64,000 nucleotides of DNA, from positions 1 through 64,000 of the forward strand of contig JAITEB010000028.1 of the NCBI GenBank assembly GCA_031282245.1. Reading direction: 5' to 3'. The position numbers and the translations under genes are program-made. The notes under the pieces are model-generated. The model ran no database searches. It saw nothing but the letters and a program-made list of their open reading frames with translations, and was not told the DNA's origin. The stretch comes from Oscillospiraceae bacterium. Lineage in GTDB: Bacteria > Bacillota > Clostridia > Oscillospirales > Ruminococcaceae. Each line of letters begins with the position of its first letter. Positions within the stretch are counted from its first letter, which is position 1. Shown here one piece after another: positions 1-64,000 of this stretch.

Positions 1-189
1 CGCAAAAAGAAAAAAGCTGGTAATCTGACATGGCTGGAAGCTACTCACAGATACAGGAAAATAATTGCAATAGGAGGAAAACAAAGAGATATTTATGGCA
101 AAACTCCTGAAGAAGTCGCTAAAAAAATAGACGAGCTAAGCGGGATTTTGCTGGTGCGCCCTGAGGGATTCGAACCCCCGACCTTTTGA
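1..189 (+). pseudogene. Truncated site-specific integrase, N-terminal arm-binding domain remnant
   Basis: An open frame enters from the left edge and reads to a TGA at 187-189. The first ~46 residues are basic and end in a YGKTPEEVAKKIDEL-type segment, which resembles the arm-site DNA-binding domain that opens many tyrosine recombinases. No core or catalytic domain follows: at about position 150 the frame runs into the complement of the tRNA-Arg 3' end and stops. The start codon probably lies just left of the window. Inference: this is the leftover of an integrative element that used the tRNA 3' end as its attachment site. The family call rests on the N-terminal domain only, so it is moderate. 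Confidence 0.45.
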
Positions 190-228
190 TTCGTAGTCAA
201 ACACTCTATCCAACTGAGCTAAGAGCGC
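152..228 (-). tRNA. tRNA-Arg (anticodon ACG), CCA encoded
   Basis: The complement folds as a full cloverleaf: 7-bp acceptor stem (5' GCGCTCT with AGGGCGC), D arm GCTC/GAGT, anticodon stem TTTGA/TCAAA around the loop CTACGAA, and a T arm with TTCGAAT. The anticodon is ACG, which reads CGN arginine codons after A-to-I editing. The CCA end is encoded at 152-154. An integrase-like fragment abuts its 3' end. Confidence 0.96.
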
Positions 229-248
229 AAATTATTTAATTTTTTATT

Positions 249-277
249 ATTTTAGCACAGAATTGTGATCTTGTCAA
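249..277 (-). promoter_or_regulatory. Promoter of tRNA-Arg
   Basis: On the minus strand TTGACA (272-277) and TAAAAT (249-254) are separated by exactly 17 nt and lie about 20 nt upstream of the tRNA 5' end at 228. This is a near-consensus vegetative promoter. Confidence 0.8.
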
Positions 278-365
278 CAAGAAGTCCGGGCAGTTAAGCA
301 AGTTTTATAAGAAAGCTTAAGGTTTAGAGACAGGCATACTATTTACATGCGCATGAGTAGAAAGC

Positions 366-389
366 GGCGCTGCTAATACTCTGAGCGCC
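366..389. other. Hairpin in gene-free region
   Basis: GGCGCT (366-371) and AGCGCC (384-389) form a perfect 6-bp stem with a 12-nt loop. There is no adjoining U-tract and no known role. Apart from this hairpin, the tRNA promoter and the promoter/terminator pair further right, I see nothing in 229-570. Confidence 0.3.
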
Positions 390-434
390 AGAATTATATT
401 TGGCTGACTTGAGACATCTAAAACATGAAAGCTA

Positions 435-540
435 TGTTATAATAATACTAAGAGTAAAAGATATTGTAGAAAAGATTGGGTATCTGGAGTGGATAACGCT
501 GAACCGCCGCTCCATTTTATAAAGGCGCGGCGGCTTTTGC
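435..540 (+). ncRNA. Candidate small RNA from an extended -10 promoter to a terminator
   Basis: TGt-TATAAT at 435-443 is a consensus extended -10 element. About 85 nt downstream is a GC-rich hairpin, CCGCCGC (504-510) with GCGGCGG (527-533), followed by CTTTTGCTTATT, so it terminates on the plus strand. No ORF of useful size lies between and the next gene faces the other way. A second hairpin, GGAGTGG (486-492) with CCGCTCC (507-513), shares bases with the terminator stem, so the two exclude each other. I do not recognise an RNA family. Confidence 0.35.
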
Positions 541-570
541 TTATTAACGCGGCAGAGCAGTATATCAGTT

Positions 571-768
571 TTAATAATATCTGTTATTTCTGCCGCTTTC
601 CTCGTCTAAAATAGTCCGGCTTCTTTCAAAAAGCCTGTCAAAAAAGTCCGAATCAAGTTCTTCGGGCAGTTCGTCTTCGTCCATGTTGTCAAGGATCTCC
701 GAGAGTTTAGCGTCGATATAGGGACGGCGGCGATACTCGTCAATGGAGATCGGTTTTTTTTCATACAC
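571..768 (-). CDS. Small acidic protein of unknown function
   Basis: This 65-residue protein is very rich in Asp and Glu (for example NMDEDELPEELDSDFFD near the middle), with a basic YRRRPY patch near the N-terminus. It has no signal peptide or membrane segment. I start it at the GTG at 766-768 because a GGAGG (777-781) lies exactly 8 nt upstream; the TTG at 781-783 overlaps that ribosome-binding site and is unlikely. It lies downstream of the methionine sulfoxide reductase on the same strand, across a ~130-nt AT-rich gap, so it probably has its own promoter. I do not recognise a family. Confidence 0.6.
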   Translation of the reverse strand: MYEKKPISIDEYRRRPYIDAKLSEILDNMDEDELPEELDSDFFDRLFERSRTILDEESGRNNRYY

Positions 769-898
769 GGTTATGGCCTCCAAAAAATTAAAAATAAGCT
801 GTTTTATAAATTTTTTTATATTAGTCTTATATAAATAGATTGGGTAGACTGAAAAAAAATATGTGTGGTAAGTTTATCATGAAAAAACGACCGAAATT

Positions 899-1381
899 TT
901 AAAAATCACTTCTATTGATGATAATTTCAGCCAGTTTTTCAAGATAAAACGCGTCAGCGCTGTCAAAGCGGCCGAATTTGGCGCTGTCCAAGTCCATCAC
1001 AGCCATGACCTCCCGGCCTTTCAGCAAAGGGACGACCAGCTCGGAATTCGTCGCGCTGTCGCAGGCAATGTGCCCCGGGAACTGATGCACGTCGGGGACG
1101 AGCTGGCTTTTCCGCGACAAGGCCGCCGTGCCGCAAACGCCTTTTCCAAGAGGGATTCTCACGCAGGCGGGCTTTCCCTGAAATGGCCCGAGAACAAGAC
1201 TGCCGTCCGGCTCGCTTAAATAAAAACCCGCCCAGTTCAGGTTTTCCAGTCTCTCCGACAAAAGCGCGGAAATATTCGCAAGGTTTGCGATTTTATTGCG
1301 CTCTTCCGAGATAAGGGCTTGCGCCTGTTTTAAAAGCGTCGCATAGAAATTTTCTTTGGGATCCTGTGTTTTTAGATTCAT
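899..1381 (-). CDS. msrC: Free methionine-(R)-sulfoxide reductase (fRMsr, GAF fold)
   Basis: The enzyme reduces the R epimer of free, not protein-bound, methionine sulfoxide to methionine in the cytosol. The 160-residue length is typical. The family signature is clear: NWAGFYL at about 49-55, LGPFQGKPAC, GKGVCGTAA and HIACDSATNSE. The three conserved cysteines are all present as C73, C83 and C107; in this family one is catalytic and another is the resolving residue. No signal peptide. It lies between the small acidic protein and sigK on the same strand, with 76 nt to sigK. A role in oxidative-damage repair fits an anaerobe with other oxygen-defence genes in the window. Confidence 0.93.
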   Translation of the reverse strand: MNLKTQDPKENFYATLLKQAQALISEERNKIANLANISALLSERLENLNWAGFYLSEPDGSLVLGPFQGKPACVRIPLGKGVCGTAALSRKSQLVPDVHQFPGHIACDSATNSELVVPLLKGREVMAVMDLDSAKFGRFDSADAFYLEKLAEIIINRSDF

Positions 1382-1457
1382 GTTTATAGTCTCCAGTTGG
1401 TTTTATAATTTTCTGAAACTTGTATGTAAGAGCGGCTCTATGGCTGTCCGCCGGGCT

Positions 1458-2153
1458 TTAGGAAAGCCGCTCGTTCTGGAATTTTCTGTACAGGGTCTGA
1501 AGGGCTTTTTTTTCAATCCTTGAGACATAGGAGCGCGAAATTCCAAGAATGTCCGAAACTTCCCGCTGGGTCATCGGCATATTGCCGTTAAGACCGTAAC
1601 GGAACTCCACAATAAGTTTTTCCCTGTTGTTTAAATACAGCTTGATGTATTTGTGCAGCTGTTCGGACTTAAGTTTAAGCTCGGTGTCTTCCTCCACGTT
1701 GCAGCCATCCGCGACAACGTCCATAATGGTCAGGGAGTTGCCTTCTTTGTCGGTGTCCAGCGTGTCATTGATATAAACGTCCTGAGAGACTTTCTTCTGG
1801 TTTCTGAAATACATCAGAATTTCGTTGTCGATGCACCTTGCGGCATACGTCGCAAAACGTATGCCTTTTTCACTGTCAAAAGAAGCCGCCGCTTTTATAA
1901 GCCCTATCGTACCTATTGAGATTAAATCTTCCTGATCTTTATGCTTATTATAATATTTTTTAATAATGTGCGCAACCAGTCTGAGATTATGTTCTATAAA
2001 TTTATTTTTTGCTTTATCGTCCCCCTTTTTCATCAGTTCGAGACATTCTTTTTCTTCTTTCAGAGGCAACGGCTTTGGAAAAGAACCGCTTGGCAAGATA
2101 TACAGCGCAAAGTACAGCATATTCTCCAGGATATATTCCAGCATTTGAAACAT
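1458..2153 (-). CDS. sigK: RNA polymerase sporulation sigma factor SigK (pro-form)
   Basis: Late mother-cell sigma factor of endospore formation. The 231 residues carry region 2 (EHNLRLVAHIIKKYY, then DLISIGTIGLIKAAASFD and TYAARCIDNEILMYFR) and region 4 ending in TQREVSDILGISRSYVSRIEKKA. A hydrophobic stretch of about 22 residues precedes the SFPKPLP segment, as in pro-SigK proteins that are held at the membrane until proteolysis. The gene is intact, not split by a skin-type element. GGGGAGGG lies 8 nt before the ATG. A CATAnnnTA element just upstream suggests sporulation-sigma control. This gene is strong evidence that the host forms endospores. Confidence 0.95.
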   Translation of the reverse strand: MFQMLEYILENMLYFALYILPSGSFPKPLPLKEEKECLELMKKGDDKAKNKFIEHNLRLVAHIIKKYYNKHKDQEDLISIGTIGLIKAAASFDSEKGIRFATYAARCIDNEILMYFRNQKKVSQDVYINDTLDTDKEGNSLTIMDVVADGCNVEEDTELKLKSEQLHKYIKLYLNNREKLIVEFRYGLNGNMPMTQREVSDILGISRSYVSRIEKKALQTLYRKFQNERLS

Positions 2154-2173
2154 GTTTGCAACCCTCCCCTGTT

Positions 2174-2203
2174 TACTATATGTAAGAAAGGGTTTGTCCT
2201 GTG
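2174..2203 (-). promoter_or_regulatory. Candidate sporulation (SigE/SigK-type) promoter of sigK
   Basis: On the minus strand CATATAGTA (2174-2182) fits the SigK -10 consensus CATAnnnTA and overlaps the SigE-type CATA element. A CACA (2200-2203), fitting the mACm -35 motif, lies 17 nt upstream. The site is about 20 nt from the sigK start codon. Such short motifs occur by chance, so this is tentative. Confidence 0.4.
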
Positions 2204-2273
2204 CTTGTACGCCAAAAATAAATTCAAAACCCGGGTTTATGCTGCGTATTTGTATTTATACGCGCGTTCCGGA

Positions 2274-2302
2274 TTGCGGAGACTGTTTCGCGGTGGTATA
2301 AT
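2274..2302 (+). promoter_or_regulatory. Promoter of the GH13 lipoprotein gene
   Basis: TTGCGG (2274-2279), 17 nt, then TATAAT (2297-2302) preceded by TGg, giving an extended -10. The leader to the ATG at 2412 is about 100 nt. Confidence 0.6.
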
Positions 2303-2411
2303 ATTTGTAATATTTTTTTGCGCGCCGGGCGGCGTTTTTATAATAAAAAAACGATTGACGGCAAATTTCCCAGAAAACAAATAAAATTAATCTAAAAGGA
2401 GAGCCGATCCC

Positions 2412-4019
2412 ATGAAAAAAACAAAGGTCCTGTTGATTTGCGTTACTATAATCATATTAATTCCGCTTTCGTCTTGTGACAAAAATCCGGCGGCGTCGCA
2501 AGCGATGGCTGAGCCTTCGGCAGGTTTCCAGGGCGGGGATAACTATCAGCCGCTTGATAAAGGCTTGTACGGCAATTATTACGAGATTTTTGTCGGCTCA
2601 TACTATGACAGCGACGGCGACGGCATGGGCGACTTAAACGGCATTGTTCAAAAACTGGATTATCTTAACGACGGCCAGCCCGAATCAAACACAAGCCTGC
2701 ATATAGACGGCATCTGGCTTATGCCCATTATGCCCTCGCCCTCCTATCACAAATACGACGTGACGGACTATTACGGCATTGACCCCGCATACGGCTCTAT
2801 GGCGGACTTTGAGAACCTTGTGCGGGAGTGCGGCAAAAGGGGCATACGGCTTATTATAGACCTGGTGATGAACCATTCTTCCAGCGAACACCCATGGTTT
2901 GTAAAGGCAAGAGAAGAAATCAGTTCAGGCGCGGATTGGCGCTACGCCAATTATTATAATATCGGTCATGGCCAGGCCGGGGACAGGACGCATTCTCTGG
3001 AGATGGACGATTATTACTATGAGGGCGTGTTTGTGGACTCTATGCCTGATTTGAATTATGACAATGAGGAAGTAAGGCGGGAATTCGAGAATATCGCCAA
3101 GTTCTGGCTTGACAAAGGCGTTTCCGGTTTCCGGCTGGACGCTGTGAAATGGCTCTATCCCGATCAGCAGAAGAGCGTGGACTGCCTCAAATGGTTTGTA
3201 GATTACTGCAAATCCATCAAGCCGGATATTTACATGGTCGGCGAGGTTTGGTCGGAGGACGCGGAAATTATGAAATTCTATGAAAGCGGCATTCCGTCGC
3301 TGTTTAATTTTACTTTTTCGGACGAGAACGGCTATCCCGCCAAGGCCGCGGATTCCGGCACAGGCGCGTATTACGCAAACAGGCTCCAGCGCTGGGACAC
3401 GATTATGGCCGGCAGGTTCCCGGATGCTATCGACGCGGTTTTTCTTTCCAACCATGATCAGGACAGATCGGCGCATTACCTGAGCGAGGACCCTCAAAAA
3501 GAGAAAATGGCCGCCGCGCTCTATCTTTTGGAGCCGGGGAACCCCTTTATTTATTACGGCGAGGAAATCGGCATGACCGGCCGAGGGCGCGACGAAAACA
3601 AGCGCGGGCCTATGATCTGGTCGCTGAGCCAGCCCGGCGGACTGACTGACGGCCCCCCGGCGCGCGATTCCGGCTATGGCGCCTCCCGGAGTATTGAGCA
3701 GCAGCTCGCCGACCCGGATTCGCTCCTGCGGTTTTATATCAGGGCGATAAGGCTGCGCAATCAGTTCCCGGGACTGTGGCGCGGGCGCGTGGAGGAAATC
3801 AGCCAGCCGGACGACGCGCTTGCGGTTTTCAAGTCTGTCGACGGAGAAAATATATTGATTGTGGCGCACAATGTCTCAACAGAGGAGAAAACTGTTATAT
3901 TAGAGAAAGGCAAAAAGTCGCTGGGCGGTTTTTTGACGGCGGCGGGAGGGGAGGTTATTCTGAAAGGGAACAAGCTGACGCTTCCGGGGCGGTCCAGCGC
4001 GCTTGTGGTTTTGGGATAA
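2412..4019 (+). CDS. GH13 alpha-amylase-family lipoprotein
   Basis: Secreted, lipid-anchored glycoside hydrolase acting on alpha-glucans or alpha-glucosides. A signal peptide ends in the lipobox LSSC with Cys22. The GH13 (beta/alpha)8 motifs follow in order: DLVMNH at 150-155, GFRLDAVKW with the nucleophile D243, GEVW with the acid/base E278, and SNHDQ with D349. The ribosome-binding site is AAAGGAG. DSDGDGMGDLNGI near residue 66 is the usual calcium-site region of this family. The beta-sandwich domain after residue ~440 is short. Substrate (starch, maltodextrin or other alpha-glucan) cannot be fixed from motifs. It sits upstream of another lipoprotein and a two-component system on the same strand, with its own promoter. 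Confidence 0.93.
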   Translation: MKKTKVLLICVTIIILIPLSSCDKNPAASQAMAEPSAGFQGGDNYQPLDKGLYGNYYEIFVGSYYDSDGDGMGDLNGIVQKLDYLNDGQPESNTSLHIDGIWLMPIMPSPSYHKYDVTDYYGIDPAYGSMADFENLVRECGKRGIRLIIDLVMNHSSSEHPWFVKAREEISSGADWRYANYYNIGHGQAGDRTHSLEMDDYYYEGVFVDSMPDLNYDNEEVRREFENIAKFWLDKGVSGFRLDAVKWLYPDQQKSVDCLKWFVDYCKSIKPDIYMVGEVWSEDAEIMKFYESGIPSLFNFTFSDENGYPAKAADSGTGAYYANRLQRWDTIMAGRFPDAIDAVFLSNHDQDRSAHYLSEDPQKEKMAAALYLLEPGNPFIYYGEEIGMTGRGRDENKRGPMIWSLSQPGGLTDGPPARDSGYGASRSIEQQLADPDSLLRFYIRAIRLRNQFPGLWRGRVEEISQPDDALAVFKSVDGENILIVAHNVSTEEKTVILEKGKKSLGGFLTAAGGEVILKGNKLTLPGRSSALVVLG

Positions 4020-4114
4020 TTATTTATAAACGCAAGCCATATGACGCCGCAAACGCCCGGAACTGTCAGCGAAAATTTATTTTTCTAAAATTTAAAGAAA
4101 GTTCGCATATTATG

Positions 4115-4123
4115 TGCTATAAT
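4115..4123 (+). promoter_or_regulatory. Extended -10 promoter upstream of lipoprotein-RR-HK genes
   Basis: TGcTATAAT at 4115-4123 is a consensus extended -10 element, 46 nt before the next start codon. No good -35 hexamer is visible, which is usual for this promoter class. Confidence 0.5.
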
Positions 4124-4169
4124 TATTAAGAGAAATTTGCTCAAATCTAGAAACTGAAGGGGGCGCCCA

Positions 4170-5624
4170 ATGTCTGCGCTTAAAAAATTTTTAATTATTT
4201 TCTGCGCGCTGCTTATCGTCTTTTTGACCGCCTGCCAAAGCTTGGATATTCAAGCCTCGCCGGAAGATCTCATGCGCCCTCCCGCCGTTGACCCGGAACA
4301 AAACGAAATCGAACGCGTTCTGCGCGAAAATGTTGGCAACGTCCGCCTGAAATATCCCAAGCGCGGCAACTACCGCTCGGCGTTTATTACCTACGACGTT
4401 GACGGCGACGGCCAGAACGAAGCTATAGTTTTCTTCGCCTCGGACATTCAGGATTCGCGCGTTCGCATTTGCATCCTTGACAAGCCCAACGGCGAATGGG
4501 AGCTTATGCAGCACCTCGGCGGCGAAGGGACAGAAGTCCAGGAAGTGAACTTTCAAAAATTTACCGACGACTATGTAAATATCGTTGTGGGCTATGAAAG
4601 TGGGGATCAGCTTGCTCTTAACGATACTATTGTGGTTTACTCCTACCGCAATGACAGCCCGGCCAACGCGCCATACCTTCGGGACATCTACCGGGAAGAA
4701 TACAAGCAAATCATAACGCTGCGGCGGCAGGAGCGCAATTATGACGAGCTTCTTGTGTTAAACAACAGCTGGGTAACCGACAGCGACGGCGCGGGAATGC
4801 GCAGCGCGGCCGCTGTTCTTGTGCGCTATGACGAACAGGAAAAAGCCCTTGGCAAAGTGAGCGAGTGCAATCTTTCGGCGTCCAGCGTCGACGATTCCAA
4901 AATTTATATTCAGGAACTGGATAAAGATAATTTTTTAGCCTATATTGACCACGTTGTGGACAAAAACAGCATTTTTACAGAATCCCTTGTAATAAAAGAA
5001 AACAGCGTGCGTAAAGCGATCAGGCCGGAATCCAGCCAGCGCGACGACTTTTTTTATACTAAGCGGAGCGCCGCTTTTCCGACGAGCGATATAGACGGCG
5101 ACGGTAAATACGAAGTGCCTTTCACGCCGGATAAATCCGCCGCGGAAATTATCACTGATCCCCTAAGCCGCATTTCTGACGGATGGCTTGTTTATGTGCT
5201 GTGGCAGGAGCTTTTTTGGGACGACTCCGTCGCCAACAAGTATGTTCCCAAATACCGCACTGTTTATAACGAGCCGGGGCAGTATTTTTTTATTATTCCC
5301 GACGGATGGCTGGACTTTGTAAGCGTGAGGACTTCGCGGGAAGGCCGGGAAATGATTTTTTCGACAAAAAACACCCGCAGCAACTCAAAAGATCTGTTAA
5401 GCGTTTTCGCCATGGAGAAAGGCAATGAGACTGTCAGCGTTGTTCCGGAAGGCATGGAGCTTATCGCAGGCACAGATGGCTTCGACTATTACGCCGATGC
5501 GCTCGCCACCTACCCGGTTGAGCACACCATGGAAAGCACCGGCAAAGTGATAAAGCTTGATGTGGTAAGCGTCCCCGAAGCCCGGGAACTGCTTATGCCA
5601 AAGTCGAAAATTACAGGCCCGTAA
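4170..5624 (+). CDS. Lipoprotein with DxDGDGxxE (VCBS/FG-GAP-like) repeats
   Basis: A 484-residue exported protein with signal peptide and lipobox LTAC (Cys22). Two calcium-loop-like motifs are visible, DVDGDGQNEA around residue 75 and DIDGDGKYEVPF around residue 308, of the kind found in VCBS or FG-GAP repeat proteins. The rest is not recognisable to me. It is followed, 102 nt later, by the response regulator and histidine kinase, so it may supply the extracellular input of that system or be part of its output. This link is inferred from position only. AAGGGGGCG precedes the ATG as ribosome-binding site. Confidence 0.75.
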   Translation: MSALKKFLIIFCALLIVFLTACQSLDIQASPEDLMRPPAVDPEQNEIERVLRENVGNVRLKYPKRGNYRSAFITYDVDGDGQNEAIVFFASDIQDSRVRICILDKPNGEWELMQHLGGEGTEVQEVNFQKFTDDYVNIVVGYESGDQLALNDTIVVYSYRNDSPANAPYLRDIYREEYKQIITLRRQERNYDELLVLNNSWVTDSDGAGMRSAAAVLVRYDEQEKALGKVSECNLSASSVDDSKIYIQELDKDNFLAYIDHVVDKNSIFTESLVIKENSVRKAIRPESSQRDDFFYTKRSAAFPTSDIDGDGKYEVPFTPDKSAAEIITDPLSRISDGWLVYVLWQELFWDDSVANKYVPKYRTVYNEPGQYFFIIPDGWLDFVSVRTSREGREMIFSTKNTRSNSKDLLSVFAMEKGNETVSVVPEGMELIAGTDGFDYYADALATYPVEHTMESTGKVIKLDVVSVPEARELLMPKSKITGP

Positions 5625-5726
5625 AAAAAACAGGCGGAAGATTAAAGCGTTACAGAGCTTGCGCATGCCGTGTTTAAATAATAATATAAACTAAAACATT
5701 TATAAAAGAGAGGTTGTATCTAAATA

Positions 5727-6422
5727 ATGAGAAGAGTATTAATTTGCGAAGACGAAGACGACATCAGAGATTTTGTCGTGATAAATCTGCGGCGCTACGA
5801 GTATGAGCCGGTCGACGTTTCCAGCGGAGAAGACGCTATCCGGGTCTTTGACGAAAACAACGGCCGTTTTGATATAGCCATACTTGACGCAATGCTTCCC
5901 GGCGTTGACGGCTTTGAAGTCTGCAAGCAGCTCCGGGCAAGAAGCGGCACTTTGGGGATAATCATGCTGACCGCCAAAGCCCAGGAAATGGACAAGGTGC
6001 GCGGCTTTATGCTCGGCGCGGACGACTATGTTACAAAGCCGTTCAGCCCATCGGAGCTTGTCGCGCGTATTGACGCAATCTACCGCCGCGTAAGCATGAC
6101 CGAAACAAAGCGCTTTAACGACGACGAGGTTGTTTCCGGCGAATTCACGCTGAATACCCAGAGCCGCACCCTCAAGAAAAACGGCGAATATATCGACCTC
6201 ACGCAGATCGAGTTCCAGATTGTGGACTTTTTCTTTAAAAACACCGGCGCGGCGCTCAACCGTTCAGAGATTTTACAGCATGTGTGGGGGACGGATTATT
6301 TCGGCGACGTCAAAATTGTCGACGTGAACATCAGGCGGCTGCGGGTCAAAATGGAGGAAGACCCCTCTCACCCGAAGCATATTATAACCGTCTGGGGCTT
6401 TGGATACAAATGGATTCCATGA
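5727..6422 (+). CDS. Response regulator, OmpR/PhoB family
   Basis: DNA-binding response regulator of 231 residues. The receiver domain (about 1-115) has the acidic pair at EDED 8-11, the phospho-acceptor D54 in AILDAMLPG, and the conserved Lys in VTKPFSP. A winged-helix output domain (about 130-231) ends in the usual VWGFGYKW signature. The kinase gene starts 63 nt downstream, so the two form a standard pair. The lipoprotein upstream on the same strand may belong to the same regulon. The target genes are not evident. Confidence 0.95.
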   Translation: MRRVLICEDEDDIRDFVVINLRRYEYEPVDVSSGEDAIRVFDENNGRFDIAILDAMLPGVDGFEVCKQLRARSGTLGIIMLTAKAQEMDKVRGFMLGADDYVTKPFSPSELVARIDAIYRRVSMTETKRFNDDEVVSGEFTLNTQSRTLKKNGEYIDLTQIEFQIVDFFFKNTGAALNRSEILQHVWGTDYFGDVKIVDVNIRRLRVKMEEDPSHPKHIITVWGFGYKWIP

Positions 6423-6485
6423 GCGCCTTTCCTGCCGCGACATATGATTTAGCGTTATATACGAAAAAAAGGGGGGATGTATCCA

Positions 6486-7892
6486 TTGCGCAAAAAAAGC
6501 ATCACCATGCGCTGGGTTACAAATAACCTCGCTATTATCGTTTTGATTCTTATGGGCGTCGTCCTGGCGGTTGGGTCTTCTATACAGGCCTATTATTACG
6601 GCAGCGCGCGCCAGATTATGGAGGCCCGCGCAGGTTCTTTCGTCAACGCCGTAAACAGCCATGACAGCCGCCAGCAGAAGGCCTTTTCTGATTTTATTCT
6701 CAGCCAGGTCGAAGAATTCCCAGACTCGGGGAAAATGGAGCTTGCGGTGCTGGACAAAGACATGAAAGTGTTTTGTTCGTCGCGGGGCTTTGAGTACCAG
6801 AACTCCTATCTTCTCCCCAGTTACGACGAAACCCAGATTCAGGAAAGCGCCGTTTACCGGGGCAGAACAATCAACAACGAGCATTACATGGCTCTGACCG
6901 TGCGTTTTCAAAATGGCGGGGAAGAGTTTTTCGGCGTCCGGCTGACAACCTCCCTGGAAGAGATTGATTTTCATGTCGGCTCTATAATTATGATGGTTGC
7001 GGCGCTTGGCGTCGTTGTGATTTTCCTGGTCTCTTATTCCGGCTATTATTTTACAAAGTCGATAGTGATCCCCGTCGGGCAGGTCAACGCCACAGCCCGG
7101 AAAATCGCAATGGGGGACTATTCAACCCGGCTTGAAGCAAAAACTCAAGACGAGATCGGCGAGCTTTGCGAGACGATAAACTATATGGCCGAAGAACTTG
7201 GCCGCTCTGAAAAAATGAAGAACGAGTTTATCAGTTCTGTTTCCCACGAGCTGAGAACCCCTCTGACGGCTATACGCGGCTGGGCGGAGACTATCGCGGA
7301 CAGCCCCGGGGACGATAAATTTACTCGCGAACGGGGCATAAAAGTCATTCTGTCCGAGACCGCGCGCCTGGGCGCAATGGTCGAAGAACTGCTGGATTTT
7401 TCGCGCCTGCAAAGCGGGCAGTTCTCGTTCATAATGGAAAAGCTGGATATTCTGGCCGAAATCGAAGAAACCGTCATGATGTTCGGCGAGAGAGCGCGGC
7501 GGCAGGGCGTGGAGCTTGACTTGGAGGAGCCGGAGTATATTTCTCCCGTAATGGGCGACAGAAACCGGCTTAAACAGGTTTTTGTGAATGTTTTGGACAA
7601 CGCTCTGAAGTATACTGACAAAGGCGGGCGCATCGTCGTGTCCGCCGGCGAGAAAGACGGCGGCGCTATAATAAATATAATTGACGACGGCTGCGGTATT
7701 GCCGCCGAGGACATTCCGAAAGTGAAGACAAAATTTTTCAAGGGCACCGGCGCGCGGCGCGGCTCCGGGATCGGGCTTGCCGTCGTCGACGAAATTGTCA
7801 AAAAGCACGGCGGGGTTTTTGAAATAGCAAGCGTTCTGGGAGAGGGCACTACGGTTTCGATAATTTTGCCGGTCGCTTCCGCCAAAGTATAA
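6486..7892 (+). CDS. HAMP-domain sensor histidine kinase, partner of the PhoB-type regulator
   Basis: Membrane sensor kinase of 468 residues. Transmembrane segments lie at about 11-33 and 166-188 and flank a periplasm-side sensing domain of about 130 residues. Then come HAMP (about 190-240), the H-box with His254 in SSVSHELRTPL, and the ATPase domain with NVLDNALKYTDKGG, DDGCGI and GSGIGLAV. I choose the TTG at 6486: the run of six Gs (6471-6476) is then a 9-nt-spaced ribosome-binding site, whereas the ATG at 6477 touches it. The signal sensed is unknown. Confidence 0.94.
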   Translation: MRKKSITMRWVTNNLAIIVLILMGVVLAVGSSIQAYYYGSARQIMEARAGSFVNAVNSHDSRQQKAFSDFILSQVEEFPDSGKMELAVLDKDMKVFCSSRGFEYQNSYLLPSYDETQIQESAVYRGRTINNEHYMALTVRFQNGGEEFFGVRLTTSLEEIDFHVGSIIMMVAALGVVVIFLVSYSGYYFTKSIVIPVGQVNATARKIAMGDYSTRLEAKTQDEIGELCETINYMAEELGRSEKMKNEFISSVSHELRTPLTAIRGWAETIADSPGDDKFTRERGIKVILSETARLGAMVEELLDFSRLQSGQFSFIMEKLDILAEIEETVMMFGERARRQGVELDLEEPEYISPVMGDRNRLKQVFVNVLDNALKYTDKGGRIVVSAGEKDGGAIINIIDDGCGIAAEDIPKVKTKFFKGTGARRGSGIGLAVVDEIVKKHGGVFEIASVLGEGTTVSIILPVASAKV

Positions 7893-7903
7893 AAACTGTG
7901 TAA

Positions 7904-7930
7904 AATTCGCCTCCTGAAAAAGGCGGAATT
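7904..7930 (+). terminator. Terminator-like hairpin after the kinase gene
   Basis: AATTCGCC (7904-7911) pairs with GGCGGAATT (7922-7930), with one bulged G. There is only a weak U-tract. The 3' arm overlaps the -35 of the next promoter. Confidence 0.45.
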
Positions 7931-7957
7931 GACATTGCTTTGTCGAAAAATTATATA
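7929..7957 (+). promoter_or_regulatory. Promoter of the DUF4234/DUF2752 genes
   Basis: TTGACA (7929-7934), 17 nt, TATATA (7952-7957). A very AT-rich leader of over 200 nt follows before the ATG at 8186; I see no further recognisable element in it. Confidence 0.6.
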
Positions 7958-8185
7958 ATAAATTAGAATTTAGTTAATAATTTATAAACAATTATTTCAC
8001 CTAATTAATTTATAATATAAAAAACGATTTAGTATAAGAGAATTGTTTAATAAAAAATAAACACAAAGACACTTTTACGTCAATGTTTTTAATTGATTTA
8101 CCGGAATTTAGCAATATAAAGCAAATTTTTTCCAGTTTTGTGCGGGTTTAAGTTTTAAAAAATAATAAAAGGAGATTTTGTACTT

Positions 8186-8641
8186 ATGGATGACTATAAT
8201 AACTCTTTTGGAAGCGATTATGTCCCGCCGGAAGCTCCGCAGCCCCCGCCGTATTACGGCCAGGGCGCGCCCCCGCCTTCTCCCGGTTATATTACGTCTA
8301 AAAGCATAGGACTGGCGATTTTCCTGTCAATTATCACCTGCGGGATATACAGCGTTTACTGGCTGTATACAATCTGCGCCGACCTTTCAAGAGCGGTCTC
8401 CCCGTACGACGGGATCCCTGTTTGGGCGGATGTGTTGCTGTGCGTTTTTGTCCCGTTTTATTATATCTATGTCGCCTACAAATGGGCCAAGCAGATTGCG
8501 CTGATTGACGCACGGTTTAACAGGCCCGCAGAGGACCGCGTTCCTCTGTATATAATTCTTAGCGTTGTAGGTCTGGGGATTGTTGTTTACGCCCTTGCGC
8601 AAAGTGAGCTGAACAAAATTGCGGAAGGCAGAGCATACTAA
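8186..8641 (+). CDS. DUF4234 family membrane protein
   Basis: A 151-residue protein with a proline-rich cytosolic head (about 12-35, PPEAPQPPPYYG type) and two or three membrane segments: about 40-62 (IFLSIITCGIYSVYWLY), 78-98 and 117-137. The TCGIYSVYWLY signature after the first helix is typical of DUF4234 proteins, whose function is not established. AAAGGAG precedes the ATG. The 3' end overlaps the start of the DUF2752 gene, so both are probably co-translated. Confidence 0.82.
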   Translation: MDDYNNSFGSDYVPPEAPQPPPYYGQGAPPPSPGYITSKSIGLAIFLSIITCGIYSVYWLYTICADLSRAVSPYDGIPVWADVLLCVFVPFYYIYVAYKWAKQIALIDARFNRPAEDRVPLYIILSVVGLGIVVYALAQSELNKIAEGRAY

Positions 8642-9017
8642 TCCCGTAAGAGCGCGGCTGCTTAAGTATCTTTGTTTTGCGGGCCTGGCGGCCGTGGTGT
8701 TTTCCGGGCTTGCGGCGATTTATTTCCGCTTTGGCTATGGCATACCTTGCGCCTTTCGAGCGGCGACCGGGCTTCTTTGTCCCGGCTGCGGAGTGACGAG
8801 AGCGACATTCGCTTTGCTGCGGCTGGATTTCCGGGCGGCTTTTGAGTACAATGCTTTATATGCGCTGCTTTTGCCGTGGCTTGTGTTTCTTGCTGTGATT
8901 TACTCAAAAGATTATATACTTTTGGGGAAATTCAAGCGCCGCCGGTATGTGGATATTGCCTGCTATGTCTTTGCCGGGTTTTTATTGATTTTTTCGATTA
9001 TAAGAAACTTCATATAA
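8619..9017 (+). CDS. DUF2752 family membrane protein
   Basis: A 132-residue membrane protein with the diagnostic DUF2752 motif GLLCPGCGVTRA at about 47-58, following a hydrophobic N-terminal helix and preceding two more. The CPGCG pair of cysteines is strictly conserved in the family; the function is unknown. The TTG start at 8619 overlaps the preceding gene by 23 nt, which suggests translational coupling. No strong ribosome-binding site is visible, so the exact start is uncertain. Confidence 0.8.
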   Translation: MRKAEHTNPVRARLLKYLCFAGLAAVVFSGLAAIYFRFGYGIPCAFRAATGLLCPGCGVTRATFALLRLDFRAAFEYNALYALLLPWLVFLAVIYSKDYILLGKFKRRRYVDIACYVFAGFLLIFSIIRNFI

Positions 9018-9038
9018 TATTCTCCTCCTTCATCAAGA

Positions 9039-9112
9039 AGCGTTTCACCCCTTTTTATAGACGAAACGCTGTCAGTCTGTCAGATAAGTCCCTGCTATTT
9101 GATTAGCAGGGA
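9039..9112. terminator. Two hairpins between convergent genes
   Basis: First stem AGCGTTTC (9039-9046) with GAAACGCT (9063-9070). Second stem TCCCTGCTA (9089-9097) with TAGCAGGGA (9104-9112), followed by TTTATTTG. The second is a convincing rho-independent terminator for the DUF2752 operon. Confidence 0.75.
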
Positions 9113-9156
9113 TTTATTTGCGGATAAAAGGCAAAAGAAGCGGTCAAGATATGAGT

Positions 9157-10581
9157 TTAGTTAAATCCGCCGTCCCAGACAGGCATGCTCCCAAGGTATT
9201 CGCTCCGGACAGCCGGGACGTAATACGCGCCGTATTGCTCCATGTTCTTAAGCTGGGGGTTCGGCAGTTCGAGATAAAATTTATAATATGGCATAAATAA
9301 TTTTTCATGAGGGGCGGTTCTGTAGACAAGCTCGGCTTTCGCAACGGCAGCCTCGCCGGGGAAATCCTCCGGGACAGTGGTGATAAAGTTCCCGGCAAGA
9401 AGCGCCCGCTTTGCCTCGTCCGCGCTAATGATCGGGTAATCGCCCACTTTTTGGGAAACATCTGTTTTCCATCGCCGAATAAGCCACAGACTGCCCTCTT
9501 CGTTGAAATAAAACTGCACTCTGTTGAAAAAATAGCCGAGAATTTGCTGCGTCAGGCCGCCGGTTTTCTCGAAAGCGCTCCACTGAACATTGCGTTCTTC
9601 AGAGGTGTTTCTGTCGCCCCAAACGTCGGGCGCGGGATTTTCCATATCGACAAAGCCTTTATACTGCTGGAGAAAATAGTTCAGGAACATTTCGTTACCG
9701 TCCCGCTCGTTCTGATAGGCGGGCAGGCTCATGGCCACAGGTCCCGGCGGCTTAAGATATCTGACAGTGACCGTCCCGTAAGCGTCCGCGCTTATTTCGA
9801 CATCGCCGCAAACCGCCACGCCTTCATAAATCGCAGTGTTTTGGGCGATCGCCTTTTCATCGTCCCCGAGTTTCTCTATCATTTTTTGGATAAGCTCTTC
9901 GGTTGGGTTGGTGTAAGTCTTGTCAATTTTAAGTCCGAGCGCCCCGGCCGCCTGCGACGCTTTTGCAATCATTTCCTCCGGGCTTAGTCCGCTTGGAATA
10001 CCGGCGAAACCGGCCACATATTGATTTTCAAACACAGGCAGTTTATCAAGCTTTGCATCGGGCGTCCAGGGATTGCCATTGTCCAGTTCGCTTATATCAT
10101 AGACCATATAGGCTTCATAACCATAACCGCCGGAACCGAGCGCGTCCCAGGCGACATTCAGTTTCGGAAGCCCGCCGACATCTTCGCCGTAGAGGGAAGC
10201 TTCTGTTGCGTCAGCGATTTCCAGATTTGCGTCTTCTGCATAGTTGCCTGCGCCTTCGGCCGGCCTTGCTTCCTCCGCCGCAAATTCGGGATATAAGGCG
10301 TCGGTTTCGCCCGCGTTTGCATCTTTTTTTTCGCTTTGCGTCAAACCAGGGGAGCTTTTAGTGGCTTTGGGCTGTATGAAGAAAGCGAAAACCAAAAGCA
10401 GCGCGCAGACGGCCGCAAGGGTGGGAACCGCTATTTTAAAAATTTTTTGAAGCGGCATTTTATCACTCTCTTTTGTTTTTTCTGGCCGTGCGGCGGCCTC
10501 CTGCATGGCATAAAGCAAGCGGGCTTTAAAATTCCCGTCCGCTTTTATTTCATCAAATAATTTGATATAATTGTCATTCAT
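9157..10581 (-). CDS. Membrane-anchored partner (probable anti-sigma factor) of the ECF sigma factor
   Basis: A 474-residue protein with a ~45-residue cytosolic N-terminus, one transmembrane helix at about 47-69 (VPTLAAVCALLLVFAFF) and a large extracytoplasmic domain of about 400 residues. The gene follows the ECF sigma gene and overlaps it by 8 nt, the usual arrangement for a sigma/anti-sigma pair. I see no zinc-binding HxxxCxxC motif, so the anti-sigma role rests on context and topology. The extracytoplasmic domain is not recognised; it would be the sensor. Confidence 0.75.
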   Translation of the reverse strand: MNDNYIKLFDEIKADGNFKARLLYAMQEAAARPEKTKESDKMPLQKIFKIAVPTLAAVCALLLVFAFFIQPKATKSSPGLTQSEKKDANAGETDALYPEFAAEEARPAEGAGNYAEDANLEIADATEASLYGEDVGGLPKLNVAWDALGSGGYGYEAYMVYDISELDNGNPWTPDAKLDKLPVFENQYVAGFAGIPSGLSPEEMIAKASQAAGALGLKIDKTYTNPTEELIQKMIEKLGDDEKAIAQNTAIYEGVAVCGDVEISADAYGTVTVRYLKPPGPVAMSLPAYQNERDGNEMFLNYFLQQYKGFVDMENPAPDVWGDRNTSEERNVQWSAFEKTGGLTQQILGYFFNRVQFYFNEEGSLWLIRRWKTDVSQKVGDYPIISADEAKRALLAGNFITTVPEDFPGEAAVAKAELVYRTAPHEKLFMPYYKFYLELPNPQLKNMEQYGAYYVPAVRSEYLGSMPVWDGGFN

Positions 10582-11059
10582 ATTCGTAACCTCCTTCGGA
10601 TAAAATCAGCTTCAGCTTTTTCTTCGCGCGTCCCAGCCAAGAACTTACGGTATTTTCTTTTCTGCCCAGAATCTTGGCAATCTCCGGTATATTATAGCCC
10701 TCGTAAAAATAAAGATAAATCACATTGCGGTAGTTTTCGCCGAGCTTGCGCACTTCGTGCCAGATTTCCCCTTGTTCCGGCGAGACAGCCGGGTAATCCT
10801 CCGTGATAGCGTCAACCTTGCGCTGCCAGAAAGATTTTTTGTGATCTTTGCACAGGTTTATCGCGACGCGTATCAGCCATGCCTTTAAATAAACCTCGTC
10901 CTGAAAAGGCGGCTTTAGCATAAGCTTTATAAAAACTTCCTGCACAATGTCTTCGGCGTCGTCGCGGCAGCCTGTGTTTTGATAAGCTATGCGCATAAGC
11001 GTGTCCGAGTACATTTCGATTATATTTTGTATATAAGTATTCAAAGCGGTTTCGTTCAA
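10574..11059 (-). CDS. ECF-type RNA polymerase sigma factor
   Basis: A 161-residue sigma-70-family protein. Region 2 includes RIAYQNTGCRDDAEDIVQEVF (about 23-43) and region 4 includes YEGYNIPEIAKILGRKENTV followed by SSWLGRAKKKLK, with nothing between regions 2 and 4 but a short linker. This is the compact layout of extracytoplasmic-function sigma factors. It is the first gene of a two-gene operon with its probable anti-sigma factor. It is transcribed away from ileS. I could not identify its own target promoter with confidence. Confidence 0.92.
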   Translation of the reverse strand: MNETALNTYIQNIIEMYSDTLMRIAYQNTGCRDDAEDIVQEVFIKLMLKPPFQDEVYLKAWLIRVAINLCKDHKKSFWQRKVDAITEDYPAVSPEQGEIWHEVRKLGENYRNVIYLYFYEGYNIPEIAKILGRKENTVSSWLGRAKKKLKLILSEGGYEYE

Positions 11060-11139
11060 TCGGTTTCACTCCCTTCAACTATAAAACGATTGTGAGCATA
11101 AATTCAGTGCGGTTTTTTGCGTAAAAATTTTTCTGTCAG

Positions 11140-11168
11140 TTGACAAAATTCTCAGGATAATATAAAAT
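11140..11168 (+). promoter_or_regulatory. Promoter of the T-box/ileS transcript
   Basis: TTGACA (11140-11145), 17 nt, TAAAAT (11163-11168). The -35 sits in the inverted repeat TGTCA-GT-TGACA (11134-11145), within the divergent region shared with the ECF sigma gene. Confidence 0.75.
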
Positions 11169-11174
11169 AAAATT

Positions 11175-11445
11175 TAATATCAAAAAGGCTGTGAACGGAA
11201 AGAGTAGGCTGTCTTAGCGGATTGCAGAGAGCAGGGGGTTTTGGTGGGATCCTGTGAAGCGGGCGGCTGAAAATCATCCGGGAGCCGGAAAGCCGAAAAA
11301 TTTCAGTAGGTTTTCACGCTGTCCCGCGTTAACGGGATGAGGCATCGCCCATAATAAGGCTGTGCCGACAAGCGCGAACATGGTGGTTTGCGAAGTGTTT
11401 TTTTACGGCTTCGCCCTTTTCGGGCGCAGGCTTTTTCTTTTTTAC
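11175..11445 (+). promoter_or_regulatory. T-box leader (Ile specifier) with terminator
   Basis: The leader shows the T-box order of elements: GAACGGAAAGAGTAGGC near the start, an AGAGAGCAGGGGG stem I segment, a specifier loop GAAAATCATCC with codon ATC (11273-11275) for isoleucine, the T-box core around TGGTGG (11381-11386), and a terminator stem in CTTCGCCC/GGGCGCAG followed by CTTTTTCTTTTTT. Uncharged tRNA-Ile would pair with both the specifier and the core and stabilise the antiterminator. The ATC specifier agrees with the ileS gene just downstream. Confidence 0.88.
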
Positions 11446-11490
11446 TGATTTACTGAAAATCTGGCCACTTTTATATGAAATGAGGAATAT

Positions 11491-14400
11491 ATGATGTACA
11501 ACAAAGCGGATTTTAAAAACGGTTTTGTTCAGCTTGAAAAAGAAATTCTCTCTTTCTGGACGCAAAACGGCATAATTAAAAAAAGCTTCGCCGCAAATCC
11601 GGACGGCGAATATTTCGCCTTCTACGACGGACCCCCAACCGCCAACGGCAAACCGCATACCGGCCATGTCGAGACAAGGGCCATCAAAGACATCATCCCG
11701 CGCTATAAAGTTATGAAGGGATATAAAGTGCTCCGCAAAGCGGGCTGGGACACCCACGGCCTTCCCGTCGAGCTTGAGGTCGAAAAAGCTTTGGGAATCA
11801 CTGGCAAAGCCCAGATAGAAAACTACGGCGTTGAAAAATTTATCAAAAAATGCAAAGACAGCGTTTTCAAGTATGTCGGCATGTGGCGCGAAATGAGCGA
11901 GAAAATCGGCTTTTGGCTGGATATGGACGACCCGTATGTGACATATCATAACAGTTATATAGAATCCGTCTGGTGGTCTCTCAAGCAGATGTGGGACAAA
12001 GGCTATGTATATAAAGGCCACAAAATTATGCCCTACTGCCCGCGCTGCGGCACGTCGCTTTCTTCGCACGAAGTCGCGCAGGGCTACAAAGAGATCAGCG
12101 ACAAGACGCTTGTGGCGAAATTCAAAGCCGTCGGCCAGCGCAATCTTTATATACTTGCCTGGACGACCACCCCCTGGACGCTTCCCTCTAATATTGCCCT
12201 GGCGGTGAACAGAAAATACGACTATGTGGAAGTCGCGCAGGACGACGAGCGGTATATTCTTGCGAAAGGCTGTCTTTCGGTTTTGAAGGGGGACTATGAG
12301 ATATTGCGGGAATTCCCCGGCGAAGCCCTGCTTGGCGCAAAATACGAGCAGCTTCTGCCTTTTGTCCGGCCCGAAGGCAGGGCGTTTGAGGTTATTCACG
12401 GCGATTTTGTTACGCTTGGCGAAGGCACGGGCGTCGTCCACATCGCGCCTTCCTACGGCGAAGACGACAATATAGTCTGTAAGCAAAACGGCATGGCCAA
12501 TCTGCACCTCGTCAGCGCGGAGGGCAAGTTTGTCTCCGAAGTCGCGCCCTATGCGGGAATACCCGTCCGGAACGCCAACAGGCTTATTATAGCCGACATG
12601 AAGCGAGATGGCAAGGTTTACCGCTCGGACAGCCATGTGCATTCATACCCGCACTGCTGGCGCTGCGACACGCCGCTGCTTTACTATCCTAAAGACAGCT
12701 GGTTTATCAGCTCGACAAAATACCGCGACTTGATGGTTAAAAATAATCGGAAAATTAACTGGTATCCTGATAATATAAAAGACGGCCGCTTTGGGAAATT
12801 TCTGGAGGGCGTTATCGACTGGGCAATTTCCCGCGAGCGCTACTGGGGCACGCCCCTGCCCATCTGGGAATGTTCCTGCGGTTACCGGGATATGATTGGC
12901 AGCGTCGCCCAGCTTAGAGAAATGGGGGGCGAATTCCCGGAGGATTTGGAACTGCACAAACCCTATATCGACGCTGTTTCGCCGGACTGCCCGGAATGCG
13001 GCGGAAAAGGCTCCATGAAGCGCGTTTCAGAAGTAATCGACTGCTGGTATGACTCCGGCTCCATGCCTTTTGCGCAGTTTCATTATCCGTTTGAGAATCA
13101 GGATCTGTTTGAGAAAAATTTTCCTGCAGGGTTTATTTCAGAAGCTATTGACCAGACCCGCGGCTGGTTTTATTCGCTGCACAATATCTCGAACGCCGTT
13201 TTTGAGCGAAACTGCTTTGAGAACTGTATAGTGATGGGGCATGTTCAGGACATCTACGGAAAGAAAATGAGCAAGCATCTTGGCAATATAATCGAACCGA
13301 ATGAGCTTTTGGACAGCGTCGGCGCGGACGCTACGCGCTGGTTCTTTTATATTTCAAGCGCGCTCTGGGCGCCGAAGCGCCTTTCCGCCGCCGACGTGAG
13401 CGAATATCAGCGCAAATTCCTGCTGACGCTCTCGAACGTTTATTCTTTTTATGTGCTCTATGCCGACCTGGACAGCTTTGACGCGCTTAAATATAAAGAC
13501 TTTGTTTCCGAAAACGTTATGGACAGGTGGATTATCTCGAAATTAAACACGGTCATTGCCGAAGTTGACGCGCACTTGGACGGCTACCGGATAACGCAGG
13601 CCGCGAACGCCCTGCAGGATTTTGTGGACGACTTGTCTAACTGGTACGTCCGCCGCAACCGCGCCCGGTTCTGGCAGCCGGAGCTGAACGCCGACAAAAT
13701 CGGCGCGTTTACTACTCTTTACAGGGCGCTTGTCGCAATAAGCAAGATTTCCGCGCCTTTTGTGCCCTTTATCAGCGAGGCAATCTACAGAAGCCTTGTG
13801 ATCAGTCTTGACCCCTCGGCCGAAGAAAGCGTTCATCTCTGCCGCTGGCCGGAAAGCGACCCTTCGCTGCTTGACAAAAAACTTGAGGAAGAAATGGCTT
13901 TGGCATATGCTATTGTCAAACTCGGCAGAAGCGCCCGCAGTCAGGCAAATATCAAGAATCGCCAGCCGCTTTCGGGAATGCTTGTCTCCGCAGCTTCCCT
14001 GCCGGATTATTATTCTGATATTATCAAAGACGAGCTGAATATAAAAACCCTCACTTTCGGGGCTGACCTGGCCGAATACGTCAATTTTGACGTAAAGCCG
14101 AACCTGCCCGTTCTTGGCAAGGCTTACGGCAGATATATCCCGGCCATACGGAAAGAGCTTGCCGCGCATAAACAGATGGAGCTTGCCCAGAAAATAAATT
14201 CCGGCGGCGAGCTTGTCATAAAGCAGGGCGGCGCTGAAATAATTCTGAATAAAGATAACCTGCTGGTACAAATGAACGGCCTTTCCGGCTATGCTTTCGC
14301 CGCCGAAGGCGCAAATGGAGTCGTGCTTGACGCTACCGTGACGCAGGAACTGAAAAACGAGGGCTATATCAGAGAAATTCTCTCGAAAATCCAGAACATG

Positions 14401-14604
14401 CGCAAAGACAGCGGCTTTGAAGTTTCTGACAATATTAAAATATATTTTGCCGGGAACAGCAGGCTTGAAGAACTGATAAAATCCCGGGAAGAATATATTT
14501 CCGGAGAAACTCTTGCGCTTGGGATTATTTTTGACGTTCAGCGCGATTACAGCAAAGCAAAAATCAACGACGAAAGTCTTGACATAGCTCTGGAAAGGCT
14601 CTAG
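11491..14604 (+). CDS. ileS: Isoleucyl-tRNA synthetase, type 2 (eukaryote-like)
   Basis: Charges tRNA-Ile. The 1037-residue enzyme has the HIGH-type motif HTGH at 56-59, [15 protein letters not shown] just after, the editing-domain region beginning about 180, the adenylate-site signature KMSKH at 592-596 and an anticodon-binding C-terminal domain. Features such as [20 protein letters not shown], and the variant HxGH/KMSKH motifs, are those of type-2 IleRS, the class that is naturally poorly inhibited by mupirocin. Either of two adjacent ATGs can serve as start after GAGG. The gene is controlled by an Ile T-box and ends in a strong terminator. Confidence 0.96.
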
Positions 14605-14623
14605 ATCTCTACGGGAGCTAAAT

Positions 14624-14654
14624 AAAAATCCCCCGGTAAAACCGGGGGATTTTT
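14624..14654 (+). terminator. Terminator of ileS
   Basis: AAAAATCCCCCGGT (14624-14637) and ACCGGGGGATTTTT (14641-14654) form a perfect 14-bp stem with an AAA loop and a run of Us. It can also work in the reverse direction. Confidence 0.95.
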
Positions 14655-14656
14655 AT

Positions 14657-14809
14657 ATGCGGGCGAAGGCCTGTGTTGGCGGGGTCAAAGAAATGCGCAC
14701 CGAGCGGCGTCAGCCACGTCTCGCCCTCGGTGCGGTTCAGACGCACCGTGCCGTAACAAATATCGTCTTTCAGGCGCTGCGCCAGAGCCTGTTTTTCCCC
14801 TTTCGGAAA
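14657..14809 (-). pseudogene. Possible coding remnant beyond the YcxB-like gene
   Basis: On the minus strand, a frame different from the YcxB-like gene is open from 14809 and reads protein-like sequence (LAQRLKDDICYGTVRLNRTE, then TWLTPLGAHFFDP). It has no start codon of its own and eventually runs through the ileS terminator. It overlaps the last ~13 codons of the YcxB-like gene. Inference: either a frameshifted C-terminus of that gene or the debris of another one. I do not recognise the family. Confidence 0.25.
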
Positions 14810-15342
14810 TCATGCAGCTTTTCCGCCGGTATCATATCGGCGAATAACGACCAAAGAGCGTACACTCCCTCTTCAATCTGCGCGTCCGGCAGGAGGAACG
14901 CCTTGTTGTTCGTCACATACAGATAGACGCACCCGTCGACGCGATATATCCCATATAGTCTGTTCCATTCGTATTGGGCGAATTCGCCGCCGGGATTTGT
15001 CACCCGGATGCCATCGGGGTCTCCCGAAAACTGCAGCGAATACGCGAGGCGGGGCTTTTCAAGCCGGTGGACTTTTATCTGAGACTTAACATAATTGGAA
15101 AAAGACCGCAGGTAGACAGCCGGAAGCCCTAAGCCGATTAAAAGCAGGACGCAGCCAAGCACAATCCCCTGTGCCCCCGAGCCGCGCGCAATGAAGCACA
15201 CGCACGCAAACGCCGACATTACAAAAGCAAAAACAGCGGGCAAAAACCAGCGGCGCTGGAGGTAAAAGCTGTTAAAGCCGGAGAATTTGCGGAAAATTTT
15301 ACTGTCGATCATAACGTTGACCGTTATCAATCTGTTTTCCAT
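14770..15342 (-). CDS. YcxB-like membrane protein
   Basis: A 190-residue protein with two transmembrane helices (about 32-50 and 58-78) and a C-terminal domain in which YEWNRLYGIYRVDGCVYLYV and AFLLPDAQIEEG resemble YcxB-type C-terminal domains found in many Bacillota. I choose the ATG at 15342 because AGAAGGG lies 7 nt upstream; an in-frame TTG 21 nt earlier has no ribosome-binding site. Function unknown. A possible frameshift near its 3' end is noted separately. Confidence 0.7.
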   Translation of the reverse strand: MENRLITVNVMIDSKIFRKFSGFNSFYLQRRWFLPAVFAFVMSAFACVCFIARGSGAQGIVLGCVLLLIGLGLPAVYLRSFSNYVKSQIKVHRLEKPRLAYSLQFSGDPDGIRVTNPGGEFAQYEWNRLYGIYRVDGCVYLYVTNNKAFLLPDAQIEEGVYALWSLFADMIPAEKLHDFRKGKNRLWRSA

Positions 15343-15509
15343 TTGAATGCCCTTCTCACACAATAATAGTATTTGTTATATTCCGCCTGTCCCAAAAAGA
15401 AGATGAGTATAAGGCCAATAGGGGACATGCATTATTTTAAATTTAGTATAACATAACACATTTATGATTTGATTGCAAGCTAAATTTCCCCAGCAATTTA
15501 CATGGCAAT

Positions 15510-15537
15510 TGATTCTGATAGACTCTGATCAGAATCA
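15510..15537. promoter_or_regulatory. Long inverted repeat upstream of the uronate operon
   Basis: TGATTCTGAT (15510-15519) and ATCAGAATCA (15528-15537) are a perfect 10-bp inverted repeat with an 8-nt spacer. It is about 130 nt upstream of the dctP promoter, in a region otherwise without genes. It may be a regulator-binding site for the uronate operon, but the distance leaves this open. Nothing else definite is seen in 15363-15640. Confidence 0.45.
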
Positions 15538-15642
15538 TGTATACGGCCTCTGTTTTGACTGATTCGCAAATTTAATATATTGTCGTCGTAAAAATTTAGT
15601 CAATATCAACAAATAATATGTATAAATTTTTGCTGATTTACT

Positions 15643-15674
15643 AGTTGACCAACTTGGAAAGTTTATGTTATATT
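15643..15674 (+). promoter_or_regulatory. Promoter with overlapping palindromic operator of the dctPQM-uxu operon
   Basis: AGTTG-AC-CAACT (15643-15654) is a perfect palindrome that covers the -35 element TTGACC (15645-15650). An extended -10, TGt-TATATT (15666-15674), follows with 18 nt spacing. Repression by the GntR/FCD regulator encoded in the same operon is a natural reading, because GntR-family operators are short palindromes of this size; this is an inference. Confidence 0.6.
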
Positions 15675-15739
15675 TAATGCATGTATTATAAATCAAAGCT
15701 ATTTTAAAATTTATTGTAAACGAAGGAGTATTGAAAAAA

Positions 15740-16825
15740 ATGAAAAAACTAGCGTCCGTATTGTTGGTTCTGGTAATGTTGTTCAGCCTGGCGTCCTGCG
15801 GTGGCTCGGGCGGCTCAAGCAGCGCGGAAGTGGTGTCTGACGCTCCGCCGGAAGTCTCTTCCGCTCCCGAGGAAACGCCTCCCGCAGCTGAAGAACCGCC
15901 CGAAGACCCGAAGGTTACATTGACCTATGCGGAAGTAAACCCTGAAGCCTCGCTGATGGGAATGACTGCCAAAGCGTTTAAAGACAAAGTGGAAGAACTT
16001 ACTGGCGGCTCTGTTACCGTTAATGTGCAGTACGGCGGCGTGCTTGGCGCCGAGGGCGACGTTCTGGATACCATGATTGGCGGCGGCGATACGGTGGATC
16101 TTGCCCGCATTTCCGCTTTCAGCCTGACCAGCTATGGCACCAAGCGCTCCTCACTGCTGAGCGTGCCTTTCACCTTTGCAGACCGCGAGCATTTCTGGAA
16201 ATTTGCCAAAAGCGACCTTGCCCCTCAGTTCCTGATTGAGCCCCACGACATAGGCTTGGGCGTTCGCGGCCTGTTCTACGCCGAAGAAGGTTTCCGTCAT
16301 TTCTTCTTCAGGAGCGAGATCAGCGGTATCGCCGATTTGGCCGGAAAGAAGATCCGCGTTTCCACCGACCCCATCATGACCGGTATGGTCGAGGGTTTAA
16401 AGGCCTCCCCGACTGTCGTATCGTTTAACGAGCTTTACACCAGCCTGTCCTCCGGTGTTGTTGACGGCGCCGAGCAGCCTATCGCCAACTACCAAAGCAA
16501 TTCATTCAACGAAGTCGCTCCTTACATGATTTTGGACGCCCATACCCTTGGCGCGGCTCAAGTCATCATGACCGACTCCGCGTGGGATAGGCTTTCCGCC
16601 GCGCAGCAGGACGCTATTGTTGAAGCCGGAAAATATGCCAGCGATTTCAACGCCGGCAAGTCCGCCGAAATTGAGAATATCTGCATTGAAGAACTTAAAG
16701 CCGCCGGAGCCATCTTTGTTGAAGTCCCCGACAAGCAGGAATGGAAGGACGCTTGCGCCGATGTTATAGCTCAGTCCATTGCGGGCCAGGAAGATGATTA
16801 TAATACTATACTGGGCCTGGCATAA
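15740..16825 (+). CDS. dctP: TRAP transporter solute-binding lipoprotein (DctP family)
   Basis: Extracellular binding protein that delivers an organic acid to the membrane subunits. The signal peptide ends in lipobox LASC (Cys20), followed by a Ser/Pro/Glu-rich linker to about residue 57. The DctP fold shows in GLGVRGLFYAEEGFRHFF and in DLAGKKIRVSTDPI, with the conserved Arg expected to bind the substrate carboxylate, and in GVVDGAEQPI. I choose the ATG at 15740; an in-frame TTG at 15731 lies too near AAGGAG. With uxuA, uxuB and uxaC downstream, a hexuronate such as glucuronate or galacturonate is the likely substrate. Confidence 0.93.
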   Translation: MKKLASVLLVLVMLFSLASCGGSGGSSSAEVVSDAPPEVSSAPEETPPAAEEPPEDPKVTLTYAEVNPEASLMGMTAKAFKDKVEELTGGSVTVNVQYGGVLGAEGDVLDTMIGGGDTVDLARISAFSLTSYGTKRSSLLSVPFTFADREHFWKFAKSDLAPQFLIEPHDIGLGVRGLFYAEEGFRHFFFRSEISGIADLAGKKIRVSTDPIMTGMVEGLKASPTVVSFNELYTSLSSGVVDGAEQPIANYQSNSFNEVAPYMILDAHTLGAAQVIMTDSAWDRLSAAQQDAIVEAGKYASDFNAGKSAEIENICIEELKAAGAIFVEVPDKQEWKDACADVIAQSIAGQEDDYNTILGLA

Positions 16826-16866
16826 TCACCGCGGCTTTCACTTGCGCACATAAGTTCACTTAAACG

Positions 16867-16899
16867 CAGCGCAGGCAGTACATTGTGCTGTCTGCGCTG
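16867..16899 (+). other. Stem-loop between dctP and dctQ
   Basis: CAGCGCAGGCAG (16867-16878) pairs with CTGTCTGCGCTG (16888-16899) over 12 bp with one G-T pair. There is no U-tract. Such loops after binding-protein genes usually protect the upstream mRNA, so the binding protein is made in excess over the permease. Confidence 0.6.
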
Positions 16900-16953
16900 T
16901 TATGTTCAGCGACCGCTGCAAGACTACAGGCAATCGCCGAAGGAGGATTCTTT

Positions 16954-17478
16954 GTGACTGTGTTTAAAATCATGGATAAACTAAAACCATTTTATGACGC
17001 GTTTTATAAAGTCGTTATGTTAATTTGCAAGCTGCTGCTGATTATAGATATCATGATCACCGCTATGGCGGTGGCGGGCCGTTATATTTCTTTTATTCCC
17101 GACCCCGCGTGGAGCGAGGAGGTCGTGCTTACCTGTATGGCTTATATGGCTGTCATCAGCGCGGCACTGGCGCTGCGCCGCAACGCCCATATCCGCATGA
17201 CGGCGCTGGACGCTTATCTGCCGAAAAGGGTAGTGCAGACGCTTGATGTGATTGCCGACCTTGCCGTTATAGCTTTCGCTTTAATTATGATCGGCGAGGG
17301 CTGGAAATACTGCATCGGCATCGGCAGCAAGGGCTTTTACACAAGCTTGCCGTGGCTGTCCAAGTTTTGGCAGTATTTTCCCATCCCGCTGGCCGGCGTC
17401 GCCATGATTATTTTTGAGCTGGAAACGCTTTGCAATCATATTAAAGTTTTTTTCATAAAGGAGGCTGAAGCGAAATGA
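16954..17478 (+). CDS. dctQ: TRAP transporter small permease subunit (DctQ family)
   Basis: A 174-residue integral membrane protein with four helices (about 16-38, 50-70, 90-110 and 128-152), the DctQ layout. The motif SEEVVLTCMAYMAVISAALALRR-like region around residues 45-68, with the Trp-Ser-Glu-Glu stretch, is characteristic. I start it at the GTG at 16954, which has AAGGAGG 7 nt upstream; a longer frame reading through the stem-loop region is not credible. It overlaps dctM by 4 nt (ATGA), so the two membrane subunits are translationally coupled. Confidence 0.9.
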   Translation: MTVFKIMDKLKPFYDAFYKVVMLICKLLLIIDIMITAMAVAGRYISFIPDPAWSEEVVLTCMAYMAVISAALALRRNAHIRMTALDAYLPKRVVQTLDVIADLAVIAFALIMIGEGWKYCIGIGSKGFYTSLPWLSKFWQYFPIPLAGVAMIIFELETLCNHIKVFFIKEAEAK

Positions 17479-18770
17479 CACAGGAATCTATTGCGATATT
17501 GATTCTTCTGGGCGGATTTTTCCTGATGATATTGCTGCGTTTCCAAATCGCGTACGCGGTCGGCATCTCCACCGCGATTTGCCTGTTGTATCTTGGTTTG
17601 CCTCTGGCCACTATCTGCCAGCAGATGGTAAAGGGTATAAGCTCGTTCAGCCTGATGGCTGTGCCGTTTTTTATTACCATGGGCGTTTTGATGGGCACCG
17701 GCGGCATATCGGAGAAGCTGATTGCCCTGGCGGATTCCCTTGTGGGCTGGATGCGCGGCGGCATGGCCATGGTGAACATTGTGGCCTCATACTTTTTCGG
17801 GGGTATATCCGGTTCCGCCGCGGCCGATACGGCTTCTCTCGGCTCAATTCTGATTCCAATGATGGTGGAGCAGGGTTATGACGACGACTTTTCCACAGCC
17901 GTTACGATAACCTCTTCCTGCGAGGGGCTTTTAGTGCCTCCCAGCCACAACATGGTCATCTACGCCACCACCGCGGGCGGCGTTTCGGTCGGCAGCCTGT
18001 TCCTTGCCGGTTACATACCCGGGGCGGTTCTGGCGCTGTCGCTTATGATCGGTTCTTATATTATTGCCGTTAAGCGCAATTATCCCAAAGGCGAAAAGTT
18101 CAGACTCATAAATTTCTTTAAGCAGGTGGGGACCTCATTTTGGGCCTTGGCCGCTGTTATTATAGTGGTGTTCGGCGTTGTGTTCGGCTGGTTCACCGCA
18201 ACCGAATCCGCCGCGATTGCGGTTATTTACAGTTTGTTTGTCAGCGTTTTTATCTATAAGGGACTTAACTGGAAAGGCGTATGGGCTGTTCTTGACGAGT
18301 GCGTCAACACGCTGTCTATCGTTTTGATACTGATTGCGACCTCCGCCGCGTTCGGCTACTGCCTGACTTATTTGCATGTTCCGAGTATGGCCGCCAGCGC
18401 CATTACTACTCTGACTGACAACCATATTATTATTCTGCTGCTCATCAATCTTATACTGCTTGTGCTTGGCTGTATCATGGATATGGCCCCCATCATTCTT
18501 ATAGCCACGCCGATATTGCTGCCTTTGGCTGTCGCCGCCGGCGTACATCCCATCCAGTTCGGTATAATGGTCGTGCTCAACTGCGGCATCGGCCTGCTCA
18601 CCCCGCCTGTCGGCGCGGTGCTTTTCATTGGCTCCGCCGTGTCCAAGATATCGATAGAGCGCATAGTAAAGGCGACTCTGCCGTTTTATATATGCATGAT
18701 CGTCACCCTGCTGCTCATCACATTTATCCCGGAAATCAGTATGTTCCTGCCAAATTTATTCGCGAAATAA
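17475..18770 (+). CDS. dctM: TRAP transporter large permease subunit (DctM family)
   Basis: The 431-residue channel-forming subunit, with about 12 hydrophobic segments. Family motifs are FFGGISGSAAADTASLGSIL around residues 113-132, the SCEGLLVPPSHNMVIYA stretch around 150 (where most relatives have IGxIIPPS), and GLLTPPVGAVLF around 378. It uses a Na+ gradient to move substrate handed over by DctP. The start overlaps the dctQ stop. uxuA begins 22 nt after its stop. Confidence 0.94.
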   Translation: MTQESIAILILLGGFFLMILLRFQIAYAVGISTAICLLYLGLPLATICQQMVKGISSFSLMAVPFFITMGVLMGTGGISEKLIALADSLVGWMRGGMAMVNIVASYFFGGISGSAAADTASLGSILIPMMVEQGYDDDFSTAVTITSSCEGLLVPPSHNMVIYATTAGGVSVGSLFLAGYIPGAVLALSLMIGSYIIAVKRNYPKGEKFRLINFFKQVGTSFWALAAVIIVVFGVVFGWFTATESAAIAVIYSLFVSVFIYKGLNWKGVWAVLDECVNTLSIVLILIATSAAFGYCLTYLHVPSMAASAITTLTDNHIIILLLINLILLVLGCIMDMAPIILIATPILLPLAVAAGVHPIQFGIMVVLNCGIGLLTPPVGAVLFIGSAVSKISIERIVKATLPFYICMIVTLLLITFIPEISMFLPNLFAK

Positions 18771-18791
18771 GCGTGTGTGAGGTACCATGTT

Positions 18792-19868
18792 ATGAAAATG
18801 ACGTTTAGATGGTTTGGCCAAAAAAGCGATTCCGTCTCACTAAAACAAATAAAGCAAATTCCCGGCATGACCGGCGTGATGGGCTTTCTGGACTATAAGG
18901 CCGCCGGAGAGGTATGGACCGAGGAGGAAATCAGGGCTTATATCGGAGAGGTGCGCGCCGCCGGCCTGGAGTGCGAGGTAATCGAAAGCGTGAACGTCCA
19001 CGAGGATATCAAGATGGGGCTTCCCTCCCGTGACGCTTACATCGAAAGCTATAAAGCCACTATCCGCAATCTGGCCAAATACGGCGTAAAAGTTATTGTG
19101 TATAATTTTATGCCCGTGTTCGACTGGCTTCGAACCGACCTTGCCCGCGTTATACCCGAGGACGGCTCCAACAGCCTGTATTTTGACGAAAAGGATCTGG
19201 GCGATATGGGCCCGCTGGACATCGTGCGCAGAACCGCCGAGGCTTCAAAGGGCTTCTCGCTTCCCGGCTGGGAACCCGAGCGTATGGCGGAGCTGGAAAC
19301 TACCCTGAAGCGCTATGAAGGCATGACGGCCGACGGGCTTCGCGAAAGCTTCAAATATTTTTTGGAGGCCATCATGCCCGTCTGTGAGGAGTGCGGCGTG
19401 GTGATGGCGTGCCATCCGGACGACCCCGCGTGGCCGATTTTCGGTCTGCCGCGCGTCGTCCACAGCATGGAAGACTTTGAAAAGCTTGTCGCGCTTCATC
19501 CTTCGCCGAACAACAGCATATGCCTGTGCACCGGTTCGCTCGGCTCCAACCCGGAAAACGATATCCCGGCGATTGTGCGCCGCTTCGGCGCGATGGGGCG
19601 TATCAGCTGTCTGCATATCCGCAACGTCAAGCACCTTGGGCCTCGCGTTTTCCGCGAATCCAGCCATCTTTCCTCCGACGGCGATTTGGATATGTACGAG
19701 ATTGTAAAGGCTATGCACGATACCTGTCCCGGCGCATATGTCCGCCCGGATCACGGGCGCACAATCTGGGACGAGGAGGGGCGGCCAGGCTACGGGCTAT
19801 ATGACCGGGCATTGGGCGCGGCTTATCTTAACGGATTGTGGGAAGCGATTGACAAGGCTTCCAAGTAG
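18792..19868 (+). CDS. uxuA: Mannonate dehydratase
   Basis: Converts D-mannonate to 2-keto-3-deoxygluconate. The 358-residue length is typical for UxuA. Signature segments are MTFRWFGQ at the start, [15 protein letters not shown] (about 106-120), [17 protein letters not shown] (about 204-220), [12 protein letters not shown] and HIRNVK, which contribute His, Cys and Asp ligands to the catalytic metal. GTGAGG lies 9 nt before the chosen ATG; an in-frame GTG at 18777 is inside that ribosome-binding region. Second enzymatic step of the cluster after UxuB. Confidence 0.94.
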
Positions 19869-19972
19869 AAAATTGCAGGTCCGCATGACTTACACGTGTG
19901 ACGCACGGGCTTCTTTGGCATACGGCGCCGCCGTATAATTTAGGAAGAGAAGCAGGAAAGGAGGTTCGCGCC

Positions 19973-21583
19973 ATGATTATGAATGCGCAAAATCTGCGCG
20001 GCAATGCCGGATGGGAGGCCGCGGGAGTCGCTCTTCCCCGCTATGACGTTTCCGCGATGATCGACAAAACCAAAGCGTCGCCGGTTTGGGCGCACTTCGG
20101 CGCAGGGAATATTTTCAGGGGCTTTGTCGCCGCGCTGCAACAGCGGCTGCTAAACGAGGGCCGCGCCGAAAAGGGCATTGTCGTCGCGGAGACGTTTGAT
20201 TACGAAATTATCGACAGAGTTTACACGCCGTTTGACAATCTTACTATGAATGTGACTTTAAACCCGGACGCGACTATCCGCTGCGAGATAATAGCTTCAG
20301 TGGCGGAAGCCCTGAAAGCGGACTCGGGAGATTCCGCGCGGATGAACCGGCTTGCTGAAATCTTTACCGACCCCGGCTTGCAGCTGTTCAGCCTGACAAT
20401 CACGGAAAAGGGCTATGCCCTCACTCGGGCGGACGGCGGCAGGCTGCCCGTGGTCAAAGCCGACATGGCGGAGGGTCCGGAGAGAGCGCGGCATGTCATG
20501 AGCGTTATAACCGCGCTGCTGTACAGACGGTATATGGCCGGCCAGCGCCCCATTGCGGCGGTCAGCATGGATAACTGCTCCCGCAACGGCGAAAAGCTTA
20601 AAGAAAGCGTCACAGATATCGCAAGGGCATGGGCGGCCAACGGCTTTGTTGACGGCGGCTTTTTAGATTATCTTGCCGATGAAAGCAAGGTTTCTTTCCC
20701 ATGGAGCATGATTGACAAAATCACGCCGCGCCCGTCCCAGGCGGTGGCGGATATGCTCGCCAAATCCGGCGTTGAGGAAATGAGGCTTGTCGTCACCGAA
20801 AAAAACACTTATACCGCGCCGTTTGTGAACGCAGAACGCCCGCAGTATCTGGTTATAGAAGATAAATTCCCCAACGGCCGTCCGGCGCTTGAGAAAGCGG
20901 GGGTCTATCTCGCCGACCGCGAAACCGTCAACAAAGTTGAGCGCATGAAGGTGACGGCCTGTCTTAACCCGCTGCACACCGCGATGAGCGTGTACGGCTG
21001 TCTGCTCGGCTATACGCTGATCAGCGAGGAAATGAAGGACGCGGATATCGTCGCGCTTATACGGCGGCTTGGATACGTCGAGGGGCTGCCCGTTGTGACC
21101 GACCCGGGCATACTCTCCCCCAGGGCGTTTATCGACGAAGTGGTGACCGAGCGTCTGCCGAACCCGTTTATGCCCGACGACCCCCGCCGTATCGCCACCG
21201 ACACCTCGCAGAAGGTCGGAATCCGTTTCGGCGAGACTATAAAAAGCTACCTGGCCCTGGGACGCGACCTAGACTCGCTGACCGCTATACCGCTTGCAAT
21301 CGCGGGCTGGTTCAGGTATCTGCTGGCTGTTGACGACGGCGGAAACGCGATGGAGGTTTCGCCCGATCCGATGAAGGACGAATTGCAGGCGCAGCTTTCC
21401 GGCGTGGTTTGGAATGACCCCGCCAGCTATTCCGGGCAAATCCGCGGGATATTAGCCAATCCTGTGATTTTTGGCTCCGACCTTACAAAAACCGTTTTGG
21501 CGGACAAAATAGAAACTATCTTCGCCGAGGAGCTGGCCGGGCCGGGTGCGGCGCGCGCGGTTCTTCGCAGGTATCTTGCCTGA
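19973..21583 (+). CDS. uxuB: Fructuronate reductase (mannitol dehydrogenase family)
   Basis: NAD(H)-dependent reductase of the polyol-specific long-chain dehydrogenase family, 536 residues. The N-terminal VWAHFGAGNIFRGF segment (about 37-50) is the nucleotide-binding motif. The centre has MDNCSRNGEKLK and FPWSMIDKITPRP, and the catalytic-lysine region is ERMKVTACLNPLHTAMSVYG, all typical. Placed between uxuA and uxaC, fructuronate to mannonate is the most likely reaction, rather than mannitol or tagaturonate. AAAGGAGG lies 8 nt before the ATG. A 104-nt gap separates it from uxuA. Confidence 0.9.
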   Translation: MIMNAQNLRGNAGWEAAGVALPRYDVSAMIDKTKASPVWAHFGAGNIFRGFVAALQQRLLNEGRAEKGIVVAETFDYEIIDRVYTPFDNLTMNVTLNPDATIRCEIIASVAEALKADSGDSARMNRLAEIFTDPGLQLFSLTITEKGYALTRADGGRLPVVKADMAEGPERARHVMSVITALLYRRYMAGQRPIAAVSMDNCSRNGEKLKESVTDIARAWAANGFVDGGFLDYLADESKVSFPWSMIDKITPRPSQAVADMLAKSGVEEMRLVVTEKNTYTAPFVNAERPQYLVIEDKFPNGRPALEKAGVYLADRETVNKVERMKVTACLNPLHTAMSVYGCLLGYTLISEEMKDADIVALIRRLGYVEGLPVVTDPGILSPRAFIDEVVTERLPNPFMPDDPRRIATDTSQKVGIRFGETIKSYLALGRDLDSLTAIPLAIAGWFRYLLAVDDGGNAMEVSPDPMKDELQAQLSGVVWNDPASYSGQIRGILANPVIFGSDLTKTVLADKIETIFAEELAGPGAARAVLRRYLA

Positions 21584-21651
21584 AGCCGGTTATGCCGCGA
21601 TTTTAATTTTTTTCTGATAAGCTTTTAGAGAAAAACAAATGAGGAATAGCA

Positions 21652-22329
21652 ATGCACGTCACAAAACGTTACGCGCATGAATCCAGGCGCGATTACGCCT
21701 TGCGCATAATTAAGGATAACATTATCCGCCTGGATCTGGAGCCGGGCAGCATGGTAAGCGAAAACGAGCTTGCCTCGGAGCTTGGCTTGTCGCGCGGGCC
21801 GGTGCGCGAAGCCCTTATGGAACTTGCCAAGGTAAAAATAGTGGATATTTACCCGCAGCGCGGCAGCGTTATTTCAAAAGTCAATTACGACCTTATCGAG
21901 GAAGCCTGTTTCCTGCGCGAAACGCTGGAGACCGCGGTGGCGGAGCGCTGCTGTTTGCAGGGCTTGCGGCCGGAGCATTTGTCCGCGCTGCGGGAAAACG
22001 TAAAGCTTCAGCAATTTTATCTGGAAAACCACAACCGCGACAGGCTTTGGGATCTGGATGACGACTTTCACCGCCGCCTGTTTTCCAGCGCGAACCTGAC
22101 GCAGGTATATATCCTCATGAACAGCATGATGGTCCATTTCGACCGCGTGCGCGCTATGTCTCTCGTCGCGGTTCGGGAAATCAGATTTGTGGAGGATCAC
22201 CGCGTTATTTTGGAGACAATCGTCAAAGGCGATTCCGAAGCCGCGAAACAATTGGTGCACAGTCATCTGACCCGTTATCAAGTGGATAAAAGAGAAATCT
22301 ATGCGAAATATCCGCAATATTTAAAGTGA
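21652..22329 (+). CDS. GntR-family transcriptional regulator, FCD domain
   Basis: A 225-residue regulator. The winged helix lies at about 12-75 (MVSENELASELGLSRGPVRE, then VKIVDIYPQRGSVIS), and a helical FCD ligand domain at about 85-215 retains metal-site residues in DDDFHRRLF, EDHRVIL and VHSHL. Regulators of this class are common in uronate clusters and respond to a pathway intermediate. Its position between uxuB and uxaC suggests local control, and the palindrome over the dctP -35 is the candidate operator. Confidence 0.93.
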   Translation: MHVTKRYAHESRRDYALRIIKDNIIRLDLEPGSMVSENELASELGLSRGPVREALMELAKVKIVDIYPQRGSVISKVNYDLIEEACFLRETLETAVAERCCLQGLRPEHLSALRENVKLQQFYLENHNRDRLWDLDDDFHRRLFSSANLTQVYILMNSMMVHFDRVRAMSLVAVREIRFVEDHRVILETIVKGDSEAAKQLVHSHLTRYQVDKREIYAKYPQYLK

Positions 22330-22362
22330 TTGCCGAAATTTTATAACGCAAGGAGAACAGAC

Positions 22363-23778
22363 ATGGTTAATTTTATGAATGAAGATTTCCTGCTTAAAAC
22401 CGAATCGGCCGCAAGACTGTATCACGAACACGCGGAAAAAATGCCTGTTATCGACTACCATTGCCATATTAATCCCGAGGACATCGCGCGGGACAAGCGC
22501 TATACGTCTATTTCAGACGTTTGGCTTGGCGGCGACCACTACAAGTGGCGGCTGATTCGCGCAAACGGCACGCCCGAAAGCGGCGTCACGGGAGCGCTCG
22601 GCGAGGATCCCTTCTTGCTGTTCCAAAGCTTCGCCGCGGCGCTGCCCAGGGCTATAGGCAACCCGGTGTATCACTGGACTTATCTTGAGCTTAAACGCTA
22701 TTTCGGCATCGAAAAGCAGCTGACGCCGGAGACGGCCAGAGAGATTTTTGACGCGTGCAACAAAAAGCTGGCCGAACCCGGCATGAGCGCGCGCGGGCTT
22801 ATAGACCAAAGCAATGTCCGGCTTATCTGCACCACCGACGACCCGACAGACAATCTGGAATATCACAGGCAAATAGCCGGGGACAAAACCTGCAAGGTAA
22901 AGGTGCTGCCGGCTTTCCGCCCGGACAAGGCCGTCAATATTAGAAATCCCGAATTTGCCGGATACATAGCGAAGCTGGCGGAGGTCAGCGGCGTGGAAAT
23001 CACCGACTTCGCCTCGCTGTGCCGCGCGCTGGACAGTCGGATTGATTTCTTTAACGCAATGGGCTGCCGCGCTTCCGACCACGGGCTGGAAAGCTGTATT
23101 TACGCCACGGCAAGCCAGGCCGAACTGGACGCCATTTTGAGCGCGGCTCTCGGCGGGGAGGCCGTCTCGCCTCAGCGCGCCGAGCAGTACAGCGCCGCCG
23201 TGCTGCTGCATCTGGGGCGGCGCTACCACGAGCTTGGCTGGGTAATGCAAATACACTTCGGGTGCAAGCGCAACAACAATTCCCGCATGTTCAGGCAGCT
23301 GGGCGCGGATACCGGCTTTGATTCCATGAACGGCAGCGGGGAGCCTTACAAACTTTCGGATTTTCTGGACGCCCTGGATTGTACCGGGCAGCTGCCGCGA
23401 ATGGTGCTCTACAGCCTCAACCCCGCCGACAGCGAAATAATCGCCACAATTGCGGGCTGTTTTATGGCCGACGCGGGCTGCCCCGGCAAAATCCAGCTTG
23501 GCGCGGCGTGGTGGTTTAACGACACCAAGTCCGGCATGGAAAAACAGCTTCTCGACTACGCGAACGGCACGCTTCTCGGGAATTTTGTGGGAATGCTCAC
23601 CGACAGCCGCAGCTTTTTGTCGTATACGCGGCACGAGTATTTCCGCCGCATCCTCTGCAATTTCCTCGGCAAGCTTGTAGAGGACGGAGAATACGCCGCC
23701 GATTTTGACACTCTGGGGCGCATTGTCGAGGACATATGCTATAACAACACCGCGCGTTTTTTCGGGTTCGGCATTTAA
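22363..23778 (+). CDS. uxaC: Uronate isomerase (glucuronate/galacturonate isomerase)
   Basis: Amidohydrolase-superfamily enzyme converting D-glucuronate to D-fructuronate, or D-galacturonate to D-tagaturonate. The 471-residue protein has the family HxH metal motif at H33 and H35 in IDYHCHINPED, and conserved segments TTDDPTD, GWVMQIHFGCKRNNNSRM and GMLTDSRSFLSYTRHEYFRR near the end. AAGGAG lies 7 nt before the ATG at 22363. It is the last gene of the cluster and is followed by a terminator. It catalyses the first step after import. Confidence 0.96.
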   Translation: MVNFMNEDFLLKTESAARLYHEHAEKMPVIDYHCHINPEDIARDKRYTSISDVWLGGDHYKWRLIRANGTPESGVTGALGEDPFLLFQSFAAALPRAIGNPVYHWTYLELKRYFGIEKQLTPETAREIFDACNKKLAEPGMSARGLIDQSNVRLICTTDDPTDNLEYHRQIAGDKTCKVKVLPAFRPDKAVNIRNPEFAGYIAKLAEVSGVEITDFASLCRALDSRIDFFNAMGCRASDHGLESCIYATASQAELDAILSAALGGEAVSPQRAEQYSAAVLLHLGRRYHELGWVMQIHFGCKRNNNSRMFRQLGADTGFDSMNGSGEPYKLSDFLDALDCTGQLPRMVLYSLNPADSEIIATIAGCFMADAGCPGKIQLGAAWWFNDTKSGMEKQLLDYANGTLLGNFVGMLTDSRSFLSYTRHEYFRRILCNFLGKLVEDGEYAADFDTLGRIVEDICYNNTARFFGFGI

Positions 23779-23850
23779 CTTGAATTTCTCGCGCTATCAG
23801 GCGGCCGAAAGCTTATCTGGCTGAGGTGAGGCCAATAAGTACGATTATAA

Positions 23851-23882
23851 TTAACCCGCCCGGCGGTTGCCGGGCGGGTTAA
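23851..23882. terminator. Bidirectional terminator after uxaC
   Basis: TTAACCCGCCCG (23851-23862) and CGGGCGGGTTAA (23871-23882) make a perfect 12-bp stem with an 8-nt loop. It separates uxaC from the convergent cupin gene. Confidence 0.8.
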
Positions 23883-23932
23883 TTACAGTGAGAGCGGGCA
23901 CTGTTTTGGTGCGCAAGCTGCCCAAAACAGCA

Positions 23933-24280
23933 TTACTTGATGAAATCTTCGCGCATTGGAGTAAAAAAGTCCACGAGGATACCTTTTTCGAGACATACGC
24001 AGCCGTGCGTCACGCCGTTTTGCTTGAGCAGCGTATCGCCCTTTCGCACTACTTTTGTTTCGTTCTCAATCGTGAATTCAAAAACCCCCTCGGCAACATA
24101 GGTTATCTGGGTATGCGGGTGACTGTGCGGAGCGCCTGCCGCACCTTCTTCAAACATATTTTCCACGCACATCATTTCGTCACAGTAGGCAAGGATTTTT
24201 CTTTCTACGCCCGGCGCCGCCTGTTCGCCGTCGATATCGGCGTTAAATACCCAGCGCCGGTTTTTTTCAGTAATAGCCAT
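23933..24280 (-). CDS. kdgF: KdgF-like cupin
   Basis: A single-domain cupin of 115 residues. The metal-binding motif is HSHPHTQ, giving H52, H54, H56 and Q58, with a later His in GVTHG. The ending VDFFTPMREDFIK and the RKILAYCDEMM segment resemble KdgF, which speeds ring opening of 4,5-unsaturated uronates released from pectin or alginate. Convergent position beside a hexuronate catabolic operon supports this. Many other small cupins exist, so the specific call is moderate. AGGGGGG lies 11 nt before the ATG. Confidence 0.65.
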   Translation of the reverse strand: MAITEKNRRWVFNADIDGEQAAPGVERKILAYCDEMMCVENMFEEGAAGAPHSHPHTQITYVAEGVFEFTIENETKVVRKGDTLLKQNGVTHGCVCLEKGILVDFFTPMREDFIK

Positions 24281-24409
24281 TGCTGCCGTACCCCCCTATT
24301 AAAAATTTTGCTTGAAGTTTTATTGCATTATAGTTAAGCGATCATGAGTAGATCTTATCAAACAAAACAACCGGCGCTCTCTTATTGTGTTTTATTGATT
24401 TCGAGCAAC

Positions 24410-25099
24410 TTATTCATAACGGATATCCACAAAGCTGTCTTTCCCTGCGCCCGTTACTTCAATAGAAGTAATCGTTTTGTTCTCATGTTCCAGTGCGACT
24501 TCAACATGCTTTGTCACGATTCCAAGGTCGAACAGGTACAGCCGCCCCGGAAGCGCCCGCACAAACCCGCGCGCGTTGGACTGAATCATCACTTTGCCGT
24601 CCGTAAAAGTCAATCTCCACGGCTGAAAGTTGACGGCGGACGGCGCTATTCTCGCGGCGCGGGCAACTGCATTGTCCTCGTTTGATATGTCCGCGAGCTT
24701 TTTGCGTTTAAACTCGTTCTCGCCTGTCCTAAGCGGCACGTCAGTTTTGCCGAAACCGAGCAGAATGCGATAGTCGTTTTCCGCTTCTTTCGGTGAAGCC
24801 ATACCGCACCAAACGCTTCCGTAACCAACGCTTTGCAGCCACAAATCCACCCCTTGCAGCGTATATCCAATGTTGATCAGAGCCGGGTCATTATTGTCGG
24901 AACAAGCCAAAATAGCGTAAGGAGCCAAGCCTCCCTTGAGCTTGCCGCCGTCCGCAAGCTCAAACCGCGCCGGCTGCCCCGCAATTTGCTTTGCGCCATC
25001 GACATAGCCCTTGATTTCGTTCAATGCCGCCGCGTCAATCGGGGCTTTGTCGTAGCGCCGAACGCTCCTGCGAGCGAATATCGTTTCGTATAAAGTCAT
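24410..25099 (-). CDS. Nitroreductase-family FMN protein
   Basis: A 229-residue flavoprotein. FARRSVRRYD at 8-17 is the classical FMN-phosphate-binding start of the nitroreductase fold, and GYGSVWCGMASP with the APSAVNFQPWRL segment near 152-163 are further family features. The length suits the larger nitroreductases (TM1586-like) that form the active unit by internal duplication. The physiological substrate is not predictable. It lies upstream of the cupin on the same strand with a 129-nt gap, so co-transcription is possible but not shown. Confidence 0.85.
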   Translation of the reverse strand: MTLYETIFARRSVRRYDKAPIDAAALNEIKGYVDGAKQIAGQPARFELADGGKLKGGLAPYAILACSDNNDPALINIGYTLQGVDLWLQSVGYGSVWCGMASPKEAENDYRILLGFGKTDVPLRTGENEFKRKKLADISNEDNAVARAARIAPSAVNFQPWRLTFTDGKVMIQSNARGFVRALPGRLYLFDLGIVTKHVEVALEHENKTITSIEVTGAGKDSFVDIRYE

Positions 25100-25390
25100 T
25101 TCTGTACCCTCCGCATTGTTTATTAATTGCTTTATTTACAAGTTATCAACGTTATAGCATAGAAATACCCAAATTGCAATAGATTTTTTTCGTCTGTAAA
25201 ATATTAATAGGTTCGCCGGTTCTCGCCTTAAGCATAGATTTATAAAAAAATTTATATGCGACTTATATAAAAAACCGGTGAAAGCAAAACGCCGCATAAA
25301 TTTTTCATAATTATCGGATTGCGTATGTCAGATAACTGTGCTATTATAAATTAAATTAATTTATAATATACAAAAGCAGGGTTTGCAGAG

Positions 25391-26026
25391 ATGAAATTTT
25401 ATAATAACCGCCCCCCGCACGAGAAGGACTTATCGCCGGAAACGCTTGGCTATAAAAAAAGCAGGGGAATCAACAACTTTTTCGCCAAGCTGATTACGGC
25501 CCTCTGCTGTGCTTTCGGCTTAATGTGCCTCTCTTTTCTGGTGAGCGAATATATCTTCGGCTTGCCAGTACGGACAAGCTACAGTCTCCGGGAATTCTCA
25601 CTTTCTGTAATAATTAAGACTCTTGCTATTATGGTGATCTCCCGCATTGCGCTGCGCCGAGCGTTCACGCCGCGCGGACCGTTTTCAAAAAAGGCTGTAT
25701 ACGGCTATCTGGCGAACCCTCCCAAAATTTTCGCCTTTTATGACGGCGACATGTCAAAGCTTTGGAAACTTGTTCAAATTATAGCGCCGCTCGTTCTAAT
25801 CAATCTGTTTTGCCTGTTCAGCCTGAAATATAACTTTTTTGGCAGAAGGGGAAACGGATATTACATCCCCTTTTATTTGCTTTATCTCAACTCGGCGTTT
25901 TCGGCGCTGGATATATATGACTTTTTCCTGGCGCTTTTCCGGCCTGCGGGAAGCGTTTTCCGGGACTGGGGCGGCGCGCTCTATTACATGAGAAAAGACA
26001 GCTTTGATCGGTCGCTTTATAAATAA
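25391..26026 (+). CDS. Membrane protein of unknown function
   Basis: A 211-residue protein with about four hydrophobic segments (about 33-53, 68-87, 121-140 and 155-175) and a basic, Tyr/Arg-rich C-terminus. I see no enzyme motif. The coding sequence is preceded by a ribosome-binding site AGCAGGG and by a ~290-nt AT-rich stretch (25100-25390) in which I see no clear element. The ABC exporter starts 65 nt downstream on the same strand, so the two may be co-expressed. I do not recognise the family. Confidence 0.6.
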   Translation: MKFYNNRPPHEKDLSPETLGYKKSRGINNFFAKLITALCCAFGLMCLSFLVSEYIFGLPVRTSYSLREFSLSVIIKTLAIMVISRIALRRAFTPRGPFSKKAVYGYLANPPKIFAFYDGDMSKLWKLVQIIAPLVLINLFCLFSLKYNFFGRRGNGYYIPFYLLYLNSAFSALDIYDFFLALFRPAGSVFRDWGGALYYMRKDSFDRSLYK

Positions 26027-26091
26027 CGCCGCTTTTTCGCGCCATAATATTTACGCAGAGTCCGCAAAAATCCAGATAATGGGGAAATAAA

Positions 26092-27798
26092 ATGCTGGGA
26101 AGGCTTTTCAGATACTTCAAAGGAAATACCCGCCTTTTGGCCGCCGCATTCGTTTCGGCCGCCGCCGCAAGCCTGCTTAACACAAGCGGCACTCTTTTTA
26201 TCGGCAAAGCGGTTGACGCAATCAGTGCGGCGGATTTTTCCGCGCTTTTGAAAAATATCCTGCTTCTGGCGCTTATTTATAGTTTCGCCGCGCTTTTTCA
26301 GTGGATTCTGATACGGTGCTCAAACAGACTTTCTTACCGTTCAGCAGCGGCGATACGGGCGGAGCTTTTCGCAAAGCTGAATAAACTGCCGCTTGCTTAT
26401 TTTGATTCCAGAGCTGACGGCGACACGGTAAGCCGCTTTACAAACGACCTGGACAGCGTGAGCGAAGCGTTGAACCTCAGCATAGGCGGTCTCTTTTCCG
26501 GGCTTGTAACAGTCGCGTCGGCGCTGGTTTTTATGCTCGGCCTTAATTTCTGGCTGGCCTTGATTGTGCTGGGTTTCACGCCGATTACGTTTATTGTCGC
26601 GAATTTAGTAGCCAAATCAAGCAGAGCCGCTTTTCTGGAACAGCAGAACGTTGTCGGCGAAATTTCCGGCTTTGTTTCGGAAAACGTCGGAAACGAGAAA
26701 ATTATCCGCGCCCTGGGTTGCGAGGACGAAAGTAAGCGCCGTTTTGGGCTTATGAATGAGAAGTTTCACAGGGCAAACATGCGGGCGCAGTTTGCTTCCT
26801 CCCTGATTAACCCGACCGCCCGCACGGTGGAGCATTTTTGCTATATAGCCATTGCCCTTGCCGGAGGTCTGTTTGCGCTGGACGGAAAAATAAACGTCGG
26901 CGCTATCGCAAGCTTTGTTATTTTTTCGTCGCAGTTCGCAAAACCTTTTAACGAGGTTTCCAGCATAAGCGTCAGCATTCAGACGGCCGCCGCCGCCGCC
27001 GGGCGGGTTTTTGCCCTGATGGACGCAAAGGAGGAAAGCCCCGATCCCCCATATGGCAAAAGCCGGAAGGGAAACGGCAGGGTTGAGTTCAGGAACGTCA
27101 GTTTTTCGTATATTCCTGGCAAGCCGCTGATAAAAAACTTAAGCTTCCTGGCAAAAGCCGGAAGCCTTACCGCAATAGTCGGGCCGACAGGCGCCGGAAA
27201 AACAACGCTCGTCAACCTGCTGATGCGCTTTTACGAGCCTGATTCGGGCGAAATCCTGATTGACGGCGAAAACATAAAAAGCGTCAGCCGCGACGAACTT
27301 CGGCGGCGCTTTGGGATGGTCTTGCAGGACAGCGCGCTTTTTTCCGGGACAATCGCGGAAAATATCGCATATGCGAAACCGGAAGCCGCAGCGGAAGAAA
27401 TCGCCGCCGCCGCGAAAGCCGCGCATGCCCATCATTTTATCAGGCGCCTTGAAAACGGCTATGACAGCCAGGTTCTGGAGGGCGGCGAAAACCTTTCCGG
27501 CGGCCAGAAACAGCTTATCACCATAGCGCGGGCGGTTCTTGCGGACGCGAAGATGCTCATACTGGACGAAGCGACAAGCGCCGTAGACGCGCTGACGGAA
27601 ATTCGCATTCAAAAGGCGCTGAACAAAATGATGAGAGACCGTACAAGCTTTGTCATCGCGCATAGACTTTCTACGATTGTTTCGGCGGATAATATACTTG
27701 TGCTTGACCGCGGAGATATTGTCGAGCAGGGAACGCATTGGGAACTTCTGGCAAAAAACGGCTTTTATGCGGCGCTTTACTACAGCCAGTTTGAGTAA
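26092..27798 (+). CDS. ABC exporter, fused membrane and ATPase domains
   Basis: A 568-residue half-transporter of the MsbA/LmrA type that would act as a dimer. Six helices occupy about 15-310. The nucleotide-binding domain has Walker A GPTGAGKTT at about 364-372, the signature NLSGGQKQL, Walker B MLILDEATSAVD and an H-loop in IAHRLST. Likely cargo is a lipid, drug or peptide; nothing in the neighbourhood decides this. A terminator hairpin follows immediately. Confidence 0.93.
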   Translation: MLGRLFRYFKGNTRLLAAAFVSAAAASLLNTSGTLFIGKAVDAISAADFSALLKNILLLALIYSFAALFQWILIRCSNRLSYRSAAAIRAELFAKLNKLPLAYFDSRADGDTVSRFTNDLDSVSEALNLSIGGLFSGLVTVASALVFMLGLNFWLALIVLGFTPITFIVANLVAKSSRAAFLEQQNVVGEISGFVSENVGNEKIIRALGCEDESKRRFGLMNEKFHRANMRAQFASSLINPTARTVEHFCYIAIALAGGLFALDGKINVGAIASFVIFSSQFAKPFNEVSSISVSIQTAAAAAGRVFALMDAKEESPDPPYGKSRKGNGRVEFRNVSFSYIPGKPLIKNLSFLAKAGSLTAIVGPTGAGKTTLVNLLMRFYEPDSGEILIDGENIKSVSRDELRRRFGMVLQDSALFSGTIAENIAYAKPEAAAEEIAAAAKAAHAHHFIRRLENGYDSQVLEGGENLSGGQKQLITIARAVLADAKMLILDEATSAVDALTEIRIQKALNKMMRDRTSFVIAHRLSTIVSADNILVLDRGDIVEQGTHWELLAKNGFYAALYYSQFE

Positions 27799-27805
27799 AA
27801 AAAAT

Positions 27806-27833
27806 AAAAGCCGCCGGAAAACCGACAGCTTTT
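27806..27833. terminator. Terminator between the ABC exporter and the ferredoxin gene
   Basis: AAAAGCCGCCGG (27806-27817) pairs with CCGACAGCTTTT (27822-27833) apart from two mismatches, around an AAAA loop. A-rich and T-rich flanks let it serve both convergent genes. Confidence 0.7.
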
Positions 27834-27849
27834 GCGCGCTTTTGCCGGA

Positions 27850-28020
27850 CTATTCTTCATTCGGCGCGCCGACGGGACAAACTGCGGCGCACGCTCCGCA
27901 TGAAATGCAGGCGCCCGGGTCAATAATATACTTTCCGCCGCCTTCGGAGATAGCGCCGGTCGGGCATTCGGCCTCGCACGCGCCGCAAGCGATGCATTCG
28001 TCGCTGATTACATATGCCAT
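27850..28020 (-). CDS. 2[4Fe-4S] ferredoxin
   Basis: A 56-residue clostridial-type ferredoxin. Two motifs are complete: CIACGACEAECP at 9-20 and CISCGACAAVCP at 38-49, eight cysteines in all, each set CxxCxxCxxxCP. The protein is a low-potential cytosolic electron carrier for fermentative and redox enzymes. GGAG lies 10 nt before the ATG. It is flanked by a terminator and by a ~260-nt gap, so it looks monocistronic. Confidence 0.96.
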   Translation of the reverse strand: MAYVISDECIACGACEAECPTGAISEGGGKYIIDPGACISCGACAAVCPVGAPNEE

Positions 28021-28286
28021 ATTTTTTAAGCTCCTGTCTTGTTAGTATGTTCGCCCGCAAACGGGCATATAAAACCATTTTTATTCTAGCAATTTTCAGA
28101 GAAAAAATCAAGTGCGGAAAAAAATATTGTGAACTTAAGATTATTTTTTGGGAAATAATTTGCTTATTCTGAAATTCTGTGATAAAATTAAATAAAGCAT
28201 TAGAAATTGCATTAAAAACTGGCGGTATATTTAAAATAACGCGCCAAAATTTAAACTATAATTAAGTTTATGAAAGAAGGATGCTG

Positions 28287-29258
28287 ATGGCTGAAGCTAA
28301 AGTTTCTGTGATTGTGCCTGTTTATAAAGCCGAAAATTATCTCAAGAAATGCGTAAACAGCCTTTTAAACCAGACTTATAAAAATTTAGAAATAATACTG
28401 GTTGACGACGGCTCTCCGGACGCCTGCCCGGAAATCTGCGAAGCATATGCAAAAAAAGATTCGCGGGTAAAAGTTCTGCATCAGGAAAACAGAGGCGCTT
28501 CCGCCGCGAAAAACGCCGCTTTGGAAATTGCCTGCGGTGACTACATGGGCTTTGCCGACTCCGACGACTGGGCGGCGCGGGATATGTTTCAAAATCTTGT
28601 GGGGCTTGCACAAAAATACAATGCGGAAATAGTTATGTGCAATTCGCGAATGCTGATAAACGGCAAAGAGAAATTGAGCGAAATAAAGCTGCCCTTTCAA
28701 GAAGGGGTTTTAAAGCCCGAAGAAGCTATGGAAAATATTCTCTCCGACGGCGGGTATTGCGGATACATGTGTAACAAGCTTTACTCCGCGAAATTTTTCA
28801 AGGGCGAAAACCCGCTGCGCTTTGACGAAAATATTTTTTACTGCGAAGACCTGTTGCTGAATATAAAATCCATGCTCAGGGCAAAAAAAATAGCCTATAC
28901 GAAACAGGCGGAATATTATTATTTATACAGAACGGATTCAATTTCGCACGGATTTTCGCCCAAGACTTTGACCATTCTGAAAGCTTTAAAACAAATCGCG
29001 GAAATTACTCCGCCGAAAATAAGCGGACTGGCAAGAGCGCTTTATGCCGACCACGCGCTGAATTTCTGTTGTCACGCAATGGCAAAAAATTACAAAACAG
29101 CGTTTCTTGTCCTCGGCGGCGAATATAAAAAAAGCAGGGCGGATTTTGAAAGATATAAATCTCATTTCTCAAAACCGCACAGGATCAGGGCACAGCTTGC
29201 CGGGCTTAATTTAAAGCTGGCCTGCCGGATGTGGAACTACGCTAAGCGAATGCGATAA
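28287..29258 (+). CDS. Family 2 glycosyltransferase
   Basis: A GT-A-fold glycosyltransferase of 323 residues. It begins with VSVIVPVYKAENYL, then DDGSPD (nucleotide-sugar site), and the DxD-type motif in GFADSDDW at about 90. There is no transmembrane segment, so it would act at the cytosolic membrane face. I choose the ATG at 28287, which has AGAAGG 6 nt upstream, over the ATG at 28281. It is the first of three same-strand genes with a flippase and a GT4 enzyme, so it probably builds a surface polysaccharide or glycolipid. Donor and acceptor unknown. Confidence 0.92.
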   Translation: MAEAKVSVIVPVYKAENYLKKCVNSLLNQTYKNLEIILVDDGSPDACPEICEAYAKKDSRVKVLHQENRGASAAKNAALEIACGDYMGFADSDDWAARDMFQNLVGLAQKYNAEIVMCNSRMLINGKEKLSEIKLPFQEGVLKPEEAMENILSDGGYCGYMCNKLYSAKFFKGENPLRFDENIFYCEDLLLNIKSMLRAKKIAYTKQAEYYYLYRTDSISHGFSPKTLTILKALKQIAEITPPKISGLARALYADHALNFCCHAMAKNYKTAFLVLGGEYKKSRADFERYKSHFSKPHRIRAQLAGLNLKLACRMWNYAKRMR

Positions 29259-29277
29259 AGACTGGAGGGCTTTTGGG

Positions 29278-30735
29278 GTGGCGGAAAAGAAAAATTTCAA
29301 AAAATTTGTCAAGAGCCTTTTTTACGCTTTTTCGGCGCAGGGGGTTTCCACCGCGCTGGGGATAATGATGACGCTGTTTGTGTCAAAGGCGCTGGGCGTG
29401 GCGGATTTCGGCTATTGGCAGTTGTTTATCATGTACACAAATTATGTCGGTCTTACTCATTTCGGCATAATGGACGGGATTTATCTCCGGCTTGGCGGTT
29501 CGGAATACAAAGATCTGAATTTTCCTGTCCTGGCGTCGCAGTTTTGGATAATGATCATAGAGCAGGCGGCGCTTGGGGTGGGGGTGCTGGTTTTCGCGCT
29601 TGTCTTTGAGCAAAACCCGGAACGGCGCTTTGTGTGGTTTATGGTGGCGCTGTACATGCTCACGCTCAATGCGGACTATTATTTCGGCTATATTTTTCAG
29701 GCCACGAACAATACCGCCAAATATTCGCTTTCGGTCATGCTGGACAAGCTGGCCTTTACGGTCTATATAGCCATCCTGCTTTTTTGGAAAATCAGGAATT
29801 ACAAGATCTATGTCGGGCTTTTTGTGTGGACAAAGGTAATGGCGCTGGTTTATTCGGTTATAGCGGGGAAAGAGATTATTTTCACGCGTCTGGAAAGTCT
29901 TAAAAAATCCCTGCGGGAGGCATGGTATAATATTAAAGTCGGGATTCAGCTGCTGCTGGCGAATATGGCCAGCCTGTTCATTTTGGGCAGCGGGCGCATG
30001 GTTGTCGACGGACGCTGGGGGATAGAAGTCTTTGGGAAATTTTCTTTTTCTATATCGCTCTCAAATTTTGTGCTGAATTTTATTGGGCAGATAAGCATGG
30101 TTATGTTCCCGGCGCTGAGGCGCGTTGACCGCAAAAATCTGGAAGGACTTTACAGTTCTCTGCGCGACGGTCTTGGGATAGCGCTTAACGCGGTCTATCT
30201 GATTTATATACCCATGAAAATCCTGCTTGCTCTCTGGCTTCCGCAGTACAAAGAAAGCCTGTATTATCTTGCTATAATACTGCCCGTCTGCACGTTTGAC
30301 GGCAAAATGCAGATTCTTTGCAATACTTATTTGAAAGTCCTGAGAAAAGAAAAAATTCTGCTTATTTTGAATATTGCTTCTGTTGTAATCTGCCTTTCTT
30401 TCAGTCTGCTGGGGGCTTATGTTTTTGGCAGCCTTTATTTTGTAATAGGCTCAATGGTCTGCGCTGTGGCTTTCCGGTCAATTGCGGCGGAGCTTTATCT
30501 GGCCAGGCTTATGCATGCCTCGGCTATAAAAGGGCTTGCGGCGGAGCTTGCGCTGTCGGCGCTTTTTGTCGGGCTTTCGCTTTTGGCCGGGGATTTGCTC
30601 GCTTTTGGGATATACTGCGCGGCGTATATTATATATCTGCTTTTCAGCAGGGCTCAGATAAGCGAACTTTTGAAGACTGTAAAGCTCATGCTGAAAGGCC
30701 GCTCGGAGGCGGAACAGTCTATATCCGCCGCATAG
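29278..30735 (+). CDS. Polysaccharide-type flippase (Wzx/MATE-like membrane protein)
   Basis: A 485-residue, strongly hydrophobic protein with 12-14 predicted helices. It begins with a short basic stretch and then YAFSAQGVSTALGIMMTLFV and SKALGVADFGYWQLFIMY, the opening typical of oligosaccharide flippases. It would move lipid-linked oligosaccharides across the membrane. Starts with GTG 19 nt after the glycosyltransferase, with GGAGGG upstream. The GT4 enzyme begins 65 nt after its stop. Confidence 0.88.
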   Translation: MAEKKNFKKFVKSLFYAFSAQGVSTALGIMMTLFVSKALGVADFGYWQLFIMYTNYVGLTHFGIMDGIYLRLGGSEYKDLNFPVLASQFWIMIIEQAALGVGVLVFALVFEQNPERRFVWFMVALYMLTLNADYYFGYIFQATNNTAKYSLSVMLDKLAFTVYIAILLFWKIRNYKIYVGLFVWTKVMALVYSVIAGKEIIFTRLESLKKSLREAWYNIKVGIQLLLANMASLFILGSGRMVVDGRWGIEVFGKFSFSISLSNFVLNFIGQISMVMFPALRRVDRKNLEGLYSSLRDGLGIALNAVYLIYIPMKILLALWLPQYKESLYYLAIILPVCTFDGKMQILCNTYLKVLRKEKILLILNIASVVICLSFSLLGAYVFGSLYFVIGSMVCAVAFRSIAAELYLARLMHASAIKGLAAELALSALFVGLSLLAGDLLAFGIYCAAYIIYLLFSRAQISELLKTVKLMLKGRSEAEQSISAA

Positions 30736-30800
30736 AGCCGGTTTAAACCGGTTTAAATAAAAAAATCTAATATAATTCCAGAAAGGGCGCGTTATACAGC

Positions 30801-31928
30801 TTGAAAAAAAAATTACTTCTCAGCGTTGAATGCATGGGAGGCGGCGTCAGGCGTCATGTAGTCGATTTAATCAAAAATATCAATCATGAAAAATTCGACG
30901 TCACGCTTTTATATGGCGCCAGCCGCACAGACGACGCTTTTCACAGCGCCTATACCGAGCTTAAAAAATACGCCGAGCTTGTCCCAAGCCGCTATATGCT
31001 CCGCGAAATCTCCCCAATAATGGACGTCAGCGCCATAAAAGAATCGCGGGATTTGATAAAAAGCTTTAAGCCCGATATAGTGCACTGCCACAGCTCGAAA
31101 GCCGGGGCCGTCTGCCGCATTGCCGCAAAAGCCGAAAAAGTCCCGAAGGTCTTTTATACGCCCCATGTGTACGCTTTCCAGGCGCCGGAATTCTCAGAGA
31201 AACAAAAATTCGCCTATATCCAGATTGAAAAGCGGCTCAGCCGCGGCGCAACTACTCTGACGTTCAATGTCTCCAAAGAAGAAAAACGCTGTGCCCTTAA
31301 AGCCGGGCTTGACTGCCGGGATAAATTCAAGGTGATTTACAACGGCATAGAAGACTGCCCCATAATGGACAAAAGCGAAGCCCGGCAAAGGCTTGGCCTT
31401 CCGGAAAACGCCTTTGTCGCGGGGGTTACGGCGCGGCTGAACAGCCAGAAGGATCCTTTAACTTTTGTGAAAATAGCGGAGACTTTCGTCGCGGAGCATC
31501 CCGACGCGCACTTCGCCTACATAGGTTCCGGTCCCTTCGCCGAAAGCATTAATACATATATCCTGCACCACGGCCTGGAGAAAAATATTCACCTGCTCGG
31601 CTACAGAAACGATGCGGAGTTTGTCGTGTCCGCCTTTGACGTTTATCTGCTCACGTCTGTTTATGAGGGCTATCCCTACTGCCTTGTGGAAGCCCTGCGG
31701 GCGGGGGTTCCGCTTGCCGCGACAAAAGTCTCCGGCAATAAAGAAATTGTCAAACCCAGCATAAACGGCGACTTCTTCGAGGCGGGGGACGTGAATTCCG
31801 GCGTGCGGCTTCTGGAGAAATTTTATAAAAATACGCCTTACTCAAGAGAAAGCGTGCGGGAGACTTTTAAAACAGGCTTTTCTCTCCGGCGCATGATTAA
31901 AACTATAGAATATTTTTATCTGGCGTGA
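30801..31928 (+). CDS. Family 4 glycosyltransferase
   Basis: A GT-B-fold retaining glycosyltransferase, 375 residues. The N-terminal domain has GGGVRRHVVDLIKNI (about 13-27) and HCHSSKAGAVCRIAA. The C-terminal nucleotide-sugar domain has LLTSVYEGYPYCLVEALRAG, containing the conserved EX7E glutamates. The start codon is TTG with only a modest ribosome-binding site (AAAGGG, 14-15 nt upstream), so the start is less certain than the family. It completes the small glycan cluster with the GT2 enzyme and the flippase. Confidence 0.92.
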   Translation: MKKKLLLSVECMGGGVRRHVVDLIKNINHEKFDVTLLYGASRTDDAFHSAYTELKKYAELVPSRYMLREISPIMDVSAIKESRDLIKSFKPDIVHCHSSKAGAVCRIAAKAEKVPKVFYTPHVYAFQAPEFSEKQKFAYIQIEKRLSRGATTLTFNVSKEEKRCALKAGLDCRDKFKVIYNGIEDCPIMDKSEARQRLGLPENAFVAGVTARLNSQKDPLTFVKIAETFVAEHPDAHFAYIGSGPFAESINTYILHHGLEKNIHLLGYRNDAEFVVSAFDVYLLTSVYEGYPYCLVEALRAGVPLAATKVSGNKEIVKPSINGDFFEAGDVNSGVRLLEKFYKNTPYSRESVRETFKTGFSLRRMIKTIEYFYLA

Positions 31929-31984
31929 TTTTGCAATATTCCCTGTATTTATAAAATACGGCGGTTTTTGCGTTTCCGGCAAGC

Positions 31985-32590
31985 TCAGGATTCGCTGCTA
32001 TAGGGATTCGGGATAAAACTGATTTTGTTCAGCGGCCAGTACCGAAAAAACATCCCGCCGACGATATAGCGCGTGTCTATCTGCCCAATATCGGCGGAAC
32101 GGCTGTCAAGCGAATCGTTGCGGTTGTCGCCCATGACAAAAACTTTGCCTTTTTCTACAGTGACGGCTTCGCCCGTGCTCATGTCTTCTCTAAGATAGGT
32201 CTGCTCCAGTATGTAAGGCTCGTCCAGGGCCTTGCCGTTGACAAAGACAATTCCAGCCTCAAAATTTATTTCAACAACATCGCCCTCAACGGCGATGACG
32301 CGCTTGATAAGCGGTTTTGATTTGTCGACGTTAATAAGCCTTGGCTGAGTTATAGCCACAATGTCGCCTTTCTGTGGGGAATAAAACAGGTTATAGGCGA
32401 CGAGCCTGTCCTGATTCTCAAGCGTGGGATTCATCGAAGGCCCGATAACAGTAAACATGCGGAAAACAATGCCAAGAACAAGAATCAGAAAAATAAGGGC
32501 GTTGACGATAGACTCCGCCCAATCGTATATTTCTCTTACAAGCGTATCCGAAGCTTTTCCTCCGGGACTGAAAAAACTTTGTGTCTCCAA
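31985..32590 (-). CDS. lepB: Signal peptidase I
   Basis: Membrane serine protease that removes signal peptides from exported proteins. The 201-residue protein has one membrane helix (about 30-48), the catalytic serine S52 in IGPSMNPTL, the catalytic lysine K96 in LIKRVIAVEGD, and the downstream box VMGDNRNDSLDSR. It starts with TTG behind GAGGTGA at 7 nt spacing. It is the second of two tandem lepB genes downstream of rplS; the two are related but not near-identical. Confidence 0.95.
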   Translation of the reverse strand: METQSFFSPGGKASDTLVREIYDWAESIVNALIFLILVLGIVFRMFTVIGPSMNPTLENQDRLVAYNLFYSPQKGDIVAITQPRLINVDKSKPLIKRVIAVEGDVVEINFEAGIVFVNGKALDEPYILEQTYLREDMSTGEAVTVEKGKVFVMGDNRNDSLDSRSADIGQIDTRYIVGGMFFRYWPLNKISFIPNPYSSES

Positions 32591-32650
32591 AATAAAGTCA
32601 CCTCATCAAAAAATTTGGCGCTCTGTAAAGGCGTCCGCCGCTTGTTCCCC

Positions 32651-33262
32651 TTACAGAAGTTTGAATTTGTCCGTCGGCCAAAACCGCGCGATAACCCTTT
32701 TGCTGATGTATCTCACATCAACCTGCCCGATAGAAATATTGCGGCTGTCATCGGAATTGTTGCGGTTGTCGCCCATAACGAATATATGCCCTTTTTCCAC
32801 AGTGAGCGGGAACTCTGTAGGCGTAAGGCTGACGCGGGTGGTCAGCTCATAAATATAAGGCTCGTCCAGGACGGCGCCGTTCAGATAAACTGTGCCGCTG
32901 GTAAAATCTATGTCGATAGTGTCCCCTTCAATGGCAATAACGCGCTTGACAAGCGTCTTGCCCTCGTCCGCAATGTTGATGTCGCTCACAATTCCCGCGT
33001 GGCGCTCAAACAGGACAATATCGCCGCGGTTTATCCTGCCGTATATAGGCACGGCCAAAAGCCGGTCGTCGTTGCTGAAAGTCGGGTACATGGACATTCC
33101 GGAAACTTTTGTCCCGCTGATTATAAGACTGAACAACATCAAAACAGAGACAAGGGCGAGCACCGACATTTCTATAAATTCATAGACAGAAGAAACAGCC
33201 TTACCGATTTTGTTTTCAGCTTGCCGCTCATAATAATAGGATGAATGTGATGAGAGCAACAA
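32651..33262 (-). CDS. lepB: Signal peptidase I (second tandem copy)
   Basis: A 203-residue type I signal peptidase. After an N-terminal tail richer in Ser, Tyr and His than the neighbouring copy's, one helix (about 30-48) leads to the catalytic serine in VSGMSMYPTF, the lysine in LVKRVIAIEGD and VMGDNRNNSDDSR. I prefer the TTG at 33262, 6 nt after AAAGGTG; the GTG at 33271 lies inside that site. Two copies suggest division of labour between substrates, for example vegetative and sporulation-stage, which the sequence cannot settle. Confidence 0.94.
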   Translation of the reverse strand: MLLSSHSSYYYERQAENKIGKAVSSVYEFIEMSVLALVSVLMLFSLIISGTKVSGMSMYPTFSNDDRLLAVPIYGRINRGDIVLFERHAGIVSDINIADEGKTLVKRVIAIEGDTIDIDFTSGTVYLNGAVLDEPYIYELTTRVSLTPTEFPLTVEKGHIFVMGDNRNNSDDSRNISIGQVDVRYISKRVIARFWPTDKFKLL

Positions 33263-33396
33263 TTTTATCACCTTTTTTCGTTGTTGAGGCGTTTTGCTGT
33301 ATCTGTTGACGAAAATTATTATGAACCGTTGCTGAGTTTTTATTTAGAGCGCATAAAAATTAGAAAACGTCTGTAAGAATCCATGCTTCCCAAAAA

Positions 33397-33424
33397 GCAA
33401 AAAAGGGCTGTAAAAGCCCCTTTC
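33397..33424 (-). terminator. Terminator after rplS
   Basis: On the minus strand AAGGGGCT, a short loop, then AGCCCTTTTTT: the stem AGCCC/GGGCT (33405-33419) is flanked by A and T runs. It uncouples rplS from the signal peptidase genes. Confidence 0.7.
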
Positions 33425-33436
33425 TTTCCGAAAATA

Positions 33437-33787
33437 TCATCCAAGAAGAGTTTTAACTTTCGCGGCTTTTCCAATGCGCTTGCGCAGGTAGTAAAGCTTG
33501 GCTCTGCGGACGCGGCCGCGGCGCACTACCTCAACCTTCGCGACGTTCGGGCTGTGCAGCGGGAAAACCCTTTCAACGCCAACGCCATAGGACACCCGGC
33601 GAACGGTAAAAGTTTCCTGGATACCGCCGTGTTTTCTGGCGATAACTGTTCCCTCAAAGTTCTGGATTCTTTCTCTTTCGCCCTCTTTAATGCGGACATG
33701 AACCCTTACGGTGTCCCCGATGGAAAACTTGGGAACTTCGGCTTCGGGCTTATAGCTTTCTTGTTCAATCAGTTTTAAGGCGTCCAT
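33437..33787 (-). CDS. rplS: 50S ribosomal protein L19
   Basis: Ribosomal protein at the 30S-50S interface. The 116 residues have the family signature throughout: [34 protein letters not shown] and [17 protein letters not shown], ending in the basic [23 protein letters not shown] lies 12 nt before the ATG. It has its own terminator and is followed by the two signal peptidase genes, a neighbourhood often seen in Bacillota. Confidence 0.98.
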
Positions 33788-33921
33788 TTAAGACGAAAAC
33801 CTCCTTAGTAATCTTAGGATATTCTTGCCAGCCGTGGCAGAGGACTATCCGCACATGCTTTTTTATTGTATCACGCGCACGGGAACTTTGCAAGGACTTT
33901 ATTCTGAAAATTTTGCAAAAA

Positions 33922-34593
33922 TCACTTGTCCAGCGGTATCACGTTCTTGAAAACAGCCGTATACAACGGGGAAATAACTTTGTCTATATGATAGCAGCCG
34001 AAAAACCAGCGCTTGAAACTGCACTTTTTGCTCACTTCGTCAAGAAAATTTTCCACCAGAGTAAAGCCCTCGTCCTGAACATCCAGAAAGCCCCTGATTC
34101 TGGACGTAATGTCGTGGCTTATTATATAGTCCACAGTCCACCCGGCCCGCTCAAGGTTTTCCCGGGCGCGGCTTATACCGGCCTGGGTGAGTTCGCTCTC
34201 CTGCCCCGCGCCCCGCCCGGTATTGTCCGCCGCTTCGCTGTCAAGGGTGTGCCCGCCACCGAAGGCAAAAAACTTTTTGCCCTCTATCTGGTAAATTTCG
34301 CCCCTGAGCATCTGGTAAACGTTTTTGCTCAGCGCGCGAACTTTGCCGCCGCAGAAGTCCTCCGACGGGAAAGCGTTCAGGAGTTCAAAATTCTCATGAG
34401 TTCCCTCAACGAACATGATTTTGTATTTAAACTTTGAAAGCGAATTTAATACTTTGCGCTCCGCCGGGCTGCCGTCCCACACAAAGCCAAAATCCCCGCA
34501 GATTAAAAGGCAGTCATTTTTTCGCAGTTTTCTAAAGCCGGGTTCAAAAAACCTCTGTCTGTCTCCATGAAGATCCCCGCTTACAAATACCAT
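33922..34593 (-). CDS. Calcineurin-like metallophosphoesterase
   Basis: A 223-residue cytosolic phosphoesterase. Metal-binding motifs appear in order: GDLHGD at 6-11, CGDFGFVWDG near 40, GTHEN (a variant of GNHE) near 70, GGGHTLD and a late SHD/HID segment. The chosen ATG has AGGAGG 9 nt upstream; a frame extended 18 codons further has no ribosome-binding site. The substrate is unknown. It is the most upstream gene on the minus strand here, divergent from the D,D-carboxypeptidase gene. Confidence 0.85.
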   Translation of the reverse strand: MVFVSGDLHGDRQRFFEPGFRKLRKNDCLLICGDFGFVWDGSPAERKVLNSLSKFKYKIMFVEGTHENFELLNAFPSEDFCGGKVRALSKNVYQMLRGEIYQIEGKKFFAFGGGHTLDSEAADNTGRGAGQESELTQAGISRARENLERAGWTVDYIISHDITSRIRGFLDVQDEGFTLVENFLDEVSKKCSFKRWFFGCYHIDKVISPLYTAVFKNVIPLDK

Positions 34594-34655
34594 TCCAAGA
34601 AGCCTCCTGTTTAAAATAAAATTAAGAGCTTTATTATTTATTTTCAAAAAAAATA

Positions 34656-34664
34656 TGTTATACT
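34656..34664 (+). promoter_or_regulatory. Extended -10 promoter of the D,D-carboxypeptidase gene
   Basis: TGt-TATACT at 34656-34664, about 90 nt upstream of the ATG at 34757. No strong -35 hexamer is seen. Confidence 0.45.
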
Positions 34665-34756
34665 GAAAATAATAAGGCTTTTTATTATTCTGCCGTTGAC
34701 AGCCGCATTTTATTGCCCGAATATAATAATACTACAGATAGAGGGAGCTTGTCTAC

Positions 34757-36136
34757 ATGAAGAAAATTTTTATCGTTTTTTTTGTTTTGCCGCTTATTAT
34801 AAATGCGCTTCCAACAGAACTTTCGGCGGCTTATCAGGTTCCTTTTGATGTGGACGCAAACGCCGTCTATTTTGTCAATTTGGACACGGACACGGTCGTC
34901 TATGAAAAAAATGCCGGCGAAAAAATTTATCCGGCTTCCGTCACCAAAATTATGACCGCTGTGCTTGCCTTGGAAAATATCAAAAATATAAAAACCGAAA
35001 TTATCACTGTCGAGCCTTATATGCTTGAGGAATTTTTAAATATAGATTATTCTTACTCTAATGGCGGCCTTAGAAATTTTGAGGAATTCACCGCGGAAGA
35101 CTTGCTCTACGGGATTTTGCTGCAATCGGCCAGCGACGCCGCCGACGTCATTGCCGCGCGCGTCGGGGGAAATTCTATCCCCAATTTTATCGACATGATG
35201 AACAAAAAAGCAAAAGAGCTGGGCATGAACGGCACGCACTTTGTAAACCCCCACGGTCTTCATGATCCCGACCACTATACCACCGCACGGGATCTTTACC
35301 TGCTTGCCAAATACGCCATGAATGTCCCCGGCTTTATGGAAATTGCCCAGACTACTGTCCATGGCTTTAAAACAAACAAACGCCCGAACGGGGAGTTTTT
35401 TATAGGCACAAACTACCTGCAGGACCAGAACAACCATCCCGATTTGTATTACAAGCCCCTGAGGGGAATAAAAACAGGAACCACCGAGGAGGCCGGTTCC
35501 TGTCTCGTCTCGTCCGCTTCCCTCAATGGCTATAACTATCTTCTGGTGCTGATGGGCGAACCCCTCCGGCCTTCCGCCGCCGCTCCCGCCCAGGAGGGCG
35601 AGGAACAGGAGGAAATAACGGATTACAACCCCAAAAAATGTTTTACTGAAACGCCCAAGTTTTATAATTGGGCCTTTGAAAATTTTACTATAAAAGAACT
35701 TGTCCCCAAAAACAATCTGGCCGGGGAAGTCAGGCTGAATCTCTGCGCGGAAACCGACCATCTGCCGCTGTGTACTTATGAGAGCTTCACCCAGCTTATA
35801 CCAGGCAATTACGAAGCCTCCAGCATACGTCTTGTCAATCATGTGCCCGAATACGTCAACGCCCCCGTGAAAAAAGGGGACCTTATCGGCACGGCCGATA
35901 TAGTTCTTTCCGGAGAGGTTATCGGCTCGCTGAATCTCTACGCCGCGGAAAGCTATGAACGCAGCGGCCTGTACTATGTCCGGGATATTCTGCTGCGCGC
36001 TGTGGAGTCAAAATTTTTCAAATACGGGCTGATTTGTCTTGCGCTGGTCTTTCTGTTTTCGATTATGTCGTCGCTCAGAGCCGGCAGAACCAAAAAAAAG
36101 CGGCAGACAAAAGCAAACAAAAACCGTGTGAGATAA
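34757..36136 (+). CDS. D-alanyl-D-alanine carboxypeptidase (penicillin-binding protein, DacF/DacA type)
   Basis: Exported serine peptidase that trims the terminal D-Ala from peptidoglycan stem peptides. Signal peptide about 1-25. Active-site motifs: SVTK at 61-64 (nucleophile S61), SAS in LLQSASDAADV near 119, and KTG at 239-241. A C-terminal beta domain is followed by a membrane helix (about 418-438) and a very basic tail, an anchor rather than the amphipathic helix of PBP5. The 459 residues are slightly longer than usual. Sporulation (DacF-like) or vegetative use cannot be told apart here. Confidence 0.94.
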   Translation: MKKIFIVFFVLPLIINALPTELSAAYQVPFDVDANAVYFVNLDTDTVVYEKNAGEKIYPASVTKIMTAVLALENIKNIKTEIITVEPYMLEEFLNIDYSYSNGGLRNFEEFTAEDLLYGILLQSASDAADVIAARVGGNSIPNFIDMMNKKAKELGMNGTHFVNPHGLHDPDHYTTARDLYLLAKYAMNVPGFMEIAQTTVHGFKTNKRPNGEFFIGTNYLQDQNNHPDLYYKPLRGIKTGTTEEAGSCLVSSASLNGYNYLLVLMGEPLRPSAAAPAQEGEEQEEITDYNPKKCFTETPKFYNWAFENFTIKELVPKNNLAGEVRLNLCAETDHLPLCTYESFTQLIPGNYEASSIRLVNHVPEYVNAPVKKGDLIGTADIVLSGEVIGSLNLYAAESYERSGLYYVRDILLRAVESKFFKYGLICLALVFLFSIMSSLRAGRTKKKRQTKANKNRVR

Positions 36137-36175
36137 AAATTTTAGCCAAGTCCTATTTTGTTCACGAAAAAAATA

Positions 36176-36212
36176 TAGACTTTTTTATCGCGTTGATTTA
36201 TAATAATAACAA
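36176..36212 (+). promoter_or_regulatory. Promoter with PerR-box-like operator for the fprA operon
   Basis: TAGACT (36176-36181), 17 nt, TATAAT (36199-36204). Overlapping the -10 is TTATAAT-A-ATAACAA (36198-36212), which agrees with the PerR box TTATAATnATTATAA at 12 of 14 defined positions. The operon's third gene encodes a PerR/Fur-type repressor, so autoregulated repression relieved by peroxide is the natural reading. AT-rich sequence raises the chance of a fortuitous match. Confidence 0.6.
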
Positions 36213-36256
36213 ATTAAGATATATTACTGATAAGCGTCAGAAAGGTTTTGGTCAAC

Positions 36257-37450
36257 ATGAAACAATTAAGCCATTCCGTTTTTTACAACGGGATTTTAAA
36301 CCCCGCCATGCGCGTCTTTGATGTAATTATGCGCACAGAATATGGCACAAGTTATAATTCTTATGTTGTGAAAGGCTCCGAAAAAACCGCCATAATCGAA
36401 GCGGCTCATCTGCGCTTTGCCGAAAGCTATAAAGAAGAGCTTGAAGAGGCCCTTGGAGAGGAAAAGCCGTCTTATCTGATTTTAAACCACACTGAACCGG
36501 ATCATACTGGCGCCGTCGCAAAGCTGGCCGATTGGTTCCCGGAAATTACAGTTGTTTGCAGTCAGGCGGCCTCGATTTATATCAAAAACATAACGAACAT
36601 GCCGGATCTGAACATCCGCGTTGTGCGCGACGGGGACACAATCAGTCTTGGGGACAAAACCCTGCGTTTTATCAACGCGCCTTTCCTGCACTGGCCGGAT
36701 TCTATGTTCACCTGGCTGGAAGAGGAAAGATTTCTGTTCAGCTGCGATTTTCTTGGCGCGCATTATTGCGAACCAGGCGTAATGGATACAAAAATCGCTT
36801 ATCCGGACGCTTACTGGGACGCAATGAAGTATTATTACGCCTGCATTTTCGGTCCTTTTGGCCCTTATGTTAAAAACGGACTTGAAAAAATCTCCGGGCT
36901 GGATATCGCCATGGTCTGCCCCAGCCATGGACCGGCGCTTACCCCCGGCGTGCAGCTTGAGCGCGTTATTGATTATTATAAGCGGCAGTCCGCGCCGAAA
37001 CAAAGCCCTATGCTTATACCGCTGTTTTACTGTACGGCCTATGGCAACACAAAAAAAATCGCCGAAGCCGTCGCCGAGGGGATACGCAACGTTTTTCCAA
37101 AAGCCAGCGTTGCGGCTTATAATATTATTGAGCACGGAATGGAGGAGCTTGGGCGGCTTCTGAACGCAAGCGACGCTTTTCTGATTGGCGCGCTGACAAT
37201 AAACCGCGACGCGGTTCCCCCGATATGGCAGCTTCTTTCGCACATTGACGCGGTGAATATCGCGAAAAGGCCGGCTGCGCTTTTCGGTTCTTTTGGCTGG
37301 AGCGGCGAGGCTTTCCCGCATGTCGCCGGGCGGCTGGCTTCCCTTAAATGCAAAGTCTTTGACAAGCAGTTCAAGCTGAATTTTGTCCCGTCGGAAAAAG
37401 ATTTGGAAAACGCCGCCGCGTTTGGCGAAGAGTTTGCGCGCAGTCTCTAA
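36257..37450 (+). CDS. fprA: Flavodiiron protein (A-type flavoprotein)
   Basis: Reduces O2 to water or NO to N2O with electrons from a rubredoxin. The 397-residue protein has an N-terminal metallo-beta-lactamase-like diiron domain with all ligands visible: HTEPDH in LNHTEPDHTG near 79-84, the His in APFLHWPDSM, the Asp in SCDFLGAH, and the His in CPSHGP. A flavodoxin domain starts at about 250 (YCTAYGNTKKIAEAV binds FMN phosphate). The ATG at 36257 is preferred, with AAAGG upstream. The rubredoxin-flavin reductase gene is 33 nt downstream. Confidence 0.96.
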   Translation: MKQLSHSVFYNGILNPAMRVFDVIMRTEYGTSYNSYVVKGSEKTAIIEAAHLRFAESYKEELEEALGEEKPSYLILNHTEPDHTGAVAKLADWFPEITVVCSQAASIYIKNITNMPDLNIRVVRDGDTISLGDKTLRFINAPFLHWPDSMFTWLEEERFLFSCDFLGAHYCEPGVMDTKIAYPDAYWDAMKYYYACIFGPFGPYVKNGLEKISGLDIAMVCPSHGPALTPGVQLERVIDYYKRQSAPKQSPMLIPLFYCTAYGNTKKIAEAVAEGIRNVFPKASVAAYNIIEHGMEELGRLLNASDAFLIGALTINRDAVPPIWQLLSHIDAVNIAKRPAALFGSFGWSGEAFPHVAGRLASLKCKVFDKQFKLNFVPSEKDLENAAAFGEEFARSL

Positions 37451-37483
37451 TGCAGTCTCTAATATCGAAAGGAAGATCTTATT

Positions 37484-38446
37484 ATGGATATTACCGCTCT
37501 TTTTAAATTGACCTATGGCCTTTACGTTTTAGGCGTCCGCACGGAAAACGGTCTTGGAGGCTGCGTTGTAGACGCTCTGGCGCAGCTTACTTCTGACGAG
37601 CCGCCCATACTGGCGCTTTCCAATAATAAGGGCAGCTTGACCAACGAAAGAATCAAAGCCGAAAGAGAATTCACTGTTTCCGTTCTGCCGAAAAACGTAG
37701 ACCCCTTTGTTATCGCCAATTTTGGGATGCAATCCGCGCGGGAAGCGGACAAATGGCCGAATGTTCCCCATCATCTGGCGGAAAATGGCTTGCCCCTGTT
37801 GAATAATGCCGTTTCTTATGTTTACTGCAAAGTTGTGGAAATAAAAGAGCTGTCCACGCACACGCTGTTTCTCTGCGAGGTTGCGGACGCGTGGAACGGA
37901 GAAAACAAAAGCGATCCCCTCGTTTACGGCGATTATCAGAAAAGCATGAAAACCGCCACCAATCAGGCTTTTAAAGCCTTTAAAGAAAGCGGAAAAGTCC
38001 CCGCTCCCCCCGCCGAGCCAAAGGCGACCTGGATTTGCGGGCTGTGCGGACATGTCTATGACGGCGAAATCCCGTTTGAGGAACTTCCGGAGAATTGGAC
38101 GTGTCCTGTCTGCGGGGTCGGCAAAGAAATGTTTGAGAAACTGGAACCGAAAGACGCCGACAAGAATTCCGGCGGGACGGGTTGGGTTTGTTCTGTCTGC
38201 GGCTATGAGTATGAGGGCGAAACGCCGTTTGAGGAACTTCCTGACGATTGGGTCTGTCCCATTTGCGGCGTCGGCAAAGATTTGTTCGGGAGAGAGGGCG
38301 GAACTGCCGAAACTGCCGGCGGCGGGCAGCGGGTCTGTGGCATCTGCGGCTATAAGTACGACGGCGAAACACCGTTTGAGGAGCTTCCTGACGATTGGGT
38401 CTGCCCAATTTGCGGCGTTGGAAAAGATATGTTTGAAAAAGAATAA
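37484..38446 (+). CDS. Flavin reductase fused to three rubredoxin domains
   Basis: Expected redox partner of the flavodiiron protein, passing electrons from NAD(P)H through flavin to rubredoxin iron. Residues 1-160 are an FMN-binding flavin-reductase-like domain. Three rubredoxin modules follow: C185/C188/C207/C210, C236/C239/C258/C261 and C285/C288/C307/C310, joined by short Gly/Lys-rich linkers. Each lacks the long loop between the CxxCG half and PFEELP, so they are short-form rubredoxins. The related high-molecular-weight rubredoxin (Hrb) of acetogens has one rubredoxin domain. Modules 2 and 3 are nearly identical in DNA as well as in protein, indicating recent duplication. Confidence 0.93.
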
Positions 38447-38484
38447 CGCTGTTTTTATTACCGGTAAAGGGGGGAGAGTTTAAA

Positions 38485-38898
38485 ATAAACGTCAGCAGAA
38501 GATTTACAAAGCAGCGCAAAATGATTCTGGAAACTTTGCGGAAAAGCTGCAATCACCCGACGGCGGAAGATGTTTACTCTTTACTGAAAAAAGACAACCC
38601 CGAACTCAGCCTTGGCACCGTTTACCGGAACTTGAACGTGCTTTGCGAACAGGGCGAAATTTCAAAGGTCGAGAGCAATTTTGCCAGCGAGCGCTTTGAC
38701 GGCAACAGCGCCCGGCATTATCATCTGGTTTGCGAAAAATGCGGCAAACTGATTGATCTTCCTGTTGGATATTTTGAGAGCGTTGACGAAACCGCAAACG
38801 CAAGCGCGGGCTGCCGCGTGTATTTCCATCGCATTATGTTTTCCGGCCTTTGCCCGGAATGCACTGCCACAGAAAAGGAGGTTCCGCCCAATGGCTAA
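38485..38898 (+). CDS. perR: PerR/Fur-family repressor with apparent AUA start
   Basis: A metal-dependent repressor of 137 residues in this reading. The winged helix has NHPTAEDVYSLLKKDNPELS and LGTVYRNLNVLCEQGEISK; the dimer domain has RFDGNSARHYHLVCEKCGK and ends in CPEC, giving the structural Cys4 zinc site. The clear start would be the ATG at 38521, but it has no ribosome-binding site and removes the conserved RRFTKQR segment. An ATA at 38485 lies 8 nt after GGAG in GGGGGGAGAG and restores that segment; no ATG, GTG or TTG exists upstream in frame. PerR rather than Fur is suggested by the operon and operator. Confidence 0.82.
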   Translation: MNVSRRFTKQRKMILETLRKSCNHPTAEDVYSLLKKDNPELSLGTVYRNLNVLCEQGEISKVESNFASERFDGNSARHYHLVCEKCGKLIDLPVGYFESVDETANASAGCRVYFHRIMFSGLCPECTATEKEVPPNG

Positions 38899-39508
38899 AG
38901 TTTTATTTCTGGCCGCCGACCCATACCCGACGCACGCCTCTGTCTCGCGCCAGCTTGCGACGGAATTTTTGAAGGTCTATATTTCCCGCAACGTCAGGGA
39001 TGAGATAAAAGTACTCAATCTTTGCGAGGAGACAATACCGGCTGTCGATTATGCTGTTTTGAACGCCTGGGACAATATCGCGGCGGGAACGCCCGTTTCG
39101 GATTTCCCGAGAATTTGGCAGGACAAACTGAAAAGCTATGACGCGCTGTCAGAAGAATTCTTTTCGGCGGACAAATACGTCGCGGTCTTCCCGAGCTGGA
39201 ACCTGACCGTTCCGCCGCAGCTTGTCTCTTACCTGCTTTCGGCGCTGCCGCCTTCCGGCAAAAACAAAATTCCCAACGGGGAGAACAAAAAAGTTCTGCT
39301 TATCTGTTCCAGCGCTTATATCTGCTCTGATACGGCTGCGCCCAATTACTGCGCGGGGGTTGACTGGCTGAAAAGGCTTTTTAAGCTCTGCGGCGTGGAA
39401 GATTTCGACGCGGTTTTTGCCGAAGGGATGGAGCAGTTTCCTGAAAATCGGGAGGAAATTATTAAAAACGCAAAAGTCGCGGTACAGGTTTACGCGAAGA
39501 CTTTCTGA
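38891..39508 (+). CDS. Flavodoxin-fold NAD(P)H reductase (FMN-dependent azoreductase-like)
   Basis: A 205-residue flavoprotein related to AzoR and NAD(P)H:quinone oxidoreductases. MAKVLFLAADPYPTHASVSR at the start is the FMN-phosphate-binding region. YVAVFPSWNLTVPPQL (about 97-112) matches the family's conserved P-x-W/Y-N segment near the isoalloxazine ring. The ATG overlaps the perR-like gene by 8 nt, and a GGAGG lies about 8 nt upstream, so it is coupled to it. In this operon a role as electron donor or quinone-detoxifying enzyme in oxidative stress is plausible, but not provable from sequence. Confidence 0.82.
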   Translation: MAKVLFLAADPYPTHASVSRQLATEFLKVYISRNVRDEIKVLNLCEETIPAVDYAVLNAWDNIAAGTPVSDFPRIWQDKLKSYDALSEEFFSADKYVAVFPSWNLTVPPQLVSYLLSALPPSGKNKIPNGENKKVLLICSSAYICSDTAAPNYCAGVDWLKRLFKLCGVEDFDAVFAEGMEQFPENREEIIKNAKVAVQVYAKTF

Positions 39509-39523
39509 AAATCACGCATATAT

Positions 39524-39572
39524 AAATTCCGCAAAAAAACCCCCTGTTCATGGGGGATTTTTTGCGGAATTT
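39524..39572 (+). terminator. Terminator of the fprA operon
   Basis: AAATTCCGC and a run of A, then CCCCC (39540-39544), loop, GGGGG (39552-39556), ATTTTTT and GCGGAATTT form a long nearly perfect hairpin with a U-rich 3' arm. The remaining 39573-39780 is AT-rich with no definite element. Confidence 0.88.
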
Positions 39573-39780
39573 GCCAAAGAATTATCCGCGTGTTTAAAAT
39601 CATTTTTGCGACAGAATTCAATACGGCGCACTGTGTAAAATATAAGAATAATCTGCAAATAAGTATTATATTTTTTCTTGAATATCTTTACTTTTGGGCG
39701 ATATTGAGATAAAATTTATTTGCAGGCATAAATAAAAAATCAGTCCGGGTTTGCAAGGCATTTTTTAGGAAATTTATTTA

Positions 39781-40485
39781 ATGCCTCCGGTTGAGATGGG
39801 GGACTTGCTGTCGGGAATGAAAAAATTTATTAAATCCAACGCGCCGCCCCTGCTTTTGGGGGCCACCTGGCTTTTTTATTCTCTCTTTGTCAACATGTAC
39901 GAGTGGTGGCATTATGCAATCGCGTTTGCGCTTTCGCTGATTGTTTATATTATTGCCAGAGTCAATATAAAGTCGAAAATAATAGAAACGCCAATCCCTT
40001 TTGACGAAATCGAAACGCAAGCGTCCGCCATGAGCGGGGATACGGAGCTTGGCTCAATTCTTGAAAAAGGCAAAGACTATGTTCGGCAGATTTACGGCGC
40101 GAGCCTTAAGATAGGCAATATCAACATCAACAACAAAGCCGATGAAATCGTCAAGGTCTGCGACAAGATTTTTCACTATATAGAAGGCCACACAGACAAG
40201 CTTAAAGATATTAACCTGTTTATGAATTATTATTTGCCGACCACTGTGGAGCTTCTGAATTCATACAGCGAACTGGAAAGCCAGGACAATCTTGGCGGAA
40301 CGCAGATTGCGGGGACTATGCTGAGGATTGAGGAGTCTATGAACACCCTTGCCCCCGCGTATAACAACCTTCTTGACGATCTTCACAGCGACAAGGCGAT
40401 GACCGTTTCCGCCGACATTACTGTTTTGCAGAACATGCTTGAAAGACAGGGTTTGCTTGAAGGCGTGGACAGCGCGCGGAACTGA
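39781..40485 (+). CDS. xpaC: XpaC-like protein (5-bromo-4-chloroindolyl phosphate hydrolysis family)
   Basis: A 234-residue protein with two adjacent N-terminal membrane helices (about 22-40 and 43-60) and a long cytosolic helical domain (about 75-234). This matches the XpaC family, which is found next to TelA in many Bacillota and whose biochemical role is not settled despite its name. The TelA-family gene follows 50 nt later, so the pair is almost certainly an operon. AGGA lies 10 nt before the ATG. Confidence 0.85.
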   Translation: MPPVEMGDLLSGMKKFIKSNAPPLLLGATWLFYSLFVNMYEWWHYAIAFALSLIVYIIARVNIKSKIIETPIPFDEIETQASAMSGDTELGSILEKGKDYVRQIYGASLKIGNININNKADEIVKVCDKIFHYIEGHTDKLKDINLFMNYYLPTTVELLNSYSELESQDNLGGTQIAGTMLRIEESMNTLAPAYNNLLDDLHSDKAMTVSADITVLQNMLERQGLLEGVDSARN

Positions 40486-40535
40486 TTTTTAAAATTCTAT
40501 TATTTTAATTAACACGTGAAAGGAAGAAAAGCGCC

Positions 40536-41699
40536 ATGAGTGAATTTGAGGTTCCATCAGCAATCAGCCTTACTTTGGAAGACGACACAGCCCCTTCCGC
40601 GCCGGACGCCGCCGGACTGACAAACGCGGATCTGCTGGTTCATAAGCAGATCGAAAAAGATTTGCCCAAACCGCTTGACATAAAAAATCTAAGCCCCACC
40701 GAACAAAAAATGGTGGAGGATTTTTCAAAGCAGATAAACATACACAACACTAACCAGATTTTGCAGTACGGCGCGGGCGCTCAGAGAAAAGTTTCGACTT
40801 TTTCGGAAACCGCCCTGCAAAAAGTCCGCACTCAAGATATGGGCGAGGTTGGAACTATGCTTTCCAGTCTTGTCGTGCAGCTTAGGGGCTTCTCAATAGA
40901 GGAAGAAAGACCGCGTTTTTTCAAGAAGGTCGCCAACAGGCTTGAAACAATGCGGGCGGGTTATGCCAACGCCGAGAAAAACGTTGACAACATCACAACC
41001 ATGCTTCAGAACCATCAGATACGGCTGATGAAAGACGTCGCCGTTTTTGACCAGATGTACGAGATGAACCTGAATTATTATAAAGAGCTTACTATGTATA
41101 TTCTGGCCGGAAAGCAGTCGCTGAACAAAGCTTTGAACGAAGAACTTCCCGCCCTGCAAAAAAGGGCGCAGGAAAGCGGACTTCCCGAGGACGCCCAGGC
41201 CGCGAACGATTTCGGCGAAAAATGCAACCGCTTTGAGAAAAAGCTTCACGACCTTGAGCTTACCCGCATAGTATCTATACAGATGGCTCCTCAGATCAGG
41301 CTTGTTCAGAACAACGACACCCTTATGGTAGAAAAAATTCAGTCTTCTATTTCAAATACAATCCCGCTGTGGAAAAATCAGATGGTTCTCGCAATGGGGC
41401 TTGAAAATTCCCAGAAAGCTATAGAAGCCCAGAGAGCCGTCACTGATATGACGAATCAGCTTCTCCGCCGCAACGCCGACATGCTGAAGATCGGCACTAT
41501 CGAAGCCGCAAAAGAATCCGAGCGCTCTATCGTAGATATAGAGACTCTCAAACACACGAACGAACAGCTTATCAGCACCATGGACGAAGTTCTGCGCATT
41601 CAGGCGGAAGGCCGCCAGAAGCGGCGCGACGCGGAAGTCGAGATGGCGCGCATAGAAAATCAGCTCAAAAACAAACTGCTGGAAATCCGTTCAAATTAG
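40536..41699 (+). CDS. telA: TelA-family toxic-anion resistance protein
   Basis: A 387-residue cytosolic, almost entirely helical protein. LTEN-like and coiled-coil segments span about 60-380, with the family's characteristic stretch of NNDTLMVEKIQSSISNTIPLWKNQM near 250-275. TelA-like proteins are linked to tellurite, antimicrobial and cell-envelope stress resistance; the mechanism is unclear. It sits between the XpaC-like gene and a small membrane protein gene in an apparent three-gene operon ending in a terminator. AAAGGAAG precedes the ATG. Confidence 0.92.
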   Translation: MSEFEVPSAISLTLEDDTAPSAPDAAGLTNADLLVHKQIEKDLPKPLDIKNLSPTEQKMVEDFSKQINIHNTNQILQYGAGAQRKVSTFSETALQKVRTQDMGEVGTMLSSLVVQLRGFSIEEERPRFFKKVANRLETMRAGYANAEKNVDNITTMLQNHQIRLMKDVAVFDQMYEMNLNYYKELTMYILAGKQSLNKALNEELPALQKRAQESGLPEDAQAANDFGEKCNRFEKKLHDLELTRIVSIQMAPQIRLVQNNDTLMVEKIQSSISNTIPLWKNQMVLAMGLENSQKAIEAQRAVTDMTNQLLRRNADMLKIGTIEAAKESERSIVDIETLKHTNEQLISTMDEVLRIQAEGRQKRRDAEVEMARIENQLKNKLLEIRSN

Positions 41700-41733
41700 A
41701 CTTATTTTATCAAACACAGGAGGTTTTTTTATT

Positions 41734-41958
41734 ATGGCAGGGACAAAAAGCCGCGTTTTATCAATCGTGCTTGCCGGTATTATGATTTTAGCCGCAATAA
41801 TTATAGGTACCGGAAGAAGCATACTTTCCGGGGAGGCCAACCCGGATTATCCCATTGTTAAGGCGGTCGCCAAGATTTGTAATCTTGAGGAGCCGTCTTC
41901 TCCGATTATTTATTCTGTCAGCGCTGTTGAACAGGCGACTATAGAGTTGATTGAGTAA
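41734..41958 (+). CDS. Small single-helix membrane protein in the XpaC/TelA operon
   Basis: A 74-residue protein: a short basic start, one membrane helix or signal anchor at about 8-27, then an acidic exported-side tail rich in Ile, Val and Glu. GGAGG lies 10 nt before the ATG at 41734, and the start follows telA by 34 nt, so it is probably co-translated. I do not recognise a family. It may be an accessory of the XpaC/TelA system, on positional grounds only. Confidence 0.65.
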   Translation: MAGTKSRVLSIVLAGIMILAAIIIGTGRSILSGEANPDYPIVKAVAKICNLEEPSSPIIYSVSAVEQATIELIE

Positions 41959-41977
41959 CTGATTTTCTGCATGGCTT

Positions 41978-42003
41978 AAGGGGCGGATGAAAAATCCGCC
42001 CTT
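41978..42003 (+). terminator. Terminator of the XpaC/TelA operon
   Basis: AAGGGGCGGAT (41978-41988) and ATCCGCCCTT (41994-42003) form a stem with one bulged G and a GAAAA loop, followed by ATAATTATAAATT. Confidence 0.8.
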
Positions 42004-42036
42004 ATAATTATAAATTCTGTAACAGAGGTCAAATTT

Positions 42037-43083
42037 ATGACTAGGTTCGAGACAAAAAAGATTCGCATTGGCAATACAGAAATAGGCGGCGGCGCGCCCG
42101 TCGCCATTCAGACCATGCTCTGCAGGCGGCCGGACGATATAGCGGGCAATATAAAACAGGCGCAGGAATCCGCCGCCGCGGGCTGCGAGATTCTCCGCGC
42201 CGCCGTCCCGGATAAAGCGGCGATAAAGCTCATACCTGCTATAAAAGGCGCGGTTAATATTCCGCTTGTGGCGGACATACACTTTGACTACAGGCTTGCG
42301 CTTGAGGCGATTGCCGCCGGGGCTGACAAAATCAGGATAAACCCGGGGAATATCGGCGCGGACGACCGCGTTAAAGCTGTTGCAAACGCCTGCAACGCAA
42401 AAAACATCCCCATCCGGATAGGCGTCAACGCCGGGTCGCTGGAGCGGCATATTTTGGAGCGGTACGGCAAAGTCTGCCCGGAAGCCCTTGTCGAAAGCGC
42501 CAAATATCATGCGTCGCTTTTGGAGAAATTTGATTTTAATAATATAGTGATTTCCGTCAAGTCGAGCGATGTCAAAATAATGGTGCAGGCTTGCCGCTTG
42601 CTGGCGCAGATAAGCCCCTACCCGATACATCTGGGCGTGACCGAAGCCGGAACCGAAAGAACCGGACTTATCAAGTCGGCGGCGGGCATCGGCTCGCTTC
42701 TGCTGGACGACATAGGCGACACAATCCGCGTCACTCTCACAGAGGACTGCGCAAAAGAAGTTGCGGCGGCAAAGGACCTTCTGCGGGCGCTGGGCATACG
42801 CCGGGGCGTTCAGATTATTTCCTGCCCCACCTGCGGCAGAACCACGATAGATATTATAAGTCTTAGCAAAAAGGTTGAAGCTCTGCTGAAGGATTATCCC
42901 CGCGCGGTAAAAGTCGCTGTAATGGGCTGCGCGGTAAACGGCCCCGGAGAGGCGCGGGAGGCGGATATCGGGATTGTTGCGGGCGGCGGGGAGGCGTTGC
43001 TTTTCAAAAAGGGCGTAAGCTGCGGCAAATACCGCGAAAGTGAGATTCTGGGCGTTCTCATGCAAGAGATAGAAACAGTGTAG
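42037..43083 (+). CDS. ispG: 4-hydroxy-3-methylbut-2-enyl-diphosphate synthase (MEP pathway)
   Basis: Iron-sulfur enzyme of isoprenoid synthesis converting methylerythritol cyclodiphosphate to HMBPP. The TIM-barrel half begins KIRIGNTEIGGGAPVAIQTM. The [4Fe-4S] ligands are C263 and C266 in SCPTCGRT and C298 in MGCAVNGPGEA, with the Glu of the latter as the fourth ligand. The 348-residue length is normal for the short bacterial form. polC starts 36 nt downstream, so the two may be co-transcribed. AACAGAGGTC precedes the ATG. Confidence 0.97.
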   Translation: MTRFETKKIRIGNTEIGGGAPVAIQTMLCRRPDDIAGNIKQAQESAAAGCEILRAAVPDKAAIKLIPAIKGAVNIPLVADIHFDYRLALEAIAAGADKIRINPGNIGADDRVKAVANACNAKNIPIRIGVNAGSLERHILERYGKVCPEALVESAKYHASLLEKFDFNNIVISVKSSDVKIMVQACRLLAQISPYPIHLGVTEAGTERTGLIKSAAGIGSLLLDDIGDTIRVTLTEDCAKEVAAAKDLLRALGIRRGVQIISCPTCGRTTIDIISLSKKVEALLKDYPRAVKVAVMGCAVNGPGEAREADIGIVAGGGEALLFKKGVSCGKYRESEILGVLMQEIETV

Positions 43084-43119
43084 GGGCGGCGTTTTATAAA
43101 AAATCAGAGGTGAAAATTC

Positions 43120-46100
43120 TTGCCGGGCATAGTCTTCAAAGAGATTTTCGGAAAATTTATAGATATAGAAAAGCTTGGCTCCAACGCCGACCTGCTGGAC
43201 AGCGAGCTTGAGAAACTGGATATAGACGAGGGCGCGGATGCCCTGCGCATTTACCTGAAACCGGGACGGCTTCTGCAAAAGAAGCCGCTCTTTTTCGCCG
43301 AACAGTTTTTGAAGCGCGGGCTGGATATCGCTTTTTGCAGGATACATACGCGCTATTGCGGCGAACTGTTTTCTTCAAAATACCTGCCCGAGCTTGTGCA
43401 GCTTCTCCGGCGGGACAACCTGCGCGTGAACGGCTTTTTCGACGGCGCAAAAGCCTCTTTCGACGGCGCGGCGTTTGATATAGCCCTGAAAAACGGCGGC
43501 GTTGACATTTTCAACGAGGGCGGCCTCTGCGAAAGGGCTTTAAAAAAATATATTTTTGATGAATTTGGCCTGGACGTGAAAATTTCTTTCAGCGGTCTGC
43601 TGCGCGCCGTGCGGGACGAGTTTCCCGAGCCGCCGTATGAAAGCTTTCCGGAAGCTTTGCCTCCTGTAGAAACTCCGCCGTGGGAAGTCTTCCCGCAAAC
43701 GCCGCCGGTATCTTCACCAAAACCGCGACAGCCCAAAAATCCGTTTGATTTTAAAAAATATGGCTTTATCCCCGATTCGCAAAACGTCGTTCTGGGCAGA
43801 GCTTTTGGCGGCGAACTCCGGCCGATTTCGGAAATCACGTCCGAATCCGGCAAAACTGGCGTTTGGGGCGACGTTTTTCACGTTGAGAAGCGCAGCAGCC
43901 GCGACGAAAAACGCAATATCTACTCTATATACATAAGCGACTACAGCGATTCTATTATTTTGAAAATAATAGAGCTGGCTGACGCCTCTTCAGGGCTGGA
44001 TTCAGTCAAATCAGGCGACACGCTTTGCGCGCAGGGAGCGGCGGCTTTTGACGAATTCGACAAGACTGTTATTATCAGAGCTAAAAATATTATATCAGTG
44101 AAAAAGCAAAGCCTGACTGATAAAGCCCCGGAAAAACGCGTGGAGCTTCACCTGCATACGAACATGTCCGCCATGGACGCCGTGAACGACCCGAAAGATC
44201 TTGTCAGACGCGCCTGCGAATGGGGACATAAGGCCGTTGCAATCACCGACCACGGAGTTGTGCAGGCCTTCCCGGAGGTGATGGAGACCGTTGCAAAAAT
44301 ACGCGGGGACGGCCGCGATTTTAAGGCGATTTATGGCGTTGAGGCCTATTTTGTCAACGACGCGGCCAATATAGTCAGCGGCTGGCACGACTGCGCCCTC
44401 AGCAGCGAGACGATAGTCTTTGACCTGGAAACCACCGGGCTTTCCGTCACCTCCGAGCGCATGACGGAAATAGGCGCTGTGAAAATCCGCGGCGGCGAGG
44501 TTCTGGAGGAGTTCAATACTTTTGTGAACCCGGAAAAACCTGTCCCGCAAAAAATCACCCAGCTTACCGGCATAACTGACGAAATGCTGAAGGACGCGCC
44601 GGCGGAATCCGAAGCTTTGCGGAAATTTTTTGAATTCACCGGCGGCTGCTCGCTGCTTATCGCGCATAATTCCGACTTCGACGGCGCTTTTCTGCGTGAA
44701 GCCGCAAAGCGCTGCGGCTCAAAATGCGATTTTTCTTTTCTGGACACGCTGACGCTTTCGCGATTTCTGTACCCGGACTTGAAGAATCACAAGCTCGACA
44801 CGCTTGTTAAGCATTTCCAGCTTGGTAAATTCAACCACCACCGCGCCAGCGACGACTCCCGTATTTTAGCGCAGGTTTATTTCAAAATGGCCGAAAAACT
44901 TGAAGAAGATTTCCGGGTTGAGAGAATTTCACAGATAAATTCCGCGCTTTCGGCGCTTTCCAAAAGCGGGGACGCGATCAGAAAGCTGCCGTCTTATCAC
45001 ATGATTATTCTGGTGAAAAACAAAACCGGGCTGAAAAATTTGTACAGACTTATTTCGGCTTCGCATCTGGATTATTTTTACAAGAAAAAGCCCCGGATAC
45101 CGCGTTCCTTGCTGGACAAATACCGGGACGGGCTGATTATTGGCGGCGCCTGCGAAGCGGGAGAGATTTACCGCGCAGTCGCGGCAAAAAAAGAGTTTTC
45201 TGAATTGCTGAAAATTGCGGCTTATTATGACTATCTGGAAATCCAGCCGCTGGGCAACAATAATTTTATGATCCAAAACGGCAAAGCGCAGGATGAAGAA
45301 GAGCTGCGCGAAAACAACCGCACTATAGTCAAACTGGGCGAGACACTGGGAATTCCAGTCGCCGCCACGGGCGACGTACACTTTTTAAATAAAAAAGACG
45401 AGATTTTCCGCCAGATTCTGGCCGCGGGACAGGGATATAACGATAGCGGCAATCATGTTCCCCTGTATTTCAAGACCACCGACGAGATGCTGGAAGAATT
45501 CGCCTATCTGGGTGAAGAAAAAGCCTTTGAAGTCGTTGTGACAAACACTAATTTTATCGCAGGGCAGGTTGAACATATCCGGCCTATCCCGGAGGGGACA
45601 TACACGCCCGCAATCGAAGGCGCGGAACAGGATCTCGAACGGATAAGCCGCGCGAAGGCGCTTGAGCTTTACGGCGAAAAAAACAGTTCCGGGGAAATAG
45701 TTCTGCCGGAAATTGTCGGGCAGCGGCTCAAACGGGAGCTTGACTCTATTATAAAGCACGGTTTTTCGGTTTTATATATCATTGCCCAAAAGCTTGTGGC
45801 GAAAAGCGAAAGCGACGGCTATCTTGTCGGTTCGCGGGGTTCGGTGGGTTCGTCGTTTGCGGCGATTATGGCGGGGATTTCAGAAGTCAACCCTTTGCCC
45901 CCGCACTATGTCTGCCCGGTCTGTCGTCACAGCGAGTTTTTTACAAAAGGCGAGTTTGGCTCCGGTTTTGACATGCCGGAAAAAAACTGCCCCGTCTGCG
46001 GCAGCGAATACCGGCGCGACGGGCATAATATACCGTTTGAGACTTTTCTGGGCTTCAACGGCGACAAGGCGCCGGATATAGACCTGAACTTTTCCGGAGA

Positions 46101-47523
46101 ATACCAGGTTGTCGCCCATAAATATACAGAGGAGCTTTTCGGCTCCGACCATGTTTTTAAGGCCGGGACGATTTCCACCGTGGCGGAAAAGACGGCTTAC
46201 GGCTATGTCAAAAAATACGCCGACGAAAATGCGCTTTCGCTTAACAAAGCGGAGGAGGAGAGGCTGAAGCGGGGCTGCACAGGAGTGAAGCGCACGACTG
46301 GCCAGCATCCCGGCGGTATGGTCGTCGTTCCGGCGGAGTTTGACGTTTATGATTTTACGCCCGTCCAGCACCCGGCGGACTCGGCGGATTCCGGCATTGT
46401 CACAACGCATTTTGATTTCCACTCGCTGCACGACACTATATTAAAGCTGGACATTCTCGGCCACGATGTCCCGACGCTTTACCGGCAGCTTGGGCGGACG
46501 ACGGGCGTTCACCCGAACGACGTTCCCATGAGTGACCCAAAAGTGATAAGCCTGTTCACTTCGACAAAGGCGCTGGGTATAGGCAAAAAAGAAGCCGCCT
46601 GCAACACCGGAACGCTGGCTATTCCGGAAATGGGGACGAATTTTGTCCGGCAGATGCTGCTGGACACTCAGCCGAAGTGTTTTTCAGACCTTTTGCAGAT
46701 TTCCGGGCTTTCGCACGGGACTGACGTCTGGCTGGGCAACGCGCAGGAACTTATCAAAAACAAAACCTGCACTATCTCGGAAGTTATAGGCACGCGCGAT
46801 TCAATCATGATTTACCTGCTGCAAAAGGGCGTGGAGCCTTCCATGGCTTTCAGCGTCATGGAGATTACGCGCAAAGGGCAGGCGGGCAGGAAATTTACGC
46901 CGGAAATTATCGCGGCCCTGAAAAAACATGGCGTTCCGGACTGGTATATAGAGAGCTGCAAGAAAATCAAATACATGTTTCCTAAGGCGCACGCCGCCGC
47001 GTATGTCACTGCCGCGATCCGGCTGGGCTGGTATAAAATCTATTACAAGAAAGAATTTTATGCGGCGAACTTCAGCGCGCGCGGGGAGGATTTCGATGCG
47101 GAGTGCGCCGTCGCGGGACTGGCCGCGACAAAGCTCAAAATTCTTGAATTTGAGAAAAAGTTTGAAAGCCTCAAAAAAGAAAACAGCAAACCCACGGCGA
47201 AAGAAAGCAGTCAGCACGAAGATCTGCAGATTCTCCACGAGGCGCTCGCCCGCGGGGTTGAGTTTCTGCCTGTCGATTTATATAAATCTTCGGCCAAAGT
47301 CTTCCTGATCGAAGGCGAAAAAGTAAGGCTTCCTTTTGTGGCGCTCAAAGGGCTTGGCGCCGCCGCCGCGCAAAATCTTGAAAAAGCCCGGAACAGCGGG
47401 AAATACCTCTCAGTAGAAGAACTGGTTTCTCGGACGGGAATAACAAAATCCGTGGTGGAGATGCTGGAAAAATGCGGGGCGCTGGAAGGACTTCCGGCCA
47501 CGCAGCAGATTTCTTTTTTCTAG
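43120..47523 (+). CDS. polC: DNA polymerase III alpha subunit, PolC type
   Basis: Replicative polymerase of low-GC Gram-positive bacteria, 1467 residues. After an N-terminal domain and an OB fold (about 225-330), a PHP domain begins at about 342 with ELHLHTNMSAMDAVND. It is interrupted by a DnaQ-like proofreading exonuclease starting at about 434 (VFDLETTGLS). The polymerase domain includes GSRGSVGSSFAA near 905 and the catalytic PDIDLNFSG near 986, then a zinc-binding CPVCRH/CPVCGSEY segment between. A TTG start lies 7 nt after AGAGGTG. No terminator separates it from the ABC-F promoter. Confidence 0.97.
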   Translation: MPGIVFKEIFGKFIDIEKLGSNADLLDSELEKLDIDEGADALRIYLKPGRLLQKKPLFFAEQFLKRGLDIAFCRIHTRYCGELFSSKYLPELVQLLRRDNLRVNGFFDGAKASFDGAAFDIALKNGGVDIFNEGGLCERALKKYIFDEFGLDVKISFSGLLRAVRDEFPEPPYESFPEALPPVETPPWEVFPQTPPVSSPKPRQPKNPFDFKKYGFIPDSQNVVLGRAFGGELRPISEITSESGKTGVWGDVFHVEKRSSRDEKRNIYSIYISDYSDSIILKIIELADASSGLDSVKSGDTLCAQGAAAFDEFDKTVIIRAKNIISVKKQSLTDKAPEKRVELHLHTNMSAMDAVNDPKDLVRRACEWGHKAVAITDHGVVQAFPEVMETVAKIRGDGRDFKAIYGVEAYFVNDAANIVSGWHDCALSSETIVFDLETTGLSVTSERMTEIGAVKIRGGEVLEEFNTFVNPEKPVPQKITQLTGITDEMLKDAPAESEALRKFFEFTGGCSLLIAHNSDFDGAFLREAAKRCGSKCDFSFLDTLTLSRFLYPDLKNHKLDTLVKHFQLGKFNHHRASDDSRILAQVYFKMAEKLEEDFRVERISQINSALSALSKSGDAIRKLPSYHMIILVKNKTGLKNLYRLISASHLDYFYKKKPRIPRSLLDKYRDGLIIGGACEAGEIYRAVAAKKEFSELLKIAAYYDYLEIQPLGNNNFMIQNGKAQDEEELRENNRTIVKLGETLGIPVAATGDVHFLNKKDEIFRQILAAGQGYNDSGNHVPLYFKTTDEMLEEFAYLGEEKAFEVVVTNTNFIAGQVEHIRPIPEGTYTPAIEGAEQDLERISRAKALELYGEKNSSGEIVLPEIVGQRLKRELDSIIKHGFSVLYIIAQKLVAKSESDGYLVGSRGSVGSSFAAIMAGISEVNPLPPHYVCPVCRHSEFFTKGEFGSGFDMPEKNCPVCGSEYRRDGHNIPFETFLGFNGDKAPDIDLNFSGEYQVVAHKYTEELFGSDHVFKAGTISTVAEKTAYGYVKKYADENALSLNKAEEERLKRGCTGVKRTTGQHPGGMVVVPAEFDVYDFTPVQHPADSADSGIVTTHFDFHSLHDTILKLDILGHDVPTLYRQLGRTTGVHPNDVPMSDPKVISLFTSTKALGIGKKEAACNTGTLAIPEMGTNFVRQMLLDTQPKCFSDLLQISGLSHGTDVWLGNAQELIKNKTCTISEVIGTRDSIMIYLLQKGVEPSMAFSVMEITRKGQAGRKFTPEIIAALKKHGVPDWYIESCKKIKYMFPKAHAAAYVTAAIRLGWYKIYYKKEFYAANFSARGEDFDAECAVAGLAATKLKILEFEKKFESLKKENSKPTAKESSQHEDLQILHEALARGVEFLPVDLYKSSAKVFLIEGEKVRLPFVALKGLGAAAAQNLEKARNSGKYLSVEELVSRTGITKSVVEMLEKCGALEGLPATQQISFF

Positions 47524-47537
47524 AGCTTTATTTCTGA

Positions 47538-47565
47538 TTGACAGATTTAAAAATCTGTGTATAAT
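47538..47565 (+). promoter_or_regulatory. Promoter of the ABC-F gene with internal palindrome
   Basis: TTGACA (47538-47543), 16 nt, TATAAT (47560-47565), both consensus. The spacer is almost filled by ACAGATTT-AA-AAATCTGT (47541-47558), a perfect palindrome with 8-bp arms that may be a repressor operator. Confidence 0.75.
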
Positions 47566-47640
47566 TAAAAATATCAAGTAAGATTGGCGCTGAAAAGATG
47601 ATTTATATTTCCCGTTAACATAATTTATATTATGGAGCGC

Positions 47641-47688
47641 ATGAAAGTGCGGGACGGAAAGGCCGTCTCTGTTTTTGTGCCGCTTTAG
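47641..47688 (+). CDS. Leader peptide of the ABC-F gene
   Basis: A 15-codon frame, MKVRDGKAVSVFVPL, or 13 codons if the in-frame GTG at 47647 is used; GGAG (47634-47637) is 9 nt before that GTG but only 3 nt before the ATG. The stop at 47686-47688 touches the 5' strand of the proposed antiterminator. A still shorter frame (MIYISR, 47598-47618) precedes it without a good ribosome-binding site. Leader peptides on which antibiotic-bound ribosomes stall are known for ABC-F and erm genes. Confidence 0.4.
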   Translation: MKVRDGKAVSVFVPL

Positions 47689-47795
47689 CGGGAAAATGAA
47701 TTTTTTGCCAGGCTCTGATTTTTTTATTGCACAGCTTTGCTATGCCTTATGGTCAGGCGCGGGAATTTATTTTTCCCGCGCTTATTATATTCTCT
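47688..47795 (+). promoter_or_regulatory. Attenuator: terminator and competing antiterminator pairing
   Basis: Terminator: GCGCGGGAA (47757-47765) with TTCCCGCGC (47773-47781), then TTATTATATT. Competing pairing: GCGGGAAAA (47688-47696) is perfectly complementary to TTTTCCCGC (47771-47779), so only one structure can form. A ribosome finishing the leader peptide would mask 47688-47696 and favour termination; one stalled early by a drug would leave it free. This mechanism is inferred. Confidence 0.6.
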
Positions 47796-47815
47796 ATGGA
47801 GGCAAAGCAAATTAT

Positions 47816-49285
47816 ATGTCGCTTATAAATATTTTTAACCTAACTTTTGCGTATGAGGGAAGCTATGACAATATTTTCGAGAACGTCTCTTTTCGGCTGG
47901 ACAGCTCCTGGAAGCTGGGTTTCACAGGACGCAACGGCAGGGGCAAAACTACTTTTTTAAAGCTTTTGATGGGGCTTTATGAATATAAAGGGGAAATTTC
48001 AGCTTCCGTCAGCTTTGATTATTTCCCGTTTGAAGTAAAGAACAAAAATCTGGACTGCCTTGAAATAATAAAAGCCATTTGTCCCGAAACCGAGCAGTGG
48101 CGGATTGAGCGGGAGCTTTCCCTGCTGGCGATTCAGGAAAACGTACTTTTGCGGCCCTTTGAGACGCTCAGCCCCGGTGAGCGGACAAAGCTTCTGCTGG
48201 CGGCGCTTTTTTTGCGGGAAAACAATTTCCTGCTGATTGACGAGCCGACAAACCACCTGGACATGCAGTCCCGCCGGAAAGTGGGCGAATACCTGAACGG
48301 CAAGAAGGGATTTATTCTGGTTTCCCATGACAGGGATTTTCTGGATTCCTGCATTGATCACGTGCTCTCTATTAATAAAACCAATATCGAAGTCCAGAAG
48401 GGCAATTTTTCAAGCTGGCAAAGCAATAAAACAAATCAGGATAACTTTGAGCTTGAGGAAAATGAAAAGCTTAAAAAAGATATAAAAAGGCTGAAAAAAG
48501 CGGCGGAACAGACTGCGCAGTGGTCCGGCAGGGTGGAGAAAAGCAAAATCGGGGCGGTGGACAAAGGTTATGTCGGGCATATGGCCGCCAAAATGATGAA
48601 GCGTTCAAAATCAACTGAAAAACGCCGCGACAGGGCAATAGAAGAAAAAAGCGGCCTTCTCAAAAACATCGAACGCTCAGACGAGCTGAAAATTCACCCG
48701 CTTGAGTATCACTCCAGACGCCTGGTAGAATTTGAAAATCTTGTTATTTCTTATGGCGGACGGGAGGTTTTCAAACCTGTTTCGTTCCGGGCGCATTCCG
48801 GGGACAGGGTTCTGCTTTCCGGGCGCAACGGCTGCGGTAAATCCAGTATTATCAAGCTTCTGCTTGGGGAAGATATTTCTTACAGCGGCGGGCTGTATAT
48901 TGCAAACGGGCTTGTTATTTCCTGTCTGCCGCAGGACGTTTCCCATCTTTCGGGCGGCCTGAAAGATTTTATCGCGCAAAGCGCTATTGACGAGACTCTT
49001 TTCAAGGCGATTCTGCGCAAGCTTGATTTTTCGCGCGCGCAGTTTGAGAAGGACATGGGCGAATACAGCGCCGGGCAAAAGAAAAAAGCCGCGCTTGCAA
49101 GAAGCCTTTCGGAACAGGCGCATGTCTATATCTGGGACGAACCTTTGAATTATATAGATCTTATTTCCAGAATCCAGATTCAGGAATTGATTCTCGCCTA
49201 CAGGCCGACAATGCTTTTTGTCGAGCACGATTCCGCTTTTGCGCGGGAAACCGCAACGGCGGCCGTAGAACTGCGGCCTGCTTGA
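47816..49285 (+). CDS. ABC-F ATPase, Lsa/CplR-like ribosome-protection type
   Basis: A soluble 489-residue protein with two nucleotide-binding domains and no membrane segments. Site 1: Walker A GRNGRGKTT near 39-47, signature LSPGERTK, Walker B LLIDEPTNHLD. Site 2: Walker A GRNGCGKSS near 336, signature YSAGQKKK, Walker B YIWDEPLNYID. The linker (about 205-300, GYVGHMAAKMMKRSKSTEK) and the start MSLINIFNLTFAYEGSYDNIF-like resemble Lsa/CplR proteins, which free ribosomes from lincosamides, pleuromutilins and streptogramin A. GGAGG lies 13 nt before the ATG. The attenuator-like leader upstream agrees with an antibiotic-inducible role. Actual resistance is untested. Confidence 0.88.
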   Translation: MSLINIFNLTFAYEGSYDNIFENVSFRLDSSWKLGFTGRNGRGKTTFLKLLMGLYEYKGEISASVSFDYFPFEVKNKNLDCLEIIKAICPETEQWRIERELSLLAIQENVLLRPFETLSPGERTKLLLAALFLRENNFLLIDEPTNHLDMQSRRKVGEYLNGKKGFILVSHDRDFLDSCIDHVLSINKTNIEVQKGNFSSWQSNKTNQDNFELEENEKLKKDIKRLKKAAEQTAQWSGRVEKSKIGAVDKGYVGHMAAKMMKRSKSTEKRRDRAIEEKSGLLKNIERSDELKIHPLEYHSRRLVEFENLVISYGGREVFKPVSFRAHSGDRVLLSGRNGCGKSSIIKLLLGEDISYSGGLYIANGLVISCLPQDVSHLSGGLKDFIAQSAIDETLFKAILRKLDFSRAQFEKDMGEYSAGQKKKAALARSLSEQAHVYIWDEPLNYIDLISRIQIQELILAYRPTMLFVEHDSAFARETATAAVELRPA

Positions 49286-49327
49286 GCGGGAAAAATAAAA
49301 AAAAACGCGCAGCAAACACAAAAAGTG

Positions 49328-49336
49328 TGATATAAT
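49328..49336 (+). promoter_or_regulatory. Extended -10 promoter of the iclR-like gene
   Basis: TGa-TATAAT at 49328-49336, about 36 nt before the start codon. No clear -35 hexamer. A short CACA/TGTG repeat lies just upstream. Confidence 0.5.
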
Positions 49337-49371
49337 AATAAAAAACAGACCGCAAAAAAGAGGTGGAGCAT

Positions 49372-50133
49372 TTGGGCGATACGATTAAAGTGGTCGGGAA
49401 AATATTCGCGATTTTAGAATATATGTCCCAGTCTAACGAAGCAAAAGGCCCCACGGACGTCGCCGCCGCAACCGGCCTGAACAAAAGCACGGTCTATCGC
49501 CTGCTTTCTTCCATGGCGGCTCAGGGCTATGTTGAAAAAAACGCCGACGGCACTTATAATATAGGCATAAAGCTTGTCGAAATCATAAGCACTTATATCA
49601 ATAATTTAGAATTGCAGACGGAAGCCCGCCCTTTTTTGAACGAGCTTCACAACGAACTTGGTTTGATTGTCCATCTTGGTATATTGGACAATGCCGAGGT
49701 AATCTATGTCGAAAAAGTAGACATTGTGCGCAACATCCGGCTGTATGCGCAGATTGGAATGCGCGTTCCCGCCTATTGTTCTTCTCTTGGCAAATGTATG
49801 CTTGCCTGCCTTTCCGGCGACGAGCTGGAATATTTGCTGTCGCAGAGCAAACTGAAACGCTATACTCCCAATACAATTACTTCTGTGCGGGAACTTAAGG
49901 CCCATTTGAGAGAGGTTCGCTATCAGGGCTGGGCCATGGACAACGAAGAGTATATAATCGGCAACAGATGTATAGGCGCGCCGGTATATGATTACCGCGG
50001 GGAAATTATAGCGGCGGTCAGCGCCAGCGGGCCGGTCTCGCTGGTTTCGGATGAGCGCGTTCCGGAAATAATCTCCCGCGTCTGCCAGACTGCTTCGCAG
50101 ATTTCCAGACGGCTGTGTTACCGGGTCAGTTAA
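49372..50133 (+). CDS. IclR-family transcriptional regulator
   Basis: A regulator of about 253 residues. The N-terminal winged helix (about 4-65) has GPTDVAAATGLNKSTVYRLL; the C-terminal effector domain has MRVPAYCSSLGKCMLA, where the CSSxGK(A) segment is the family's signature, and EEYIIGNRCIGAPVYDY. I favour the TTG at 49372, spaced 5-6 nt from GAGGTGG, over the GTG at 49363 that lies within it. IclR proteins often control sugar or aromatic-acid catabolism; the YesN/YesM-type sugar-sensing genes downstream may be targets, but this is a guess. Confidence 0.92.
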   Translation: MGDTIKVVGKIFAILEYMSQSNEAKGPTDVAAATGLNKSTVYRLLSSMAAQGYVEKNADGTYNIGIKLVEIISTYINNLELQTEARPFLNELHNELGLIVHLGILDNAEVIYVEKVDIVRNIRLYAQIGMRVPAYCSSLGKCMLACLSGDELEYLLSQSKLKRYTPNTITSVRELKAHLREVRYQGWAMDNEEYIIGNRCIGAPVYDYRGEIIAAVSASGPVSLVSDERVPEIISRVCQTASQISRRLCYRVS

Positions 50134-50219
50134 AGGCTTTTTTAAAGCGCGGACCGCGCGAAAAAATTCACAGAGTCTTAACAAGAAAAGGACTTTAAAA
50201 AAAGAGGAGCGTTTTTGCA

Positions 50220-50450
50220 ATGGACGAGGAAAACAAAAACAAACTGCCGGAAAGCGGGGAGCAGGAAACTCAAGCTGCGCCAAAACCGGGTGAAAAAAAG
50301 ACTTTTAAAAATGACAAAGAACGGCTCTATGATAAAATCCCGCTCACGTATAAACAGGTAGATATAATAGTGAAAATTCTGCTTGCGCTTCTGGCCGGCC
50401 TGCTGATTTACGGCATTGCGACCGGAACGGGCAATCAGGGGGCTGTTTGA
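50220..50450 (+). CDS. Small membrane protein preceding the YesN-type regulator
   Basis: A 76-residue protein with a hydrophilic, Lys/Glu/Pro-rich N-terminal half and one C-terminal membrane helix at about 49-69 (VKILLALLAGLLIYGIA). GAGGAG lies 10 nt before the ATG. Its TGA overlaps the ATG of the response regulator (TGATG at 50448-50452), a strong sign of translational coupling. I do not recognise a family; an accessory role in the downstream signalling system is conceivable. Confidence 0.68.
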   Translation: MDEENKNKLPESGEQETQAAPKPGEKKTFKNDKERLYDKIPLTYKQVDIIVKILLALLAGLLIYGIATGTGNQGAV

Positions 50451-52081
50451 TGAACCTGTATAAGATAATTCTGGTGGATGACGAAGAAGAAGCCAGAAAC
50501 GCTATCGCAAAAAAATTAGATTGGGAAAGCCTGGGGTTTGAGCTTGTCGGGGAGGCCGCAAACGGTGAGGAAGCGCTCCTTCTTGCCGAACAGTTTCACC
50601 CCGATGTTGTTATGACGGATATAAAAATGCCTTTTATGAACGGACTTACTCTTGGACGAAGGCTGCGGCAGGCGCACCCCGGAATAAAACTTCTGATATT
50701 CTCCGGTTTTGACGATTTTGAGTACGCCAAAGAAGCAATAAAGCTGGACGCGCTGGAATATATTCTCAAGCCGGTCAATTCGGACGAGCTGAACGAGATT
50801 TTCCGGCGGCTGCGGCTTTCTCTGGACAGTGAGATTTCCGAAAAGCGCGACGTTCAGCGCCTGCGCCATTATTACGAGCAGAGCTTACCGCTTATGCGCC
50901 AGCAGTTTTTGACGGCGCTTCTTGAGAGGCGTCTTGACGAGAGCAGCCTTTACGAGCTTAGCCATGAATACGGCCTTGACCTGAACGCGGCTTCCTACTG
51001 CGTCGCCGTCATGCGCATAAACGACCGGGAGACGCGGCATTTCTCCGAAAACGGGCAGGAGGATTACCGCCGTCTTTTAAAGCTTTCGTTTCAGCAGATT
51101 GTTCAGGAAAGCCTGAGAGCCGAAGCGCATTGGGAAATGGTCGCCCTTCCGGATTCGATCGCGCTTTTGTTTTTTCTTGAGGAGGGGCAGGCCGCCGGGG
51201 ACGTCGTTTCCTGGCTGGCTCCGCTTTTTTCGCTTTCTGAAAAGCTGCTTGGGATGTCGCTTTCTATAGGTGTGGGCAAAATTTACAGCTCTCTCCCCAG
51301 TATTTACTTTTCTTATAAAGAAGCGGTCAGCGCCATAGAATACCGGATTTTGCTGGAGGACGGCCAGTGCGTTTATATAGGCGACGTCGAGCCGGGCGCG
51401 GCTCCTGAGCAGAATCTTAGCCCGCAGTGCCTGGACAGCATGGTTCACGAGGTGAAAGTTGGGGATAAAGCGAGCTTGCGGGGCGCTGTCGACAGGTTTT
51501 TGACATATTTTCGAGAGGCGCACCCCGGCGTTCAGCAGTATCAGATTTTCATGCTGGAGGTTTCGGCCGAAATTTTGCGGACTGTCCGCGCTTACGGTCT
51601 TGAAGAAGCTTCACAGACGCTTGTCAACGAGGTTTTAGGGCGTTCGCTCTCACACTTTGAAAATATTGATGAAATGGGCGTGTGGCTTTTTTCAATCTGC
51701 GAGAGTTTGCAGGCGCTTATCCGCCGTGAGCGCAAAGATTCCGGGCGCATTTTGATAGAACGGGTTAAAAGCTATGTCAGCGAGAACTATTCCCAGAGCG
51801 ATTTGTCTGTTGAAAGCGTGGCGGGGGAATACGGCCTTAGCCCGTCTTATTTTTCGACGCTTTTCAAGAAAGAAACCGGGATGGGCTTTGTCAACTATCT
51901 GACCCAGCTGCGCATGGAGAAGGCGCTTGAATACATGAACACCAGCGATATGAAGAATTATATTATTGCCGAAAAAGTGGGCTATCCCGACCCGAATTAT
52001 TTCAGTTATGTTTTTAAGAGACATTACGGCGTTTCGCCCACAAAATACAGAAATGACAAACGGCTTCCCGCAAGGGCGTAA
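50450..52081 (+). CDS. AraC-type response regulator (YesN family)
   Basis: A 543-residue response regulator. The receiver domain (about 1-125) has DDEEE near 10, phospho-acceptor D57 in VVMTDIKMPFMNG, and the conserved lysine in YILKPVNSDEL. A ~300-residue middle region follows, then an AraC double helix-turn-helix (about 435-540) with LSVESVAGEYGLSPSYFSTL and VGYPDPNYFSYVFKRHYGVSPTKYR-like elements. Such regulators control carbohydrate uptake genes. Coupled to the small upstream gene by TGATG and followed by its kinase. Confidence 0.95.
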   Translation: MNLYKIILVDDEEEARNAIAKKLDWESLGFELVGEAANGEEALLLAEQFHPDVVMTDIKMPFMNGLTLGRRLRQAHPGIKLLIFSGFDDFEYAKEAIKLDALEYILKPVNSDELNEIFRRLRLSLDSEISEKRDVQRLRHYYEQSLPLMRQQFLTALLERRLDESSLYELSHEYGLDLNAASYCVAVMRINDRETRHFSENGQEDYRRLLKLSFQQIVQESLRAEAHWEMVALPDSIALLFFLEEGQAAGDVVSWLAPLFSLSEKLLGMSLSIGVGKIYSSLPSIYFSYKEAVSAIEYRILLEDGQCVYIGDVEPGAAPEQNLSPQCLDSMVHEVKVGDKASLRGAVDRFLTYFREAHPGVQQYQIFMLEVSAEILRTVRAYGLEEASQTLVNEVLGRSLSHFENIDEMGVWLFSICESLQALIRRERKDSGRILIERVKSYVSENYSQSDLSVESVAGEYGLSPSYFSTLFKKETGMGFVNYLTQLRMEKALEYMNTSDMKNYIIAEKVGYPDPNYFSYVFKRHYGVSPTKYRNDKRLPARA

Positions 52082-52141
52082 AGCTTCCTGTGGCGGTTTT
52101 CATTGCAAATTTCGCAAAAACTAATTGCGAGGTGGGAAATA

Positions 52142-53941
52142 ATGTCCCGCATAAAGTCTTTTTTTGATAAAACATTTAAATACTACCGGAGAAAGAGCAT
52201 ACAGTTCACGATAAGCCTTTCGTTTACGGTTGTGGCCGTGGTGTGTATGCTTGTGATGGGCGCGCTTTTATACCGCCAGTTTGCCGACAACATGCGCCAG
52301 ACCATTATCAACGACAACCAGCAGCTTGTCAGCCAAATAGTATTAAATATAAATAATTATACCACCAGTATGCGCGGTATTTCGGATTCTATATATTACA
52401 ACGTGATCAAAAACACAGACCTGGCCGACCGGAACATCAGCAAAGAAATGAGCCTCTTATACGAAGCCAACAAAAACGACCTGATAAGCGTCGCCTGTTT
52501 CACCGAGGACGGCGGGCTTGTCGACGCCGCCCCTACCACTACCCAGAAAGAAAATATTGACGTGAGGAGCCAGGACTGGTTTGTGCGGGCAATGGCCACA
52601 ATTGAGAACAGCCATTTCTCCATCCCGCATGTGCAGAATATTTTCGAGGATTCAAACCAGCGCTACCGCTGGGTTATTTCGCTCAGCCGCATGGTGGAGC
52701 TGACAAGCGGCGGCAATACAAGCATCGGCGTTTTGCTGGTCGACATGAACTATAACGGCATAGAGACCATTTTCAGAGAAATGGGCGCGAACAGCAGCGG
52801 TTATGTCTATCTGATCGACAGAACCGGGCAGATCATATACCACCCCAAGCAGGATCTGATTTATTCCGGAATTTACAAAGAGAATAATATTTCCGCCGTC
52901 GGGTATTCGGACGGCATATATCAGGAAAATTTTGACGGCGCCGCCCGCAGCGTGATAGTCAAGCAAACCGGCTATACCGGATGGCGCGTGATAAGCGTTG
53001 TGCCCACCAGCGAATTTACTATGAGCGTCGCCCAAACGCGCATACTTGTAATCGCGGTAACCGGCTTTGCGATTATGCTGATTATTATTATGAACGCCTT
53101 TATTTCCTCCCGCGTTGCGGATCCGATCAAAAAGCTTGAGCAAAGCGTCCGCGACCTTGAGAAAGGCAATCTGGCGCTGAATATTTTTATCGGCGGGCCT
53201 TATGAGATTGAGCGCCTTGGCAAGGCGATCCGCTCGACAGTTGACAGGATTATTTCCCTGATGGGGGACATAGTAAAAGAACACGAACAGAAGCGGCGCA
53301 TGGAATTCGACGCGCTTCAGGCGCAGATAAACCCGCACTTTTTATACAACACGCTGGACTCTATCGTATGGATGATAGAAAGCGAACGCTATCCGGAGGC
53401 GATCACGATGGTGACGGCGCTTGCAAGTCTGTTCCGGATTTCGCTCAGCAAAGGCAAAAATATTATTTCTATTGGGGAAGAGCTGAAGCACGCGCAAAAC
53501 TATCTGCATATACAGAAAATACGCTACAAAAACAAATTCTCGGTCGAGATAAACGCGGATTCGGAAATACTGTCCTGCGGGACAATAAAGCTTATTGTAC
53601 AGCCTCTTATAGAAAATTCTATATATCATGCGATGCAAATAATGGACGGGGATGGGGAAATCAAAATCAACGGCTATCAAAAAAACGGCGGCGTCTATAT
53701 AGAAGTGCGGGACAACGGCATGGGCATGACGCAGGAAAAAATCGCAAGCCTGCTTGAGGACACAAGCGAGCCCGCGCCTGTCGACGAGCGCAGCGGTTCT
53801 GGGATTGGGCTGAAAAACGTCCACCAGAGAATCAAGCTTTATTATGGCCAGGAATATGGCCTGGAAATTGAGAGCGAGCTTGACGAGGGCACGACTGTCC
53901 GGATTCATCTGCCCTATGCCCGCTTTGACGAAGACGCATAG
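52142..53941 (+). CDS. YesM-family sensor histidine kinase
   Basis: A 599-residue membrane kinase. Helices at about 24-44 and 296-316 enclose a ~250-residue extracellular dCache-like sensor domain; HAMP follows (about 318-370). The phospho-acceptor is in ALQAQINPHFLYNTLDSI, characteristic of the LytS/YesM class. The ATPase domain has LVQPLIENSIYHAM, DNGMGM and GSGIGLKNVHQR. The ATG at 52142 has GAGGTGGG 5 nt upstream. It pairs with the YesN-type regulator. The two sugar-binding proteins downstream may deliver the signal. Confidence 0.94.
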   Translation: MSRIKSFFDKTFKYYRRKSIQFTISLSFTVVAVVCMLVMGALLYRQFADNMRQTIINDNQQLVSQIVLNINNYTTSMRGISDSIYYNVIKNTDLADRNISKEMSLLYEANKNDLISVACFTEDGGLVDAAPTTTQKENIDVRSQDWFVRAMATIENSHFSIPHVQNIFEDSNQRYRWVISLSRMVELTSGGNTSIGVLLVDMNYNGIETIFREMGANSSGYVYLIDRTGQIIYHPKQDLIYSGIYKENNISAVGYSDGIYQENFDGAARSVIVKQTGYTGWRVISVVPTSEFTMSVAQTRILVIAVTGFAIMLIIIMNAFISSRVADPIKKLEQSVRDLEKGNLALNIFIGGPYEIERLGKAIRSTVDRIISLMGDIVKEHEQKRRMEFDALQAQINPHFLYNTLDSIVWMIESERYPEAITMVTALASLFRISLSKGKNIISIGEELKHAQNYLHIQKIRYKNKFSVEINADSEILSCGTIKLIVQPLIENSIYHAMQIMDGDGEIKINGYQKNGGVYIEVRDNGMGMTQEKIASLLEDTSEPAPVDERSGSGIGLKNVHQRIKLYYGQEYGLEIESELDEGTTVRIHLPYARFDEDA

Positions 53942-53995
53942 AAACGGCGGCCTGCCGCGAGTTCTATATTATTCCGGTATTGGGGGAAAGCGGAA

Positions 53996-54934
53996 ATGAA
54001 AAAATATATCCGCCCTGTAGTATTCGCCGCCGCCTGCCTGTCTTTTATTATTATTATGTTCCTGCTTACAAAATCGGAGGAAATAACAAACCGCCCTCGG
54101 AACGTCCAAATTTCCGTTATTCTCAGCGGTTCCAGAGAACGCTGGCGTTCTCTGGAGAGAGGGATTTACCAGGCTTGCGGGGAGCTTAAAATCGAAAAAC
54201 CTTTCGTTGCGGAAAGCGACGAGCTTCTTTCGCAGACAGAGCAGCTGAATTCTGAAATTGCGAAAGGCGCGAACGGTTTTATTATATTTCCGGAAGACAG
54301 CCGTGAAACGTCCGAATACCTGCTTCAAACCGGGCTTAACATTCCCGCCGTTATTATTGACGGTTCTGAAAATGACAGCCTGCCGGCCAATAACGCGGAA
54401 ATGGCGGCGGCCCTGGCCGAAAGCGCTGCCGAATCCGGCGGCAAAATCACGCTTCTGACGATTGGAAGCAGGCGGGAAGACCTGCGGCAGAGGGCGGACG
54501 CTTTTTCGCGGAGGGCGCGGGAACTGGGCGCGGAGCTTTCAACGCTTGATATCGGCTTTGACGGCGATATACGCGGGGAATATCTCGCGGTTTATTTCAG
54601 CAAAGGCCAGAGCGAAACGGTTGTCGCGCTGGACAACGACGTTCTGGAAGTTGCGGCGGCGGCTCTTCCGGGAAACAGCAAAATAAGTCTTTACGGCTTC
54701 GGCAACAGCGACAAAGTTATTTACGCGCTTGACCATGGGCGGATTAAAGAAATCTGCTTTCAGAACGAATTTTCGCTGGGGTATTCGGCGATGATCGCCC
54801 TTGCGGAAAAAATGGGCATAAACACAAAAGAAGTCCCTGTCGGGAGCGGCGACAGCATCGCCTACCGGCTTATAAGCCGAGAAAACATGTATGATTTGGA
54901 AACGGAGCGGCTTATTTTCCCGCTTATGCCATAG
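53996..54934 (+). CDS. Membrane-anchored periplasmic-type sugar-binding protein
   Basis: A 312-residue protein with an N-terminal uncleaved-looking helix (about 7-25) lacking a lipobox cysteine, followed by a type-1 periplasmic-binding fold as in RbsB and LacI effector domains: ISVILSGSRERWRSLERGI, then GANGFIIFPED, IPAVIIDG and SLYGFGNSDKVIYAL. Position 55 nt after the kinase suggests it is a dedicated sensor subunit of the YesM/YesN system rather than a transport component. Ligand unknown. Confidence 0.8.
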   Translation: MKKYIRPVVFAAACLSFIIIMFLLTKSEEITNRPRNVQISVILSGSRERWRSLERGIYQACGELKIEKPFVAESDELLSQTEQLNSEIAKGANGFIIFPEDSRETSEYLLQTGLNIPAVIIDGSENDSLPANNAEMAAALAESAAESGGKITLLTIGSRREDLRQRADAFSRRARELGAELSTLDIGFDGDIRGEYLAVYFSKGQSETVVALDNDVLEVAAAALPGNSKISLYGFGNSDKVIYALDHGRIKEICFQNEFSLGYSAMIALAEKMGINTKEVPVGSGDSIAYRLISRENMYDLETERLIFPLMP

Positions 54935-54981
54935 AGAGGAGTTCTCACAGAATATAATATCGGAAATGAGGTGTTTTTGTC

Positions 54982-56037
54982 ATGAAAAAATTGTTTTGCT
55001 TCGCGCTTATATTATCACTGCTCTGCGCCTGTTTTTCCTCCTGCGGCGGAGGCCTGCTGGAGCGCGGAAGCGCTCAGAAAGAAATTTTAATCGGCGTGAG
55101 CGTCTATGACCAGTACGACACTTTTATAGGCGTGCTGAAAGACGAATTCGGGAAATTTGTTTACGAGCAGCGCCAGAAAAGCGGCGTCAATATTTCGGTC
55201 CTGTACGAAAGCGCCTCCGTCAACCAGCTTACGCAAAACAGCCAGATAGAGAGCTTTGTCAGCGCGGGCTGCGATGTGATGTGCGTCAACCTTGTGGACA
55301 GGACAAACGCCACCGACATTATCGACAAAGCAAAAGCGGCGGGGATACCGGTTGTTTTCTTCAACAGGGAGCTTGTGCCGGACGACCTGGAACGCTGGGA
55401 CAGGCTTTATTATGTGGGCGCTCCCGCCTGGCAGTCCGGGGTGATCCAGTCGGAAATCCTCGACGAGCTGTGCAAGAAGGACTTGCGGCGCATTGACAAA
55501 AACGGCGACGGCGTTTTGCAGTATGTCATGCTGGAGGGCGAAGCCGGCCATCAGGACGCAATCATGCGTACCGAAGGCTCGGTAAGTTCATTTGCGGAAA
55601 AGGGCTACAAGCTGGAACGGCTGGAGGATGAAATTGCCAACTGGACAAAAGACCAGGCCGAAACAAAAATGACGCAGTGGATAGCCGATCACGGGGGCAG
55701 AATAGAACTTGTATTCTCCAACAATGACGAAATGGCTCTGGGGGCGATAACCGCTCTGGAAAAAGCGGGAATCCCGCAGGAAAACTGGCCCGTTATTGTG
55801 GGCGTGGACGGCACCCCGACGGGGCTTGCGGCGATAAAGGCCGGGAAAATGCAGGGCACGGTCTTCAACGACGCCAAAGGACAGGCGGAAGCTATATTTG
55901 CTCTTGCGTGGTCTTTGGCCACGGCGGGAAAGCCTTCGGACAGCATCGCGCTGGACAATGGCAAATATATCCGCATTGACTATGAGCCTGTCACGCCCGA
56001 AAACGTCGACAAATATATCGCTGTTTACAGCGACTGA
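54982..56037 (+). CDS. Galactose-type (MglB-like) sugar-binding lipoprotein
   Basis: A 351-residue binding protein. The signal peptide ends in a lipobox LCAC (Cys17); FSSC with Cys21 is an alternative. Similarity to MglB/GGBP is visible in IGVSVYDQYDTFI, DVMCVNLVDRTNA, a calcium-loop-like DKNGDGVLQY, FSNNDEMALGAITAL and VIVGVDGTPTGLAAI, residues that in MglB contact glucose or galactose. No ABC ATPase or permease gene follows: the operon ends in a terminator. It could serve an unlinked transporter or act in sensing with the neighbouring kinase. GAGGTG lies 8 nt before the ATG. Confidence 0.9.
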   Translation: MKKLFCFALILSLLCACFSSCGGGLLERGSAQKEILIGVSVYDQYDTFIGVLKDEFGKFVYEQRQKSGVNISVLYESASVNQLTQNSQIESFVSAGCDVMCVNLVDRTNATDIIDKAKAAGIPVVFFNRELVPDDLERWDRLYYVGAPAWQSGVIQSEILDELCKKDLRRIDKNGDGVLQYVMLEGEAGHQDAIMRTEGSVSSFAEKGYKLERLEDEIANWTKDQAETKMTQWIADHGGRIELVFSNNDEMALGAITALEKAGIPQENWPVIVGVDGTPTGLAAIKAGKMQGTVFNDAKGQAEAIFALAWSLATAGKPSDSIALDNGKYIRIDYEPVTPENVDKYIAVYSD

Positions 56038-56053
56038 AAAAAACGGCAGTTTA

Positions 56054-56090
56054 AACGGCGCGGCGGAAACCGCGCCGTTCAGATTTTTTT
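56054..56090 (+). terminator. Terminator of the sugar-sensing operon
   Basis: AACGGCGCGG (56054-56063) and CCGCGCCGTT (56070-56079) form a perfect 10-bp stem with a 6-nt loop, followed by CAGATTTTTTT. Confidence 0.95.
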
Positions 56091-56098
56091 AAGCGGAG

Positions 56099-57244
56099 CT
56101 ATTCAAACGGAACGTATTCCCCGCCGCGCAAAATATCGGAATAATATACTTTTCCGTCGTCGGTGACGGCATAGTACTCCTCGGCGGTAAATTTTTCCGG
56201 GCTGTTTGTCCCAAGGACAAAACTCCAGGCGTGCAGGCCGTTTACTTCCAGTTCAACGTCGGCCACAATCGCTGTTGTCGTGTTTTCAAACCCCTGCTCA
56301 GAAATATACTTTTCCTTTTCGGCTATTTTGCTTTCAAGAGCTTTTTTGATAATTTCAAACGCAGCCTCCTGAGTCAAAGTCTGGCTTTCCGGCGCGGGCT
56401 GCTGCGGGGTAGGTTCCGGCTCCGGGAGGAAGTCCGGGTTATAGGGCTGATATTCCTTGTTTTCTGTATTCATCTTATAAATTTCTCCGCTTGTCTCCAT
56501 AACGGCATAGTTTCCTTCCAGAATATACTCGTCTTCCAAACTTGTGCCAAGCGCGAATGCCCAGGAGCGGACATCGTTTATAAATGTATCCCCTTCGAGC
56601 GCAAGCGCGACTTCGGCTCCTTCGGGGGCCTGGGAGCGCAGTTCGCTTATTTTTTTCCCAAGCAGTCCCTCAAGCAGCGACTGCGCCATAAGCTGGTCAA
56701 TGGCGGCCCCTGTCCCAGGCTGGGAGTAATAAAAGCCGCTGCCCTGATAAGGCTCGTCGGAGGAAATATTCTGAACGGTAAGACTGGGAAGCGCGAGCGT
56801 CTGGCCGCCGTTCATTGTATAATACACGTTTTCTATATTCAGGTTTTTCTGTACCGTCCGGCAAAGGCTGTCCAGCATAAAATAGGCCAAAATTTCCCTG
56901 TCGTTAAAATTAAAGCCCTCTTTTTCTTCGGCGTCGGGAACACCCGAAACCAAAGTTGACGCGTCCGACCAATCGACCGTTATTGAGCCGTCCTCGGCGG
57001 CGACGGCGCCGTTGATGGAAAAATCGTAGCCCGTCCATTCGCTGAGACCCTTTGCCAGAATCTCTGTTGTGAGGTCTCCGGCGTATTCGTATTCTTGTGT
57101 TTTATTAAGGCTGTTGTCATCATGGCTAAAAACTGCGTATAGCGTGGCTTTCTGCGTTTCTTCCGGCTGCTGGGCGCAGGAGCCAAACAAAGGCAAAATA
57201 AGGGCAAGCGCAAAAAACAAGGCAAGCGGGAAATTTTTTTTCAT
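56099..57244 (-). CDS. GerMN-domain-like lipoprotein with a duplicated C-terminal domain
   Basis: A 381-residue lipoprotein with signal peptide and lipobox FGSC (Cys23). Residues 35-165 look like a GerMN domain (DGSITVDWSDAS, then LCRTVQKNLNIENVYYTMNG), found in spore-germination and envelope lipoproteins. Two related segments follow: RSWAFALGTSLEDEYILEGN around 226-265 and HAWSFVLGTNSPEKFTAEEY around 335-380, each ending in YAV and a GxxY motif. They are joined by a Pro/Glu-rich linker (EPEPTPQQPAPE). A role in spore or envelope function is plausible. GGAG precedes the ATG. Confidence 0.72.
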   Translation of the reverse strand: MKKNFPLALFFALALILPLFGSCAQQPEETQKATLYAVFSHDDNSLNKTQEYEYAGDLTTEILAKGLSEWTGYDFSINGAVAAEDGSITVDWSDASTLVSGVPDAEEKEGFNFNDREILAYFMLDSLCRTVQKNLNIENVYYTMNGGQTLALPSLTVQNISSDEPYQGSGFYYSQPGTGAAIDQLMAQSLLEGLLGKKISELRSQAPEGAEVALALEGDTFINDVRSWAFALGTSLEDEYILEGNYAVMETSGEIYKMNTENKEYQPYNPDFLPEPEPTPQQPAPESQTLTQEAAFEIIKKALESKIAEKEKYISEQGFENTTTAIVADVELEVNGLHAWSFVLGTNSPEKFTAEEYYAVTDDGKVYYSDILRGGEYVPFE

Positions 57245-57427
57245 AAGTAGTTCTCCTTTGAAATATTAAGTTTTGCTTATATTTTTATAAAGCCTTATAT
57301 TTATAATATTATATTTTTTTATATAAATCAAGAAGCAATCAAATTTTTATATATTATTCATAAGCTTTACAGGAGAGCGGGCGCGGATTCTGTTCATAGA
57401 TATTCTGTTGTTTGATTTTGATTATTA

Positions 57428-57436
57428 TGCTAATAT
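57428..57436 (+). promoter_or_regulatory. Extended -10-like element before the repeat protein gene
   Basis: TGc-TAATAT at 57428-57436, about 50 nt before the ATG. The flanking 57245-57420 is extremely AT-rich and is the divergent control region shared with the GerMN lipoprotein. Confidence 0.35.
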
Positions 57437-57485
57437 GTATCTAAGGCAAATACTTAAATTTTTTATAGAAAAGGTGAATATTACA

Positions 57486-57743
57486 ATGGACGTGTCAACA
57501 GAAGGTATTTTTAATATGCTGGAAGAAGTGAAAGACGGCAAGCTGAGCGATGTTGCAAAAAAAGTTTCCGGTCTGGCAGAAAACGTTGCGGACGCCGCGG
57601 ACAAGTTTGAATCCAAAGAGGGCAAACTGGGCGATGCCGCAAAAAAAGTCTCGGACATTGCCGAAAATGTTGCGGCGGCGGCGGAGAAGCTCGCAGGGTT
57701 TGCGGGAAATTTGGGCGGAACATCAGGCAAAACAGGACAGTAA
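57486..57743 (+). CDS. Small helical protein with an internal duplication
   Basis: An 85-residue soluble protein. Two ~28-residue repeats follow a short head: one has GKLSDVAKKVSGLAENVADA and the next GKLGDAAKKVSDIAENVAAA. Both are Ala/Lys-rich, amphipathic and read as helices, in the style of LEA or apolipoprotein-like repeats. The tail is Gly/Ser-rich. AAAAGGTGA lies 8 nt before the ATG; frames starting further upstream have no ribosome-binding site. I do not recognise a family. It is monocistronic and ends in an unusual G/C-tract hairpin. Confidence 0.65.
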   Translation: MDVSTEGIFNMLEEVKDGKLSDVAKKVSGLAENVADAADKFESKEGKLGDAAKKVSDIAENVAAAAEKLAGFAGNLGGTSGKTGQ

Positions 57744-57770
57744 ATCTCGTTTACCTCCATATTAAATATA

Positions 57771-57816
57771 TGCGGGGGGGGCAGCTTTTCTTGCAGCTGC
57801 CCCCCCCCCGCAAAAT
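57771..57816. terminator. Terminator with G8 and C10 tracts
   Basis: TGC, eight G (57774-57781), CAGCT, loop, AGCTG, ten C (57800-57809), GCA: an extremely stable stem with a two-base bulge, followed by AAATTTTG. The homopolymer tracts are prone to slippage and to sequencing error. Confidence 0.75.
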
Positions 57817-57853
57817 TTTGCGTGTTATTATAATTAATAAATCGGATAATTAT

Positions 57854-59761
57854 TCACTGCACGCCGCGTATAGTTTCTATCAAGCTGCCGCTTTTCAAGC
57901 GCTTTACAGAAAATCGCATAGTGATAAAAGTTATAATAAACACGCCGAATATGCACTCTAAAACCGGCGCCCACGGAAAGCGGAAGGGCAGCCCTATGAC
58001 AATTCCCATGCTTTGGTACAGACCGTATGACGCCAGAACCCCCAGCGGCAGCCCGAAAATCAGCGAACGGACGGAACACAGTATGCTTTCAAGATTCAGC
58101 ATTTTTTTTATGCCGCCTTTGGTCATGCCCACACTTTCCAGCACGGCAAATTCACGGGCGCGGGAACGGATGTTTGTAGAGATTGTGCTGACGACGCTTA
58201 TAACCGCAATCAGCGCCAGCATTCCGGCAAAGCCGTAGACAAAAAACATTATTGTGTTTATCAGGTTTTTCATTTGTCTCATCATTCGGGCGATATCAAC
58301 AACCTCCGCGCTTACGCCAATTCCATCCGCAGATTTCGGCGCAAGCTCCTCCAGCGTTTTTTCGCAGAATTCTTTAAAAGCCGCAACGTCCCCGGTTTTT
58401 GCATACCAGCTATAGTCTGAAGAAACGCTGTCCGGAACTATAAGCGCAAATTCGGACTCCAGCCTGAACATAATTTCGTTTGGAACCTCGCCGCTTGTCA
58501 GCTCGCCGTCGAGAGGCACATTGACAGTCTCATACCCCGGACGGGCGAAAGATATTTCCCTGCCTTTCAGAGATCCGAAGTCATAGGGCGAATATTCCCT
58601 TTTTCTGCCGCTTGCGCTGTCCCGCCTGAGATTTATCAGCAGGCTGCTCCCGGCAGGAACCCCGGCGGTTTTGCAAAGCCGCTGATAATGCTCCGGATCG
58701 ACGTTAAGCAAAACGCCGGCCTGAACAGTCCCGTCCGGAAGCGTTACAGCGTACCCCGTGACGCCGCCGACGCCGAAAATTTCAGTATTCTCAAAGCCGG
58801 CAAGTCTCGCCGAAATCTCGTCGGCGGTCGCTTTATCCATAGTAAAATAATCCTGTTCGCCGTAATCGCCGAGAGAATTGGAATTCCAGTTTGTAACGGC
58901 GTCAGCGTCAATATTCGGGTAAATCAGGTTAGTCGTGCTGTTCATAAGGGCGCCCAAACTCCCGGCGGCAATCAGCAATATTATGCTTATCGTCAGGGAC
59001 AGGACGGTCGCCCGGAAACTGCGGCTGCTTCTCTTAAGAGATTTTGAGGCGAGAGTTCCCTCAAACCCGAATATTTGCTGCGTCAATTTGGAAGTTTTGA
59101 CTTTGCGCCTGCTGATTTTCACTTCTCCGGCGCTTCTGATGGCATCGATTGCCGGGATTTTCGCCGCCTTGCGTGCCGGAAGCCATGCCGAAAGCAGGAC
59201 TGTCCCAAAAGATATTGCTATAGCGACAACAAACATAATAGGCGGCGTTACAAAAGAAACTTGCAAGAATGCCTCCGAATTAATATTCAGCGCTCCGTCG
59301 CTCACCATATTGTTCAGAAAGCCCGTAACGACGGACATGCCGACGAACTCTACAAACAGCCCGATAATTATACCGGCCGGGATCCCGATTATGCTGAGAA
59401 ATACGCCTTCATACAGCACAGAAGAAGCAATTTGCCTTTTCGTAGCGCCGACGCTTTTCAAAATACCAAACTGGCTGGCGCGCTCCCCGGCGCTGATTCT
59501 GAACGCGTTTGACACCACTATAACCGAAGCCGTTACAATCACCGCGCCCAGGATCATGCCAAGCGAAATCAGCGCGGAGTTGTGCGCGCCGCTTCTATAG
59601 TTATATCCCACGGCTTTATCAATAACTTCTTTCGCGCTGGCGACAAAACCGCAGACGGCGGTGAGCATAGCCGACGAAAGCGCTATTCCCAGCAGCGTCA
59701 TGACGGAGCGGTTCCTGCTTATTTTAATCTGCGCAAGCGCAAGCTTTGCCGTAAGTTTCAT
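57854..59761 (-). CDS. ABC transporter permease, FtsX/MacB type
   Basis: A 635-residue permease. Helices lie at about 20-40, 65-88, 115-138, 170-192 and 250-272; a large extracellular domain (about 275-490) follows, then three more helices (about 500-525, 557-578, 595-618). The sequence around each half, for example FGILKSVGATKRQIASSVLYE and FAVLESVGMTKGGIKKMLNLE, is the duplicated FtsX signature. Such transporters export or sense peptides and lipids or extract lipoproteins. Its start touches the stop of the ATPase gene upstream. No two-component system is adjacent. Confidence 0.92.
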   Translation of the reverse strand: MKLTAKLALAQIKISRNRSVMTLLGIALSSAMLTAVCGFVASAKEVIDKAVGYNYRSGAHNSALISLGMILGAVIVTASVIVVSNAFRISAGERASQFGILKSVGATKRQIASSVLYEGVFLSIIGIPAGIIIGLFVEFVGMSVVTGFLNNMVSDGALNINSEAFLQVSFVTPPIMFVVAIAISFGTVLLSAWLPARKAAKIPAIDAIRSAGEVKISRRKVKTSKLTQQIFGFEGTLASKSLKRSSRSFRATVLSLTISIILLIAAGSLGALMNSTTNLIYPNIDADAVTNWNSNSLGDYGEQDYFTMDKATADEISARLAGFENTEIFGVGGVTGYAVTLPDGTVQAGVLLNVDPEHYQRLCKTAGVPAGSSLLINLRRDSASGRKREYSPYDFGSLKGREISFARPGYETVNVPLDGELTSGEVPNEIMFRLESEFALIVPDSVSSDYSWYAKTGDVAAFKEFCEKTLEELAPKSADGIGVSAEVVDIARMMRQMKNLINTIMFFVYGFAGMLALIAVISVVSTISTNIRSRAREFAVLESVGMTKGGIKKMLNLESILCSVRSLIFGLPLGVLASYGLYQSMGIVIGLPFRFPWAPVLECIFGVFIITFITMRFSVKRLKSGSLIETIRGVQ

Positions 59762-60441
59762 CAGCGCACCTCCTCGTCCCGGAGGATTTTTCCGTCGCTG
59801 ATGGTTATTACTCTGTCCGCCTGCAGAGCTATTTTTTCATCGTGGGTAATAACAAGCAGTGTCTGATTAAATTTTTTGTTGGAAAATTTTAATAATTCAA
59901 TGACTTCTTTGCTGGCTTTGCTGTCCAGGTTGCCTGTCGGCTCGTCCGCAAGGATGATAGCCGGGTCGTTTATCATGGCGCGGCCGACGGACACCCTTTG
60001 CTGCTGCCCGCCGGAAAGCTCGTTGGGCAGATGCCTGGCGCGGCTGGTAAGCCCGATTGTTTCAAGGATTGAGCGGAGCTTTTCTTTGTTCGTCTGGCGG
60101 CCGTCCAAAAGCCGGGGCAGGCTGATGTTTTCCTCCGCGGTAAGAGTGGGGATAAGATTATAAAACTGATAAATAATCCCGATATTCCTGCGCCGGAAAA
60201 TCGCCAGGTTTGATTCGTCCAGCGCGTAAATATCTTTGCCGTCAATATATACCTTGCCGCTTGTGGGGCGGTCCACGCCGCCCAGCAGGTGCAGAAGAGT
60301 CGATTTACCCGAGCCGGACGCGCCGATAACCGCGACGAATTCGCCTTTGCGGACGCTGAAAGCAACCCCGTCCAGCGCGTTTACAGCCGTATCGCCTTTA
60401 CCGTATGTTTTAGTCAGGCCTTCTACTTTTAGAATTTCCAT
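59761..60441 (-). CDS. ABC transporter ATP-binding protein (MacB/LolD type)
   Basis: A 226-residue ATPase. Walker [10 protein letters not shown] near 39-47, Q-loop in IYQFYNLIP, signature [14 protein letters not shown], Walker [14 protein letters not shown] and the H-loop in VITHDEKIA are intact. This subclass always pairs with an FtsX-type permease, here the gene that overlaps its stop codon by one base. GGAGG lies 9 nt before the ATG. The intergenic palindrome upstream may regulate the pair. Confidence 0.95.
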
Positions 60442-60519
60442 AATGGCAGTCCTCCAAATTGTTTTATGGCCTTATTATGGCCGGGCAAAGTGACTGCCAT
60501 GTGACTTGAAAGGCTTTTA

Positions 60520-60541
60520 AAAATGACAGTTTAGTCATTTT
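60520..60541. promoter_or_regulatory. Palindrome upstream of the ABC transporter operon
   Basis: AAAATGAC (60520-60527) and GTCATTTT (60534-60541) are perfect inverted repeats with a 6-nt spacer. Between the aminopeptidase stop and the ABC ATPase start on the minus strand, it could be an operator or a weak terminator of the upstream gene. Confidence 0.45.
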
Positions 60542-60557
60542 AAAATCTTGCTTAATA

Positions 60558-61625
60558 TTATAAAATAATAAGCTTTTTTTCGCTCGCGGTGAAGTTTTCA
60601 AATCCGCTCTGTGTGACCAGTCCCATGTCTTCAATGCGCGCGCCAAACTCGCCCTCAAGATAAATACCCGGTTCCACAGTCATAACAAGCCCCTCTTCGG
60701 CGATGTCGTCGCAGCGCGGACTGAAGCGCGGTTCCTCGTGAATCTCCACCCCTACGGCATGGCCAAGCCCATGGCCGAATTTTCCCTCAAAGCCCGCGCC
60801 GTTAATAATATCCCGCGCGGCTTTGTCCACATCGCTGCACTTTACGCCGGCTTTTGCGGCCGCAATCCCGGCAAGCTGAGCCTTCAGAACGGTTTCATAG
60901 ACCAGCTTTTGTTTTTCCGCGGCGGAGCCAAGCGCGACAGTCCGCGTCATATCGGAGCGGTAGCCGTCAATCTCGGCGCCGAAATCCATGGTGATAAAAT
61001 CGCCCCTGCGGATTTTGCGCTCTCCCGGAACGCCGTGCGGTTTGGAGGAATTTTCTCCCGCGACCACAATAAACTCAAAAGAAGCCGCGTCCGCCCCCCT
61101 GCGGCGCATATAAAATTCCATATCAAGGGCGATCTCCCTTTCGCTTCGGCCTTCTTGGATATTATTTAAAATATATACAAAAGTCTCGTCTGTCAAATCC
61201 TGAGCCTGCCTTATCAGGGAAATTTCATCCGGCGTTTTGATTTTGCGCATGCTGATAATTAAGCGGCTGAACTCGCTGCCGGAGAGAATTTCCGTCCCGG
61301 GGAGCATTTCCCTGTATGACCCGGCTTCGGCGACGGTTATATAATCGTTTTCCAGCGCAAGGTTTTTTATGCCGTGCTTCTGTATAAGCTCGGGCAGCTG
61401 TCTGCTGAGCCGCTCTTCCAGAATTATATCAAAGCCGGAAATTTTATCCCTTGCGGCTTCGATATAGCGCGAATCTATCAGGAAGTAAGCTTTTTCCCGC
61501 GTGACCAAAATATGGCCGTCGGACGAGGAAAAACCCAGAAAATATCTTCTGTTTGGAACTGAACTTATCAGGCCGGCGTCGACGCCTTCCGGAAAACGTT
61601 TAATTAATTCTTCTATTTTTGACAT
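60558..61625 (-). CDS. Xaa-Pro aminopeptidase (M24, PepP/YqhT-like)
   Basis: A dinuclear-metal peptidase that removes an N-terminal residue preceding proline. An N-terminal creatinase-like domain spans 1-125; the pita-bread catalytic domain follows. Ligands are visible: Asp in MDFGAEIDGYRSDMTR, His in GHGLGHAVGVEIHE, Glu in MTVEPGIY and Glu in ARIEDMGLVT. The 355-residue length is that of the short Bacillota enzymes. Cytosolic. It lies upstream of the ABC transporter genes but 116 nt apart and with the palindrome between, so a separate transcript is likely. Confidence 0.94.
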   Translation of the reverse strand: MSKIEELIKRFPEGVDAGLISSVPNRRYFLGFSSSDGHILVTREKAYFLIDSRYIEAARDKISGFDIILEERLSRQLPELIQKHGIKNLALENDYITVAEAGSYREMLPGTEILSGSEFSRLIISMRKIKTPDEISLIRQAQDLTDETFVYILNNIQEGRSEREIALDMEFYMRRRGADAASFEFIVVAGENSSKPHGVPGERKIRRGDFITMDFGAEIDGYRSDMTRTVALGSAAEKQKLVYETVLKAQLAGIAAAKAGVKCSDVDKAARDIINGAGFEGKFGHGLGHAVGVEIHEEPRFSPRCDDIAEEGLVMTVEPGIYLEGEFGARIEDMGLVTQSGFENFTASEKKLIIL

Positions 61626-61721
61626 TAAATATACCTGCCTTTTTATTATAACTCAGAGCAATATTTTGGCCGTTTCGCAGATTCATGCGTGTGTGAAATA
61701 TATTATTTTTTATCTAAATTT

Positions 61722-63266
61722 CTATACGTTTTCCGGCGCGTATTCCCATTTGAAAGGCTTTGCGGGAAGTCCCGCGCTGTTGTAAAGATTCACGTTGCTG
61801 TAGCCAGCCCACGCGAACAGAATTTCAATGGGCAGTTTCTCGCTGATTTTAGGGTTTTGTATTTTTACACAGTCGCCCTCAGTCCCGGCTGAAGGATCTT
61901 TCAGTTCTTTTCCGCCGACAATAACTTTCAGATCGTTCAGTTTTTCGCCTTTTACGCTCAGCCCCTCGCCCGCATACGCAAAGCGCAGGACAATTTCGCC
62001 GCCAGATACGCTCGAATGGGCAAGTTCCGGGGCGTCGCACAGAATATCTTCGCCGTAAAGCTTGCCAAGCGCCATCAGCGCCAGGCGCTCGCCGATCGGA
62101 CGTTTGTTCTTCGGGTGAATGTCATTGGGCAGGCCGGCGTCGCCGCTTGAAATCATATAGCAGTCGCTGACGTGTTTGCTGACCCATTCCTGCCGCCGCC
62201 GGACGGCCGGGAAGTTTTTCCCCGAACCCATCCCCGCCTTGCCGAACGGCGCAAGCTGTACGAAGAAAAACGGCAGTTCATCCCGCCACGCGTCGCGCCA
62301 GCAGCGTATAACCGCGGAAAACAGCTCCGCATAAATATCCGCCCGCGCCTCGTCGCTTTCTCCCTGATACCACAAAACGCCCCTGCCGGAGTAGCCCTCA
62401 ATTTTCCGCACCATTGTGTGATACAGCCCGGACGGGCGGTTCGGATCTTTTGGGCCTTTTGTCAGCGTATAGCCTATAACTTTAAGCAATGCGGGAAGCA
62501 TTCGCATACCGACATCAGAAAAAAGCGATTTTCCAAACAGAGAATTTGCTATCATGCGCTGTACCAGTTCCGAAGCCATCAGCCGCCGCGCTTTTTCGCC
62601 CTTTTTCTCGTATTTTGCGATATCAAGTTTTTCCAGAGCGGCTTTATACTCATCCAGATAAGGGGCAAATTTTGGATTCGCGTCCAGGTAGCTTTCGCCC
62701 AGCCAGGCATACGCGGTAGTCCCGCCCCAGCTGCAGCCGACAACGCCAATCGGCACATTCAGCGACGCTTTTATTTTTGCCGCAAAATACATTCCCACCG
62801 CGGAGAAATACACGGCGTTTTCCGGATTGAACTCCAGCCATTTGTCCATGTAGCGCGTGTCCTTAAAGCCTTCTTCCTCTTCGCCCTCAAAAGAATATTT
62901 CCCTGTTTCATAATAGCGTAGGTGAGCGTCGTCAGCGTACGGAACTATAGAATCCGCCTCTATGTCAAAGCGTAAAGGGTATTCCATATTGCTTTGCCCG
63001 CCCGCAATCCAGACCTCGCCAATATCTATATTATTAAAAATCAAGGTTTCAGACTCGCCGGAAACGACAAGCGTCAAATTCTCCGCGGCTTCCCGCGGCG
63101 GCAGAAAAATTGAGAAGCTTCCCGCCGGGAGTTCTTTCTCATATAAAATTTTGCCGTCCAGACTGACGGCGACATTCTGCTTCCGGTTTGTTTCTCCCCA
63201 GAGACGTATTGGCTTTTGACGCTGCAAAACCATGCCGTCCTGAAAAATACGCGCAAGTTTAATCAT
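61722..63266 (-). CDS. Sialate O-acetylesterase-like SGNH hydrolase
   Basis: A 514-residue carbohydrate esterase. After an N-terminal beta domain (LARIFQDGMVLQR opening), the SGNH block I serine is in WIAGGQSNMEYPL near residue 91. The catalytic Asp/His pair is in NDIHPKNKRPIGERLA near 390. GVVGCSWGGTTAYAWL and VLWYQGESD match family blocks. The enzyme would release O-acetyl groups from sialic acids or from xylan-type side chains. There is no signal peptide, so it acts inside the cell on imported glycans. The hydrolase gene upstream on the same strand is 30 nt away. Confidence 0.92.
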   Translation of the reverse strand: MIKLARIFQDGMVLQRQKPIRLWGETNRKQNVAVSLDGKILYEKELPAGSFSIFLPPREAAENLTLVVSGESETLIFNNIDIGEVWIAGGQSNMEYPLRFDIEADSIVPYADDAHLRYYETGKYSFEGEEEEGFKDTRYMDKWLEFNPENAVYFSAVGMYFAAKIKASLNVPIGVVGCSWGGTTAYAWLGESYLDANPKFAPYLDEYKAALEKLDIAKYEKKGEKARRLMASELVQRMIANSLFGKSLFSDVGMRMLPALLKVIGYTLTKGPKDPNRPSGLYHTMVRKIEGYSGRGVLWYQGESDEARADIYAELFSAVIRCWRDAWRDELPFFFVQLAPFGKAGMGSGKNFPAVRRRQEWVSKHVSDCYMISSGDAGLPNDIHPKNKRPIGERLALMALGKLYGEDILCDAPELAHSSVSGGEIVLRFAYAGEGLSVKGEKLNDLKVIVGGKELKDPSAGTEGDCVKIQNPKISEKLPIEILFAWAGYSNVNLYNSAGLPAKPFKWEYAPENV

Positions 63267-63296
63267 AAGAAATACCCTCCACTTTGATTTTATTTT

Positions 63297-64000
63297 TTAT
63301 TTTTGCGGCGCGAAATAGTTTTCAGCCGCATATTTATAATTCTCTGTCAAAAAATCGGCGGCCTGTTTTGCAATATTTGTTTTTGGGCACATTATATCAA
63401 AGCCATGGAAACAGCCGTCGAAAATTTTAAAACTTACAGGAATACCGCATTTTTTCAGGTTTTTTATATAGGCGGCTGTCTCGTCCAGAAAAGGCTCAAT
63501 GCTGCCGACATAAGAACAGGCCGGGGGCAGCCCGCCGTAATCAGCTGCCCGGGCGGGAGCGGCGTAGGCCGGGACGTCGCCGCTTCCGTAACGCTCCCCC
63601 AAATACAGCCGCCACGCAGCTTCGTTAAGGTCGGAATTCCAGACAGGCGCGTCGTTGTCCCTTGAAGATTCAGTGGGGCGATCGTCCAGCATAGGATAAA
63701 GCGGCATTTGAAAAGCGACGGACACTTCCCCCTTGTCACGGGCATAAAGCGAAAGCGCCGCCGCAAGTCCTCCTCCAGCGCTGTCCCCGCCGACAAATAT
63801 CTGGTCGGGGCGCATCCCAAAAGCTTCCCCGCGGCCGCGAAGCCAAAGAAGCGCCGAATAACAGTCCTCCAGAGCGGCGGGATAGGGCTTGTCAGGGGAA
63901 AGCGTGTAATCCGGCGAAACTACCACACAGGCGCCCGCTTTGATAAAGCGCAGGATAAAGCTGTCGTCCTGCTCCGGCACCCCGATTGAGTAACCGCCGC
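63297..64000 (-). CDS. Alpha/beta hydrolase (hormone-sensitive lipase family), 5' end beyond the window
   Basis: The frame is open to the right edge, so the N-terminus is missing; 233 complete codons plus a partial one are visible before the stop. GGYS at the edge is the end of the HGGG-type oxyanion motif of this family. The nucleophile is in VGGDSAGGG; the acid and base are expected in the SIEPFLDE and CFHGF segments. Likely a carboxylesterase. It precedes the sialate-esterase-like gene on the same strand and is probably co-transcribed with it, perhaps as part of a glycan-deacetylation set. Confidence 0.9.
   Translation of the reverse strand, partial: GGYSIGVPEQDDSFILRFIKAGACVVVSPDYTLSPDKPYPAALEDCYSALLWLRGRGEAFGMRPDQIFVGGDSAGGGLAAALSLYARDKGEVSVAFQMPLYPMLDDRPTESSRDNDAPVWNSDLNEAAWRLYLGERYGSGDVPAYAAPARAADYGGLPPACSYVGSIEPFLDETAAYIKNLKKCGIPVSFKIFDGCFHGFDIMCPKTNIAKQAADFLTENYKYAAENYFAPQK

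Follow-up and report, generated by a model that had tools for sequence, protein, structure and literature searches.

An ABC-F gene sits behind roughly 244 nt of leader: what controls it, and which part of that leader would register the antibiotic? We asked this for a gene of an Oscillospiraceae bacterium, using a stretch of 64,000 nucleotides (assembly GCA_031282245.1, contig JAITEB010000028.1, positions 1 to 64,000; hereafter the window). A preliminary description had placed a ribosome-stalling attenuator in front of an "Lsa/CplR-like" gene and had taken a 15-codon leader ORF as its sensor.

Results

The gene and its leader

The ABC-F protein matched the NCBIfam model of the Lsa family (NF000167) over its full length (1–486) with 707.5 bits; since this lies below the curated cut-off of 750, we call it Lsa-like instead of a curated Lsa member. 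It passed the general model for ribosomal-protection ABC-F proteins (NF000355, 456.5 bits with a cut-off of 380), its best solved structure was Lsa(A) (E 3e-120), and it is 60.6% identical to plasmid-encoded Lsa(E). The CplR model gave 175.6 bits against a cut-off of 780. By these scores the gene is Lsa-like and not CplR, so that only the first half of the earlier label stands. The product is probably an antibiotic-resistance protein, resistance being its predicted function. The genus has no second genome, and the variant described here thus rests on a single assembly.

The features of the leader are collected in Table 1. As the promoter is perfect, transcription is expected to start near 47572, which sets the leader length given above. 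An 18-nt inverted repeat at 47541-47558 (ACAGATTT-AA-AAATCTGT) takes up the promoter spacer together with part of the -35 element. A search of the whole genome for a repeated operator found no second good copy, so the repeat would be a local operator or a chance occurrence. An Rfam scan of the window and ten related loci returned tRNAs only, with no family at gathering score over the leader.

Table 1. Features of the leader and of the gene behind it (positions in the window)
Feature	Position	Strand	Basis or remark
Sigma-70 promoter, TTGACA-16 nt-TATAAT	47538..47565	+	12/12 consensus matches
Degenerate ribosome-binding site of the uORF, GGCG (GGAG in relatives)	47586..47589	+	Aligned leaders and covariance-model alignment
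Predicted sensor uORF, MIYISR-stop (ATGATTTATATTTCCCGTTAA)	47598..47618	+	Position of the relatives' conserved uORF; model trained without the window finds the leader
Segment 1 (TTTCCCGT), 5' arm of the anti-antiterminator core	47608..47615	+	Complementary to segment 2; P 0.985 without ribosome
15-codon ORF (MKVRDGKAVSVFVPL-stop), judged incidental	47641..47688	+	Not conserved; a ribosome there gives no switch in silico
Segment 2 (GCGGGAAA, 47688-47695) with extension	47688..47703	+	Common to anti-antiterminator and antiterminator
Candidate arm masking the ribosome-binding site of the ABC-F gene	47736..47747	+	Pairs with 47800-47811, 92% complementary, P about 0.84
Segment 3 (GCGCGGGAA), 5' arm of the terminator	47757..47765	+	Stem complementarity
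Segment 4 (TTCCCGCGC), 3' arm of the terminator	47773..47781	+	Stem complementarity; 47764-47779 is also the antiterminator partner of segment 2
Expected termination zone, weak U-tract	47782..47795	+	Tail ATTATATTCT behind the stem; predicted position
Ribosome-binding site of the ABC-F gene, GGAGG	47798..47802	+	From sequence
Lsa-type ABC-F ribosomal protection protein, 489 aa	47816..49285	+	Family-model scores and structure match

The terminator stem, already described as a 9-bp GC-rich one, indeed consists of nine perfect pairs between segments 3 and 4 and closes a loop of 7 nt. Equally sound was the earlier remark that a stretch further upstream is perfectly complementary to the 3' side of this hairpin: GCGGGAAAA at 47688-47696 faces TTTTCCCGC at 47771-47779, and the resulting antiterminator helix can be extended to 47688-47703/47764-47779 with 81% complementarity. 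The leader folded 6.1 standard deviations better than its dinucleotide shuffles (z -6.1), and when segment 1 was held fixed and the rest shuffled, none of 2000 leaders equalled its combined complementarity.

A family of four-segment leaders

Leaders of related genes were obtained through a protein search (n=134) and their four segments placed by a scoring script that requires a terminator; the scheme fitted 108 of them. Segments 1, 2 and 4 read TTTCTTGC / GCAAGAAA / TTTCTTGC in canonical relatives and TTTCCCGT / GCGGGAAA / TTTCCCGC in the window. Because TTTCTTGC appears twice in the relatives, once at the end of a uORF and once in the 3' arm of the terminator, with GCAAGAAA between the two, segment 2 can pair either with segment 1 or with segment 4. 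Across 65 distinct segment sets, 1:2, 2:4 and 3:4 pairing lay above all 1000 among-leader shuffles. An alignment of 35 leaders, with the window excluded, had 90.7% of cells paired in the repressed structure (about 50% in shifted versions) and 93.5% in the antiterminator, percentages that are somewhat flattered because the relatives' segments were located partly by complementarity. Independent of this are the shuffles, which correct only partly for shared ancestry, and a blind model match. In the repressed structure 17 pairs were changed on both sides and 0 of 500 shuffles were as good; for the antiterminator, shuffles reached the measures in 0 to 11 of 500.

The blind match came from a covariance model (R1) built from the same 35-leader alignment without the window. 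It gave a single match in the window, at 47578-47790 (64.3 bits, E 2.4e-11), and matched in 33 of the 149 genomes searched, the window's own included. Every one of the 30 matching loci that were fetched has an Lsa-like ABC-F gene just downstream, which on sequence grounds makes this a leader type dedicated to that gene. The same predicted switch, its pairing letters and tiny peptide both rewritten, stands ahead of genes of this family in numerous Gram-positive bacteria. A strict DNA pattern of the canonical uORF gave 0 matches in 391 genomes of the class; it was too strict to be informative.

Several loci showed peculiarities. Leader L118 provides, besides the window, another example of a uORF ending in SR (MRRISR-stop), with segment 1 TTTCTCGC and a differently rewritten segment 2, GTGAGAAA; its R1 score is weak (18.9 bits), which leaves the four-segment scheme less certain there. 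At L010 (G021:C174:13930-14266; L010 1017-1353) two adjoining R1 matches precede one Lsa-like gene and are perhaps a single leader with an enlarged loop. A Propionispora genome (L048) and a bin labelled Caldisericales (L050) share the same leader and an identical ABC-F protein, which would reflect either recent transfer or a mis-binned contig.

A ribosome on the upstream uORF flips the predicted fold

The uORF that carries segment 1 has six codons; neither it nor segment 1 figured in the preliminary description. Its counterpart in relatives typically lies 200-240 nt upstream of the ABC-F gene and comprises GGAGnTGAAAAG, an AUG and codons ending in TTTCTTGC, with peptides such as MRNFSC, MIILSC and MDISC (common form Mxx[FLI]SC-stop). 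The rewriting of the segments in the window altered this form to MIYISR-stop; the window's uORF is predicted to be translated.

We folded the leader at successive transcript ends with ribosome footprints masked. Without a ribosome, the anti-antiterminator of the window reached P 0.985, and the terminator 0.98-0.99 once its hairpin was complete. With a ribosome on the AUG at 47598, the antiterminator had 0.74-0.81 (0.79 at transcript end 47781, 0.74 at 47790) and the terminator 0.00-0.09 (0.03-0.09 at these two ends); the flip required a footprint out to about +14 from the AUG. With the transcript just long enough to include all of segment 4, 101 of the 108 leaders favoured the antiterminator when a ribosome was present and 5 when it was absent. 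Once the whole terminator was transcribed and full equilibrium allowed, the terminator was favoured in about half of the relatives despite the ribosome, and in the window it regained the lead at transcript end 47815, when the ribosome-binding site of the ABC-F gene has been transcribed. Since the equilibrium reverses with longer transcripts, the model relies on co-transcriptional timing.

The same folding bears on the 15-codon ORF, which lies within the anti-antiterminator hairpin, between segments 1 and 2. Were it the leader peptide, drug stalling there would free 47688-47696 for the antiterminator, and several features fit: its ATG follows a GGAG at 5-nt spacing, it ends at segment 2, and segment 2 is real. 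A ribosome masked at its start, by contrast, left the anti-antiterminator at 0.98 and the terminator at 0.98-0.99, and one masked near its end covered segment 2, so that the antiterminator fell to 0.00 with the terminator again at 0.98-0.99. Moreover, an ORF with ATG and Shine-Dalgarno sequence starts at the corresponding place in just 3 of 108 related leaders. Masked folding and lack of conservation together led us to discard this ORF as the sensor, a role we consider highly improbable. The ORF and its ribosome-binding site do exist as had been described, and an attenuator gated by a ribosome agrees with the comparison, the covariation, the blind model and the folding; the sensor that had been named is almost certainly the wrong one, the conserved sensor being the upstream uORF, here MIYISR-stop.

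We propose the following switch. In the absence of drug, the uORF would be translated and cleared by its ribosome; segment 1 would then pair with segment 2, the terminator would fold and RNA polymerase would stop. A lincosamide, pleuromutilin or streptogramin A, drugs of the peptidyl-transferase centre, would hold the ribosome at the uORF start codon, where it would shield the RNA to about 16 nt beyond the A and so cover segment 1. Segment 2, set free, could pair with the loop and 3' arm of the terminator (47764-47779) and allow transcriptional read-through. The trigger would be occupancy of the start site and not the peptide sequence.

Comparison, covariation, the blind covariance-model match and folding strongly support an attenuator, and we put at about 0.85 the probability that this leader governs the Lsa-type ABC-F gene as a vmlR-type, ribosome-gated attenuator of transcription. 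Complementarity, covariation and folding agree on the mutually exclusive anti-antiterminator, antiterminator and terminator of that type; the block of the anti-antiterminator by an occupied start codon of a tiny uORF is an in silico result. The identity of the drugs, and termination and read-through in the cell, we infer from the analysis.

Degeneration or masking as alternatives

The uORF site of the window reads GGCG and not GGAG, and the U-tract is weak, so induction may be poor here. Taken further, the leader could be the degenerate remnant of a once working switch, now near-constitutive or uninducible; the altered site and the tail ATTATATTCT would fit this. Yet all four segments have changed jointly with their pairing kept, which points to continued selection, and the promoter is perfect. 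We regard such a remnant as unlikely.

An ordinary terminator might also be combined with translational masking of the ABC-F ribosome-binding site, with no transcription antitermination at all. Such a reading could draw on the candidate masking arm in Table 1 and its ability to pair across that site, and it runs counter to the conserved and covarying 1:2 and 2:4 pairing. Nor did masking rise above its control in the family: the site was paired in 89 of 96 leaders and in 87 of 96 shuffled controls. As the control was paired nearly as often, we dropped family-wide masking and retain the single pairing in the window as a possibility; masking as the whole explanation seems extremely unlikely. The ribosome-gated attenuator remains our preferred reading.

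Peptide sequence or start-codon occupancy

The uORFs are mostly 1 to 7 codons long, and segment 1 begins 7-12 nt from the start codon in all leaders except one. In 43 leaders, almost all from Paenibacillaceae, the start codon is directly followed by a stop (AUG-UAG in 18, AUG-UAA in 15, AUG-UGA in 7, GUG-stop in 3), a class that remains a prediction since these start codons were chosen by segment scoring and lie far (about 12 nt) from the ribosome-binding site. Among those predicted are AUG-UAA uORFs in L039, L051, L055-L058, L063, L066, L067, L074, L078, L081, L083 and L113, and AUG-UAG uORFs in L042-L046, L062, L065, L080, L085, L090 and others. Placed on the protein tree, the start-stop label requires at least 8 changes, 3 of them forced by well-supported branches.

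Because the peptides are not conserved and 43 leaders are of the start-stop kind, these leaders probably respond to a ribosome stopped on the start codon, not to a peptide. In the common form, the SC codons would simply be the pairing sequence itself: when segment 1 of the window was rewritten to TTTCCCGT, the peptide end became SR. The rival view is that an [FLI]S[CR] tripeptide, conserved at the protein level, arrests the drug-bound ribosome as in erm/msrD leaders. Many relatives do encode Mxx[FLI]SC, but besides the start-stop class there are peptides as short as MI-stop, MK-stop and MRK-stop, and the window encodes ISR; the uORF codons follow the RNA pairing, and vmlR accepts other uORF codons (PMC9226507). 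A conserved arrest peptide, as in leaders of the Erm/Msr type with their peptide-specific macrolide stalling, was not found among these relatives, whose peptides shrink to a start codon and a stop. We set aside a peptide-specific FSC stalling motif, since RNA pairing explains the codons better, and consider tripeptide arrest very unlikely. A stricter claim, that the leader of the Lsa clade is a peptide-free antibiotic sensor in which only the ribosome-binding site, the start codon and segment 1 at 7-12 nt matter, we hold at even odds.

Discussion

The proposed mechanism is a known one, that of vmlR, with cplR close to it. In the Bacillus subtilis vmlR leader, as here, an anti-antiterminator, an antiterminator and a terminator follow a tiny uORF near the 5' end; it is induced by drugs that stall initiating ribosomes, and its uORF codons are partly exchangeable (PMC9226507). 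That study placed a toeprint at +16 and describes lincomycin and retapamulin as drugs that stall ribosomes during initiation (PMC9226507). The vmlR leader differs in its uORF (MIN) and in a NusG-dependent pause hairpin that has been described for it (PMC9226507); the likeness drawn here is one of mechanism. In the present family a single segment 2 serves two near-repeats, segments 1 and 4, and the controlled gene belongs to the Lsa type. The Clostridioides difficile cplR leader likewise combines a tiny uORF with a terminator/antiterminator switch induced by lincomycin and retapamulin, whereas its uORF is MR[I/M], its terminator stem itself masks the ribosome-binding site of the gene, and the gene is CplR (PMC10201436). 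In the Streptomyces ARE5 leaders are5sc and tiaA, lincosamides, streptogramin A and pleuromutilins also stall ribosomes at the uORF start codon, with another gene family and other uORFs, MLV and MVGDDDISG (PMC12421871).

Published uORFs are MIN (VmlR), MR[I/M] (CplR), MK[L/Q] (VmlR2) and MAGN (LsaA) (PMC10201436). The last of these is likewise a tiny uORF ahead of the same gene family, with a consensus that differs from that of the window family (PMC10201436). Model R1 matched neither the Lsa-like leader of Enterococcus raffinosus (L142) nor the lsa(B) record (L140). It did match the leader of plasmid lsa(E) (L139), which was outside the training set, with 102 bits (E 3.7e-19); this leader has the four segments TTTCTTGC / GCAAGAAA / GTAAGAAT / TTTCTTGC and the uORF MYNFSC. 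Unlike the window it keeps the canonical segments, and its terminator lies about 130-140 nt farther from the gene. The Mxx[FLI]SC / start-stop leaders were absent from Rfam and from the literature searched, chiefly the main texts of freely available papers, and the family is apparently undescribed in that literature.

Between terminator and ABC-F gene, L139, L087, L104 and L109 carry about 130-160 extra nt, with small ORFs in this stretch in L087, L109 and L139. Separately, L139, L140 and L141 have in common a ACCGACTTTG-type motif, with which a CAAAG ahead of GGAGG could pair. The motif with its CAAAG, and the extra stretch, may represent a second, translational attenuator.

The family offers a likely induction mechanism for widespread Lsa-type resistance genes, the mobile lsa(E) included. 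These leaders amount to a natural compensatory experiment, in which the segments were rewritten jointly and the peptide changed as a by-product. The start-stop uORFs bear directly on the question of whether the peptide is read or whether a ribosome need just occupy the start codon; if the prediction is true, AUG or GUG followed by UAA, UAG or UGA, chiefly in Paenibacillaceae, would be the smallest possible sensor of an initiation-trapped ribosome.
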